Source: a virus. From it: a DNA stretch of 37,556 nucleotides. Shown piece after piece: positions 1 to 37,556 of this stretch; the stretch's first letter is position 1, and every line of letters starts with the position of its first letter. The translations under genes were made by a program, and so were the position numbers. The notes under the pieces are model-generated. The model was not told where the DNA came from and searched no databases. It saw only the letters and a list, made by a program, of their open reading frames with translations. The stretch lies in IMG/VR virus record IMGVR_UViG_3300033141_002298, positions 1-37,556 of that record, one strand, 5' to 3'.

Positions 1-2145
1 AACTGTAGATTGTTCAACTCCTTCTTCATTTATCCCCCAACCATGTGCCATTGAAGTTCCAGAAGCACTGTAAGGATAAACATAAGCTTCTATATATACC
101 CATTTATCAGAATCTAAAGCACTACCATCCCATGAAGAACAATAAAAATAAGGATTATTTGTTAATGTATCTCCTAAAGTATAAACCCCTACATCACTTC
201 CATTATCATCTAATCCTTCTAACCCGAAATAAGCTTCACCAGCAGTATTGTCTCGTTTTATCCACATACTAAAACGATACATTTTTTCTGGATTAATTGG
301 AACTTTTGTTGTATAGACTATTGCATTTCCACTTGTAACTACTTCATATGCTTTTACTTCTTTACCATCTATAAAAGGAACTGTAACTAAACTTAAACTA
401 TCATATCCACTTCCAGTATAATCATTAGATGAAGTTGGTTGAGCACCATAAACAAGATTGGTAGTTGCAGCATGTAAAGCTAGTCCATCTACGTGAGATG
501 TATTAGTCGCATTCACTCCAGCACTTCTTCTAAAATTTATTTTATCATTGAAAGTCCAATTAGCGTCTATTACGTTATCATATGAATCTACACAAACTGT
601 TCCATCTACATTTGGTAAAGTATAAGTTCTTGGTGTAGCATTATTACAAGTAAATTGACCATATGATGAACCTACACCATAAAATCGTAAATCCCCAGAA
701 CTTATAACAATTCCATTAGTTACGTACAAATTACCTACAGTTCTAATAGTTCTTGTAGAATCATTAGCGTAAAAATAAGGTATATCACCAGTTCCTTGAT
801 TAGTTATATACAAATATTTTGTAGTTAAATTATTACTAAATGACCAATTACCAGAAACAACTTCATCTTGACTTAAATGAGCATATTGAGGGTGGTCATC
901 ATCTCCCAAACCACCTATAGACCCATGGTCTATACCAACAGTTGAACCACTAAAAGATACTGAACCACTAAAAACTGTTGAACCACTAAATGTCCAAGAA
1001 CCAGTTATTGTATGACCATAACTGTCTAAACAAACATTACCAGTTTTATCTGGAAAGGTATAAACTCTTGTAGCAGTATTATTATGAGTTAATTTTCCTT
1101 CATATAAAGTTCCAGCTTTTAAAATTATATCACTGGTTACACGTAAATAATTGTTTATATCAAGTAATTTTGCAGAAGAATTACTAAAAATAAGAGGATT
1201 ATCCCCAGTTCCTTGATTATCTATTTCTATTTGATAAAAGGTTTGTTTAACAGAAAAATTATTATCAATAGTATTTAAACAAACATTACCATCAATATCT
1301 GGAAAAGTGTAAGTTCTGTGTGCAGTATTAGCGTGATATAATAAACCAGAATATCCCACCTCAGAAAGCCATTCGATGTAATCAGAAACGGATAAATCTC
1401 CTTGTAATGATAATACACGTGTAGACGCATTAGCACTTAGCAAAGGATTGTCTCCAGTCCCTTGATTATCAATATACAAACTTTTTACTATTGTTGTCCC
1501 ACTTAAAGTCCAATCACCAGTAATTGTTTCTGTTTGACTTATACCAGCATATTGGGGATGGTCATCGTCAGCTAAACCAGAAATAGAACCATGGTCTATA
1601 CTACTCTCAGTAAAATGAATAGTAGAATCGTCTAAATGATTTCTAACTTCTGTATCGGTGAATGATGCATTTACAACATTTGTAGTAGTAGAAGTTACAC
1701 CACTCCACATTACAATATTACCAGTTGTTCCACTTCCAGCTACACCACTACTACCTAACCCCCAGTCTTCATAAGGTTTGGCTACACCACTAATGATAGC
1801 ATATATATTGTTGTTATCAGCATAAAAACCAAATTGTGTATCTAAATTAGTATTTAAATCTCCTACTGTTCCACTTCCATAACCTATTACACTTTTACTC
1901 TCAGAAATAAACCAAAAACCACTACTGCCGGACCAAACTGGTGTTCCAACACTAGAACTGGTAGGAACACCATTATCATCAGTAGTAAAAGTTATTTGCC
2001 ATGGAGAAACAAAGGAAGCTAAATAGGCCTCACCAGTAGGAGGAACACTAGACCAAGTTACAGTATTATCTGGATTAACAGTTGTAGTATTTTCATAGTC
2101 GTTATTATCTCCGGCGATTTTATAATTCTGATATTCTGTTCCCAT
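1..2145 (-). CDS. Tail fibre-like protein, C-terminus cut by window edge
   Basis: This reading frame is open for 715 codons from the ATG at 2145 and runs off the left edge, so the C-terminus is missing. It is probably a receptor-binding fibre or a structural tail appendage. The motif DHGSISGLADDDHPQYA, typical of phage tail fibres, occurs at about residues 184-200 and again, slightly changed, at 406-422. A QGTGD(N/I)P block recurs near residues 228, 311 and 450. An (R)xYT(F/L)P(D/N)..G.VC block recurs near 278, 361 and 507. The last visible region (residues about 600-715) resembles a carbohydrate-binding jelly-roll, with YRFSMWIKRD followed by an Asp/Tyr-rich stretch. It follows the spike gene but has its own TATA box 26 nt upstream. 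Fibre role is inferred from motifs and position. Confidence 0.75.
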   Translation of the reverse strand, partial: MGTEYQNYKIAGDNNDYENTTTVNPDNTVTWSSVPPTGEAYLASFVSPWQITFTTDDNGVPTSSSVGTPVWSGSSGFWFISESKSVIGYGSGTVGDLNTNLDTQFGFYADNNNIYAIISGVAKPYEDWGLGSSGVAGSGTTGNIVMWSGVTSTTTNVVNASFTDTEVRNHLDDSTIHFTESSIDHGSISGLADDDHPQYAGISQTETITGDWTLSGTTIVKSLYIDNQGTGDNPLLSANASTRVLSLQGDLSVSDYIEWLSEVGYSGLLYHANTAHRTYTFPDIDGNVCLNTIDNNFSVKQTFYQIEIDNQGTGDNPLIFSNSSAKLLDINNYLRVTSDIILKAGTLYEGKLTHNNTATRVYTFPDKTGNVCLDSYGHTITGSWTFSGSTVFSGSVSFSGSTVGIDHGSIGGLGDDDHPQYAHLSQDEVVSGNWSFSNNLTTKYLYITNQGTGDIPYFYANDSTRTIRTVGNLYVTNGIVISSGDLRFYGVGSSYGQFTCNNATPRTYTLPNVDGTVCVDSYDNVIDANWTFNDKINFRRSAGVNATNTSHVDGLALHAATTNLVYGAQPTSSNDYTGSGYDSLSLVTVPFIDGKEVKAYEVVTSGNAIVYTTKVPINPEKMYRFSMWIKRDNTAGEAYFGLEGLDDNGSDVGVYTLGDTLTNNPYFYCSSWDGSALDSDKWVYIEAYVYPYSASGTSMAHGWGINEEGVEQSTV

Positions 2146-2167
2146 TATTATACACTTTATACAAATC

Positions 2168-2176
2168 TATATTTAA
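2168..2176 (-). promoter_or_regulatory. TATA box of the tail fibre gene (leaderless)
   Basis: The minus strand reads TTAAATATA, centred about 26 nt before the ATG at 2145. Transcription should therefore start at or next to the start codon. No Shine-Dalgarno site is visible. The box overlaps the stop codon of the upstream spike gene. Confidence 0.55.
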
Positions 2177-3267
2177 GATGTTTTAACCTTTCTTGAAGTA
2201 TTTTGTTTTACAGTTGCCAATCCCCCATCATTTATAGATAAATTACCAGAAACAAGCTCTATACTTTGCATCATAGCAGTAGATGGTACAACTGGTCCCA
2301 TATTAGTAACATAACCAGCCATATAAGTAGTATTAACTAATCCTTCAATCTTAAAATTAGAAACCCCGCTAATTGTTATATTGTCCCCATTAGCAACTAT
2401 AGTATTAGAACTACCATTTAGTTCTATTTGATTAGAAGCATCAATAACAACTTTGCCTTGAGATGAAATAGTTATATTTCCATCAGAAGTATAATTTATG
2501 GCCACACTAGAATTAATAGTTATACCATTACTGTCTAAAATAATGTTATTACCATTATTATCTACAATAGATATTGTTCCACTATCAGCAACATCTATAT
2601 CCCATTGAGGATTAGAAACATCTCCTCCACTCAATGAACCGCTACAAATAATATTGAAACCATAAGCTGCCATAACTATAGAACCACTATTTAACCAAAC
2701 CTTTTCTCCCGTATCTCTACTTAAGAATAAACCCGCATCTGGAACAGAGGGTTTAATTTGACTTTCACTATAGACATCTTCATCTAAACCTATCTGGTCA
2801 TAATTAAGCTGTTTCCCCCATTGTAAATAATCATCCCCAGAAAGAATACCCATTCTTCTACCAGAAAGAGTTATATCTCCTTCTGTTTCAGAAGTAGGAT
2901 ACTGGTCTTCCAAGACTATTCTTGCTCCTTTCCCAGAACTTATAGAAAGTTGGTCATCAAAATGAACTGGGCGACCTCGTTGAGTAACTGCACCTATAAT
3001 AAAGGCACTATTATCTAGAAGTCTTAATTTATCATCTTTAAAAACAAAAGAAGCCATAAACATTACTAAATCCCCTACTTTATAAGTGGGAATAAATCCG
3101 CTTCCTTTATCTTTGTCAGAATAAGAACTGATAGGAACACCAACAAATAATCTTGAACCTATTCTTTCTATTTCTTCTTCAGTGGCATTAATTTCTATCA
3201 TGTAGCTATTAAAATTGGGATTAGTCTGATTGATTTTTCCCATATATATTTTCCAACTTTCATCCAT
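2173..3267 (-). CDS. Baseplate spike protein (OB-fold plus beta-helix, gp5/VgrG-like)
   Basis: Protein of 364 residues. The N-terminal half (to about residue 200) reads as a compact beta domain with YKVGDLVMF and LLDNSAFIIGAV strands, like the OB domain of tail spikes. The C-terminal half is a repetitive Asn/Ser/Ile-rich region (for example SIVDNNGNNIILDSNGITIN), typical of a triple-stranded beta-helix needle. It would form the central membrane-puncturing tip of the contractile tail. The start is taken as the ATG at 3267, because AGGTG lies 6 nt upstream; a GTG at 3276 is possible but has no binding site. It directly follows the hub gene. Spike assignment rests on fold-like sequence texture and gene order. 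Confidence 0.6.
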   Translation of the reverse strand: MDESWKIYMGKINQTNPNFNSYMIEINATEEEIERIGSRLFVGVPISSYSDKDKGSGFIPTYKVGDLVMFMASFVFKDDKLRLLDNSAFIIGAVTQRGRPVHFDDQLSISSGKGARIVLEDQYPTSETEGDITLSGRRMGILSGDDYLQWGKQLNYDQIGLDEDVYSESQIKPSVPDAGLFLSRDTGEKVWLNSGSIVMAAYGFNIICSGSLSGGDVSNPQWDIDVADSGTISIVDNNGNNIILDSNGITINSSVAINYTSDGNITISSQGKVVIDASNQIELNGSSNTIVANGDNITISGVSNFKIEGLVNTTYMAGYVTNMGPVVPSTAMMQSIELVSGNLSINDGGLATVKQNTSRKVKTS

Positions 3268-3268
3268 T

Positions 3269-6200
3269 CTAAACACCTAATATTCTTCTTATTTCTTGAG
3301 GGTATTGGCCTCCTAATCCAGTTTCAAACAACATATTAGCAAACTGTCTGGTCATTATGCTATCATCAAGAAATTGCGTACCAAAATTAAGAGGTTCATC
3401 AGTAATATAAATTTTGGAAGTAAATCCACTGGTAACCCCAAAGTTACCTACATAGATAACGTGTTTCCAAACATACCAAACAAAATCTCCTCCGCTTTTA
3501 TCTAAATAATCTTCATAGAAAACCTTGCCTTCAGCTCCCCCTCTAAATAAACTGTCTATGGTAGTTTGCCCCAGAACAGCCTTAGTAAGTCTACTTGCAG
3601 TCTTATAAACAGTACCAACCTTACTATCATAGTATTTTCTATCTAAGGTTTGTCTTACTATACCATCTCCCCCTTCTCTCCAGAGGATAATCTCGTCTCC
3701 TATATCTACCAATGGCTTAGCAGACATGTATAGGGAACCATTTTTCCCGCTGAAAGAAGTTAGCCCGTAGATAAATTTCAAGATAGAATATAACCCAGTA
3801 CGAATAATTAAAACTACATATTGAACAAATGACCTCTTTAACCATACCATACCTTTAGTAAGAATAGTTCTATAACTGTTATTAATATCATCTCTTTGAA
3901 GCCAATCACTCCTAAAAGAAGTGTAAGTATATTTAGCAATCTTCTTAATGAAATCTCTTAAGTCCAACGTTTCTCCAGTAAAAAAGGATATATCCGAAAA
4001 CAAATTATACGCAGTTTTAATTATTCGGTCTGGATATGTTTCCCATTTAACATTCATAAACTTAATAATTTCTTCTGCTAAAACGTCCGTAACCAAACTG
4101 GTGTCCCCATTAACCCATCCCTTATAATATTGAGCAATAGTACGAGTAATATTATTTACTTCATCCATAAAACTTTCTGCAAAATCAATAAAGTCTTTGA
4201 CAGTAGTTTTTCGCTTCAAACTTAACAATCCACTGTTAGTATTAAACTCTCCAATAATTTTATCTCTATCAACATCTCCTACAATTTCACCAAATATTTC
4301 ATTAGGTTTACTAAAAACTATTTCAGTTTTATCCATCTTAAAAACCTTTCCTCGCTCAGTGCTTTCTAAAGTTTCAAGATGTGTCTTTACGGCTTCTATC
4401 TCTTTTTCTAATTCATCATAACCAGTAGCCGACCCATCGTTTACAATAGAAGTACCAGCGGTAACAGCATTGGTCTTAAATGTTCTAATAGGTTGCATTT
4501 CACCTTCTCCAAGATTAATTATCTTGGTACTGTTATTAGATGAACTTTTGTAAGGAAAAGAAATCTTTGCACTATAATTACTACCATCGAATTTACCTTC
4601 ATTACTGGTCGTCTGAGTATTAACTTCCCAGATATCATATTCATCAATATCGTTCTTATGAAAATTAAATCTAGCCCGTAAAGAAGTATCCATGTCATCT
4701 TGAGAAGATACTACTTCCAAAGTTTCTAAATCTCTCCCACAAAATCGGTAATGAAATAATGAAACAAAAGCACTCTTACTAATATAAGAATAAGATTTAG
4801 ACCATAATGCTCTTCTAACATTGTACTTTGTTTGATATTGCTCTACAGCTAAACGGTGTAAGAAAGTTTCAAAGATATCAAATATCGAAGGAACTCCTCC
4901 ATCAAGACTAGTATGTATATCACTGGGGTCTCTTTGCACCATTATTCCACTGGTATTTATCTGCCCATGAATAGTTTCCATAGCTTCGACCATGTTTCTA
5001 GTAGCCATATTAGAAACAAAATAATCATCTACAATATTGCTACCTACTTTTTTATCCCATTTTTCATCTTCAGCAAACTTAGCTGAAATAACTTGAGAAG
5101 TAGTAGGGTCTAAAAAGTATTTGATATAAATCCATTTATCATTTGTATCTCCTTTAGGACAATCCAATATCTTGTTTTTAATGAACTTGTCTACAATAAT
5201 CTGATAAAGTGCAGTTCTATTTTTTTTCCAATCCTCAGTATTAAAATAAGTCATCTTCTGACCAGTACTAGATGCAATAGATAAATCAAACATGGCATTA
5301 AAAAATTCCATAATATCTATCTTCAAATACTCTATCTTGTACCTCTCTCTTGGAAGTATTCCACTCATATACCCCACATTGGACATCTTAACTAAATTAA
5401 GACCTCTTGCATTATTATAATAATCTCTGAACAATGGGTCTAGTACTAAATTGTTAAATGGGGTATTAAGATAACTAACATTTTCCTCTCCAAAATTAAA
5501 TTTGTAATGTTGAAAATATCTGATAGGGTCTTGACACATAGCTCTGAATTGTCCACTACGTGCTACGTGTCTTCTCTTAACAGTAAGAAACCCAGCAAAG
5601 TTAGGAAATTTTGGTCGGTTAATATCTTTGCCCTTAAGTTTATTGGAAGCTTCAAGAACCTTTCCTATCTTCCCTTTCTGAAGCATAGACAAAGGGTCGT
5701 TTCTTATCTGAAGTAAATCACTCTTTTTCCAATCTTTTTTCCAGTCTAACTTGAAATCTGAACTCTTCTCGTAATATAAAGCTATCATAGCCTTATCTAA
5801 CATGGGTGTTCCTACTGCTCCTCCTAACGAGGCTACCCAGTTAGTGTCTTTCATATCTATTAACCAAATAAATATAATATCATTAGTTCGTAAGGTACGA
5901 TAAATTAACCCTTCTTGGTCAGCAAAAGCTATCTCTGTTCTATTACCAAATTTGCTGGTAGTATCTACTTGTACTCCCAATACATCAATGGCTGCTTTGT
6001 TAGAGGTATCAAGAAGTAATCCTTTAACTCCACCAGATAAAGTTTTGGTACCAGTTAACAAACTAGAACTGATATCAATTTTGCTAGCAACCTTTTTGGT
6101 TTTTTGGTACCAATTAGTTGCTTCTTCATAAGACTTCAAACCCTCTTCTGAAATCCACCATTTGTAATATGGCTGAATTTTCATGATAGGAACATATTCT

Positions 6201-6295
6201 GTTTTCTCAGTTCTTTCATTATAATTCTGTCTCCATATTTCTACTACTGCTATAACTTCTTCAGTATCTCTTGCTACAAATGGTGCTAAACTCAT
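3269..6295 (-). CDS. Large baseplate hub candidate (1008 aa)
   Basis: This is the longest protein of the window and lies between the gp53/LysM-position protein and the spike, where contractile-tailed phages encode the hub (gp27 or gpD analogue). The sequence is mixed alpha/beta with no transmembrane segment and no enzyme motif I can name. It has a basic N-terminal third, an aromatic-rich centre around FHYRFCGRDLETLEVV, and a C-terminal region rich in WLKRSF- and Tyr/Trp-type strands. A long helical, charged stretch lies near residues 640-720. At 1008 residues it is much larger than a simple hub, so it could be a fusion of hub with wedge or peptidoglycan-like domains. The role is inferred from position only. 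Confidence 0.45.
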   Translation of the reverse strand: MSLAPFVARDTEEVIAVVEIWRQNYNERTEKTEYVPIMKIQPYYKWWISEEGLKSYEEATNWYQKTKKVASKIDISSSLLTGTKTLSGGVKGLLLDTSNKAAIDVLGVQVDTTSKFGNRTEIAFADQEGLIYRTLRTNDIIFIWLIDMKDTNWVASLGGAVGTPMLDKAMIALYYEKSSDFKLDWKKDWKKSDLLQIRNDPLSMLQKGKIGKVLEASNKLKGKDINRPKFPNFAGFLTVKRRHVARSGQFRAMCQDPIRYFQHYKFNFGEENVSYLNTPFNNLVLDPLFRDYYNNARGLNLVKMSNVGYMSGILPRERYKIEYLKIDIMEFFNAMFDLSIASSTGQKMTYFNTEDWKKNRTALYQIIVDKFIKNKILDCPKGDTNDKWIYIKYFLDPTTSQVISAKFAEDEKWDKKVGSNIVDDYFVSNMATRNMVEAMETIHGQINTSGIMVQRDPSDIHTSLDGGVPSIFDIFETFLHRLAVEQYQTKYNVRRALWSKSYSYISKSAFVSLFHYRFCGRDLETLEVVSSQDDMDTSLRARFNFHKNDIDEYDIWEVNTQTTSNEGKFDGSNYSAKISFPYKSSSNNSTKIINLGEGEMQPIRTFKTNAVTAGTSIVNDGSATGYDELEKEIEAVKTHLETLESTERGKVFKMDKTEIVFSKPNEIFGEIVGDVDRDKIIGEFNTNSGLLSLKRKTTVKDFIDFAESFMDEVNNITRTIAQYYKGWVNGDTSLVTDVLAEEIIKFMNVKWETYPDRIIKTAYNLFSDISFFTGETLDLRDFIKKIAKYTYTSFRSDWLQRDDINNSYRTILTKGMVWLKRSFVQYVVLIIRTGLYSILKFIYGLTSFSGKNGSLYMSAKPLVDIGDEIILWREGGDGIVRQTLDRKYYDSKVGTVYKTASRLTKAVLGQTTIDSLFRGGAEGKVFYEDYLDKSGGDFVWYVWKHVIYVGNFGVTSGFTSKIYITDEPLNFGTQFLDDSIMTRQFANMLFETGLGGQYPQEIRRILGV

Positions 6296-6296
6296 C

Positions 6297-6671
6297 TTAT
6301 TTCAATCCTACTTCTGGCATAAACAATGTTAATGGTCCTTTGACCATTATTGGAATAGGTCTTACTTCTACTAACTCAAGAGTATAATGATAAGCTAATT
6401 GTTCTTGACCTATTTGTCTCCATTCCATTTTATCCAAGATAACAATAGACATGTCAAGGTCACAAGACATAAGCAAAGGCGCATCAGCTTGCCATATATA
6501 TTCTAGCATAAATTTAATGACACGAGGGTCATACCACTGGTCCTCGTTCATTCTGGAACCTTTAGTACCTAATATCCTAAGATAGGGAATAGATTTTCTA
6601 ATGATGTTTTCAAAATTCATTTTCCCAGAAACCTTAAACATAGGACTTTTAGTACCAAATCTTTGCCACAA
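6297..6671 (-). CDS. Baseplate/tail protein, C-terminal part; start unclear
   Basis: The frame is open from a TGA near 6718, but the only usable start in it is the TTG at 6671, which has no ribosome binding site. The codons upstream of that TTG read ERLSPLGRHGS, continuing into LWQRFGTKSP. This resembles the internal GR.GS..Q..G segment of small tail proteins that lie between tape measure and hub, so the protein probably begins earlier. The frame immediately upstream (6695-6865) ends in the overlap between the two frames. The two pieces together would give a protein of about 180 residues, usual for this position. A -1 shift, re-initiation or a sequence error could join them. Confidence 0.55.
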   Translation of the reverse strand: MWQRFGTKSPMFKVSGKMNFENIIRKSIPYLRILGTKGSRMNEDQWYDPRVIKFMLEYIWQADAPLLMSCDLDMSIVILDKMEWRQIGQEQLAYHYTLELVEVRPIPIMVKGPLTLFMPEVGLK

Positions 6672-6694
6672 TGAACCGTGTCTACCAAGTGGAC

Positions 6695-6865
6695 TTAGCC
6701 GTTCTTTCTCTTCTCATAAGTACCAACCCATACATCTGCGTTAACATCTACTAACCACAGTGGAAAGAGATAAAGCAAGAACTTCTTTCTTTTATCATAT
6801 TCAAAAGCCTTGCCAGTTAAGTAGTCAGTATCTGTTCTTACTTTTCTTATTACCTCTGTACTCAT
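6695..6865 (-). CDS. Small ORF upstream of and overlapping the frame of the baseplate protein
   Basis: Fifty-six codons from the ATG at 6865 to the TAA at 6695-6697. The upstream sequence GTGAT lies 4 nt before the ATG and matches the archaeal anti-Shine-Dalgarno, so the start is credible. The protein begins MSTEVIRKVRTDTDYL and ends in WVGTYEKRKNG. It is probably the N-terminal half of the 6297-6671 product, because it ends where the downstream frame opens and that frame lacks a start of its own. It starts 5 nt after the tape measure stop codon. Confidence 0.5.
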   Translation of the reverse strand: MSTEVIRKVRTDTDYLTGKAFEYDKRKKFLLYLFPLWLVDVNADVWVGTYEKRKNG

Positions 6866-6870
6866 TATTA

Positions 6871-8439
6871 TCACATCGTTTTATTCATTTTATTAATCGC
6901 TTTGACTAATTCGTCTAAAGCTTCTTCGCTACTATTTTTCAATAATTGTAAAATTTCATAAAGACTACTAACAGTTGGAGATATCTTACCTATTTTATCG
7001 TGAAGTTCATCTATTTTTCTGGTAACTATTTCTATTTTATCTTCTGTACTATATTCTTCACCTTTCTCTACTTCAGTAAACACGTCTCTGAGATTCTTAA
7101 TTTTTTCAATGAGTTCTTCTCTTTGACCTTCTCCAAATATTTCATAAACACCCTTCTTAGCTTCTTGAGATAAAGATTTAGTATAAACATCTCCTAAAAA
7201 TCCCATAAGCATGTCATAGAAAACTACTTCAGCAGTCATCAGCTTCTGTTCTTTTTCTCCTACAGTAGCATAGATATCTTTTTCTACACCTTTTCCCTTT
7301 TTCACGTGAATATCTATATCCTCTGTTATTTCTAACAACCTTTGATATTTATCACCAAATTCTTTTTCTCTGCTTATTATTTCTTCTATCATACCAACAA
7401 TTGCTGACGAAGAACCAATTTCCATAAATCTTTCAACGTATTTAGGAAGAGTTAATATTTCTCCTTCTCCTTCTTTTGCTCCTACTGATAAAAGAGTTAA
7501 TATTTCTTTATCACTTTTCCACATATTTGATAAAGCTTCTGATACCACGTCTTCTAAGTTTTCTCTTTCAAGATTTTTTTGAATATAATCTACAGCAGCC
7601 ATTATTTCATCTGAAGTTCTGGCACCAACTTTTTGCATCTGAGCAGCATACTCAATATTACTACCTACAATGTCGGGACCAACTTTTAACTCGGCTCCTC
7701 TAAACATTGCTCCTTCACGCTGATACTCAAAGAAAATATCTTGTCTTCCTTTTTTACCCATCTGAGCAACACTTGCTTCTAAAGCAAAAGTACTCAATAC
7801 ATCTTCTGGCAAACTACCCTTAAGTATATCTCCAATTATTTTGCTCATATCAGCTTCTTTCATCATTCCATGAAACATATCTAAAAGACGACTCCAGATA
7901 GCTTTAGGTTCTGTTTTAATTCTTCCTTCTCGTTCATCGAGAACACGATTCTCTAGAACTGCTAATAAATTCTCAATACTATCTTTAATAGCTATTTCTT
8001 TAGAATAACGAGACCTACCAGCACCAAGATTGGCAGCCATATCTTCAATGTTATTAATGATAGTCTGAACAAACTCCATAGGGTCTACTCCTTCTGGAAT
8101 AACGTCTCCTAATCTGCTCTCAATAGTTTCCTCAGCTCCTTCCTCCCCAAGAAGTTGTTTAGCTCTGTTAAGCTGGGTCTGAAGAGCATGTTCTAATGAC
8201 TGTCTACCACTTATTGGGGTAAGAAGAGGAAGAACTTTATCCATGCTATATTTCATGGCTCTAATCTCTTCTGTTATCTCAGTAGTATGTACAGTAATAA
8301 GATTCTCAAAATATTTAATATCTGGTTGAATCTCCCCCATTTCCTCTCTTAAAGGAAACAACTTAGCAATTTCTGCCCTTAATTCATCTGGATTATTTAT
8401 CTCAGCATCAACAGTTAGGGTTAAGTTCATGTCTGCCAT
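6871..8439 (-). CDS. Tape measure protein candidate
   Basis: Protein of 522 residues, predicted almost wholly helical, rich in Glu, Lys, Ile and Leu, with several amphipathic stretches (for example residues about 330-420 and 440-520). There is no clear transmembrane segment. It sits directly after the tail assembly chaperone pair and before the baseplate genes, which is the fixed position of the tape measure gene in tailed phages. The ATG at 8439 overlaps the end of the chaperone G-T frame. At roughly 0.15 nm per residue, 522 residues would correspond to a tail of about 78 nm; this is an estimate from the general rule, not a measurement. Confidence 0.65.
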   Translation of the reverse strand: MADMNLTLTVDAEINNPDELRAEIAKLFPLREEMGEIQPDIKYFENLITVHTTEITEEIRAMKYSMDKVLPLLTPISGRQSLEHALQTQLNRAKQLLGEEGAEETIESRLGDVIPEGVDPMEFVQTIINNIEDMAANLGAGRSRYSKEIAIKDSIENLLAVLENRVLDEREGRIKTEPKAIWSRLLDMFHGMMKEADMSKIIGDILKGSLPEDVLSTFALEASVAQMGKKGRQDIFFEYQREGAMFRGAELKVGPDIVGSNIEYAAQMQKVGARTSDEIMAAVDYIQKNLERENLEDVVSEALSNMWKSDKEILTLLSVGAKEGEGEILTLPKYVERFMEIGSSSAIVGMIEEIISREKEFGDKYQRLLEITEDIDIHVKKGKGVEKDIYATVGEKEQKLMTAEVVFYDMLMGFLGDVYTKSLSQEAKKGVYEIFGEGQREELIEKIKNLRDVFTEVEKGEEYSTEDKIEIVTRKIDELHDKIGKISPTVSSLYEILQLLKNSSEEALDELVKAINKMNKTM

Positions 8440-8986
8440 GACCAGTTATCCTCTTCTTCTTGTTCTGATTTTGATGACTTTGGTAATCTAATAAACTCAG
8501 ATACAAATACCATTTCATTTAAAGACATATTCAAGACTTCTTTGGGGGATTTTCCGATTGCCCGACAGATTTTCCAGACGTATTTTCCGAGAGGGCTTCG
8601 GGCAAACTTGATAATTGCACTCTCGTCTGGTGAGAAAAAGCTAATGAATTAGCAAATACTGTAATACTGTCTACCATCCCTTTAGGCATCTTGGAAATAG
8701 TATCGAAATTTAATTTAGGTTCTACTACACACTGGTGAACAACAAATCTATTTCGTTCTCCCCGTGTTGGAAACTCAATAGTTTCTAATTTAATCTGAGT
8801 AGCCAAATCCATAGGTTTGACTTTGAAAACAAATTTAGTATTTAACTCTTCATAAGTAATAGTTAAAGTGGAAATCAAATCTTTGCTTAAAGCCTCTATA
8901 GCTGCGTTAAGGTCATCATCTACGAGATTTGTACCTAACTCTCCAGCCAAATCATCCAATTTGTCTTTAAAGTTTTGTTCGTTCAT
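8427..8986 (-). CDS. Tail assembly chaperone G-T fusion made by -1 frameshift
   Basis: Expected product when ribosomes slip back one base at 8540-8546: 149 residues from the upstream frame followed by 37 residues from the -1 frame, about 186 in total. The added tail begins EVLNMSLNEMVFVSEF and contains an acidic run (EQEEED) before WSWQT. Its TGA lies 10 bases inside the tape measure gene. In lambda-type tail modules the equivalent G-T protein recruits the tail tube subunit to the tape measure. The join is a prediction from the two overlapping frames and the slippery heptamer. Confidence 0.65.
8531..8986 (-). CDS. Tail assembly chaperone, short form (G)
   Basis: Protein of 151 residues, acidic, beginning MNEQNFKDKLDDLAGELG and ending in a Ser/Asn/Pro-rich tail. 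The centre (ATQIKLETIEFPTRGERNRFVV) fits the compact helical domain of tail assembly chaperones. It lies between the tube-region gene and the tape measure gene, the usual place for gpG-like chaperones. The start is the ATG at 8986; the GTG at 8989 abuts it. The in-frame TGA at 8531-8533 comes just after the slippery site, so the two protein forms share almost the whole N-terminal part. Confidence 0.7.
   Translation of the reverse strand: MNEQNFKDKLDDLAGELGTNLVDDDLNAAIEALSKDLISTLTITYEELNTKFVFKVKPMDLATQIKLETIEFPTRGERNRFVVHQCVVEPKLNFDTISKMPKGMVDSITVFANSLAFSHQTRVQLSSLPEALSENTSGKSVGQSENPPKKS
8540..8546 (-). other. -1 programmed frameshift heptamer CCCAAAG
   Basis: The minus strand reads C CCA AAG in the frame of the chaperone gene, a perfect X XXY YYZ heptamer, six bases before the in-frame TGA. 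The -1 frame is open from here to 8427. The preceding bases are also C, extending the homopolymer and easing the slip. No downstream structure was worked out. Confidence 0.7.
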
Positions 8987-9009
8987 CACTTAATTTGTTA
9001 CATCTCTAA

Positions 9010-9540
9010 TTATATAATGCTTTTGTCTGTCATACTTCTTGCCCAAAAATCTATTGTTTCAAAAGCATACTGTCCTTGCTGACTATCTAACACACTTGTT
9101 ATACCAACAATTCCACTATACACTAATCTTCTCCCAGCATAGGCAACATCAAATTTTATCTCAGCATCATTGGGAGGAAGAAAAGGTTCCCCAGAATTAG
9201 CCAGTTTGTTTTTATAGTCTGCTGGAGAAAGAAGCAATGACATTCCTATGGCTGCTATTTCTCCTTTTCTTGACATTACTGCCTTAGTAATTGAACCCTT
9301 AATAGATGTCCTATGTCTGAAAAAATCAGTAGCCAAGATTGAACTTGAATATATTGTTCCTAACTGACTATTTATTGGTCCTCCTATTGGCCAATAAGGC
9401 TCTCCTTCAGTTACTATTTCTGTTCTAATCTTCTGAGCAGTACCAATTGGCAAATCAATAATAGCCAAACTGGGAATGTCCAAACGAATAACTACATCAT
9501 GAGAATGAACTGCTCTATATGATAAAACATAGTCTGACAT
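9010..9540 (-). CDS. Tail protein of unknown function between tube and chaperone
   Basis: Protein of 176 residues with many short beta strands and no transmembrane segment. It starts MSDYVLSYRAVHSHDVVIRL and has a Gly/Pro-rich centre (GEPYWPIGGPINSQLGTIYS). It lies between the tail tube gene and the tail assembly chaperone, where some contractile phages carry a second tube-like or tail-completion protein. I do not recognise the family. A seven-T run upstream separates it partly from the tube gene. Confidence 0.6.
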   Translation of the reverse strand: MSDYVLSYRAVHSHDVVIRLDIPSLAIIDLPIGTAQKIRTEIVTEGEPYWPIGGPINSQLGTIYSSSILATDFFRHRTSIKGSITKAVMSRKGEIAAIGMSLLLSPADYKNKLANSGEPFLPPNDAEIKFDVAYAGRRLVYSGIVGITSVLDSQQGQYAFETIDFWARSMTDKSII

Positions 9541-9559
9541 TGTACTCTAAAGAATATAT

Positions 9560-9566
9560 AAAAAAA
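9560..9566 (-). terminator. Poly-T tract after the tail tube gene
   Basis: Seven T in a row on the minus strand, preceded by CCCCC, about 30 nt after the tube stop codon. Archaeal RNA polymerase terminates at such U tracts. It could attenuate read-through from the highly expressed tube gene into the next gene. Confidence 0.35.
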
Positions 9567-9594
9567 GGGGGTAAATAATGTTTTGGTTTGTTTT

Positions 9595-10170
9595 TTACGT
9601 TCCCACGTTGAGGTCGTATCGAGCATAACGATAGTTTCCTTCGATTTCAGCATTTTGGAAATTCCCTTGGGCTCCATCAAAAGCTCGTCTAAAGAATGCA
9701 ACATTGTAAAGCACATGTTTCTTATTCTTTCGCAAATTAATAACTTCAATTTGAAAAGTATACGGAACCATGTGTTTGCCTTCTGAAGTATTATCATTCC
9801 ACAAAAATGTGGCTGGGTCTACTCCTTCAATCGCATCATGAAACAATTCTGTCTCCCCATCAGCTTCATTAACTATTACTCCGAGAGCATACTTAAACAA
9901 CTCATAATTGATATGTTTTATTCTTACTCTAAAAGTTCCAAGAAAGTTTGCTTGTCTCTGTTCAATAGGCACATTAGTACCATATCCATGAAGAATTGAC
10001 ATATCATTTCTATCCTCCCATCGAATATAGTCTATTCTACCAATGACTTGGGAATTCGTCTGTTGTCCAGAGCTATCAACAAATGCTGGTAGGCTTTGGT
10101 CACTTATCTGAGTTTCCCCAGATACTTTTAACACGATATCAACGCTATGGTCAGATTTGTATTCTGGCAT
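9595..10170 (-). CDS. Tail tube protein
   Basis: Protein of 191 residues with regular alternating beta strands and a single long loop, as in the two-sheet sandwich of phage tail tubes. It lies directly downstream of the sheath gene, which is the standard order sheath then tube. The segments NFLGTFRVRIKHINYELFKY and MVPYTFQIEVINLRKNKKHV look like the paired strands of the tube barrel. GAGGTGA, which contains the stop codon of the sheath gene, lies 6 nt before the ATG at 10170, so that ATG is preferred to the one at 10176. It would form hexameric rings inside the sheath. Confidence 0.75.
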   Translation of the reverse strand: MPEYKSDHSVDIVLKVSGETQISDQSLPAFVDSSGQQTNSQVIGRIDYIRWEDRNDMSILHGYGTNVPIEQRQANFLGTFRVRIKHINYELFKYALGVIVNEADGETELFHDAIEGVDPATFLWNDNTSEGKHMVPYTFQIEVINLRKNKKHVLYNVAFFRRAFDGAQGNFQNAEIEGNYRYARYDLNVGT

Positions 10171-10181
10171 TTTCATTCACC

Positions 10182-11453
10182 TCATATTGTTGCTGAAACA
10201 ACTAAGTTCACATTTATCTCAGTCACTTCAAAGACTGGAACTATAGTTAAATCACATCTCATGATATGATTCACTTCATCGGTAGATGAAGCAAAAACAT
10301 TCACGGCAAATTCTTTAATCATCCCTTGAGATACCATTTGCCTAAGAGTGCTTTCCACTCTTGACTTTGCTGTTGACCGACCTAATGAAGTATTATTTGA
10401 AAACAAGAATGGTAAGAGTGTATTTCTTGTTCTCTTGGCTGCTGTGTCTGCTATTTCACGAGTAGTCAAATAAGAGAAGTCTGAACCAGCAGCAGAAAAT
10501 GTCCATCCTTTATCAAACATATAAGAGACAGATGCACCAGTACTCCACCTTCGTGGAAATAGAACATGGTCATCGCTCATACTTTCCATATCAGCCTTTT
10601 TGAGTACTGCTTTAGTAGTACTACCACTCCATACGGGGGTAAATCCTAAAGATTTCAAAGGAACATGTGGTTGCATAGCAGCACGTCTACCAGCTAACCA
10701 AGCAGCTAACCAGTTACCACCAATTTCCACACTCCCAGAAGCAAGAGAAAGAGCAGCCAGATGGGTATCAGAAACATCATAAACAACGTTTCCAAACTTA
10801 TGAACAGTATTACCTACTAATGTGATTGTTCTTCCATAATCTGATTTTGCTCCAGCATAGCTACTTAAATCATAAGTAGTTCCACTGAACACTTCTTGAT
10901 AACTAACTCCAGTAATATAGATTCTTTCTTTTCCATTATTCACACTGGAAGCAGTTTCCATCTCCGTAGTTACAGCAGAAATAGGAGGTTTACCAGCTAT
11001 TACAACATAATAAATATCATCAAACTCTCTAAGTTTTGCAAGAGCTTGAGTTGTTCCCGTATCAGCACTAGTACCATACGTACCAGTTCCAGAGAGTACA
11101 CAAGCATAAACTTTGGACGCTCCACCAAGAAAGGCCAATTCTACGGCTCTGATAAGATTAGTTTCATTATCATAGGCTCCAGTACCAAAAGTAGTTTGAC
11201 TATAAGTTCCAGCATCCCAAGAACCAGAAAGAGCTAACCCGCATTTTTGTACAGCGTCAATAAGGTTATTCCAAACGAATACCTCACCTTCATTAGAAGC
11301 ACTCCATTTTTCGGCATCATTGATATTATAACCACTTGAGCCACTTTGCATATGTCCAATAACTGCTACTGCTCCAGTAGTTGTAGAAGGAGTAGGAGCT
11401 ATACCTCTCGTGGTTTCTGTAATGAATATACCAGCGAGTTTATGTGTTGACAT
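10182..11453 (-). CDS. Contractile tail sheath protein
   Basis: Protein of 423 residues. The N-terminus (HKLAGIFITETTRGIAP) resembles the strand used for subunit linking in sheath proteins. The C-terminal 60 residues, including IKEFAVNVFASSTDEVNHIM and LTIVPVFEVTEINVNLVVS, match the conserved sheath C-terminal domain that reaches to the next ring. The middle is a Ser/Thr/Gly-rich variable insertion, which is usual for the outward-facing domain. This gene shows that the virus has a contractile tail. A TATA box sits 25 nt before the start, and GAGAGGT lies just before the ATG, so both leaderless and SD-led initiation are possible. Confidence 0.88.
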   Translation of the reverse strand: MSTHKLAGIFITETTRGIAPTPSTTTGAVAVIGHMQSGSSGYNINDAEKWSASNEGEVFVWNNLIDAVQKCGLALSGSWDAGTYSQTTFGTGAYDNETNLIRAVELAFLGGASKVYACVLSGTGTYGTSADTGTTQALAKLREFDDIYYVVIAGKPPISAVTTEMETASSVNNGKERIYITGVSYQEVFSGTTYDLSSYAGAKSDYGRTITLVGNTVHKFGNVVYDVSDTHLAALSLASGSVEIGGNWLAAWLAGRRAAMQPHVPLKSLGFTPVWSGSTTKAVLKKADMESMSDDHVLFPRRWSTGASVSYMFDKGWTFSAAGSDFSYLTTREIADTAAKRTRNTLLPFLFSNNTSLGRSTAKSRVESTLRQMVSQGMIKEFAVNVFASSTDEVNHIMRCDLTIVPVFEVTEINVNLVVSATI

Positions 11454-11474
11454 AATTACCTCTCGAATGAAGAG

Positions 11475-11482
11475 TATTTAAA
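11475..11482 (-). promoter_or_regulatory. TATA box of the sheath-tube operon
   Basis: Minus strand TTTAAATA, centred about 25 nt before the sheath ATG at 11453. It lies in the 33-base gap after the upstream tail gene and probably drives strong late expression of sheath and tube. Confidence 0.6.
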
Positions 11483-11486
11483 TCTT

Positions 11487-12194
11487 TTACTCACTTAAAC
11501 TCCCAGAGGAATTAAGGATGTCATAAGATGCCGTTGTACCAGAAGAGATATATGACCTTTGAATAATCTCTTCAACCCATGTACTGTAATCTTTTTCTCC
11601 AGTAGGTGGCTTGAAATATACATCAGCAGTTACAGTCGTCCATATGGCTCTTCTGTACTCTTCACTAACCATAGCCTTATGGTCTACTTCCTTGATTATT
11701 CTGTCTGTCTGGTCGAAACCCATTATTTCAGAACGTATAACTTTAAGATTTCTTATTCCGACATTATACAAAGCGTTACTTTCTGGAGTATTCCCCCATT
11801 CTAGCCAATTTTCCACTTGTCCAGCTACAACATCTCTTTCCCATCCATGATGACCCCATACATCAAATCTTATAACATAATCACAAGTTTTTCCATAAAC
11901 AACTGTTCCACTACTTCCACTGGCTGCGGGAATATTAAAAAGCATTGCTCCGTGATAATACCTACTTGATTCAGATACTATAGTTACTACACAAGTAGGT
12001 AGTTGAATATTTTCTTTGGTAGGAAAGTCTCCAACAAATTTTATAGTAGCCCCAGTAGAACCAGACTGAAGATATACTGTCTCAGCAGTACCAGAAAGAA
12101 AATTAATCAGATGTGCTTTTATACTATCCATAGGAGAAAATGCTCTCCCTTGATATTGAACCAATACTGAACCACTATAACTATCATAACTCAT
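11487..12194 (-). CDS. Tail terminator or neck protein candidate
   Basis: Protein of 235 residues. After a Ser/Gly-rich start, residues about 25-215 form an alpha/beta domain with a helix (SPMDSIKAHLINFL), several long strands and a C-terminal pair of strands (AIWTTVTADVYFK), followed by a Ser-rich tail. The order neck protein, terminator, sheath, tube is common in contractile phages, and this gene sits just before sheath. The function is inferred from order and size; the sequence alone does not name it. Confidence 0.5.
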   Translation of the reverse strand: MSYDSYSGSVLVQYQGRAFSPMDSIKAHLINFLSGTAETVYLQSGSTGATIKFVGDFPTKENIQLPTCVVTIVSESSRYYHGAMLFNIPAASGSSGTVVYGKTCDYVIRFDVWGHHGWERDVVAGQVENWLEWGNTPESNALYNVGIRNLKVIRSEIMGFDQTDRIIKEVDHKAMVSEEYRRAIWTTVTADVYFKPPTGEKDYSTWVEEIIQRSYISSGTTASYDILNSSGSLSE

Positions 12195-12196
12195 TT

Positions 12197-12697
12197 CTAA
12201 TAACCTCTTGGTCTCTTCGCCTCAAACGCTCTACAAATAGATTCCTCTACCATTTCTCTTCCATTAGATATAATCTCATCAATGACGGCTACTCTTACTG
12301 GTCTATAATAAGAAGGATGGTCATTCCAATAGTTAACCCATCTACCAGTAAACCTCAAATGACCTATTATTTCTCCTTTCAACTCATCACTTATATGTGA
12401 AGTAGAAAGGTTCTCTGACATATTAGACTGTTTGCCAGCAGCAGTATCTTTAAGAGACTGAATACTTTCTCCAGTTTTTTTCATAGCATCTGGGTCATAA
12501 TCATATCCTTGAGAAAGATATTTTCTTTCCGTGTCCAAAGCTCGCTGTTCAAAACCATATTTAGAATAAGCCTCTTCCAATACCCCTTTCATAGTATTAG
12601 CTAATCCCTTTCCTATGAAATGTGCAGTCACATCCATTTTTCGTTTTAGAAAATCTTTTGACTGCTTAGTAAAAGATAACTTAATCTTAATATCCAT
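12197..12697 (-). CDS. Tail completion / HK97 gp10-like candidate
   Basis: Protein of 166 residues, basic and mainly helical. It begins MDIKIKLSFTKQSKDFLKRK and has a central low-complexity stretch (KKTGESIQSLKDTAAGKQSN), followed by a segment with HLRFTGRWVNYWNDHPSYYR. Small proteins of this type, with an N-terminal strand and helix and a Gly/Arg/Trp-rich C-terminal core, often precede the terminator gene in head-tail connector clusters. It ends 2 nt before the next gene's start, so the two are co-transcribed. The family assignment is tentative. Confidence 0.45.
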   Translation of the reverse strand: MDIKIKLSFTKQSKDFLKRKMDVTAHFIGKGLANTMKGVLEEAYSKYGFEQRALDTERKYLSQGYDYDPDAMKKTGESIQSLKDTAAGKQSNMSENLSTSHISDELKGEIIGHLRFTGRWVNYWNDHPSYYRPVRVAVIDEIISNGREMVEESICRAFEAKRPRGY

Positions 12698-12707
12698 TAA
12701 GAATAAT

Positions 12708-12714
12708 AAAAAAA
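12708..12714 (-). terminator. Poly-T tract before the tail completion gene
   Basis: Seven T on the minus strand preceded by CCC, about 20 nt after the stop of the 111-residue gene. A weak TATA-like TTTATCTA centred about 26 nt before the ATG at 12697 partly overlaps this area, so the gap may both end one transcript and begin the next. Confidence 0.35.
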
Positions 12715-12732
12715 GGGAATAGATAAAGGTTT

Positions 12733-13068
12733 TTACTCCTTCCGAGATTTATCTTTTAGACTTTGATATTTTTTATGTTCCCATTTCTCACTAGGATTAG
12801 TAATCTTAGATATTAATCTATTAACTCTATCAATATTTTCTTCTGTTTCTACTGTGGTCTTTCTAATAATTTTGTCTGAGCTGATTTTATATTGTCTCTG
12901 TATTATATCTCTACATATTTCCCACGTTGCAATACTACATCTACTAAGTAACTCTTTAACAAAACTCTCTTCATCTGGTATTTTTACACCATTCTGTTTA
13001 AAGTAAGTTATAAAGTAGTTAGGGCAAAGATGAATAATAGGATTATCCCACTTCTCATTGTGTTTCAT
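12733..13068 (-). CDS. Hypothetical protein, 111 aa
   Basis: Not recognised. It is basic and mostly helical, with three Cys (positions about 15, 44 and 52) that do not form a zinc-ribbon pattern, and a Lys-rich C-terminus. Its ATG overlaps the stop of the upstream gene by four bases (ATGA), showing translational coupling. The position between glycosyltransferases and tail completion genes suggests a virion or assembly role, but nothing in the sequence proves it. Confidence 0.55.
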   Translation of the reverse strand: MKHNEKWDNPIIHLCPNYFITYFKQNGVKIPDEESFVKELLSRCSIATWEICRDIIQRQYKISSDKIIRKTTVETEENIDRVNRLISKITNPSEKWEHKKYQSLKDKSRKE

Positions 13069-13280
13069 TTCTTAAACACTTCCTTACAAGTTACATTTCC
13101 TTTTTTAACTTCAAGTTCAATTTCAAGATTATCTACAATAGCCGTAACTATCATTCTAATATACCCATCAGAATCAGTCTTAAAATTCAAATCTCTTACC
13201 CAACCAATTAATTGGTCGTCAAAAAAGACTTTTGTAAAATGTTTATGACCGTTATCTGACACAATTTTTAACTTCACCAT
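13065..13280 (-). CDS. Small hypothetical beta-rich protein, 71 aa
   Basis: Not recognised. The protein has alternating hydrophobic strands (KVFFDDQLIGWVRDLNF, YIRMIVTAIVDNLEIELEVK), compatible with a small beta sandwich or barrel. A very strong ribosome binding site, GGAGGTGAT, lies 5 nt before the ATG and is embedded in the last codons of the glycosyltransferase gene. It is translationally coupled to the next gene. Confidence 0.6.
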   Translation of the reverse strand: MVKLKIVSDNGHKHFTKVFFDDQLIGWVRDLNFKTDSDGYIRMIVTAIVDNLEIELEVKKGNVTCKEVFKK

Positions 13281-15292
13281 TATATATCACCTCCTACAAG
13301 AACTTCGTAAAGCTTCTTAGCAGACCTTTTCCAAGTAAACCGTTTAACATCTTTCCTAGCTTGTGTTCCTAATCTGGAACATTCAGATGGATGTTCATAA
13401 GCATACCTCATTGTTTTACGAAGATTATCTATAGAAGGAACTGCCCATTTCAAAGCATTAGTTGGAGCATACCATCCAGCTCCATTGCTAATTTCCATAG
13501 TTTCTGGTTTAACCAAGAACGAGTTTTTCTTGTTCATATAAGTCAAATGACCTCCATATTCTTGTGCAATACAAGGAATCCCACAATTATGAACTAAAAT
13601 ACCATTGGCAAAATATATTCCACTACTAGTGGCTATGTTATATACTTTTCCGCTAAAGTTGTATATTGACTTTGAGAGAATTTTACTCTTTGATTTAATT
13701 TTCTCATCTCTATGAAGGCTTTCCAGTCTTCTTTTGTGTATTTGTTCATAAATGTTTCTTGTCTTTTTATTCGTCTGTTTATAAACGAAATCAATATTCC
13801 ACATTGTTTCTTCTTCAAGATAAGATAAGGGTGCAATTTTTCTAGCAAAGGTAATATTTTCATTCCTTGCAAAATTGTTGTATAAAATTCCGATTTTTGT
13901 TGTCTCCTTTTTATATCCAAGTAACTTTCTGGAAAATTCTGTTTCAACCAATTGTGTATTTCTATACACTTGTTGCATATGCGTATTTGAGGAATTAAAG
14001 TGCCTATCAATCTCTCTTCTGCTCGACCCTTTCGATGAAGTCGAAATGTTATTGTTCCATCTGCGTCTATAAACCCAGCCAGATATGAAATCATCTCCTC
14101 TGGAATGTTTATATTCATCATCTTCATTCTTCCAATTTTTGTTTTCTTTAATTTCATTTCTCTTACTTTCATTCTTATTGAAGCTTCTGAACGTCTCTTT
14201 AACATCTTTGAAATTTGATAAGCTGTATGGGTCTCCCAATTTTCTTTCAAAACTTCCAATTCTTCTTTTGTCCATCTCATATAATTCATATAACTCATCA
14301 CCTATTAATATGTCTTTTGCCATCTTCCATCCATTAACTGTGAAAATGGGGTGTTCTGGAGTACATTCAAGTATTGAACTCTCTGTTTCAATCCTAATCA
14401 TTTTACCATCATAATGTCTTACATGTACATCTTCTATGCCACTTGGTATATCAACCAAAGTATTATATGGAAAACATGCCATACTTTGCATATATGGGAG
14501 ACACCAACTTTCCCCTTTACTTGGTAAAATGAAACAGTCTGCACTGTTGTAAAGCTTTCTTAATCCTTCTTCATTGAACATTTGTCCAATAACTAAAATA
14601 TGAGGAGGATTTTTTAATCCCATGTCATAACTTAGTCTTTTAACGCTGTTTTGAATATTAACCATAGTAGCAAAAGTATTATCTTTTCCATAGGTTTTAA
14701 TGATTAAGTTTACTTTGTCATCACCAGTAAATTCACTAAGATAAGATTTCAACAGTTCATGAAATCCTTTCCGCATTATCCATTGACCTAAAGAAAGAAA
14801 GACAAATCTATTTTGGTCATCCTTTTTAATCATAGGTTCATCTGGATAAAACGTCTTGGTATCTACTCCGTGATTAACTATGTGAATTGGTTTAGGAACA
14901 TTCCCTATAGAATCTTTAATCATATTTTTCACAAATTTATTAACAGTTACATATTCATCATAAACGCTTATTAACTCTCTCCATAGAGGCGGAAGCCTAT
15001 CATTTTCCCACACAAACTTTATCAAGTTCCTTGTATGGTCTGGTGGTGTATTCCAAATTACTGGAGTACCGTATCTTAGAAGCGGAACTTGAAGAGTAGA
15101 AGTATTCTTCATCATTGAAGTAAAAATTTCTGCTTCTTTTTCTGGTAAATTTAAACGCATTTTATCTACGTGATTATCTACCAAATGAATGTCCAATCCA
15201 AGTTCATTCATTCCTAATAGTAGTTTTCTAGCTACAAAAGAATATCCACTTGGAGCAAATACTGTCGTTTCTATTTTAACGTCTGCTGTCAT
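13280..15292 (-). CDS. GT4 glycosyltransferase interrupted by an intein
   Basis: The precursor is 670 residues; the spliced enzyme would be 373. The exteins form a GT-B fold glycosyltransferase of family 4. The N-terminal domain starts with VFAPSGYSFVARKLLLG, the C-terminal domain starts near FVFLSLGQWIMRKG, and the sugar-nucleotide site is ILPSKGESWCLPYMQSMA joined to CGIPCIAQEYGG. The usual E-x7-E pair of GT4 enzymes is E261 and Q269 here, so the second Glu is replaced. The intein lies between A272 and C570, inside this conserved motif. The start is the ATG at 15292, overlapping the stop of the adjacent GT gene. With its neighbour it probably glycosylates a virion or host-surface component; the substrate is unknown. 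Confidence 0.85.
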   Translation of the reverse strand: MTADVKIETTVFAPSGYSFVARKLLLGMNELGLDIHLVDNHVDKMRLNLPEKEAEIFTSMMKNTSTLQVPLLRYGTPVIWNTPPDHTRNLIKFVWENDRLPPLWRELISVYDEYVTVNKFVKNMIKDSIGNVPKPIHIVNHGVDTKTFYPDEPMIKKDDQNRFVFLSLGQWIMRKGFHELLKSYLSEFTGDDKVNLIIKTYGKDNTFATMVNIQNSVKRLSYDMGLKNPPHILVIGQMFNEEGLRKLYNSADCFILPSKGESWCLPYMQSMACFPYNTLVDIPSGIEDVHVRHYDGKMIRIETESSILECTPEHPIFTVNGWKMAKDILIGDELYELYEMDKRRIGSFERKLGDPYSLSNFKDVKETFRSFNKNESKRNEIKENKNWKNEDDEYKHSRGDDFISGWVYRRRWNNNISTSSKGSSRREIDRHFNSSNTHMQQVYRNTQLVETEFSRKLLGYKKETTKIGILYNNFARNENITFARKIAPLSYLEEETMWNIDFVYKQTNKKTRNIYEQIHKRRLESLHRDEKIKSKSKILSKSIYNFSGKVYNIATSSGIYFANGILVHNCGIPCIAQEYGGHLTYMNKKNSFLVKPETMEISNGAGWYAPTNALKWAVPSIDNLRKTMRYAYEHPSECSRLGTQARKDVKRFTWKRSAKKLYEVLVGGDI
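13633..14289 (-). CDS. LAGLIDADG homing endonuclease nested out of frame in the intein
   Basis: Protein of 218 residues from the ATG at 14289. The N-terminus (WTKEELEVLKENWETHTA, then a basic helix) is a SANT/Myb-like helix-turn-helix. Residues 70-78 are LAGFIDADG followed by GTITF, the single LAGLIDADG block with its catalytic Asp, so the enzyme should act as a homodimer. Read along the minus strand, its frame is +1 relative to the intein. The coding region lies wholly inside the intein and ends at a TAG within the block F codons. GGTGAT at 14297-14302 lies 7 nt before the ATG. It should cut intein-less copies of the glycosyltransferase gene. ATGs at 14298 and 14280 are possible alternative starts. 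Confidence 0.85.
   Translation of the reverse strand: MNYMRWTKEELEVLKENWETHTAYQISKMLKRRSEASIRMKVREMKLKKTKIGRMKMMNINIPEEMISYLAGFIDADGTITFRLHRKGRAEERLIGTLIPQIRICNKCIEIHNWLKQNFPESYLDIKRRQQKSEFYTTILQGMKILPLLEKLHPYLILKKKQCGILISFINRRIKRQETFMNKYTKEDWKAFIEMRKLNQRVKFSQSQYTTLAEKYIT
14297..14302 (-). promoter_or_regulatory. Internal ribosome binding site of the nested endonuclease
   Basis: GGTGAT matches the archaeal 16S tail and lies 7 nt before the ATG at 14289. In the intein frame the same six bases encode the Gly-Asp of the conserved ILIGDEL segment, so the site is both protein-coding and a translation start signal. Confidence 0.65.
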
Positions 15293-16620
15293 TATATTAA
15301 CCCCACTCTGTTATTTACTTTTTCAAGTACTTCTATCCACATTTTATCTACCACTTTCCAGTCAAAGTTTTTGACTGCCCATTCTCTACAAGATTTACTT
15401 TGTTTATCTATCAGCTCTTGATTTTTGTAATAAGCTTCCATACCCAAAGCAAAAGCGTCAACATCAACCCATGCCTTGTGTACTCCAGAATGTTCCAGAT
15501 ATAACCTTGATGGAAGAATTGGCATACCTCTCATCTGGTCGATTTCTAACATCTTCCCATCATTATCAGTAGCTATTAACTCTCTTGTTGTAGTATAATC
15601 TGTAATAAGATTAGGTTTACCACAACTCATAGCCTCAATAATGGGTATTCCAAAACCTTCTCCTCCAGTACTCAAAACATGAACATTGAAAGAATTATAC
15701 AAAAGAACAAGGTCATGAGATGGAATACCTTCAATGAAATCATAAGCAGTACCTTCAATCTTCCTCGGAGGAGTAATTATAACATTGTCATTTAATTTTA
15801 ATGCATCAATCCATTCAAGAAATAGATAGTCATGATTATGGTCTGGCATAAACAAAGGGTCTTTAGGGTCAAGATGAAGATAAAGATAACAACGTTTTCT
15901 TTTTTCATCAATCTCTTGCTGAGTTGGCCCAGTATCAAGAAATTTTCTAAATGCTGTTAACAACCTAATATGATGTTTTCTTAGATTTAATCTAGCCACT
16001 GAACCAAAAATGAATGCGTCTTCCAAATCGCACTGACGAGTTCTTAATCCGTACATTTCAAAGAACGCCTTTCTGCATTCTATCATGTTAGCGGGACTGA
16101 ACTTTTTAGTATCTAAACCATGAGGAATATATTCAGAATGAAGCTTTAACTGTAACTGGACTAATTCTCTGCCATACTTAGACATGCATACTCTTACATC
16201 TGCTTTCGGTAATGTTCCCCCAATTATCTGATTGATTGGATGCCCATCAATCGGCAAATACCATATCCAAAATGGTCTTGGCATACTACCTAACTGGTCT
16301 ACCATATGGGCATCTCCTTGAGTAAAAACCACGTCTGGATTAGTCATCTGAAATAATGGGTCATAGCTGTCCTTTCCAAAAGGAGCTCTTCCCTTAATTC
16401 CGTGTATCTTAAAAGGGAACCCTTTGATATCTGGATTTCCTCTGGTTTGCCAACCTAGATAATGTACATCCCACTTCATTTTTTCAGCTGCTAAAGCAGC
16501 AATGTGTCCACACTGGTTCGCAAAACCCGTAGGATAATAGGGACTATCAGAACCAAAAATAGCTACTGGTGTTTTGTCCCCTATTTGTATGTTAGTTTGA
16601 ACATCGACATTATTTGTCAT
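15292..16620 (-). CDS. GT4 glycosyltransferase (no intein)
   Basis: Protein of 442 residues with a GT-B fold of family 4. The N-terminal domain begins PVAIFGSDSPYYPTGFANQ, and the C-terminal nucleotide-sugar site is GGEGFGIPIIEAMSCGKP with the E-x7-E pair intact (E321, E329). The segment FIFGSVARLNLRKH marks the domain junction. The start is placed at 16620, because a TATA box lies 25 nt upstream and no binding site precedes any earlier start. The frame is open upstream to 16728, but that part overlaps the previous gene. Its motif is uninterrupted at the site corresponding to the intein in the neighbour, giving a natural comparison. The acceptor is unknown; it is probably part of virion or host-glycan decoration. 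Confidence 0.82.
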   Translation of the reverse strand: MTNNVDVQTNIQIGDKTPVAIFGSDSPYYPTGFANQCGHIAALAAEKMKWDVHYLGWQTRGNPDIKGFPFKIHGIKGRAPFGKDSYDPLFQMTNPDVVFTQGDAHMVDQLGSMPRPFWIWYLPIDGHPINQIIGGTLPKADVRVCMSKYGRELVQLQLKLHSEYIPHGLDTKKFSPANMIECRKAFFEMYGLRTRQCDLEDAFIFGSVARLNLRKHHIRLLTAFRKFLDTGPTQQEIDEKRKRCYLYLHLDPKDPLFMPDHNHDYLFLEWIDALKLNDNVIITPPRKIEGTAYDFIEGIPSHDLVLLYNSFNVHVLSTGGEGFGIPIIEAMSCGKPNLITDYTTTRELIATDNDGKMLEIDQMRGMPILPSRLYLEHSGVHKAWVDVDAFALGMEAYYKNQELIDKQSKSCREWAVKNFDWKVVDKMWIEVLEKVNNRVGLI

Positions 16621-16642
16621 GTATAGACTATTATTCTTACAA

Positions 16643-16650
16643 CATTTAAA
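16643..16650 (-). promoter_or_regulatory. TATA box of the glycosyltransferase pair
   Basis: Minus strand TTTAAATG within the palindrome ATTTAAAT, centred about 25 nt before the ATG at 16620. It supports a leaderless transcript and overlaps the upstream neck gene just before that gene's end. Confidence 0.55.
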
Positions 16651-16664
16651 TGTTTCTAATAATT

Positions 16665-17192
16665 TTATAATTGCGGTGTCGACGGGTACGTTATGTTTTG
16701 AGAAATATCTTTCTTCCACAACATACAAGCAATATAAATAACTCTATTACTAGTACCAAAATAAGGTACAACATTTGCCACATCAAATTCTATTTGTTGT
16801 TGAGGAGCGTCAATAGGCCAGATAATAGTATCTCCTACAACTATCTTTCCCCACTCATAACCATAAGTGTACATAAGATAATCATACCTCTGAAGCCTAC
16901 CAGCCTCAGAAACAAAATCTGCGTTACCACTTCTACCGTGAGGAGGAAAAGCCTCCATAATGCATTGAATAGGACGGTCATCGGCATTACCATAAATCCA
17001 CCCATCATTACAAATACTACAATAAGGGTCTCTATTCTCTGTAATTGCATCCCAACAAGAACAACGAACAGAATCCTTCTTAGCTAACAATCTAGCCCAA
17101 GAAGGGAATTGCGATAAAATAATAGTAAATTCTCTTTCATCTATTATAGGAGTATGTGGACTTCCTATTTTCAATTGTCTATGTTGAGACAT
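16665..17192 (-). CDS. Head-tail connector candidate with a zinc-binding knuckle
   Basis: Protein of 175 residues. It contains C44 and C46 (RCSCWD) and C58 and C61 (PYCSICNDGWIYG), a likely four-Cys zinc site, followed by beta-rich sequence. Connector proteins with a CxxC...CxxC knuckle near GW(I/L)YG are seen in several phage head-tail clusters. It starts 2 nt after the stop of the upstream zinc-ribbon gene, and GGGTGAG lies 5 nt before the ATG. The last 60 bases overlap the region upstream of the glycosyltransferase start. The neck role is inferred. Confidence 0.55.
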   Translation of the reverse strand: MSQHRQLKIGSPHTPIIDEREFTIILSQFPSWARLLAKKDSVRCSCWDAITENRDPYCSICNDGWIYGNADDRPIQCIMEAFPPHGRSGNADFVSEAGRLQRYDYLMYTYGYEWGKIVVGDTIIWPIDAPQQQIEFDVANVVPYFGTSNRVIYIACMLWKKDISQNITYPSTPQL

Positions 17193-17194
17193 TC

Positions 17195-17455
17195 CTACTC
17201 ACCCTTATTTTTGTTCTCACCATACGTTGTTTCTAAATATGATGTTTCTAAACAAGTACTCCCCGTTCCAGCTAGAAAATCATACTCTTGGTCAATAATT
17301 GTATAATCATCTATTCTAACGTCACTGTTCATAACTGAAATACACCAATTACACTCTACACACTTTATTGTATAATAATAATCTGTAGACCCTAAATGAA
17401 TGTGTTCCTTAGTTTTTACTCGTTCTGTTTCTCCACCACATACTGGACAATCCAT
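17195..17455 (-). CDS. Small zinc-ribbon protein
   Basis: Protein of 86 residues starting MDCPVCGGETERVK, with a second pair in KCVECNWC. Two CxxC knuckles about 30 residues apart form a classical zinc ribbon. The C-terminal 40 residues are acidic and Tyr/Thr-rich. GAGGTGA lies 5 nt before the ATG. It is co-transcribed with neck candidates; whether it is a virion or regulatory protein is unknown. Confidence 0.6.
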   Translation of the reverse strand: MDCPVCGGETERVKTKEHIHLGSTDYYYTIKCVECNWCISVMNSDVRIDDYTIIDQEYDFLAGTGSTCLETSYLETTYGENKNKGE

Positions 17456-17465
17456 TTTTTCACCT

Positions 17466-18287
17466 CTAACTATTGAATATAATTACTCTATCTCCATAAG
17501 CATAAACCATTGCTTCTCCTAAGTCAATAATTCTCTCACTTTTATTAGCTGGAAATACTCTTTCTTGATACGGCAATGAATAGGCACTTCTATTAACTAT
17601 TATGCAAGGAGCACCATCGTAAACCAGTTTTAGTGTATTAATCATTTGATTACAAACACGTTCATATTCCTTGAAGAGAGCTTCCATTGACATACCTTCT
17701 CCCCATAACTTGGTTTGTACACTAAGTCCACCTACATTGTAACTGAACCCTCCTTGAACAGCATTACTATTATTCATTTGAACTATAGCATCTCTCACTG
17801 CAAAAACATACACCGTAAAAATTGCTAGCTGTTCAGTAGTATTGTCAGAAGTTATATCATAATCCCAATACTCAGTAGATTTATCACCATGAAACTCAGC
17901 ATTTAACCAGACCTTTCTTTGGTCTATAATGATGTTAAGATTGTTATCCGTTAACCCGTTCCAGTGAGCATACGTTGCCCAAACCTTATCTCCGCTTGAA
18001 ACACTTGCTCCAGACGCTAAATATACTTCTCCTTCCATAGCATTGTAATATGAACCACTGTTAGCATTATAAAGATTAGTACCAGAGTGCCACGGGTCAT
18101 TTTCCAACCATATCCCAGCAACAGCTTTCACCGGGGTATTTCTAGCAAATATGTAATGTTGAGAGGTTCCAGAATAAACATGTGCTCTTTCATTTTCTGT
18201 TGTTAACGTCTGGATTATTCCAACCGACGTTAGCATGTTCCTAACATTTGTTACATGGCTATTTGAACCAGACGTTATGAAGCTCAT
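17466..18287 (-). CDS. Virion neck or head-completion protein candidate
   Basis: Protein of 273 residues with a Ser/Asn/Gly-rich N-terminal region, a central beta domain (EGEVYLASGASVSSGDKVWATY), and a helix (MSMEALFKEYERVCNQMINTL) before a C-terminal beta hairpin. The family is not recognised. It is the first gene of the operon 18287-16665, downstream of the capsid genes, where the adaptor or neck protein is usually encoded. A TATA box shared with the divergent sulfotransferase gene is about 60 nt upstream, giving a leader of roughly 35-40 nt. Confidence 0.5.
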   Translation of the reverse strand: MSFITSGSNSHVTNVRNMLTSVGIIQTLTTENERAHVYSGTSQHYIFARNTPVKAVAGIWLENDPWHSGTNLYNANSGSYYNAMEGEVYLASGASVSSGDKVWATYAHWNGLTDNNLNIIIDQRKVWLNAEFHGDKSTEYWDYDITSDNTTEQLAIFTVYVFAVRDAIVQMNNSNAVQGGFSYNVGGLSVQTKLWGEGMSMEALFKEYERVCNQMINTLKLVYDGAPCIIVNRSAYSLPYQERVFPANKSERIIDLGEAMVYAYGDRVIIFNS

Positions 18288-18346
18288 TACATTACTTGCC
18301 GTTTAGGAGTAAAAAAAGCTGTCGGTTCAAAAAATAATTGTCAAAA

Positions 18347-18354
18347 TATTTAAA
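18347..18354. promoter_or_regulatory. Shared palindromic TATA element for divergent genes
   Basis: TATTTAAA reads as TTTAAATA on the minus strand. On the plus strand it is centred 26-27 nt before the ATG at 18378, giving a leaderless sulfotransferase transcript. On the minus strand it would start transcripts near 18325 for the neck operon. Confidence 0.5.
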
Positions 18355-18377
18355 AATGATAAAGATAACCGTGATAT

Positions 18378-18932
18378 ATGAAAAGAAGTATACTTGTTTT
18401 AGGTATAGAACGAACTGGAACAAGAATAGTAACAAAAATGATTATTGATGGTGGAGTATGGGGAGATAGTAATCATGAACAAAGAGTAAATATGGCACTA
18501 ATAGGGAAGTACCTTATACCAGATGAAATAGAGACAGTAGTAATAAGGAGAAGTTATCCTCATAATGGATTATATCCAAGCATAAATAGACTAATTTACA
18601 GCATGAATACAATAGGATATCCTATATCAGACATTGTATTAACAATAAGAGATACTAACTTTGTTATAATATCACAACATAAAAGCGATAAAATATTACC
18701 TTTCCCAGCAGAAATAAAAGATAGAGACAGAGAAAAACTATTTCAAAAATCCCTAAAAATAATATTTGAACAATTATCAAAAATAAAAATACCAGTAACG
18801 GTAATATCATACGAAGCATTAGTAAATTATCCACAATTTATATTTAATCATATAAAAGATAGATTAAACTTACCAAAACTGCCAAACACAGAAATATTTG
18901 ACGGCAACAAAAAATATACAAAAAAGAGATGA
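18378..18932 (+). CDS. Sulfotransferase-like protein
   Basis: Protein of 184 residues. The N-terminal segment MKRSILVLGIERTGTRIVTK is the 5'-phosphosulfate-binding P-loop type of sulfotransferases (G-x-x-R-T-G-T). A later VISYEALVNYPQFIF matches the SYE.L...P segment seen near the C-terminus of this superfamily. It is short for the family (usually 250-300 residues), so a minimal or diverged enzyme is possible. It would use PAPS to sulfate a sugar, lipid or protein. It is the only plus-strand gene inside the virion module and has its own leaderless promoter, which looks like a later insertion. A P-loop kinase-like relative is the main alternative. Confidence 0.65.
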   Translation: MKRSILVLGIERTGTRIVTKMIIDGGVWGDSNHEQRVNMALIGKYLIPDEIETVVIRRSYPHNGLYPSINRLIYSMNTIGYPISDIVLTIRDTNFVIISQHKSDKILPFPAEIKDRDREKLFQKSLKIIFEQLSKIKIPVTVISYEALVNYPQFIFNHIKDRLNLPKLPNTEIFDGNKKYTKKR

Positions 18933-18965
18933 AATGAAAATATTATTCCCAATAAACATTCTTCA

Positions 18966-19322
18966 TTAAATGTTTCTGGTATCCCAAAGTCCACATTTTG
19001 TACATTGCCAAGTAGAATAACCCGTATTAGTATGTTTTAAAACCCAGCTATGGTCACAATCTATCACAGAATGCCTTTTTACGTAGCCATCATAAAAATC
19101 AACCGTATTATCACTGGCTGTAATTATTGAAATACCTTTCAGAATTTCTTCTATCTCTCTAACACGTTCACATATTCTTGAAATCTTCCTACTCATTTTC
19201 ATGATTTCAGCAGCATATTTATCTTTCTTAGTCATCTGAGCAAAAAACTCTTCTACCTCTTTATCTGTTTTATATTTCTTTGATTTATACTTATTTTTTA
19301 ATAAATCACTCTCAAACCCCAT
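18966..19322 (-). CDS. Coiled-coil protein with C-terminal zinc ribbon
   Basis: Protein of 118 residues. Residues about 20-65 are a charged helix (KEVEEFFAQMTKKDKYAAEI, then MSRKISRICERVREIEE). The C-terminus holds a metal site, with CDHSWVL, then H and CTKCGLWD. Proteins with a helix then DH.W.....C..CG are common small phage proteins, but I cannot assign a role. It lies just after the capsid gene's poly-T tract; a GAGG lies 7 nt before the ATG, and a TTTTAATTAA box is about 35 nt upstream. Confidence 0.6.
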   Translation of the reverse strand: MGFESDLLKNKYKSKKYKTDKEVEEFFAQMTKKDKYAAEIMKMSRKISRICERVREIEEILKGISIITASDNTVDFYDGYVKRHSVIDCDHSWVLKHTNTGYSTWQCTKCGLWDTRNI

Positions 19323-19375
19323 AATTATTCCTCATTATCACAACAGTCTGTCTTAATTAAAAGGTTTTCTAATAT

Positions 19376-19398
19376 AAAAAAAAGAAAAAAAAAGAAAA
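19376..19398 (-). terminator. Strong poly-T terminator after the major capsid gene
   Basis: The minus strand has runs of four, nine and eight T separated by single C, starting 10 nt after the capsid stop codon. No hairpin is needed: archaeal termination works on U-rich tracts. This is the longest T tract of the virion module. Confidence 0.7.
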
Positions 19399-19407
19399 GT
19401 TTTACTT

Positions 19408-20430
19408 TTATCCAGTGTAATCGGCTGGGTTGACATATGATAAGTTATCCAATCTTGCCGCAGCATCTGGATTGACAATACCGACACCCATTCTGGATGT
19501 CATGTAGATAGCAATACTGTCATGTGAAATAAGACTCTCTCTGTCAACTGACAATGGTCGTCTCATAAATCTAACAGCATACTTACCCTTGTTTAAGAAC
19601 AGAGCTTTGTCTGTATCCATCCAAGGAGTAACTACAATATCAATACCAGCAATTGGATATAGTCCACCACGCCTCATGGTTGCTTGTTGGTCTGGAGGAA
19701 GTATTTGCCATACGTTTGATGACTTGAATTCGTCCATCATCATCAGATAGGTAAATACATATGGATGTACTACCATCGTCTCGTAAGGAATATCTTCTGC
19801 TCTACCAATAGAAAGCATGACTTGTATCTTTTCCCAGTCTAATGTTCCACTAGCAGTCCAATCTGTATCAGTGGCGTCGAGTATATGATTAGAAACTTTT
19901 TGACCAGTTTTCCAGTCAGTAGTTCCATCAGAAGGTCCACTAATCAAAGTTTTCATGATTAGTTGGTCCTCATATCTACGACAAGCGTCTAAAGCTAAAC
20001 GAATTTGACGAGATGTTACATCAAATGATTGAACATCTTCAATCGTCTCATTAGTTATAACTATACCAATACCAAATTTGGTGATTTCAGTTCTTACCTT
20101 TCCATAGCTAGATTTAGCGATTGGAATTTCTGCTCCCTCAGTTAGAGGTTCTGCATCAAATCCAATTTCGAAAGTATAAGAAACTACTGGAGCATTGACG
20201 TTTATGGTGTCAACAAGTCCCACAGCGATAAGGTCTGGAATATATTCTTCCCAAGCTTGACGATTAATAGCTTCACCAATGAAAAGTATCATATCTTCTC
20301 TGCTAATGTATTGGTTAAGCAATGTATGTAACTGTTCCATACTTTTTGGTGCATTGACATAGTCATCACCAAATTTGATGTATTCTGCAGTTCTAAAGCT
20401 TGAATAGTTTTGATTAATTGTTGCTACCAT
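19408..20430 (-). CDS. Major capsid protein (HK97 fold)
   Basis: Protein of 340 residues. The order is an N-terminal helix region (PKSMEQLHTLLNQYISREDM), the elongated E-loop area (VSYTFEIGFDAEPLTEGAEI), a long spine helix (TSRQIRLALDACRRYEDQLI), and then the P and A domains with MVVHPYVFTYLMMMDEFKSS and GIDIVVTPWMD. The sequence HPYVFTYL...G.L..IAGIDIVV is typical of HK97-fold capsid proteins. The start is the ATG at 20430, with GAGG 9 nt upstream; an ATG at 20439 lies inside the previous gene. It forms the icosahedral shell together with the decoration protein and is followed by a strong T tract. Confidence 0.85.
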   Translation of the reverse strand: MVATINQNYSSFRTAEYIKFGDDYVNAPKSMEQLHTLLNQYISREDMILFIGEAINRQAWEEYIPDLIAVGLVDTINVNAPVVSYTFEIGFDAEPLTEGAEIPIAKSSYGKVRTEITKFGIGIVITNETIEDVQSFDVTSRQIRLALDACRRYEDQLIMKTLISGPSDGTTDWKTGQKVSNHILDATDTDWTASGTLDWEKIQVMLSIGRAEDIPYETMVVHPYVFTYLMMMDEFKSSNVWQILPPDQQATMRRGGLYPIAGIDIVVTPWMDTDKALFLNKGKYAVRFMRRPLSVDRESLISHDSIAIYMTSRMGVGIVNPDAAARLDNLSYVNPADYTG

Positions 20431-20432
20431 TT

Positions 20433-21062
20433 TTACCATCCTCTTTTCTTAGATAAGTCGACTAAGACTACTGGAATATTCGTATCAGATGTTAGGTTTG
20501 GACCTAATGAGCCGCTAGAAATACCAATAACTTGACCTATCACATATGCTCTGTCTGGGCCAGTTGCACTTCCTACTGCTCCACAAGCTTCTACGTATCC
20601 ATCTGTTCCAGATGAAAGTGTAACGTATCCACCCATTGTAGGAGCTGTACCACTATAACAAACCCAAATAGGTTCGTCTGTTACATAAGTTCCAATATAT
20701 TGATTTTCCAAAGTTGTAGTACCACTCTGTGAGTCGTAGATGTTTAATGAGCTACCCCATACGTTCCATTGAGGGATTGCCTTTCTGGTTGCTATTCCTA
20801 AAATCTTATAATCTGTAGCACCGCTACCTAAAAGTACTCCACTTGAAGCAACGTCGGCTGCTGAAAGAATATCGCCTTCTGGCATAAGTCTTTCGTCATA
20901 TCCAGATTGTCCACCATAGTATTGTGTCGAAGGCACTTCCCCAGTCTGAACAACTATTGTTCCAGCATCCCAATTGGTACTTCCACTGGCTACTGCTACC
21001 ATCTTAACATTCTTTGGTGCGAATCTTAATCCGCCTCTAAAAGGTTTTCTAAAGTTTGGCAT
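20433..21062 (-). CDS. Capsid decoration/stabilisation protein candidate
   Basis: Protein of 209 residues, rich in Gly, Ser, Thr and Val, with many beta strands and a basic N-terminal tail (MPNFRKPFRGGLRFAPKN). The order protease-scaffold, this gene, capsid matches that of lambda gpD-type or larger beta-barrel decoration proteins. The segments VSSGVLLGSGATDYKILGIA-like and GGYVTLSSGTDGYVEACG suggest a beta-tulip or beta-barrel fold. The ATG overlaps the protease stop (TAATG). The role is inferred from order and composition. Confidence 0.6.
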   Translation of the reverse strand: MPNFRKPFRGGLRFAPKNVKMVAVASGSTNWDAGTIVVQTGEVPSTQYYGGQSGYDERLMPEGDILSAADVASSGVLLGSGATDYKILGIATRKAIPQWNVWGSSLNIYDSQSGTTTLENQYIGTYVTDEPIWVCYSGTAPTMGGYVTLSSGTDGYVEACGAVGSATGPDRAYVIGQVIGISSGSLGPNLTSDTNIPVVLVDLSKKRGW

Positions 21063-22243
21063 TAATCCTCAACTCCTTTAAAAGCTGACTGTGCTAGTAC
21101 ACGAGCCACTTCGTTTCTGTCTTTTTCGGTATGTTCATCCCTAACCTTCTGCGTCCAGCTTAAGTTAAATACTCGTCCAATCCCAGTGATTACCATTTCT
21201 CTTTCGGCATCAGCCTTAAGTTTCTTTGGGTCTCCAGCGATGAATTGGCCTTGATTAACAACAGCATCTGCTTGATTTGAAGGCGAGGGGGTTTTCTTCT
21301 CAAGTACTTTCACCGTAGTGTAGACTTGCTCAAGAACTGTAAGGTCTCTGTCTGCATAGGTTTTTGGTTCCTCTCCCGTTATTGCACAGATTTGGTCTAT
21401 AAGAGCTGTTTTCTTTTCAACTTCTATCTTATCAAACATCTTCTTGTATTTCTCATTCTCTATAGCCGCTTGTTTCATCTGTTCGAGGGTAGGAATAACA
21501 GACTCTTTGAACGCTCTCAGTTCTTCGATTTGTTTTTCGTACTCGATAACTGATTTGTTTTCTTCCGTACTCAAATTTATCCTCTCTTTATTCTTCTGTT
21601 GTTCTAAGATTCTTTCTTTTATAGAATCATTTATTGACTGAACCAGAACCATATAACTCTTAGAATTAAGGTCATTTAGTTCTGATGCACTCTGGGCCAC
21701 ACCAATCGTGGCATTGGGGTCTGCACCTTCTACTACTATACCAAGATGCACAGCTTCAGCATCATAAACCAGTCCTTCACACTTAACGTCCTTGTATTCT
21801 TGATTAATCATATGCACACATTCACCGACTTGTTTTCCGCATATACTGCATCTAAAATCCTTGAGATAAGCTCTTACTGATGTATTTTTTACATATCCTT
21901 GTTCTATCTTGTGAGCAATCTTGCTCGGGTCTTCTCTATCTACATCTCCAATGTACTCAAGCATTCCTTGTTTGTTTACTGTATGCTTAATTATTCCTAC
22001 TACTTTGGTTACGTCATCAAAGTGATGGTTTAAAACAATTTCTCTGCTCTTAAGACTTTTAGCATAATTGGTTAAGGCTTGGTCTACCCAGCGAATACCG
22101 AAGTTATTAGTCTGATTAGATACTGCTACTCCTCTCACTGGAAGTCCTTTTATATCGTACTTGGTAACAATATCCTCATCATCGGTTATAGATGATAAAG
22201 GAAGATATTGCTGCAACGTACGAGTGTCATTGTCGTACCCCAT
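21062..22243 (-). CDS. Prohead protease fused to scaffold
   Basis: Protein of 393 residues. Residues 1-190 are a prohead serine protease: H73/H74 in EIVLNHHFDD, followed by VVGIIKH, and S122 in VKNTSVRAYL. Right after the Ser lies a zinc knuckle CSICGKQVGECVH (C132, C135, C142, H144), a known insertion in many phage maturation proteases. Residues about 200-285 form a charged coiled coil and the rest is low complexity, typical of a fused scaffold that is cut out on maturation. A TATA box 27 nt before the ATG shows leaderless transcription. It cleaves itself and capsid precursors inside the prohead. Confidence 0.82.
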   Translation of the reverse strand: MGYDNDTRTLQQYLPLSSITDDEDIVTKYDIKGLPVRGVAVSNQTNNFGIRWVDQALTNYAKSLKSREIVLNHHFDDVTKVVGIIKHTVNKQGMLEYIGDVDREDPSKIAHKIEQGYVKNTSVRAYLKDFRCSICGKQVGECVHMINQEYKDVKCEGLVYDAEAVHLGIVVEGADPNATIGVAQSASELNDLNSKSYMVLVQSINDSIKERILEQQKNKERINLSTEENKSVIEYEKQIEELRAFKESVIPTLEQMKQAAIENEKYKKMFDKIEVEKKTALIDQICAITGEEPKTYADRDLTVLEQVYTTVKVLEKKTPSPSNQADAVVNQGQFIAGDPKKLKADAEREMVITGIGRVFNLSWTQKVRDEHTEKDRNEVARVLAQSAFKGVED

Positions 22244-22266
22244 AAATAGATTTTACGACTTAGAAG

Positions 22267-22274
22267 TATATAAA
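22267..22274 (-). promoter_or_regulatory. TATA box of the protease-capsid operon
   Basis: Minus strand TTTATATA, centred about 27 nt before the ATG at 22243. No ribosome binding site precedes that ATG, so the transcript is probably leaderless. Confidence 0.6.
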
Positions 22275-22277
22275 TAT

Positions 22278-22300
22278 GTTTAACCCTAAGAGGGCTAAAC
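22278..22300. terminator. Short hairpin between portal and protease genes
   Basis: GTTTA-a-CCCT, loop AAG, AGGG-c-TAAAC forms a nine-pair stem with one mismatch. It lies after the portal stop and immediately upstream of the protease TATA box. It may end portal transcripts or act as an operator; which is not decidable here. Confidence 0.4.
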
Positions 22301-22369
22301 TACAAAATACAACTATAACTCTTTTTCCATGTAAAAAATGAAGGGGGTCGATTTTTGTCGAAACCAACT

Positions 22370-23926
22370 TTATTTAGGCTTTGTTTTATCAGATTTATGA
22401 GATTGTGTTTTAGTATTAGTAGCTCTAGTCTTAGCAGCAGCAGCACTAATTTGAGCAGTCTCTTTCTGTACTTCCAATCCTTTTTCTTGAATATCTAGCT
22501 CTCTGTCCATGTTCTCAGTAGCCTTATTAAGATTCTCAGCTTGAGCAAGAAATTGTCTGAGTTGAGGATGTAATTCATCTTCATCATAGTATTCTGACCT
22601 ACCAAACTCTTTACGAGCTTCTGGCAAAGTAAGAGTACCAGCAATAAGTTCTTCTCTAACTCTTAATCTTCTATTAGGAATATTCTCAATTTCATTATAT
22701 CTAATAAAGGGTACTTCAGCATATTGTATTGGGGTAATTTCATGAACAGCCTTTCTTCCATTAGCTGTTTTTAGGTCATTAGGATGAAACAAAAAGATAT
22801 CTCGCAAAACCTCATTAGTAATCATTCCACCTATATAGTTTTGTAGAACCATTATTCTTCTTCTGAAATACTCTTCTGTAATTTCATCTGTCTGCCCAGA
22901 AGTAGAAGGAACTAATCCAAGTATAGTAGCTGGAACACCTAAAGTAGTAGAAATAGCTCGTATTTGATATTCCATAAACCAATCAGTATCCATAACTTTA
23001 TCTCCACCAGAAATAACTTCTGCCTTAACTCTGCCGTCTACTGCTATGTCAGAACCCATAGATAATCCTTGAGAAATACTAGTTGCTATTCCTTCCATAT
23101 GTTTTCGAGGCATGGGATTATCAGCATCACCCATATACCATACAGTGAGTGGTCTTGCCATAGTTCTGATAATATCAGCAGTATCACTTTCCGCACCAAG
23201 TAAAATATTAATAGAAGTACGAATAGGTCTCATCAATGACCTACCATATGCTCCTCCAGTATAATCTCTTCTTTTGAAGTGAACCACATTCTCTGCTGGA
23301 ACCTTAATAAGCCACTCATCTCTATCTCTTTTATTAGACTTCCCTTTAGTAACACCAGCTCTTGGAACAAAATATGAACCTTGTACATGTTCAATCTTCG
23401 AAACGTCTTGTACATATGTTTTAGGATTTCCCCATTTATCCCTCTCTATCTCAACAGTATGAGGATGTACGAGTTTCAATTTCTTTATTCCCCATCCTCC
23501 TTCATCATAACTTTTTTCATCATAAATTTTCTCTACAAAAGCATCTCCCAACCCTTCTACACACAAAGCTATCTTTTCTTTAAGACTTGTAAGATTTACA
23601 AATCTACTCCACAACCTTAAGAACTTTAACTTCTCTTTATGTCTGTCCTCCAACTCCTCGTCATTGTCAAATCCGAAAGTATATCCGTATGCTACAGTTA
23701 CACTTGCTTTGAGGTCTAAACATGCCATAACTATTCCAACGGTATCCATGGCTTCTTCATATTTTAATATATTATCTTTCCTAGCTTCAGTAAATCGTAT
23801 ATACTTTTTTGGAAGAATAACCAATTTTCCTTCGTTTCTTGGTCTCGCTTGGTCAACAAACCACTGCTGATTCATTCTTGTACCCAAGTGAGTAGCATAT
23901 GGTTCTGGATACTCTTTTTCATTCAT
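22370..23926 (-). CDS. Portal protein
   Basis: Protein of 518 residues of the HK97/SPP1-like portal type. An early segment has AMDTVGIVMACLDLKASVTV, the centre has ENVVHFKRRDYTGGAYGRSL, then IRTSINILLGAESDTADIIR. The long stem helix area is followed by GVPATILGLVPSTSGQTDEI and YFRRRIMVLQNYIGGMI. The sequence LG.P...LG....S. is characteristic of portals. The C-terminus is Lys/Ala-rich and disordered. The dodecamer would sit at the capsid vertex and feed DNA. It is the first gene of the virion module here. A TTTAAGTA box is 25 nt before the ATG, and AGGAT is adjacent. Confidence 0.87.
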   Translation of the reverse strand: MNEKEYPEPYATHLGTRMNQQWFVDQARPRNEGKLVILPKKYIRFTEARKDNILKYEEAMDTVGIVMACLDLKASVTVAYGYTFGFDNDEELEDRHKEKLKFLRLWSRFVNLTSLKEKIALCVEGLGDAFVEKIYDEKSYDEGGWGIKKLKLVHPHTVEIERDKWGNPKTYVQDVSKIEHVQGSYFVPRAGVTKGKSNKRDRDEWLIKVPAENVVHFKRRDYTGGAYGRSLMRPIRTSINILLGAESDTADIIRTMARPLTVWYMGDADNPMPRKHMEGIATSISQGLSMGSDIAVDGRVKAEVISGGDKVMDTDWFMEYQIRAISTTLGVPATILGLVPSTSGQTDEITEEYFRRRIMVLQNYIGGMITNEVLRDIFLFHPNDLKTANGRKAVHEITPIQYAEVPFIRYNEIENIPNRRLRVREELIAGTLTLPEARKEFGRSEYYDEDELHPQLRQFLAQAENLNKATENMDRELDIQEKGLEVQKETAQISAAAAKTRATNTKTQSHKSDKTKPK

Positions 23927-23948
23927 ATCCTATTTTTCAACTTAAGAT

Positions 23949-23956
23949 TACTTAAA
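23949..23956 (-). promoter_or_regulatory. TATA box of the portal gene
   Basis: Minus strand TTTAAGTA, centred about 25 nt before the ATG at 23926. It lies back to back with the plus-strand promoter at 23993, so the 95-base gap is a divergent promoter region. Confidence 0.5.
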
Positions 23957-23992
23957 TCTGTCTGTTAAATTTAGCTAAATATAATCGTAATG

Positions 23993-24000
23993 TTTAAATA
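23993..24000 (+). promoter_or_regulatory. TATA box of the plus-strand operon 24022-27102
   Basis: TTTAAATA centred about 25 nt before the ATG at 24022. No Shine-Dalgarno is visible before this first gene, whereas the next genes have GGAGG, as expected for a leaderless first cistron. Confidence 0.6.
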
Positions 24001-24021
24001 TATTTAATCCCACGTTACACC

Positions 24022-24564
24022 ATGAAACGAATAGAGGTAGAAAAAACCGACCTTAAAATATTACTTTCAACAGCAAAAGAAAAAGAAAAGGGAGTAGAAT
24101 ACTATCTATGGGATAGGGGGTATCTTATAGGGGGTAATCAACATCTAACAGAAGTAGATGAAGAAATAGTAAGAAAGATAATGACCCCCACCGAAGAATT
24201 ACCAATAAAATACAAAACATGGACACTGAAACCTACCAGTTTTATTCATTCAGAAGTAATGAAACGTGCTATACATATTATAAGGTTAGAAGACCTTCCG
24301 TCGTACGGGAAGGTACCAGAAGGATATTTTTTCATATCAAATCATCCAACAGTATTTGACGCCCATTATTACGACGCAGAAAGATGGTATGAAATTAAAA
24401 AAACCCAGTGGAAAGTATGGATAGATAATGAAGTGTACGAACATTGGAAAGTATATCTTTATTTTCCAGCTAATCATCTTTATGACCATTCCCCCCCATT
24501 CGTAGTAGATTATAGTGTTATCCCAATACCAGTAAAACCAATAGGAGGAAACAAAAATGAGTAA
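24022..24564 (+). CDS. Hypothetical protein, 180 aa
   Basis: Not recognised. Soluble, mixed alpha/beta, with an unusually high content of aromatic residues and His in the second half (NHPTVFDAHYYDAERWYEIK, then YEHWKVYLYFPANHLYDHSP). The run of His and Asp could bind metal, but no known catalytic pattern is visible. It is the first gene of the plus-strand operon and overlaps the Com-like gene by eight bases. Confidence 0.6.
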   Translation: MKRIEVEKTDLKILLSTAKEKEKGVEYYLWDRGYLIGGNQHLTEVDEEIVRKIMTPTEELPIKYKTWTLKPTSFIHSEVMKRAIHIIRLEDLPSYGKVPEGYFFISNHPTVFDAHYYDAERWYEIKKTQWKVWIDNEVYEHWKVYLYFPANHLYDHSPPFVVDYSVIPIPVKPIGGNKNE

Positions 24565-24760
24565 AACACCACAACACCCTCCCCAACCTATTTATTGTTG
24601 TTATTGTGAATCACGTCAGATACTTGAATCTAACGTTCATTTTAATACCAGATTGAAGTGTCCAAGATGTAAGACAGAATTTCAATGCATAGATAGTGGA
24701 GTGGGAGAACTTCATGTAGTTATTAGACAACCAAAAGAAGAAGAAGTACCAAGGATGTAG
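24557..24760 (+). CDS. Com-like zinc-ribbon protein
   Basis: Protein of 67 residues with YCCYCES, then 15-20 residues and RLKCPRCKTEFQCI. The pattern C-x2-C...(I/L)KCPRCK is like Mu Com, the zinc-finger activator of mom translation, and lies directly upstream of a DNA-modification enzyme, as Com does. Here the next gene is a methyltransferase rather than Mom. GGAGG lies 7 nt before the ATG. The match is to a short, common motif, so a generic zinc ribbon is possible. Confidence 0.55.
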   Translation: MSKTPQHPPQPIYCCYCESRQILESNVHFNTRLKCPRCKTEFQCIDSGVGELHVVIRQPKEEEVPRM

Positions 24761-24768
24761 GATGTAAT

Positions 24769-25614
24769 ATGACTATTATATATGGAAATTTCTATGATGT
24801 AATGTATGATAAAATAAACTGTGAATCTATTGACCACCTTATAACCGACCCGCCATTTGGTATAGAATTAAAAAGTAATCAAAGCTCGTACAATAGAAAA
24901 GATGACAATGTAATAGGAGGATATATTGAATGGAGCAAAGAAGATTATTTTTCAAATATGAATGCGTTGCTATCTAGTGCTGCACGAGTATGCAAATCTA
25001 CTGCTAACATAATAATATTCAGTAGCTGGAATAATCTACCTATCTTTTTCAAAGCTTTCAACAATAGATGGATAAAAGATATCTATAACTATCAAGGAAA
25101 TATAGTATGGAAATACCAATTTGGAGTAAGAAACAATTCAATAATAACGGGTCATTATCATATTCACTGGTTGACTTTTAGAACAAACAAGAAACCTATT
25201 TTTAATAGAGACTGTAGATATCCTCCAATAAGTGAGGAAAATAAAAGATTATCATATGCTGACAGATACAGTGTGTGGAACATAAAAAAGAAATATAGAC
25301 GAAATGTAAGAAAATATACCACAGAACTCCCATCGGAACTATGTGATAAGCTTATTCAATATTTCACTAACGAAGGGGATATAGTACTAGACCCATTTGC
25401 TGGAGCTGGCAATATTGCTGTTGCAGCCAAAAAATATGAAAGATTGCCATTATCTATAGAACTTAACCATGAAGTTATACCTTACCTTATGCACAAAGTA
25501 TATGGTAAATCAATATTTGAGGGATGGCCCACTTCAAAAATAAAATCTTATTTAGAAAAAAATCCTATACAACATTCAAAACAATTGGAGGACAGACAAT
25601 GTTTAATACTATAA
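24769..25614 (+). CDS. DNA methyltransferase, beta class (N6-adenine or N4-cytosine)
   Basis: Protein of 281 residues. The catalytic motif DPPF is at residues 27-30, and the AdoMet motif DPFAGAGN is at 208-215. Catalytic motif first and AdoMet motif last is the beta-class order. The target-recognition region lies between them (about 100-190). DPPF allows either N6-adenine or N4-cytosine. No partner restriction enzyme is near, so it probably protects viral DNA or marks it. The stop is inside the next gene's start region. Confidence 0.85.
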   Translation: MTIIYGNFYDVMYDKINCESIDHLITDPPFGIELKSNQSSYNRKDDNVIGGYIEWSKEDYFSNMNALLSSAARVCKSTANIIIFSSWNNLPIFFKAFNNRWIKDIYNYQGNIVWKYQFGVRNNSIITGHYHIHWLTFRTNKKPIFNRDCRYPPISEENKRLSYADRYSVWNIKKKYRRNVRKYTTELPSELCDKLIQYFTNEGDIVLDPFAGAGNIAVAAKKYERLPLSIELNHEVIPYLMHKVYGKSIFEGWPTSKIKSYLEKNPIQHSKQLEDRQCLIL

Positions 25615-26696
25615 GCGTTAATATTATTGTAAATAGAGAAAGGGGATGTCACAATTTACTTCGAGGGACAATTTCTTGGCTTACTGCTCTGAAGAACAAT
25701 TATCTTCCAGAAGGAGCAATAGACGAAGTTCTCGTAGCTTGCTCAAAAAGCGAGTTCGTAAGAACAAAAAAAATGCTCATTCCAATAAAAGAACAAGGAA
25801 TAAGAGTAGAAGTCATACCAAAAGAAAACGTAGATATAGATAAAGCCGAGACCAGAAATAATTTAATGAGGGTATCTAGAAATAACCTTATTCTTTTTTT
25901 AGACCCTACAATATTGATAGGGAGTACTGCAAGATTATATATTCAACAAGTAGTAGAAGGTAAATTAATGAAAAAAAGCAATGAAGTCTTAGTTACTAAA
26001 AACTTGAAAATAGGACTAGTAGACTTATCCGGAAAGTTTTCTTCACTACATATGTTGTCTACTACTCGAGCCATTTCATTTATTGAACCTAAACCGTACC
26101 AAACAATCAATAATCATCCACTGTTATTCTACAATTTATACCCAGATAACTTATGGATAGATTACATACCACCAGTACTCAGAAATGCTAAATATCCAGA
26201 AAGACTTGATGCTCCGGAAAAAAGAGTGGGTCTTTCAACAACAAGACAGACATTTGTAAGAAACGTAGAAGATGAAGAATTAGAACAAATTATCTGTTCT
26301 CTTTCTCTTGACTTTTCCAGAATATCTTCTACTTACCTATATCTTGAAGATTATATAGAAGAACATACAACCATAGAACCTTATCATACTACATACAAAA
26401 CTTCTGGTAAAGTATATGCTTGTAACATTACTCTTAGATATCCTAATCCTTATGAAATTCAACCTATCCTAAAAAGGCTATTCTATGGTTCTGATGCTTT
26501 CATGCATTATATGAACTACAGATTAAATCTCTATCTTTCAAATACTTATTCTGATATAATTGTAGATATTAATAGAAGACCAAGACTTTACCAGTATGGT
26601 CATGATGAAGGTTTATTTGACTTTCCTCATGATGGGGACAACTCTCTTTTTGCCGAGATGCCTCGTGTATATGATTCAATTAATCCAAAGGAGTAA
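25599..26696 (+). CDS. GT-A (GT2-like) glycosyltransferase candidate
   Basis: Protein of 365 residues. The N-terminal 120 residues have the GT-A layout: NTISVNIIVNRERGCHNLLR, DEVLVACSK, VEVIPKE, then KAETRNNLMR and NNLILFLDPTIL. The last corresponds to the DxD position, but here reads D-P-T, so metal-dependent activity is uncertain. The C-terminal part has no recognised domain. The start is the ATG at 25599, with GGAGG 7 nt upstream; it overlaps the methyltransferase end by 16 bases. It could act with the methyltransferase in base or glycan modification, or be unrelated. Confidence 0.5.
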   Translation: MFNTISVNIIVNRERGCHNLLRGTISWLTALKNNYLPEGAIDEVLVACSKSEFVRTKKMLIPIKEQGIRVEVIPKENVDIDKAETRNNLMRVSRNNLILFLDPTILIGSTARLYIQQVVEGKLMKKSNEVLVTKNLKIGLVDLSGKFSSLHMLSTTRAISFIEPKPYQTINNHPLLFYNLYPDNLWIDYIPPVLRNAKYPERLDAPEKRVGLSTTRQTFVRNVEDEELEQIICSLSLDFSRISSTYLYLEDYIEEHTTIEPYHTTYKTSGKVYACNITLRYPNPYEIQPILKRLFYGSDAFMHYMNYRLNLYLSNTYSDIIVDINRRPRLYQYGHDEGLFDFPHDGDNSLFAEMPRVYDSINPKE

Positions 26697-26700
26697 AATC

Positions 26701-26886
26701 ATGAAAACTTTACTTATTATATTTGCAATTATCTATACGGGCTTAATCTTTGGATGGTTTCTAATTTTGTGGATAAAATTAATAAAAATAAAAAGAAGAA
26801 TTATAGCAACAAATGAGTGTTATGGATTACTGGAAGATTTAGATGACAAAGCATTGGAAGCTTATGAAGAATGTATAAAGAGATGA
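26701..26886 (+). CDS. Small single-pass membrane protein
   Basis: Protein of 61 residues. Residues about 3-25 (TLLIIFAIIYTGLIFGWFLI) are one transmembrane helix, followed by a basic stretch KLIKIKRR and an acidic C-terminal tail. The positive-inside rule would place the C-terminus in the cytoplasm. GGAG lies 7 nt before the ATG. Size and form fit a holin-like or membrane-anchoring protein, but function is unknown. Confidence 0.6.
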   Translation: MKTLLIIFAIIYTGLIFGWFLILWIKLIKIKRRIIATNECYGLLEDLDDKALEAYEECIKR

Positions 26887-26892
26887 ATAAAA

Positions 26893-27102
26893 ATGAAGTG
26901 CCCAGTTTGCGAAAAGAAAATGATTAAAAAAGCAGAAGAAGATTATAAAACCTTCTGGATTTGTAGTAATGAAGATTGTTATATAATTACCATGATATTA
27001 ACAACCACAAAAAAGGTAATTAAACTAGCAAATAGAAGTATTATAATTCAATCCAATGATGTTACAGACGACGTAGTTAGAGGTTTAGATGAAAATGAAT
27101 AA
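26893..27102 (+). CDS. Small zinc-ribbon protein, 69 aa
   Basis: MKCPVCEKKM and FWICSNEDCY give four Cys in two knuckles about 20 residues apart. The rest is beta-rich (IITMILTTTKKVIKLANRSI) with an acidic tail. It closes the plus-strand operon; a T-rich stretch at about 27155-27185 could end transcription. Confidence 0.6.
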   Translation: MKCPVCEKKMIKKAEEDYKTFWICSNEDCYIITMILTTTKKVIKLANRSIIIQSNDVTDDVVRGLDENE

Positions 27103-27172
27103 CTACGAAGATATATAGATTACGAAACTCACAAAAGGAAGACCACCAATGAAGGGTTGTTTATCTTTATTT

Positions 27173-27487
27173 TTACACTCTTTTATTTCCATGTTTATAT
27201 CTTCTTTTCTTATTTACCTCTAATTTTTTCACTATTTCTTCTCCTATGTTTATGTTTAATCCAGTCGTTAGGTCTAATAATCTAATCATTGTGTCTGCTA
27301 TTTCTTCTTTGAAGTTTTCAAAATCATAATTTCTGTATGCTTCCAGAGCTTCTGATAGTTCTGATACACATAACATCAATTTTGTTGGAATAAAGTTTTC
27401 TAACTTATTCCATGCATTTTCTGGAAAAATCCAACCATTTTCGTCATTTATTTTTCTTATTTCTTTTTCTATCTTTTCTAGTTCCAT
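27173..27487 (-). CDS. MazG-like nucleoside triphosphate pyrophosphohydrolase
   Basis: Protein of 104 residues, all helical. The metal-binding pattern is ELSEALEAYR then NFKEEIADTMIRLLDL (ExxE...ExxD), followed by KKLEVNKKRRYKHGNKR, the conserved basic end of phage MazG-like proteins. Such enzymes hydrolyse (d)NTPs to monophosphates and may lower alarmones or damaged nucleotides during infection. It overlaps the upstream gene by ten bases and follows it in the same transcript. Confidence 0.75.
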   Translation of the reverse strand: MELEKIEKEIRKINDENGWIFPENAWNKLENFIPTKLMLCVSELSEALEAYRNYDFENFKEEIADTMIRLLDLTTGLNINIGEEIVKKLEVNKKRRYKHGNKRV

Positions 27488-27933
27488 TTTTTTTCTACCT
27501 CCAGCGAGTATAGACTTAACGCTTCATCCACTCCATATCCTTGCCATTCATCATCTTTAGAAAGGTTTGGGATGTTTTCAACGTATTTTGCCTTTGTTCT
27601 CCATTGGTGTCTACATTTTAAACATATCAAGGTACTCCACTTACTCGGGTGGGGTTTCCCTTTAGGATGCTCTGAATAGCTAACATTCTTTTGACGTAGC
27701 ATTACTCTATAATGACTTTTAGAACAATTATGTTTCTTTCTTTTTAACACTAATTTTCCCCCAATATTTAACACTACCTTCCATAAAGGTCTATCAGAAG
27801 GAAATTTTACTCCTATTGCTCCACTATTAAACAATCTTTCTTTTAATTCCACATCATTTATCTTTGCTTTTATTCTTACAGTGTCATTTCCAACATACAT
27901 TACATCATAGACATCAAATTCATACTTTGGCAT
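27478..27933 (-). CDS. Hypothetical protein with WRTKAKYV zinc-binding motif
   Basis: Protein of 151 residues. The first 70 residues are strand-rich with VRIKAKINDVELKERLF. The second half carries HNC, then HPSKWSTLICLKCRHQWRT followed by KAKYVENIP. The segment HPS..S...C.KC.H.WRTKAKYV.N.P also occurs in the 72-residue protein at 32360-32578. The Cys and His probably bind zinc. The start is the ATG at 27933: a TATA box is 25 nt upstream. The TTG at 27948 is less likely. Confidence 0.6.
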   Translation of the reverse strand: MPKYEFDVYDVMYVGNDTVRIKAKINDVELKERLFNSGAIGVKFPSDRPLWKVVLNIGGKLVLKRKKHNCSKSHYRVMLRQKNVSYSEHPKGKPHPSKWSTLICLKCRHQWRTKAKYVENIPNLSKDDEWQGYGVDEALSLYSLEVEKKWN

Positions 27934-27955
27934 TATATTGACATACAACTGAATA

Positions 27956-27963
27956 TATTTAAA
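27956..27963 (-). promoter_or_regulatory. TATA box for the 27933 minus-strand pair
   Basis: Minus strand TTTAAATA, 25 nt before the ATG at 27933, leaderless geometry. It lies back to back with the plus-strand TATA at 27977. Confidence 0.55.
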
Positions 27964-27976
27964 TGTTACCGTTACG

Positions 27977-27984
27977 TTTAAATA
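27977..27984 (+). promoter_or_regulatory. TATA box for the plus-strand operon 28030-32795
   Basis: TTTAAATA on the plus strand. Initiation about 26 nt further on (near 28007) gives a short leader that contains the GGAG binding site used for the ATG at 28030. Confidence 0.5.
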
Positions 27985-28029
27985 TGGTAAATGGTATCGT
28001 TAATAAAAGGTAATAATGGAGAACAAAAA

Positions 28030-28224
28030 ATGAAAATGAATAAAAAAGACCCTCTAACAAGAAGGATATACGAAGTTATAAGAGAACAAGAAGAAACTTC
28101 TATAGCTCAATTGTATCTCAAATTCGGAGAAGGAAGAAGAGAAGAGGTATATAACAGAGTGCTAGAGATGATTGACGATGGAGACATCTATGAGTCAAGA
28201 GAAGGAATTTTTAGGGTGATATAA
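28030..28224 (+). CDS. Small winged-helix DNA-binding protein
   Basis: Protein of 64 residues starting MKMNKKDPLTRRIYEVIREQ. The order helix, helix (TSIAQLYLKFG), recognition helix (REEVYNRVLEMID) and wing (GDIYESREGIFRVI) is a winged helix. It is probably a transcription regulator of the following operon. The start is the ATG at 28030, as GGAG lies 8 nt upstream; ATG at 27991 would precede the expected transcript start. Confidence 0.65.
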   Translation: MKMNKKDPLTRRIYEVIREQEETSIAQLYLKFGEGRREEVYNRVLEMIDDGDIYESREGIFRVI

Positions 28225-28445
28225 TGGTAGGAGTAGATAAAAGCCACGTAGAAATATTGTCTTTTGAAGATAATGGTATAGTAACAAGAACTTCTCTCCC
28301 GTGTAGAATGTGTAATTGTGACGAAGAAAGTGCTGGAGAGTTTTATTTTACTACTGGAAAGATAGTAAAAACACGAACATACGGAAAGATGTTTGAAGTT
28401 AGATGTAAAACTTGTGGAGATAGAATATTTACAAATATTAATTGA
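28224..28445 (+). CDS. Small zinc-ribbon protein, 73 aa
   Basis: Cys pairs in LPCRMCNCDEE and RCKTCGDRIF suggest a zinc ribbon with beta strands (GEFYFTTGKIVKTRTYGK) between. The ATG overlaps the preceding gene's TAA (TAATG), so the two are coupled. Not assigned to a family. Confidence 0.6.
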   Translation: MVGVDKSHVEILSFEDNGIVTRTSLPCRMCNCDEESAGEFYFTTGKIVKTRTYGKMFEVRCKTCGDRIFTNIN

Positions 28446-28502
28446 AGGTGAAAACTTGTCAAACAAATCAGCAAATGATATAGTAGAAGGAGTTGAGTGA
28501 TA

Positions 28503-28724
28503 ATGGTCATGAAAACAATGCAGCCTAAAAACAAAAGAAAAAAATTTGAGAAAAAAGACCCACTATGCATATGTGGACATATAAGAAGTCATCACAAGTT
28601 TGATGTTGTAGTTATGGATGGTTTTCCCGTCTATAAAGAAGCCATGTGCAGACATATAAACTGTGATTGTAAAGAATTTAAAGAAATAGAAGAACCAAAA
28701 ATGGAGGAAAAAGAAAATGAATAA
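28503..28724 (+). CDS. Small Cys/His protein with CGHxxxxH motif
   Basis: Protein of 73 residues with CICGHIRSHHKF, then AMCRHINCDCKEF. The spacing C-x-CGH-x4-H...C...C-x-C..F is a common small metal-binding motif in archaea and phages. The N- and C-termini are highly charged. The start is the ATG at 28503, with GTGAT just upstream. Function unknown; possibly nucleic-acid binding. Confidence 0.6.
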   Translation: MVMKTMQPKNKRKKFEKKDPLCICGHIRSHHKFDVVVMDGFPVYKEAMCRHINCDCKEFKEIEEPKMEEKENE

Positions 28725-29004
28725 AAATGAGGGGGACGAAGAATTTATACATTCTGCTTCTGGAACTACATGGACCTCAGATACTTTTTATGATTTAACT
28801 ATAACGCCCTCAAAACAAAAAGTAAGTGCGACCGTACCAGAGTGGATTAAATATATTATTTTCGAAGAAAAGGTAAATCAGCTATCTATTACACAAACAA
28901 TTATCTCAAAAGATATGATAATTGACATGCTTAAAAAATACCAGAGAAAGATACATCGAAAAGAGAAAATCAAAAAGATAATCAAAAAGATAATTAAATG
29001 GTGA
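28717..29004 (+). CDS. Hypothetical protein, 95 aa
   Basis: Not recognised. The N-terminal half is acidic and Ser/Thr-rich and the centre (WIKYIIFEEKVNQLSITQTI) is helical. The C-terminal 25 residues are a Lys-rich helix (KKYQRKIHRKEKIKKIIKKI) that could bind nucleic acid or membrane. GGAGG lies 8 nt before the ATG. It overlaps the previous gene by eight bases. Confidence 0.55.
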   Translation: MNKNEGDEEFIHSASGTTWTSDTFYDLTITPSKQKVSATVPEWIKYIIFEEKVNQLSITQTIISKDMIIDMLKKYQRKIHRKEKIKKIIKKIIKW

Positions 29005-29009
29005 TAAAA

Positions 29010-29561
29010 ATGGTTAGCTTAAAAGAACTGGAAGAAAAAGACAAATTAAAAATATTAATTGAATATCTCAGAGCTCTCATCATAAAAATGGGTGGTCATC
29101 CCGTTCTTCTAGAAGAGTATGAAAATCTCCAGATGGCTCGTACAAGATACCTCAGTGTACCTACAAGTTGTTTAATTGATGGAGAAATACTCGATGAACT
29201 TGAAAAAGAAAAGAAAGAAGTCCTTTTTCCTATATCTCTCGATGAAGCAATAGAGAATCGGCTTTTTGGAACTACGCCTAAGTCTATCAAACGGATTAGA
29301 CGTGAACTTAATCAATATACAAACAGAAACAAGGAACTGTTAGATGAAGAATTAGAAGCTTATGATAAGCTAAAAAATGATGATAATTTCTCAATTCCAG
29401 TTAAAATTGATATGCGACTAAAACTTATTCACAATCTATATACTAGTAGGTTGGAAACCAAACCAGAATTTGACCAAGTACTACTCCAAATAAAAGAAGA
29501 TTTAGATAGCGTCATTGCTAGAACTAGGGAAAAAATGAAGAGTGAAATAAATGAAGCTTAA
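29010..29561 (+). CDS. Helical hypothetical protein, 183 aa
   Basis: Not recognised. Mainly long charged helices (MVSLKELEEKDKLKILIEY, and the C-terminal QVLLQIKEDLDSVIARTREK) with one Pro/Ser-rich break near residue 50. No metal or catalytic pattern is visible. The start is the ATG at 29010: GGTGAT lies 4 nt upstream, inside an earlier in-frame ATG at 28998. Confidence 0.55.
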   Translation: MVSLKELEEKDKLKILIEYLRALIIKMGGHPVLLEEYENLQMARTRYLSVPTSCLIDGEILDELEKEKKEVLFPISLDEAIENRLFGTTPKSIKRIRRELNQYTNRNKELLDEELEAYDKLKNDDNFSIPVKIDMRLKLIHNLYTSRLETKPEFDQVLLQIKEDLDSVIARTREKMKSEINEA

Positions 29562-29730
29562 CTTACGAGCTTATAGAGGCATAAAAGTCTATTTAATACC
29601 AACAGTAGCTTTTACATATATAGAAGACTATGGCGGAGAAACAAAATACGTTATCCGGATAGATTTCTATTTCCTAATGTTTAGGATAGTGTTTCGAGTA
29701 AGGTGGGGTAAATGGTCAATAACTTTGTGA
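29551..29730 (+). CDS. Small hypothetical protein, 59 aa, overlapping both neighbours
   Basis: The frame MKLNLRAYRGIKVYLIPT to WGKWSITL is 59 codons, ending in TGA at 29730. It is strand-rich, basic and aromatic (RIDFYFLMFRIVFRVRWGKW), perhaps membrane-associated. It overlaps the upstream gene by 11 bases and the next by 19, fitting the dense coupled layout. AGTGA lies 7 nt upstream. Without it there would be an unusual 150-base gap in this operon. Confidence 0.45.
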   Translation: MKLNLRAYRGIKVYLIPTVAFTYIEDYGGETKYVIRIDFYFLMFRIVFRVRWGKWSITL

Positions 29731-30014
29731 ACAGAAAAGTCTATCTGCTCTTAGCTCATGACTATGACGAGACCGTGGTTGTGGCAGTTTATAGTTCCTA
29801 TAAACGAGCACATAAAAACATGATTAATTTACTCCCTAAGACTAACTATAGTCTAGCTATTCAAAGCATAAAGGTTAATGGCAAGATAGAAGAACAAATC
29901 TCGGACTATATTAAACCCATAGAAATGAGAGAGGTTTATTGTTGGGAAACAGAAACTGAATCCGAAATTGAATGTCCCAAATTCGAAGATGAAAAAGTGA
30001 AACAAAATGAATGA
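29712..30014 (+). CDS. Hypothetical protein, 100 aa
   Basis: Not recognised. The first 45 residues (RKVYLLLAHDYDETVVVAVY, SSYKRAHKNMINL) form a strand, a strand and a helix as in small phage proteins of the 'DUF with YVV..D.E....VF.S...A' type. The C-terminus is acidic. GGTGGGG lies just upstream of the ATG. Confidence 0.55.
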   Translation: MVNNFVNRKVYLLLAHDYDETVVVAVYSSYKRAHKNMINLLPKTNYSLAIQSIKVNGKIEEQISDYIKPIEMREVYCWETETESEIECPKFEDEKVKQNE

Positions 30015-30276
30015 TAGTAAAGATGTTAGAGACAATTTTATACGTTCTATCAACAGTCATACAGAAAAATGGGGTAAGCCCCCTAAATATGTTGTTGTTG
30101 ATATATATACCTATTATGAATTGTTAAAACAGTTTTCAGATGTACCAGTCTGGAAGGTACTTGATAGTAAAGCAAAATACAAGATAGCTGGAGTAACTCT
30201 TCTTGACCCAGATGAAGTTATGGTTTTCCAGACGGAAGACGTAAAGGAGAAAGATATCAATGAACCAATATGTTAG
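30007..30276 (+). CDS. Hypothetical protein, 89 aa
   Basis: Not recognised. Mixed alpha/beta, with KWGKPPKYVVVDIYTYYELL followed by IAGVTLLDPDEVMVFQ. This resembles segments of HK97-type capsid P-domains (the VVHP.V......G..L...), but it is far too short and lies outside the virion module. It overlaps both neighbours by 8 and 17 bases. Confidence 0.5.
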   Translation: MNDSKDVRDNFIRSINSHTEKWGKPPKYVVVDIYTYYELLKQFSDVPVWKVLDSKAKYKIAGVTLLDPDEVMVFQTEDVKEKDINEPIC

Positions 30277-30898
30277 TAGTATGCTTAAGAGTATGTGTTA
30301 TAGTGAACTACACGATTTATTCGTACGTTCTAATAAACCCGCCAAGGAGATATCGGAAAGCTATGCTGCTTTTCATCATCTAAAAAGCGTCATGGGCGAA
30401 GAAATGCAGAAAGACCACTTATTTCTCCATATTGGTGATGGAAAATATTGTCGTACTGCTGCTCTTTTTACTCTCATGTTAGGTATAAAAAGCACCTCTA
30501 AAAATATGTCTATTGACCCTAATATAAACGCAGAGTTCATGAAAGAATGGGGGGAAGGTCCCAAATGGGGTGAAACAAAAAGAATTAAAAATTTTACTTA
30601 TCTCCCTCACAAATGGCAAGATGTTGATTGGAATGAAAAAACTCCCCGTCAACCTTATTCTTATGTTCTTGTTCATGCTCATGTAAACCTTCGAGAAATG
30701 ATTGACAAGATAGGTTTTAACGGTTGGTCATATATTTATAGTAACCCTTGCTGTAATATCTCCAATCAAATCTTAAGTCTTACCTACTGCGAAAGGCACC
30801 ACATAGACATCTTGAAATGTGGTGCTGACCACAACATTATTTCTCCCAAGAACATGGTCTTTGTTTATCGTAATAATCTTATTCTGGAGCGTTGGTAA
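30260..30898 (+). CDS. Rossmann-like (methyltransferase-fold) protein, 212 aa
   Basis: The centre HLFLHIGDGKYCRTAALFTL with a later SIDP looks like a Rossmann-like domain of the methyltransferase fold: a strand and a G-D-G loop (residues 59-61), helix, and an acidic SIDP strand end (about 84). Similar G-D-G..R(T/S)A...SIDP proteins are known from several large DNA viruses, with unclear substrates. A second half with KIGFNGWSYIYSNPCCNISN adds a possible SNPxx motif, but no clear N6-type DPPY is present. It could be a nucleic-acid or nucleotide modification enzyme. GGAG lies 9 nt before the ATG. Confidence 0.5.
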   Translation: MNQYVSSMLKSMCYSELHDLFVRSNKPAKEISESYAAFHHLKSVMGEEMQKDHLFLHIGDGKYCRTAALFTLMLGIKSTSKNMSIDPNINAEFMKEWGEGPKWGETKRIKNFTYLPHKWQDVDWNEKTPRQPYSYVLVHAHVNLREMIDKIGFNGWSYIYSNPCCNISNQILSLTYCERHHIDILKCGADHNIISPKNMVFVYRNNLILERW

Positions 30899-30899
30899 C

Positions 30900-31253
30900 A
30901 TGCCTAAATATGGTTTCGGTAAAATTCGAACTTTTAAAGGTAAAACCTTTGTTTTATACAAAAAATATCGTATCGATATAATCATACGAGATTTAACCTC
31001 TGTTCACAATGATATTGACCAACTCAAAGATACTCACAACTATCGTCTTCTTAAGGGAAATTACGTTGTTTGGAGTTGCCCCCCTTATGAACATTACTAC
31101 CTTTATATCCGCCCCAAAGAACCAAGACTTAAAATAAGGTGGGAAGAATACCATTTTTCAGTTCCCATGTCTGCTACATTCATAGATTATTATAATAGAA
31201 TTTTCTGGAGTAATTCTACTCCTTTATATAAAGAGGTTAATGAAAATGAATGA
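30900..31253 (+). CDS. Hypothetical protein, 117 aa
   Basis: Not recognised. Basic, beta-rich N-terminus (FGKIRTFKGKTFVLYKKYRI) and an aromatic centre (VVWSCPPYEHYYLYIRPKEP). The start is the ATG at 30900, two bases after the upstream stop. The frame is open upstream but overlaps the GDG protein gene. Confidence 0.5.
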   Translation: MPKYGFGKIRTFKGKTFVLYKKYRIDIIIRDLTSVHNDIDQLKDTHNYRLLKGNYVVWSCPPYEHYYLYIRPKEPRLKIRWEEYHFSVPMSATFIDYYNRIFWSNSTPLYKEVNENE

Positions 31254-31647
31254 CAAGATAATACTAGATGATGAAATTATCGACTTGATTAAACCAGCTA
31301 TATCATCTTATCTGGAAAATAAGCTTATTGGTCTACTTGAAGAAGACGACATTAAAAAACTGGCAGATGACGTAATATATCTAATTAAAAAAGTATCAGC
31401 AGAAGCATCAAAAGGATATTATAAAAACTATCAAGGAGATATCAAAATGAATGAAACAAAAAAAGAAAACAAAAGTTTGTATATGTTAAGTGACAGAACA
31501 CTGGTTAGGTTTTTTAAAAAGAGAATTCTTATTTTAAGTGTTTCTGAAGAAAAAATTGAAAAGGTTTATCTATCTTATGACGAAGTGTGGAAACTGTTCG
31601 AGATAGTAGGAAGCCTAAACGAATCTGGATGGAGCGAACCTCGATGA
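31246..31647 (+). CDS. Hypothetical protein, 133 aa
   Basis: Not recognised. The first 60 residues form acidic helices (KIILDDEIIDLIKPAISSYL, LEEDDIKKLADDVIYLIKK). The C-terminal half is strand then helix (RILILSVSEEKIEKVYLSYD). The ATG at 31246 is favoured, since AGAGGT lies 8 nt upstream; the ATG at 31240 is too close to it. Confidence 0.5.
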   Translation: MNDKIILDDEIIDLIKPAISSYLENKLIGLLEEDDIKKLADDVIYLIKKVSAEASKGYYKNYQGDIKMNETKKENKSLYMLSDRTLVRFFKKRILILSVSEEKIEKVYLSYDEVWKLFEIVGSLNESGWSEPR

Positions 31648-32363
31648 AAGAACAAACAATTGAACTAGTAGATAAGGTGTGTAAGAACCTTTTTGACTAC
31701 AATAAGAATCTCAATGAATATGCTAAGAAACATGGCATCATTTCTCCTTTGTTAGGTATTGAGATGGGAAAAGAAGAGAGAAGGAAAATGAAGAAAGAGA
31801 TAGAGGAAGTGATTGATAAAATTCATTCTTCTATAAGGGATGCTCAATTCTACTCTCTTGAGCTGGGAGAGATACCTCTCACTCACGATGATGATAAAAG
31901 AGCTATCTACAACCTTTTTACTAATGAGAATATTAATCTCTTTGGTCAGTTCTTTCATCCTCATAAAGAAAAAGAGAAAATAATTAAATATCCTACAGAC
32001 AGCCATTATTATGAAAATACTTGCTACAAACGACACAAGATTTCCCATGGTTATCGTACCATTAAAAAAGATGTTATCGAGTTAGCCGAAGAGACTAAAT
32101 TTTTTGAAGGCTTTAATGGTATTTTTATCATGATTCCCCCCTTTGATAGGGACGCCTTTGCCCAGATAGGTTTCAACTTCTATCTTCATCGTGAAGGCTA
32201 TCCTCGTGACCGTTCTATCCTTTTACCTTTCTCCATTCTCCCTCTTGCCACCCGTTACCGTCTCCTCTTCTACAACGAGCCCAACCTTCTCCAATTGCTC
32301 AATGATGCCATCTTCTCTTCTGTTCAAGAAGTTGGCAACTATGTTTGGGAGGACTACTCATGA
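31644..32363 (+). CDS. Hypothetical protein, 239 aa
   Basis: Not recognised. The N-terminal half is helical and charged; the C-terminal half has strands and aromatics (FNGIFIMIPPFDRDAFAQIG, then RSILLPFSILPLATRYRLLF). No known motif was seen. The ATG overlaps the upstream stop by four bases (ATGA), and GGAG lies 10 nt upstream. The first half uses AGA and AAA codons like its neighbours, whereas the second half uses CGT, CTC and CCC, an abrupt composition change inside one gene. Confidence 0.5.
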   Translation: MKEQTIELVDKVCKNLFDYNKNLNEYAKKHGIISPLLGIEMGKEERRKMKKEIEEVIDKIHSSIRDAQFYSLELGEIPLTHDDDKRAIYNLFTNENINLFGQFFHPHKEKEKIIKYPTDSHYYENTCYKRHKISHGYRTIKKDVIELAEETKFFEGFNGIFIMIPPFDRDAFAQIGFNFYLHREGYPRDRSILLPFSILPLATRYRLLFYNEPNLLQLLNDAIFSSVQEVGNYVWEDYS

Positions 32364-32578
32364 GCGGGGGTAAAGCTTGTATCTGTGAGGGTCCTTTCAA
32401 AGAGAAATCCCAGAACTGGGTTATTTGCCACTACCGACACAATCACTCCTATTTCAACGCTGGTCCCCGAGGTTCTTGGCACCCCTCTGACTATTCTTCT
32501 GTCCACTGTAAGAAGTGCGGCCATTACTGGCGTACCAAAGCCAAGTATGTCGATAATTTGCCCCTCGAGGACTGGTGA
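32360..32578 (+). CDS. Small zinc-binding protein with WRTKAKYV motif
   Basis: Protein of 72 residues with KACICEG, a His-rich CHYRHNHSYF, then HPSDYSSVHCKKCGHYWRT continuing into KAKYVDNLP. The last segment matches the C-terminal part of the 27478-27933 product, so the two share a domain. GGGAGG lies 7 nt before the ATG. Zinc binding through Cys and His is likely; function unknown. Confidence 0.6.
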   Translation: MSGGKACICEGPFKEKSQNWVICHYRHNHSYFNAGPRGSWHPSDYSSVHCKKCGHYWRTKAKYVDNLPLEDW

Positions 32579-32582
32579 TTAC

Positions 32583-32795
32583 ATGAAAATCAAAGACTCT
32601 GATAAAAATGAATTACTTGACAAAGTTGTCGAGCATTTCAAGGATGTACCCCCTTCTCCCCGTGTGGTCTACCGCCAAGCTTGGGTCTGTATCAACTGCT
32701 ATACTGAACCCGACCCTAAACATTTGAACTCTGACCTTCTCTGTCCTATCTGCGGAAAGTCTTTAACTCTCCGCATAGTAACTTCCGCACGGTAA
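32583..32795 (+). CDS. Small zinc-ribbon protein, 70 aa
   Basis: A helical N-terminus (KNELLDKVVEHFKDVPPSPR) is followed by WVCINCYTEPDPKHL and LLCPICGKSL, a two-knuckle zinc ribbon. GGTGATT precedes the ATG by three bases and includes the previous gene's TGA. It is the last gene of the plus-strand operon. Confidence 0.6.
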   Translation: MKIKDSDKNELLDKVVEHFKDVPPSPRVVYRQAWVCINCYTEPDPKHLNSDLLCPICGKSLTLRIVTSAR

Positions 32796-32832
32796 ATTTT
32801 TACAAAACGGTTGAGTGACCAAGTGACATATA

Positions 32833-32858
32833 AGGCTCCTCTCATTCGTCTGGAGCCT
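32833..32858. terminator. Hairpin between converging operons
   Basis: AGGCTCC, a 12-base loop and GGAGCCT form a seven-pair GC-rich stem in the 121-base gap between the plus-strand operon and the minus-strand gene ending at 32917. It could stop transcripts from one or both sides. No long T run follows it. Confidence 0.45.
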
Positions 32859-32916
32859 CTCCGAAACAAAAATCCCGTCCCTCAAAAACCTTAACAAAAA
32901 GAGATAAAGAGAGCGT

Positions 32917-33879
32917 TTAAACGTATTTACGCCACTCTGGTAATTGTTCATCCATCCATTGATACATTTCATTATCTGTATGATGGATGAAGTATGTTGA
33001 ACTATTATTCAATAAATCACTAATTGCTATCTTCATCGCTCTTAACTGATTAGAACGTTCCTTCTCTGTTAGTTTATTTGACAGCTTATTCTTGCAAGTG
33101 TTATATTTCTTTGCTAATTGGTTTTTCCTCATTCCCGTTTGAGCTAGACCCCCTAACAATAGGGACATGGTAGCAATGGGTTCGGTTATACCATCGAAGC
33201 GAATAGTTAAACCTAACTCTCTGCTCCTCTGAAACCACATAAGCAGAGCAGAAGCAGAAGCGTTATTTCTTGCCAATCTAGACAAGTCTAATTGACCCAA
33301 TTCAAGAACTAATAGATTAACAGACCTATTAATCAACAGTTCTGTTACATCAAATAGAAAGTCTGTTAGTTCATCAATCTTAAACTGTTTTATTCTTGAG
33401 AATATCCCAAAGATGAAAGATTTGCCTATTTGACCCTTCTTAATTGACTTTTTAGCTACTTCAACGTCAGAGAATATAGCATATTGTAGTTTAGTCACTT
33501 TATCTTTAATATTCAACCCGTAAATCCCAAAACTGTTAAGGGTACGGGGTTTTGTAGCCTTATAGACCTTTGGCTTTGGTTTTCCCTTCATAATCTTTAC
33601 CTCTACCTCCTCAACTTCAGTTAGTGATAGGTAGATGTCATTTAGCTTCATATTTTTGTAATATTCTCCTTTTAAGGCTTGGTACGTTTCCCTCCAGAGC
33701 GTTTTAAACTCTGTTGCCTTTAACAATCTCTCTAATCTTCCCTTGCTTAAAGCTCTTTCTCCTTGAACGGTGAGGTCAAGGCTCTCAAACCTTACCCCTA
33801 GCTTATAGTTAGGGGCTATGAAGACTATAACTTGTTTTTCTTCGTCTTCTCCTATAACTCTTAAATCCTTGTTCAGCAT
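32917..33879 (-). CDS. Hypothetical protein under a repeat-controlled promoter, 320 aa
   Basis: Not recognised. The N-terminus has strands (VIGEDEEKQVIVFIAPNYKL), a basic linker (KGKPKPKVYKATKPR) lies near residue 100, and the C-terminal third is helical with SLLLGGLAQTGMRKNQLAKK followed by NTCKNKLSNKLTEKERSNQL. The latter could include a helix-turn-helix, but this is not certain. It is the largest protein of the early-type region and has its own promoter with the 58-bp repeat element. The ATG at 33879 is used; a GTG at 33888 is possible. A replication or regulatory role is plausible, unproven. Confidence 0.55.
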   Translation of the reverse strand: MLNKDLRVIGEDEEKQVIVFIAPNYKLGVRFESLDLTVQGERALSKGRLERLLKATEFKTLWRETYQALKGEYYKNMKLNDIYLSLTEVEEVEVKIMKGKPKPKVYKATKPRTLNSFGIYGLNIKDKVTKLQYAIFSDVEVAKKSIKKGQIGKSFIFGIFSRIKQFKIDELTDFLFDVTELLINRSVNLLVLELGQLDLSRLARNNASASALLMWFQRSRELGLTIRFDGITEPIATMSLLLGGLAQTGMRKNQLAKKYNTCKNKLSNKLTEKERSNQLRAMKIAISDLLNNSSTYFIHHTDNEMYQWMDEQLPEWRKYV

Positions 33880-33914
33880 TTCAAACACAACCTAATATAT
33901 AAAAGTGTTAAAAG

Positions 33915-33922
33915 TATTTAAA
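33915..33922 (-). promoter_or_regulatory. TATA box downstream of repeat element 1
   Basis: Minus strand TTTAAATA. The predicted transcript start, 26 nt downstream, leaves a short leader containing AGGT before the ATG at 33879. The repeat arm ends 7 bases upstream of the box. Confidence 0.6.
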
Positions 33923-33929
33923 TGTGTCG

Positions 33930-33987
33930 TAAGGAAACAAGGAAACAAAATTCTATCATGATAGGGCTTTGTTTCCTTGTTTCCTTA
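33930..33987. repeat. 58-bp inverted repeat element 1
   Basis: Two perfect 18-bp arms, TAAGGAAACAAGGAAACA (33930-33947) and its reverse complement (33970-33987), are separated by 22 bp. Each arm is a tandem pair of an 8-mer, GTTTCCTT on the minus strand. The spacer has the palindrome CTATCATGATAG. The element lies 7 bp upstream of the TATA box of the 33879 gene. Elements 2 and 3 share the layout. Confidence 0.85.
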
Positions 33988-34126
33988 TGCATTACATATA
34001 TATACATTACATATATATACTCTTTAGAATGTAATTCAAGAAAAAAGAGTTTTTGTTTTTTTTTATTTAGTATAAGATGTAAGATGTAAATGGAGTTAGA
34101 AAATAAAGCCTTTGTTCAAAATCATC

Positions 34127-34169
34127 CTAAAAAAAATTAAAACTCTCGCTCATAAACAGCGAGAGTTTT
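34127..34169 (-). terminator. Intrinsic-type terminator overlapping a stop codon
   Basis: AAAACTCTCGCT and AGCGAGAGTTTT form a 12-pair stem with a 7-base loop (34139-34169). On the minus strand it is followed by TTAATTTTTTTTA. The stem includes the last codons and stop of the 106-residue gene. Confidence 0.65.
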
Positions 34170-34457
34170 ATTCGATAAATCATAGAAATATAGTTGCTCT
34201 TCATAGACATCATTTGTTTCGTCGTAGATTTTACGATAAATTAAGACTGAAGTCTCAAAATTCTTGAAACGAACAGTCTCTACTGTCGTAGGTATGCTTG
34301 AAGTAGATATAGTTTCTATTTCACAATTACCCGCTAACACAGTGTAGCGGTCTGTTCTGAAGTACAAACTTCCAACGCCATATTCGAGTGTGATATCGAA
34401 CTCGAATATATTATCCTCCTCATAAAGAAGAGCCCAAATTTTTTGTTTTTTGTTCAT
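34137..34457 (-). CDS. Hypothetical protein, 106 aa
   Basis: Not recognised. Beta-rich with regular strands (NIFEFDITLEYGVGSLYFRT, then EEQLYFYDLSNKTLAVYERE), acidic. The final codons form one arm of the terminator hairpin, so the C-terminal sequence LAVYEREF is tied to RNA structure. GAGGAT lies upstream of the ATG. It is the third gene of the operon starting at 35102. Confidence 0.55.
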   Translation of the reverse strand: MNKKQKIWALLYEEDNIFEFDITLEYGVGSLYFRTDRYTVLAGNCEIETISTSSIPTTVETVRFKNFETSVLIYRKIYDETNDVYEEQLYFYDLSNKTLAVYEREF

Positions 34458-34471
34458 TTTAATATCCTCTT

Positions 34472-34837
34472 TTATTTGTTCACGGGTTTTACTCTATAAT
34501 CTGGTAATTTATTTACGAAATGCTTAAAAGCATAGCTCTGAATGTTGTAAATCTCATCTAAACACTTTTGTGCTGAATGAAATGCTGAATGAAAGGGTAT
34601 TCCATTCTTTTCAATGTACAGAATACCGTTTTCAATTCTAGCTCTGTACTCGTCGTAGTCTAAAAGACTAAAGAAAATATTAATTATATTCTGGTCTGTT
34701 CTAGACCAACCCTTACATGACATGACTTCACGTTTTGTGTGATTTAAAGTTAAGATTTCAGTACTAAAGTGTTGAATAGACACGATTGTGTCGTCGCCAC
34801 ATTCATAGATTGTAACTACAGCGTCAGTTTGTGCCAT
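34472..34837 (-). CDS. Hypothetical protein, 121 aa
   Basis: Not recognised. Begins MAQTDAVVTIYECGDDTIVS and has alternating strands up to residue 50, then a mixed part with NGILYIEKNGIPFHSAFHSA and a helix near the end. GAGAGGT lies 6 nt before the ATG. It overlaps the upstream gene by 14 bases, so it is probably translationally coupled. Confidence 0.55.
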   Translation of the reverse strand: MAQTDAVVTIYECGDDTIVSIQHFSTEILTLNHTKREVMSCKGWSRTDQNIINIFFSLLDYDEYRARIENGILYIEKNGIPFHSAFHSAQKCLDEIYNIQSYAFKHFVNKLPDYRVKPVNK

Positions 34838-35102
34838 TTTTATACCTCTCCTTTATATAGTTCTTGTATTCTTCTTCTTGCTTCTCTTCATATTCTTTCC
34901 ATTCAACAGTTTTGTGTAGTAAGTCTATGAGTGATATAAATTCACTATGTCGTTCTCCTCTATCTGTTATTACTAAATAAACTCGTGATTGGGGTCTTTT
35001 AGCGATATCAAGATTAACATAGACGTCCCATCCTCTACGTCTCAAATAAGAGATATTTTCTCTTATTGATTGTCTCAAAATTTCAGTTTTACTTTTTTTC
35101 AC
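34824..35102 (-). CDS. Hypothetical protein, 92 aa, first gene of a repeat-controlled operon
   Basis: Not recognised. A basic helical N-terminus (TEILRQSIRENISYLRRRGW) is followed by strands (RVYLVITDRG) and a long charged C-terminal helix (VEWKEYEEKQEEEYKNYIKE). Size and charge fit a small DNA-binding or regulatory protein. The start is a GTG at 35102, with GGTGAG 5 nt upstream. The promoter carries repeat element 2. Confidence 0.55.
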   Translation of the reverse strand: MKKSKTEILRQSIRENISYLRRRGWDVYVNLDIAKRPQSRVYLVITDRGERHSEFISLIDLLHKTVEWKEYEEKQEEEYKNYIKERYKNGTN

Positions 35103-35153
35103 TTATCTCACCTTTTATTACTTTTGTTATCTATTGACACTTTCTTGCAAAAC

Positions 35154-35161
35154 TATTTAAA
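35154..35161 (-). promoter_or_regulatory. TATA box downstream of repeat element 2
   Basis: Minus strand TTTAAATA; the transcript would start near 35128 and leave a leader of about 26 nt with GGTGAG before the GTG at 35102. The repeat arm ends 9 bases upstream of the box. Confidence 0.6.
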
Positions 35162-35170
35162 TATAACGCA

Positions 35171-35228
35171 TAAGGAAACAAGGAAACAGTTTCCTTTCAT
35201 AAAACCCCTTTGTTTCCTTGTTTCCTTG
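35171..35228. repeat. 58-bp inverted repeat element 2
   Basis: Left arm 35171-35188 is identical to that of element 1. The right arm, 35211-35228, matches the reverse complement at 17 of 18 bases, and the spacer is again 22 bp. The spacer opens with GTTTCCTTT, an extra half-site. The element lies 9 bp upstream of the TATA box of the 35102 operon. Confidence 0.85.
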
Positions 35229-35270
35229 CACTAAATCGATAAAAAAAGATTAAAAACTATAAGATGTTTT

Positions 35271-35618
35271 TCAGATGTCTTTGTAGGGGTGTCCTACTGC
35301 ACTTTTACAGCTAGAACAAATAAGCTGTACTGTCAAAATACCGTCGCTATCACAATCTAGTGTTATCAAGTAGCTGTTACTGTCGTCTCTCTCGTCTTCC
35401 TCAATCTTACAATATTCACATTCACAAAAATGTCTTACTTCACTCTCAAACTCAATGTTGTACATCCCATGAGTTTCAGCGTTGTATTTAGCTCTTATCT
35501 TTCTTACTTCATCAGCTTGCTCTCTTGTTATTCTTTGAATATTGTAACAATTAGGACAAAAGACTGCATTGTAGAAAAGACTTACTTCCATTTTGCTACT
35601 GCACTTTTTACATCTCAT
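35271..35618 (-). CDS. Protein with two zinc-binding sites, 115 aa
   Basis: The N-terminus MRCKKCSSKMEVSLF with FCPNCYN forms one ribbon. The C-terminal part with CECEYCKIEED and LICSSCKSAVGHP supplies more Cys. The product may be a double zinc ribbon linked by a charged helix (REQADEVRKIRAKYN). It overlaps the upstream gene by four bases and probably belongs to the operon beginning at 36260. A short T-rich run follows its stop. Confidence 0.6.
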   Translation of the reverse strand: MRCKKCSSKMEVSLFYNAVFCPNCYNIQRITREQADEVRKIRAKYNAETHGMYNIEFESEVRHFCECEYCKIEEDERDDSNSYLITLDCDSDGILTVQLICSSCKSAVGHPYKDI

Positions 35619-36010
35619 TCTTGTATCACTCTCTTATAGCTATCAGAAACTAAAGCTCCGCATGTTTGGCATTCGTAAGCATCGAATGCAGTAGTGTAAC
35701 AGTTATGTTTAACGGCAATAGCCATAATCCCATTTTTAGCGGGATACATTGGAACACCACAACGTAAGCACAATGGGGGACAATGTCTTGGTATATTTGA
35801 AACCTTAATAGTTCTCAAGCTGTTCCATACTACTTTGTACATTGGAAATGTCCCTTTACTCTTATCTGGATACTTCTCTTCATCCATGTACTTATTAGTC
35901 TCTGTTATTATCTCTCTGAATATCTCATCGAATTTTCGGCTTCTCTCGTTACTATCTTCGATTTTTAACAATTTAATGTTTTCTTTACAGAATATTCTTA
36001 TTTCGTTCAT
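35615..36010 (-). CDS. Cys-rich hypothetical protein, 131 aa
   Basis: The first 65 residues form a charged helical region. Then CPPLCLRCGVPMYPAKNG and YECQTCGALVSDS give two knuckles of a zinc ribbon. A strong GGAGG lies 8 nt before the ATG. It lies 43 bases after the 68-residue gene and is coupled to the next gene by an ATGA overlap. Confidence 0.6.
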   Translation of the reverse strand: MNEIRIFCKENIKLLKIEDSNERSRKFDEIFREIITETNKYMDEEKYPDKSKGTFPMYKVVWNSLRTIKVSNIPRHCPPLCLRCGVPMYPAKNGIMAIAVKHNCYTTAFDAYECQTCGALVSDSYKRVIQE

Positions 36011-36053
36011 TCTTATTCCTCCTTTAGTGTAGATGAAAAAAAAGGTTAAAAAG

Positions 36054-36260
36054 TTACTTTGTAACCGTGTTGATTACTTCTAATGTAACTTTTATCTCCG
36101 CTGGAACTTGTTTAAAAGCGTTCTTCCTAACGTATAGTCCTCCTACTACTGTAGGTTTCCCGCTTCTTATTTGTTCTTGATATCTGTAACAGTTTGTACT
36201 TTCTTTTTCTATCTTAATGAAAGTCAAAACTTGTTTTTCGGTCTTTGGTGTTGTGCTCAT
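36054..36260 (-). CDS. Small conserved-type phage protein, 68 aa
   Basis: Protein with KIEKESTNCYRYQEQ, then KPTVVGGLYVRKNAFKQVP and AEIKVTLEVI. The layout YRY.E......LYV.K.AF....P..I.VTLE occurs in many small virus and plasmid proteins of unknown function; it is probably a small beta protein. AGGTGG lies 6 nt before the ATG. It is the first gene under the promoter with repeat element 3. Confidence 0.6.
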   Translation of the reverse strand: MSTTPKTEKQVLTFIKIEKESTNCYRYQEQIRSGKPTVVGGLYVRKNAFKQVPAEIKVTLEVINTVTK

Positions 36261-36294
36261 TTCTTTCCACCTAATTAATTAGCCTATTAATATA

Positions 36295-36302
36295 TATATA
36301 AA
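36295..36302 (-). promoter_or_regulatory. TATA box downstream of repeat element 3
   Basis: Minus strand TTTATATA within a long AT-alternating run. The repeat arm ends 9 bases upstream. The transcript would start near 36272 and leave a short leader containing AGGTGG before the ATG at 36260. Confidence 0.5.
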
Positions 36303-36311
36303 TATATCTCG

Positions 36312-36369
36312 TAAGGAAACAAGGAAACTGTTTCCTTTCATGATTTCTTTTTGCGTCCTTGTTCCCTTA
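36312..36369. repeat. 58-bp inverted repeat element 3 (right arm degenerate)
   Basis: Left arm 36312-36329 matches elements 1 and 2 at 17 of 18 bases. The right arm, 36352-36369, matches the expected inverse at 15 of 18. The spacer is again 22 bp and opens with GTTTCCTTT, as in element 2, and also has CATGAT as in element 1. It lies 9 bp upstream of the TATA box of the 36260 operon. Confidence 0.8.
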
Positions 36370-36786
36370 ATTCCACCCCCTCTTCCTTATCTTGACCATA
36401 AGATGTTAAATATTAGGTAGAGCCTTTCTACTGCCCGACAAATTCTTTTTTTCTTGCGTCCTAAAGTCGAAAAATACCTTACGTCAGCCTTGTTTCACTT
36501 CAACTTAATGACAAGTGTGTATCAGTCAGCCTATTTTCTTTCTTTTGTACTACTTCCTACTTTTTTTCTTTAGATGTGTAAATTTACTAAACACCGATTT
36601 TCACAGACATGAGTTTAAAGGCTTGAGAACACTGACCGGTATATTCACAAGCGACGTAGTACAACTCTCTTGTAATACCATCTTAACATTTCTATCATCT
36701 TCAAACTTCATCCATAAGATGTAAGATAGTAAGACGATAAGCTTACAAGCGTTTCGCTATTCTTGTACTACTTCATCTTCAAAACC

Positions 36787-36829
36787 TTCGATAACCCCAC
36801 TATACTATATATATAGTGGCACTATCGAA
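36787..36829. repeat. Large interrupted palindrome
   Basis: TTCGATA, three bases, CCACTATA, a 7-base AT loop, TATAGTGG, three bases, TATCGAA. Fifteen base pairs can form in two stems separated by a symmetric internal loop. It lies in the non-coding region and is not followed directly by a T run. Confidence 0.7.
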
Positions 36830-36926
36830 AGCTTTGGAAACGACAAAAGGGGTTTGAGCCGGAGAGGAGACAGAATAAGAAATTAAAATCGACAAAAGTC
36901 AAAAGAGGACAGAAAAACAGCATTAG

Positions 36927-36952
36927 AAAAAAAAAAGGAAAAAGAAGAAAAG
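36927..36952 (-). terminator. Poly-T tract after the 37001-37300 gene
   Basis: Ten T in a row on the minus strand at 36927-36936, within a long pyrimidine-rich stretch about 50-75 nt after the stop codon at 37001. It is a probable archaeal U-tract terminator. Confidence 0.5.
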
Positions 36953-37000
36953 AGAACTAAAGATAAAGACACTTGAGGGATATCAAGAAACAGTTATCAT

Positions 37001-37300
37001 TTAACTGATACTGAAATAATCCTCTTCATCTTCGTCTTCATCAGAAAAGTCTATGTCAGCCCAATGCATACATGCTCTCAAGAGATGATTGTAATCGCCC
37101 ATTTTAGCGTATTTGTAGAATTCTTTTTCTTGGGTAATGTAACCTTCTCTATACTCGGGGTACTGGTGCCTTTGCCTTTTAATGGCATTAGCAACAATGC
37201 CCATAAGATTAAAGGCATTGCTATTGACACCAGTAAAACTAACAGAGGGTTTATCGTACCATTCGGGTAGTTCTGGAAATTCGATTTGCTGTTCAGTCAT
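37001..37300 (-). CDS. Hypothetical protein, 99 aa
   Basis: Not recognised. The centre VNSNAFNLMGIVANAIKRQR is a helix like those of small phage proteins with a N.F...G....A.R pattern. The C-terminus is highly acidic (DFSDEDEDEEDYF), reminiscent of DNA mimics, but at this length not enough to claim that. It overlaps the upstream gene by four bases (ATGA). Confidence 0.55.
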   Translation of the reverse strand: MTEQQIEFPELPEWYDKPSVSFTGVNSNAFNLMGIVANAIKRQRHQYPEYREGYITQEKEFYKYAKMGDYNHLLRACMHWADIDFSDEDEDEEDYFSIS

Positions 37301-37491
37301 TTTAAATCCTCCTTAATCTTCTTTTTGTAACTTTCGCAGTACATCCCATCTCTCGGTATATTTCTGATAGTGACTTTCTTTTTGGAGCAATAAAGCTCCA
37401 TCTCGTCGAAATATTTGCAGTCTTCTTCATGGCAATACATTGTCCTTCTGAAAAAGTATATAGGTATTTTACGTTTCTCTCCTTTCTTCAT
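37297..37491 (-). CDS. Small Cys-rich protein, 64 aa
   Basis: Basic protein with MYCHEEDCKYFDEMELYC and a later MYCESYKKK. Four Cys and a His could bind one zinc. GAGGT lies about 10 nt before the ATG. It is coupled to both neighbours by overlapping start and stop codons. Confidence 0.55.
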   Translation of the reverse strand: MKKGEKRKIPIYFFRRTMYCHEEDCKYFDEMELYCSKKKVTIRNIPRDGMYCESYKKKIKEDLK

Positions 37492-37556
37492 TCGTAACGT
37501 ACCTCCTTGTTTTTCTCTCGTTCTATGGCATAAAGGGAAGCCATGAATTCAACACC
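37488..37556 (-). CDS. C-terminal end of a gene cut by the right edge
   Basis: The frame GVEFMASLYAIEREKNKEVR then YE and TGA enters from the right edge and overlaps the next start by three bases. Only 22 codons are visible. It could also be a tiny ORF starting at the internal ATG. The coupling and open frame favour a truncated gene. Confidence 0.4.
   Translation of the reverse strand, partial: GVEFMASLYAIEREKNKEVRYE

Follow-up and report, generated by a model that had tools for sequence, protein, structure and literature searches.

A predicted LAGLIDADG endonuclease gene lies out of frame within the intein of a viral glycosyltransferase gene

The window, by which we mean the whole 37,556 nt stretch of viral DNA analyzed here, carries on its minus strand a GT4-type glycosyltransferase gene (13280..15292; Pfam Glycos_transf_1, E 6e-9) encoding a 670-aa precursor with an intein. 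The N-extein of 272 aa (14477..15292) terminates in ...LPYMQSMA, and the C-extein (13280..13585), whose first residues are CGIPCIAQEYGG, is joined to the N-extein in the empty allele of a related contig, L007. The intein of 297 aa (13586..14476) is inserted between MA and CGIP and runs from Cys1 to Asn297; it reads CFPYNT at its start, TPEH inside and IYFANGILVHN at its end, with CGIP next. The Cys1 codon is located at 14474..14476, TPEH at 14351..14362, and the C-terminal splicing region KVYNIATSSGIYFANGILVHN, followed by Cys+1, at 13586..13648, all on the minus strand. Cys1 belongs to block A, and TPEH is a TxxH of the block B type. A sequence-only reading of this locus had claimed that the intein frame stays open with all splicing residues, and this was confirmed by TPEH, by the HN before Cys+1 and by the residues at both junctions, Cys1 and Cys+1 being the nucleophiles and His296 and Asn297 closing the intein. 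The insert is also similar to the splicing domains of known inteins: NCBIfam intein_Cterm matched above its cut-off (17.4 against 15.6 bits), intein_Nterm scored 17.8 bits on the full ORF and 24.0 bits on the intein alone, not quite reaching its cut-off of 24.5, and PF14890 matched with E 6.2e-6 when given the full ORF and 6.5e-7 when given only the intein, neither match reaching the Pfam cut-off of 35.8 bits.

The +1 frame of the same strand contains a LAGLIDADG endonuclease ORF of 222 aa when counted from a GTG (13633..14301, minus strand, stop included). The likelier extent of the gene is 218 aa from an ATG (13633..14289), a start that we infer; an ATG is also found upstream of the N-terminal module in the 10 other members of the family described below. 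YLAGFIDADG, the sole LAGLIDADG motif, lies at 14056..14085. Pfam LAGLIDADG_1 matched this protein with E 7e-4, below the cut-off, and ordinary I-CreI and I-MsoI chains in PDB matched with E 6e-4 to 3e-2. The best PDB match was a two-copy I-MsoI chain, for which E 4.2e-8 is summed over both copies, each copy taken singly giving only 0.02-0.05. The N-terminal HTH-like module (14125..14289) is represented in a match of endonuclease residues 9-89 of 222, from the N-terminus to the motif, to a cyanobacterial (Trichormus) plasmid protein (39.5%, E 7e-7); HTH-type Pfam models matched single other members, and no Pfam HTH matched the window endonuclease. Thus, the complete +1-frame LAGLIDADG protein claimed from the sequence stands on its coordinates, motif and PDB matches, while the claimed HTH is weaker, with the plasmid-protein match and no Pfam HTH. 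Because it has one motif, the endonuclease is expected to act as a dimer, by inference from I-CreI and I-MsoI. The known enzymes of this type are intron-encoded. The window endonuclease shares with them the single motif and similarity from just before the motif onward but, unlike them, is extended by an N-terminal module and is encoded across an intein. A tblastn search with it against 50,697 phage records returned nothing at 1e-5, and AlphaFold models made without alignments were unusable, with mean pLDDT of 39.1 for the endonuclease and 33.3 for the intein.

Canonical large inteins such as PI-SceI contain an in-frame LAGLIDADG domain. The window element resembles them in its splicing blocks at both ends, the position of the endonuclease between blocks B and F, the conserved-motif site and the existence of empty alleles. 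In contrast, its endonuclease is a separate +1 gene with one LAGLIDADG motif, probably acting as a dimer, and its in-frame linker matches no known domain. The claim that no endonuclease is encoded in frame held, as Pfam found only the splicing model on the intein frame (E up to 0.01), and a canonical large intein with a fused endonuclease is ruled out, the LAGLIDADG protein being in the +1 frame. Dassa and colleagues reportedly described in 2009 fractured genes that have split inteins together with free-standing endonucleases made apart from the intein; unlike these, the window intein is one uninterrupted frame overlapped by the endonuclease gene, and a split or fractured intein is ruled out by the single open frame 13280-15292. 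A group I intron was also ruled out, as positions 13000-15500 of the window matched no Rfam family (E up to 0.1).

That two such long frames would be open by chance had been called unlikely, and shuffling bore this out. We made 20,000 recodings of each of three kinds in both directions, and in every one of the six tests the other frame stayed open in 0/20,000. Synonymous swaps inside the endonuclease, which kept the protein and its codon counts, put 12.5 stops on average into the intein frame; the mean was 20.4 after recoding by phage usage and 16.9 after permuting the codons. In the reverse tests, in which the intein frame was altered, the endonuclease frame acquired on average 5.7, 7.4 and 10.9 stops. 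For comparison, the longest alternative same-strand open run in the 23 other window genes is 80 codons, and the unused third frame contains 35 stops across the 218 endonuclease codons.

The glycosyltransferase gene also exists without the intein. Two IMG/VR contigs, L006 and L007, recognized as relatives by their portal protein (85% identity), carry the same gene uninterrupted; these are in effect one allele, because they are 99.98% identical over 11,993 bases. The empty-site junction is exact (TATGGCA/TGTGGG), the L007 protein reads MQSMACGVP, and its exteins are 76% identical to those of the window. The insertion is therefore in frame at a conserved extein site for which intein-less alleles are found. 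The window is 100% identical over 10,666 bases to contig IMGVR_UViG_3300033153_009397; this is the only close copy found and may come from the same sample, so that it may not be independent. Between the window and L084, another carrier of the layout, the splicing domains are 55% identical and the exteins 26%, while L007, with 76% extein identity, is devoid of the element. On these sequence comparisons, the contrast fits mobility of the element.

To place the window element among its relatives, we gathered endonuclease homologs from viral contigs and genome contigs, amounting to 292 loci with at least 179 distinct LAGLIDADG ORFs. The viral scans covered 600 stretches in one case and the best 80 of 147, 263 and 240 in the others, and the counts are therefore lower bounds. 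At least 11 ORFs, the window included (11/179 screened), lie out of frame inside a longer same-strand ORF with intein-like ends, and the offset is +1 in 11/11. Thus, the search for +1-frame LAGLIDADG ORFs in other inteins that the sequence-only reading had proposed yielded at least 10 further members in viral and archaeal records. L084, L016 and L087 are in GT4-type hosts at the homologous site, with EAMS or EAQA before the Cys; L086 and L089 are in glycosyltransferase hosts at a different site; L144, from a MAG of Ca. Terraquivivens, has a weak glycosyltransferase match; L085, L030 and L046 are in DUF2201 metallopeptidase/VWA hosts; and L145, from a MAG of a Bathyarchaeota archaeon, is in a DUF5131 host. 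Local GC ranges from 0.35 to 0.64. In-frame fused homologs, which would have pointed to two compensating indels or errors, were found nowhere among the 179 under the filter used, which required an H[NQ][CST] motif in an ORF > 350 aa and could miss an unusual fusion; L058 and L076, with long open frames, failed this filter and were left out. Five loci (L022, L040, L059, L107 and L130) in which another frame spans 0.88 to 1.00 of the endonuclease match were rejected because that frame was short or showed no intein. A tblastn match in Microcystis phage Mel-JY01 reached into the intein, yet that gene contains no intein. The endonucleases of L046, L087 and L085 matched phage records in tblastn at 1e-2 only over < 80% of the query, some of these matches being inspected, and a search of 398 genomes of the L145 phylum (E up to 1e-15) recovered only the two members already known.

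Both halves of the element are recognizable across the family. At E up to 0.01, PF14890 matches 8/11 member inteins and misses 3/11; at E up to 0.05, NCBIfam intein_Nterm matches 8/11 and the intein-containing radical SAM model 10/11. On full ORFs, PF14890 exceeds the Pfam cut-off in 6/10 other members, is below it in L016, and gives no match at E up to 0.001 in L087, L030 and L046, whose intein ends rest on the Cys and HN/Cys motifs together with the NCBIfam matches counted over the set. The invariance of Cys1, His and Asn in the member alignment is partly built in, since the boundaries were placed on those motifs; the +1 residue is Cys in 10/11 and Ser in L085. Apart from the start Met, which was chosen by us, 14 columns are invariant in the alignment of the 11 endonucleases, and the LAGLIDADG motif is kept in 11/11 with identity down to ~20%. 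Swap tests performed per member left the intein frame open in 0 to 9 of 3,000 and the endonuclease frame in 0 to 61 of 3,000, being weakest for the GC-rich L016 and L089. On a tree of the 179 ORFs, the members require 2 changes, compared with a mean of 10.8 after shuffling, and they sit in a 15-row clade (SH-aLRT 94) together with L092, L017, L146 and L044, which are without the layout; three of these four were inspected and contain shorter endonucleases amid head-protein ORFs. The pairs L030/L046 and L086/L089 were recovered in both the splicing-domain and the endonuclease trees, L016/L087 only in the latter, and window/L084 is resolved by neither, the trees having long branches. Rfam at gathering thresholds gave no match in the six loci L092, L146, L044, L016, L030 and L085.

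Why a single register is occupied can be approached from the genetic code. A stop arises in the intein frame wherever an endonuclease codon that ends in T is followed by AA, AG or GA, and because every T-ending codon has a C-ending synonym, the intein frame can always be opened with the endonuclease unchanged. By exact minimization, unavoidable stops in the +1 register occur in 0/179 endonuclease cores, compared with 111/179 in the other same-strand register; among the antisense registers, they occur in 0/179 for the codon-aligned one and in 121/179 and 134/179 for the other two. Nine of the 11 members are barred from the other same-strand frame, while L087 and L089 could have used it. This stop-avoidance rule could account for 11/11 members in one register, and common descent could likewise.

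The code also leaves its trace in codon choice. Stop-making positions end in T in 0/381 cases over the overlaps of the 11 members, compared with 454/1,219 elsewhere in them. As 0/381 follows from an open intein frame, we used the 168 relatives without the layout as a control: 2,220/4,954 of their stop-making positions end in T (6,129/12,385 elsewhere), the frame in the intein register is open over the endonuclease core in 0/168, and the other same-strand frame (HEG+1) in 1/168. Across the overlap, each member has 9 to 35 stops in the third frame and none in the intein frame. In the pairs L030/L046, L016/L087, window/L084, L086/L089 and L085/L145, identity is 56, 50, 38, 32 and 42% in the endonuclease frame, 34, 30, 28, 10 and 20% in the intein frame within the overlap, and 35, 27, 27, 12 and 21% in the unused third frame, so that the intein frame is conserved to roughly the same degree as the third; divergence peaks at endonuclease codon position 3 in 5/5 pairs. 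Selection on both frames had been claimed; it is borne out for the endonuclease, whose protein is conserved, and for the intein frame within the overlap only as an absence of stops. From these identities, the endonuclease protein looks like what selection preserves there, and the intein-frame amino acids look like a by-product.

Cultured Gordonia and Vibrio phages appear, from their sequences, to carry antisense versions. Nine Gordonia phage records, with six named phages (SchottB, Barsten, Nordenberg, Thing3, Sitar and Lennon), have a LAGLIDADG ORF under a MuF-like minor capsid gene; in the two that were read through, SchottB and Nordenberg, this ORF is antisense to the capsid gene and lies inside a stretch with intein-like ends, which in SchottB matches Pfam Hint_2 (E 1e-5, below the cut-off). 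Vibrio phages 1.113.A and 1.197.A each have a 303-codon ORF that overlaps, in antisense, a gene whose annotation includes an intein C-terminal region. In 1.113.A this gene matches Phage_Mu_F and, below the cut-off, PF14890, and the antisense ORF has a weak nuclease match (REase_MTES_1575, E 0.023, below the cut-off) and no match in a PDB search. All four antisense cases inspected are in the codon-aligned register. Because this register depends only on the codons used, the codon-swap test is uninformative here, and we replaced it with a codon-avoidance test in the two Vibrio phages: TTA, CTA or TCA occurs in 0/42 and 0/43 Leu/Ser codons of the antisense ORF, compared with 56/151 and 49/125 in neighboring genes.

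Taken together, we consider it highly probable that the window harbors a composite mobile element, in which the intein frame splices and the overlapping +1 gene makes a free homing endonuclease. This division of labor, put forward by the sequence-only reading, is supported by at least 10 relatives in the same register, and no in-frame fusion was found under the filter used. In the host frame, the 297-aa insert would be an intein that excises itself from the glycosyltransferase, and its location in a conserved enzyme motif would for that reason cost the enzyme little. Between the N- and C-terminal splicing blocks, the DNA would also serve as a complete +1 gene for a one-motif, dimer-type LAGLIDADG endonuclease with an HTH-like module, translated, probably, from an internal ATG. 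The dimer would cut intein-less alleles such as that of L006 and L007, and repair would then copy the whole element in, while synonymous codon choice in the endonuclease would keep the intein frame free of stops.

The manner of endonuclease translation bears on one alternative, programmed ribosomal frameshifting, which would produce the endonuclease fused to the preceding N-extein and N-terminal intein portion rather than from an internal start. The offset of +1 in 11/11 members would suit it, as would the weak or missing start signals of several members: in the window, AGGTGA (14298..14303, minus strand), a possible weak Shine-Dalgarno sequence 8 nt 5′ of the ATG at 14289, has an energy of -3.7 kcal/mol, which ~20% of the 1,466 ATGs taken as background equal, and there is no such signal in several members; being too weak, it was dropped as proof of an internal start. 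However, every member has an endonuclease-frame stop just upstream and, 2 to 29 codons later, the ATG taken as the start, an arrangement that makes frameshifting unlikely and independent initiation, as read from the sequences, likely. Slightly less credible than frameshifting is an insert that does not splice, so that the host protein retains a loop and only the endonuclease matters, as proposed for the ShiLan element. Out-of-frame endonuclease insertions without splicing domains have been published (PMC11855218), and the +1 LAGLIDADG ORFs of phage methylases noted below are in keeping with this view, but the insert here has Cys1, the TxxH-type block B and the HN ahead of Cys, and most members are matched by intein models; as these models match the window insert too, it differs from ShiLan-type insertions, which show no recognizable splicing domain.

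A decaying endonuclease, left as a relict with a frame that is still open by accident, seems very improbable, given that the motif and the 14 invariant columns are kept in 11 members down to ~20% identity and that chance openness is unlikely. Misassembly, or a pair of compensating indels in what was an ordinary in-frame endonuclease, might be suspected because the single close copy is identical and may derive from the same sample. However, a recent shift of an in-frame endonuclease would leave ~12 to 20 stops in the frame of the intein, so the layout does not stem from a fresh frameshift or error, and at least 10 further members share it; we give this explanation almost no credence.

Returning to the spliced intein with a free +1 endonuclease, we find it moderately probable that the window represents a wider class of overprinted inteins. 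One +1 lineage would have moved as a unit among glycosyltransferase, DUF2201 metallopeptidase/VWA and DUF5131 genes of viruses and archaea-binned sequences, antisense forms, one of which encodes another type of nuclease, would have arisen separately in Gordonia and Vibrio phages, and the code would limit such overlaps to the same-strand +1 and the codon-aligned antisense registers. An intein with a homing endonuclease is of a known kind; what appears to be new is the endonuclease as a separate gene overprinted out of frame. Such a layout offers a further route for joining an endonuclease to a splicing element, beside intein fusion and separate intron ORFs, in a same-strand overlap of ~220 codons where each frame has an evident reason. 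If the interpretation is correct, endonuclease dosage and dimerization would be freed from splicing. The layout predicts the permitted reading registers, and domain searches confined to the intein frame would misclassify such elements as endonuclease-free inteins. The weight of the finding lies in the family and the register rule rather than in one case alone, and the cultured Vibrio and Gordonia phages would open the antisense version to testing.

In our literature search, which covered mostly titles and the openings of abstracts, we recognized among the papers listed none with an intein and an out-of-frame endonuclease. The nearest published case is the ShiLan element, an out-of-frame HNH gene with no self-splicing domain according to its authors (PMC11855218). 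The ShiLan element and the Pacc40 insertion, as presented there, resemble the window element in that the insert can be read through in the host frame, an endonuclease is concealed in a different frame and the distribution is sporadic; ShiLan differs in having HNH and no splicing domain, as against LAGLIDADG and intein blocks in the window (PMC11855218). Gosselin et al., 2025 (bioRxiv) and Gorbalenya, 1998, cited in that paper for overlapping reading frames in actinobacteriophages (PMC11855218), may describe related layouts and thus bear on priority. Other reports mention inteins and introns in crAss-like phages (PMC7886860), another methylase with an out-of-frame HNH gene (PMC12613952) and a LAGLIDADG endonuclease within a phage methylase (PMC9957025). 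LAGLIDADG ORFs in the +1 frame also occur in phage methylases.

The window LAGLIDADG gene shares the strand of its host gene, and antisense versions were read in phages. In the Gordonia phages SchottB (locus L308, OQ995426.1) and Nordenberg (locus L311, NC_055777.1), the intein-like insert of a MuF-like minor capsid gene carries a LAGLIDADG ORF on the opposite strand. This ORF occupies 2471-3148 (+) in SchottB, antisense to the capsid gene at 1034-4135 (-), and 2009-3088 (+) in Nordenberg, antisense to 965-4072 (-). The layout itself was read in these two genomes; close matches occur in Barsten, Thing3, Sitar and Lennon. The cultured Vibrio phages 1.113.A and 1.197.A (loci L317, MG592487.1, and L318, MG592566.1) harbor a 303-codon antisense ORF (2648-3556, -) within the intein of a MuF-type gene. 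This ORF is devoid of TTA, CTA and TCA codons in both phages, and that of 1.113.A has a weak nuclease match.

In Gordonia and Mycobacterium phages, a LAGLIDADG ORF also occupies the +1 frame of genes for DNA methylases, at Sitar gp4/gp5 (L310), DotProduct gp64 (L309) and Getalong gp85 (L008). No intein blocks were noticed when these three loci were inspected by eye.

Four endonucleases fall in a group with the overprinted clade yet lack its layout. Three of them (loci L092, L146 and L044) are sited among head-protein ORFs and apparently split a capsid gene; none of the three matched Rfam at the gathering score.

The portal protein of the window virus (22370-23926) finds its matches mainly in haloarchaeal tailed viruses and Bacillus phages (23-27% identity among the 20 matches listed). 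Together with a tail-sheath gene at 10182-11453, this points to a contractile-tailed virus. A gene with a weak MazG-like match (E = 0.0024) lies at 27160-27491. This stretch is 93% identical to the related, intein-less contigs L006/L007, compared with 72-83% for the other aligned stretches, and the position of the gene relative to the major head gene differs between the window and these contigs; it perhaps represents a recent exchange.
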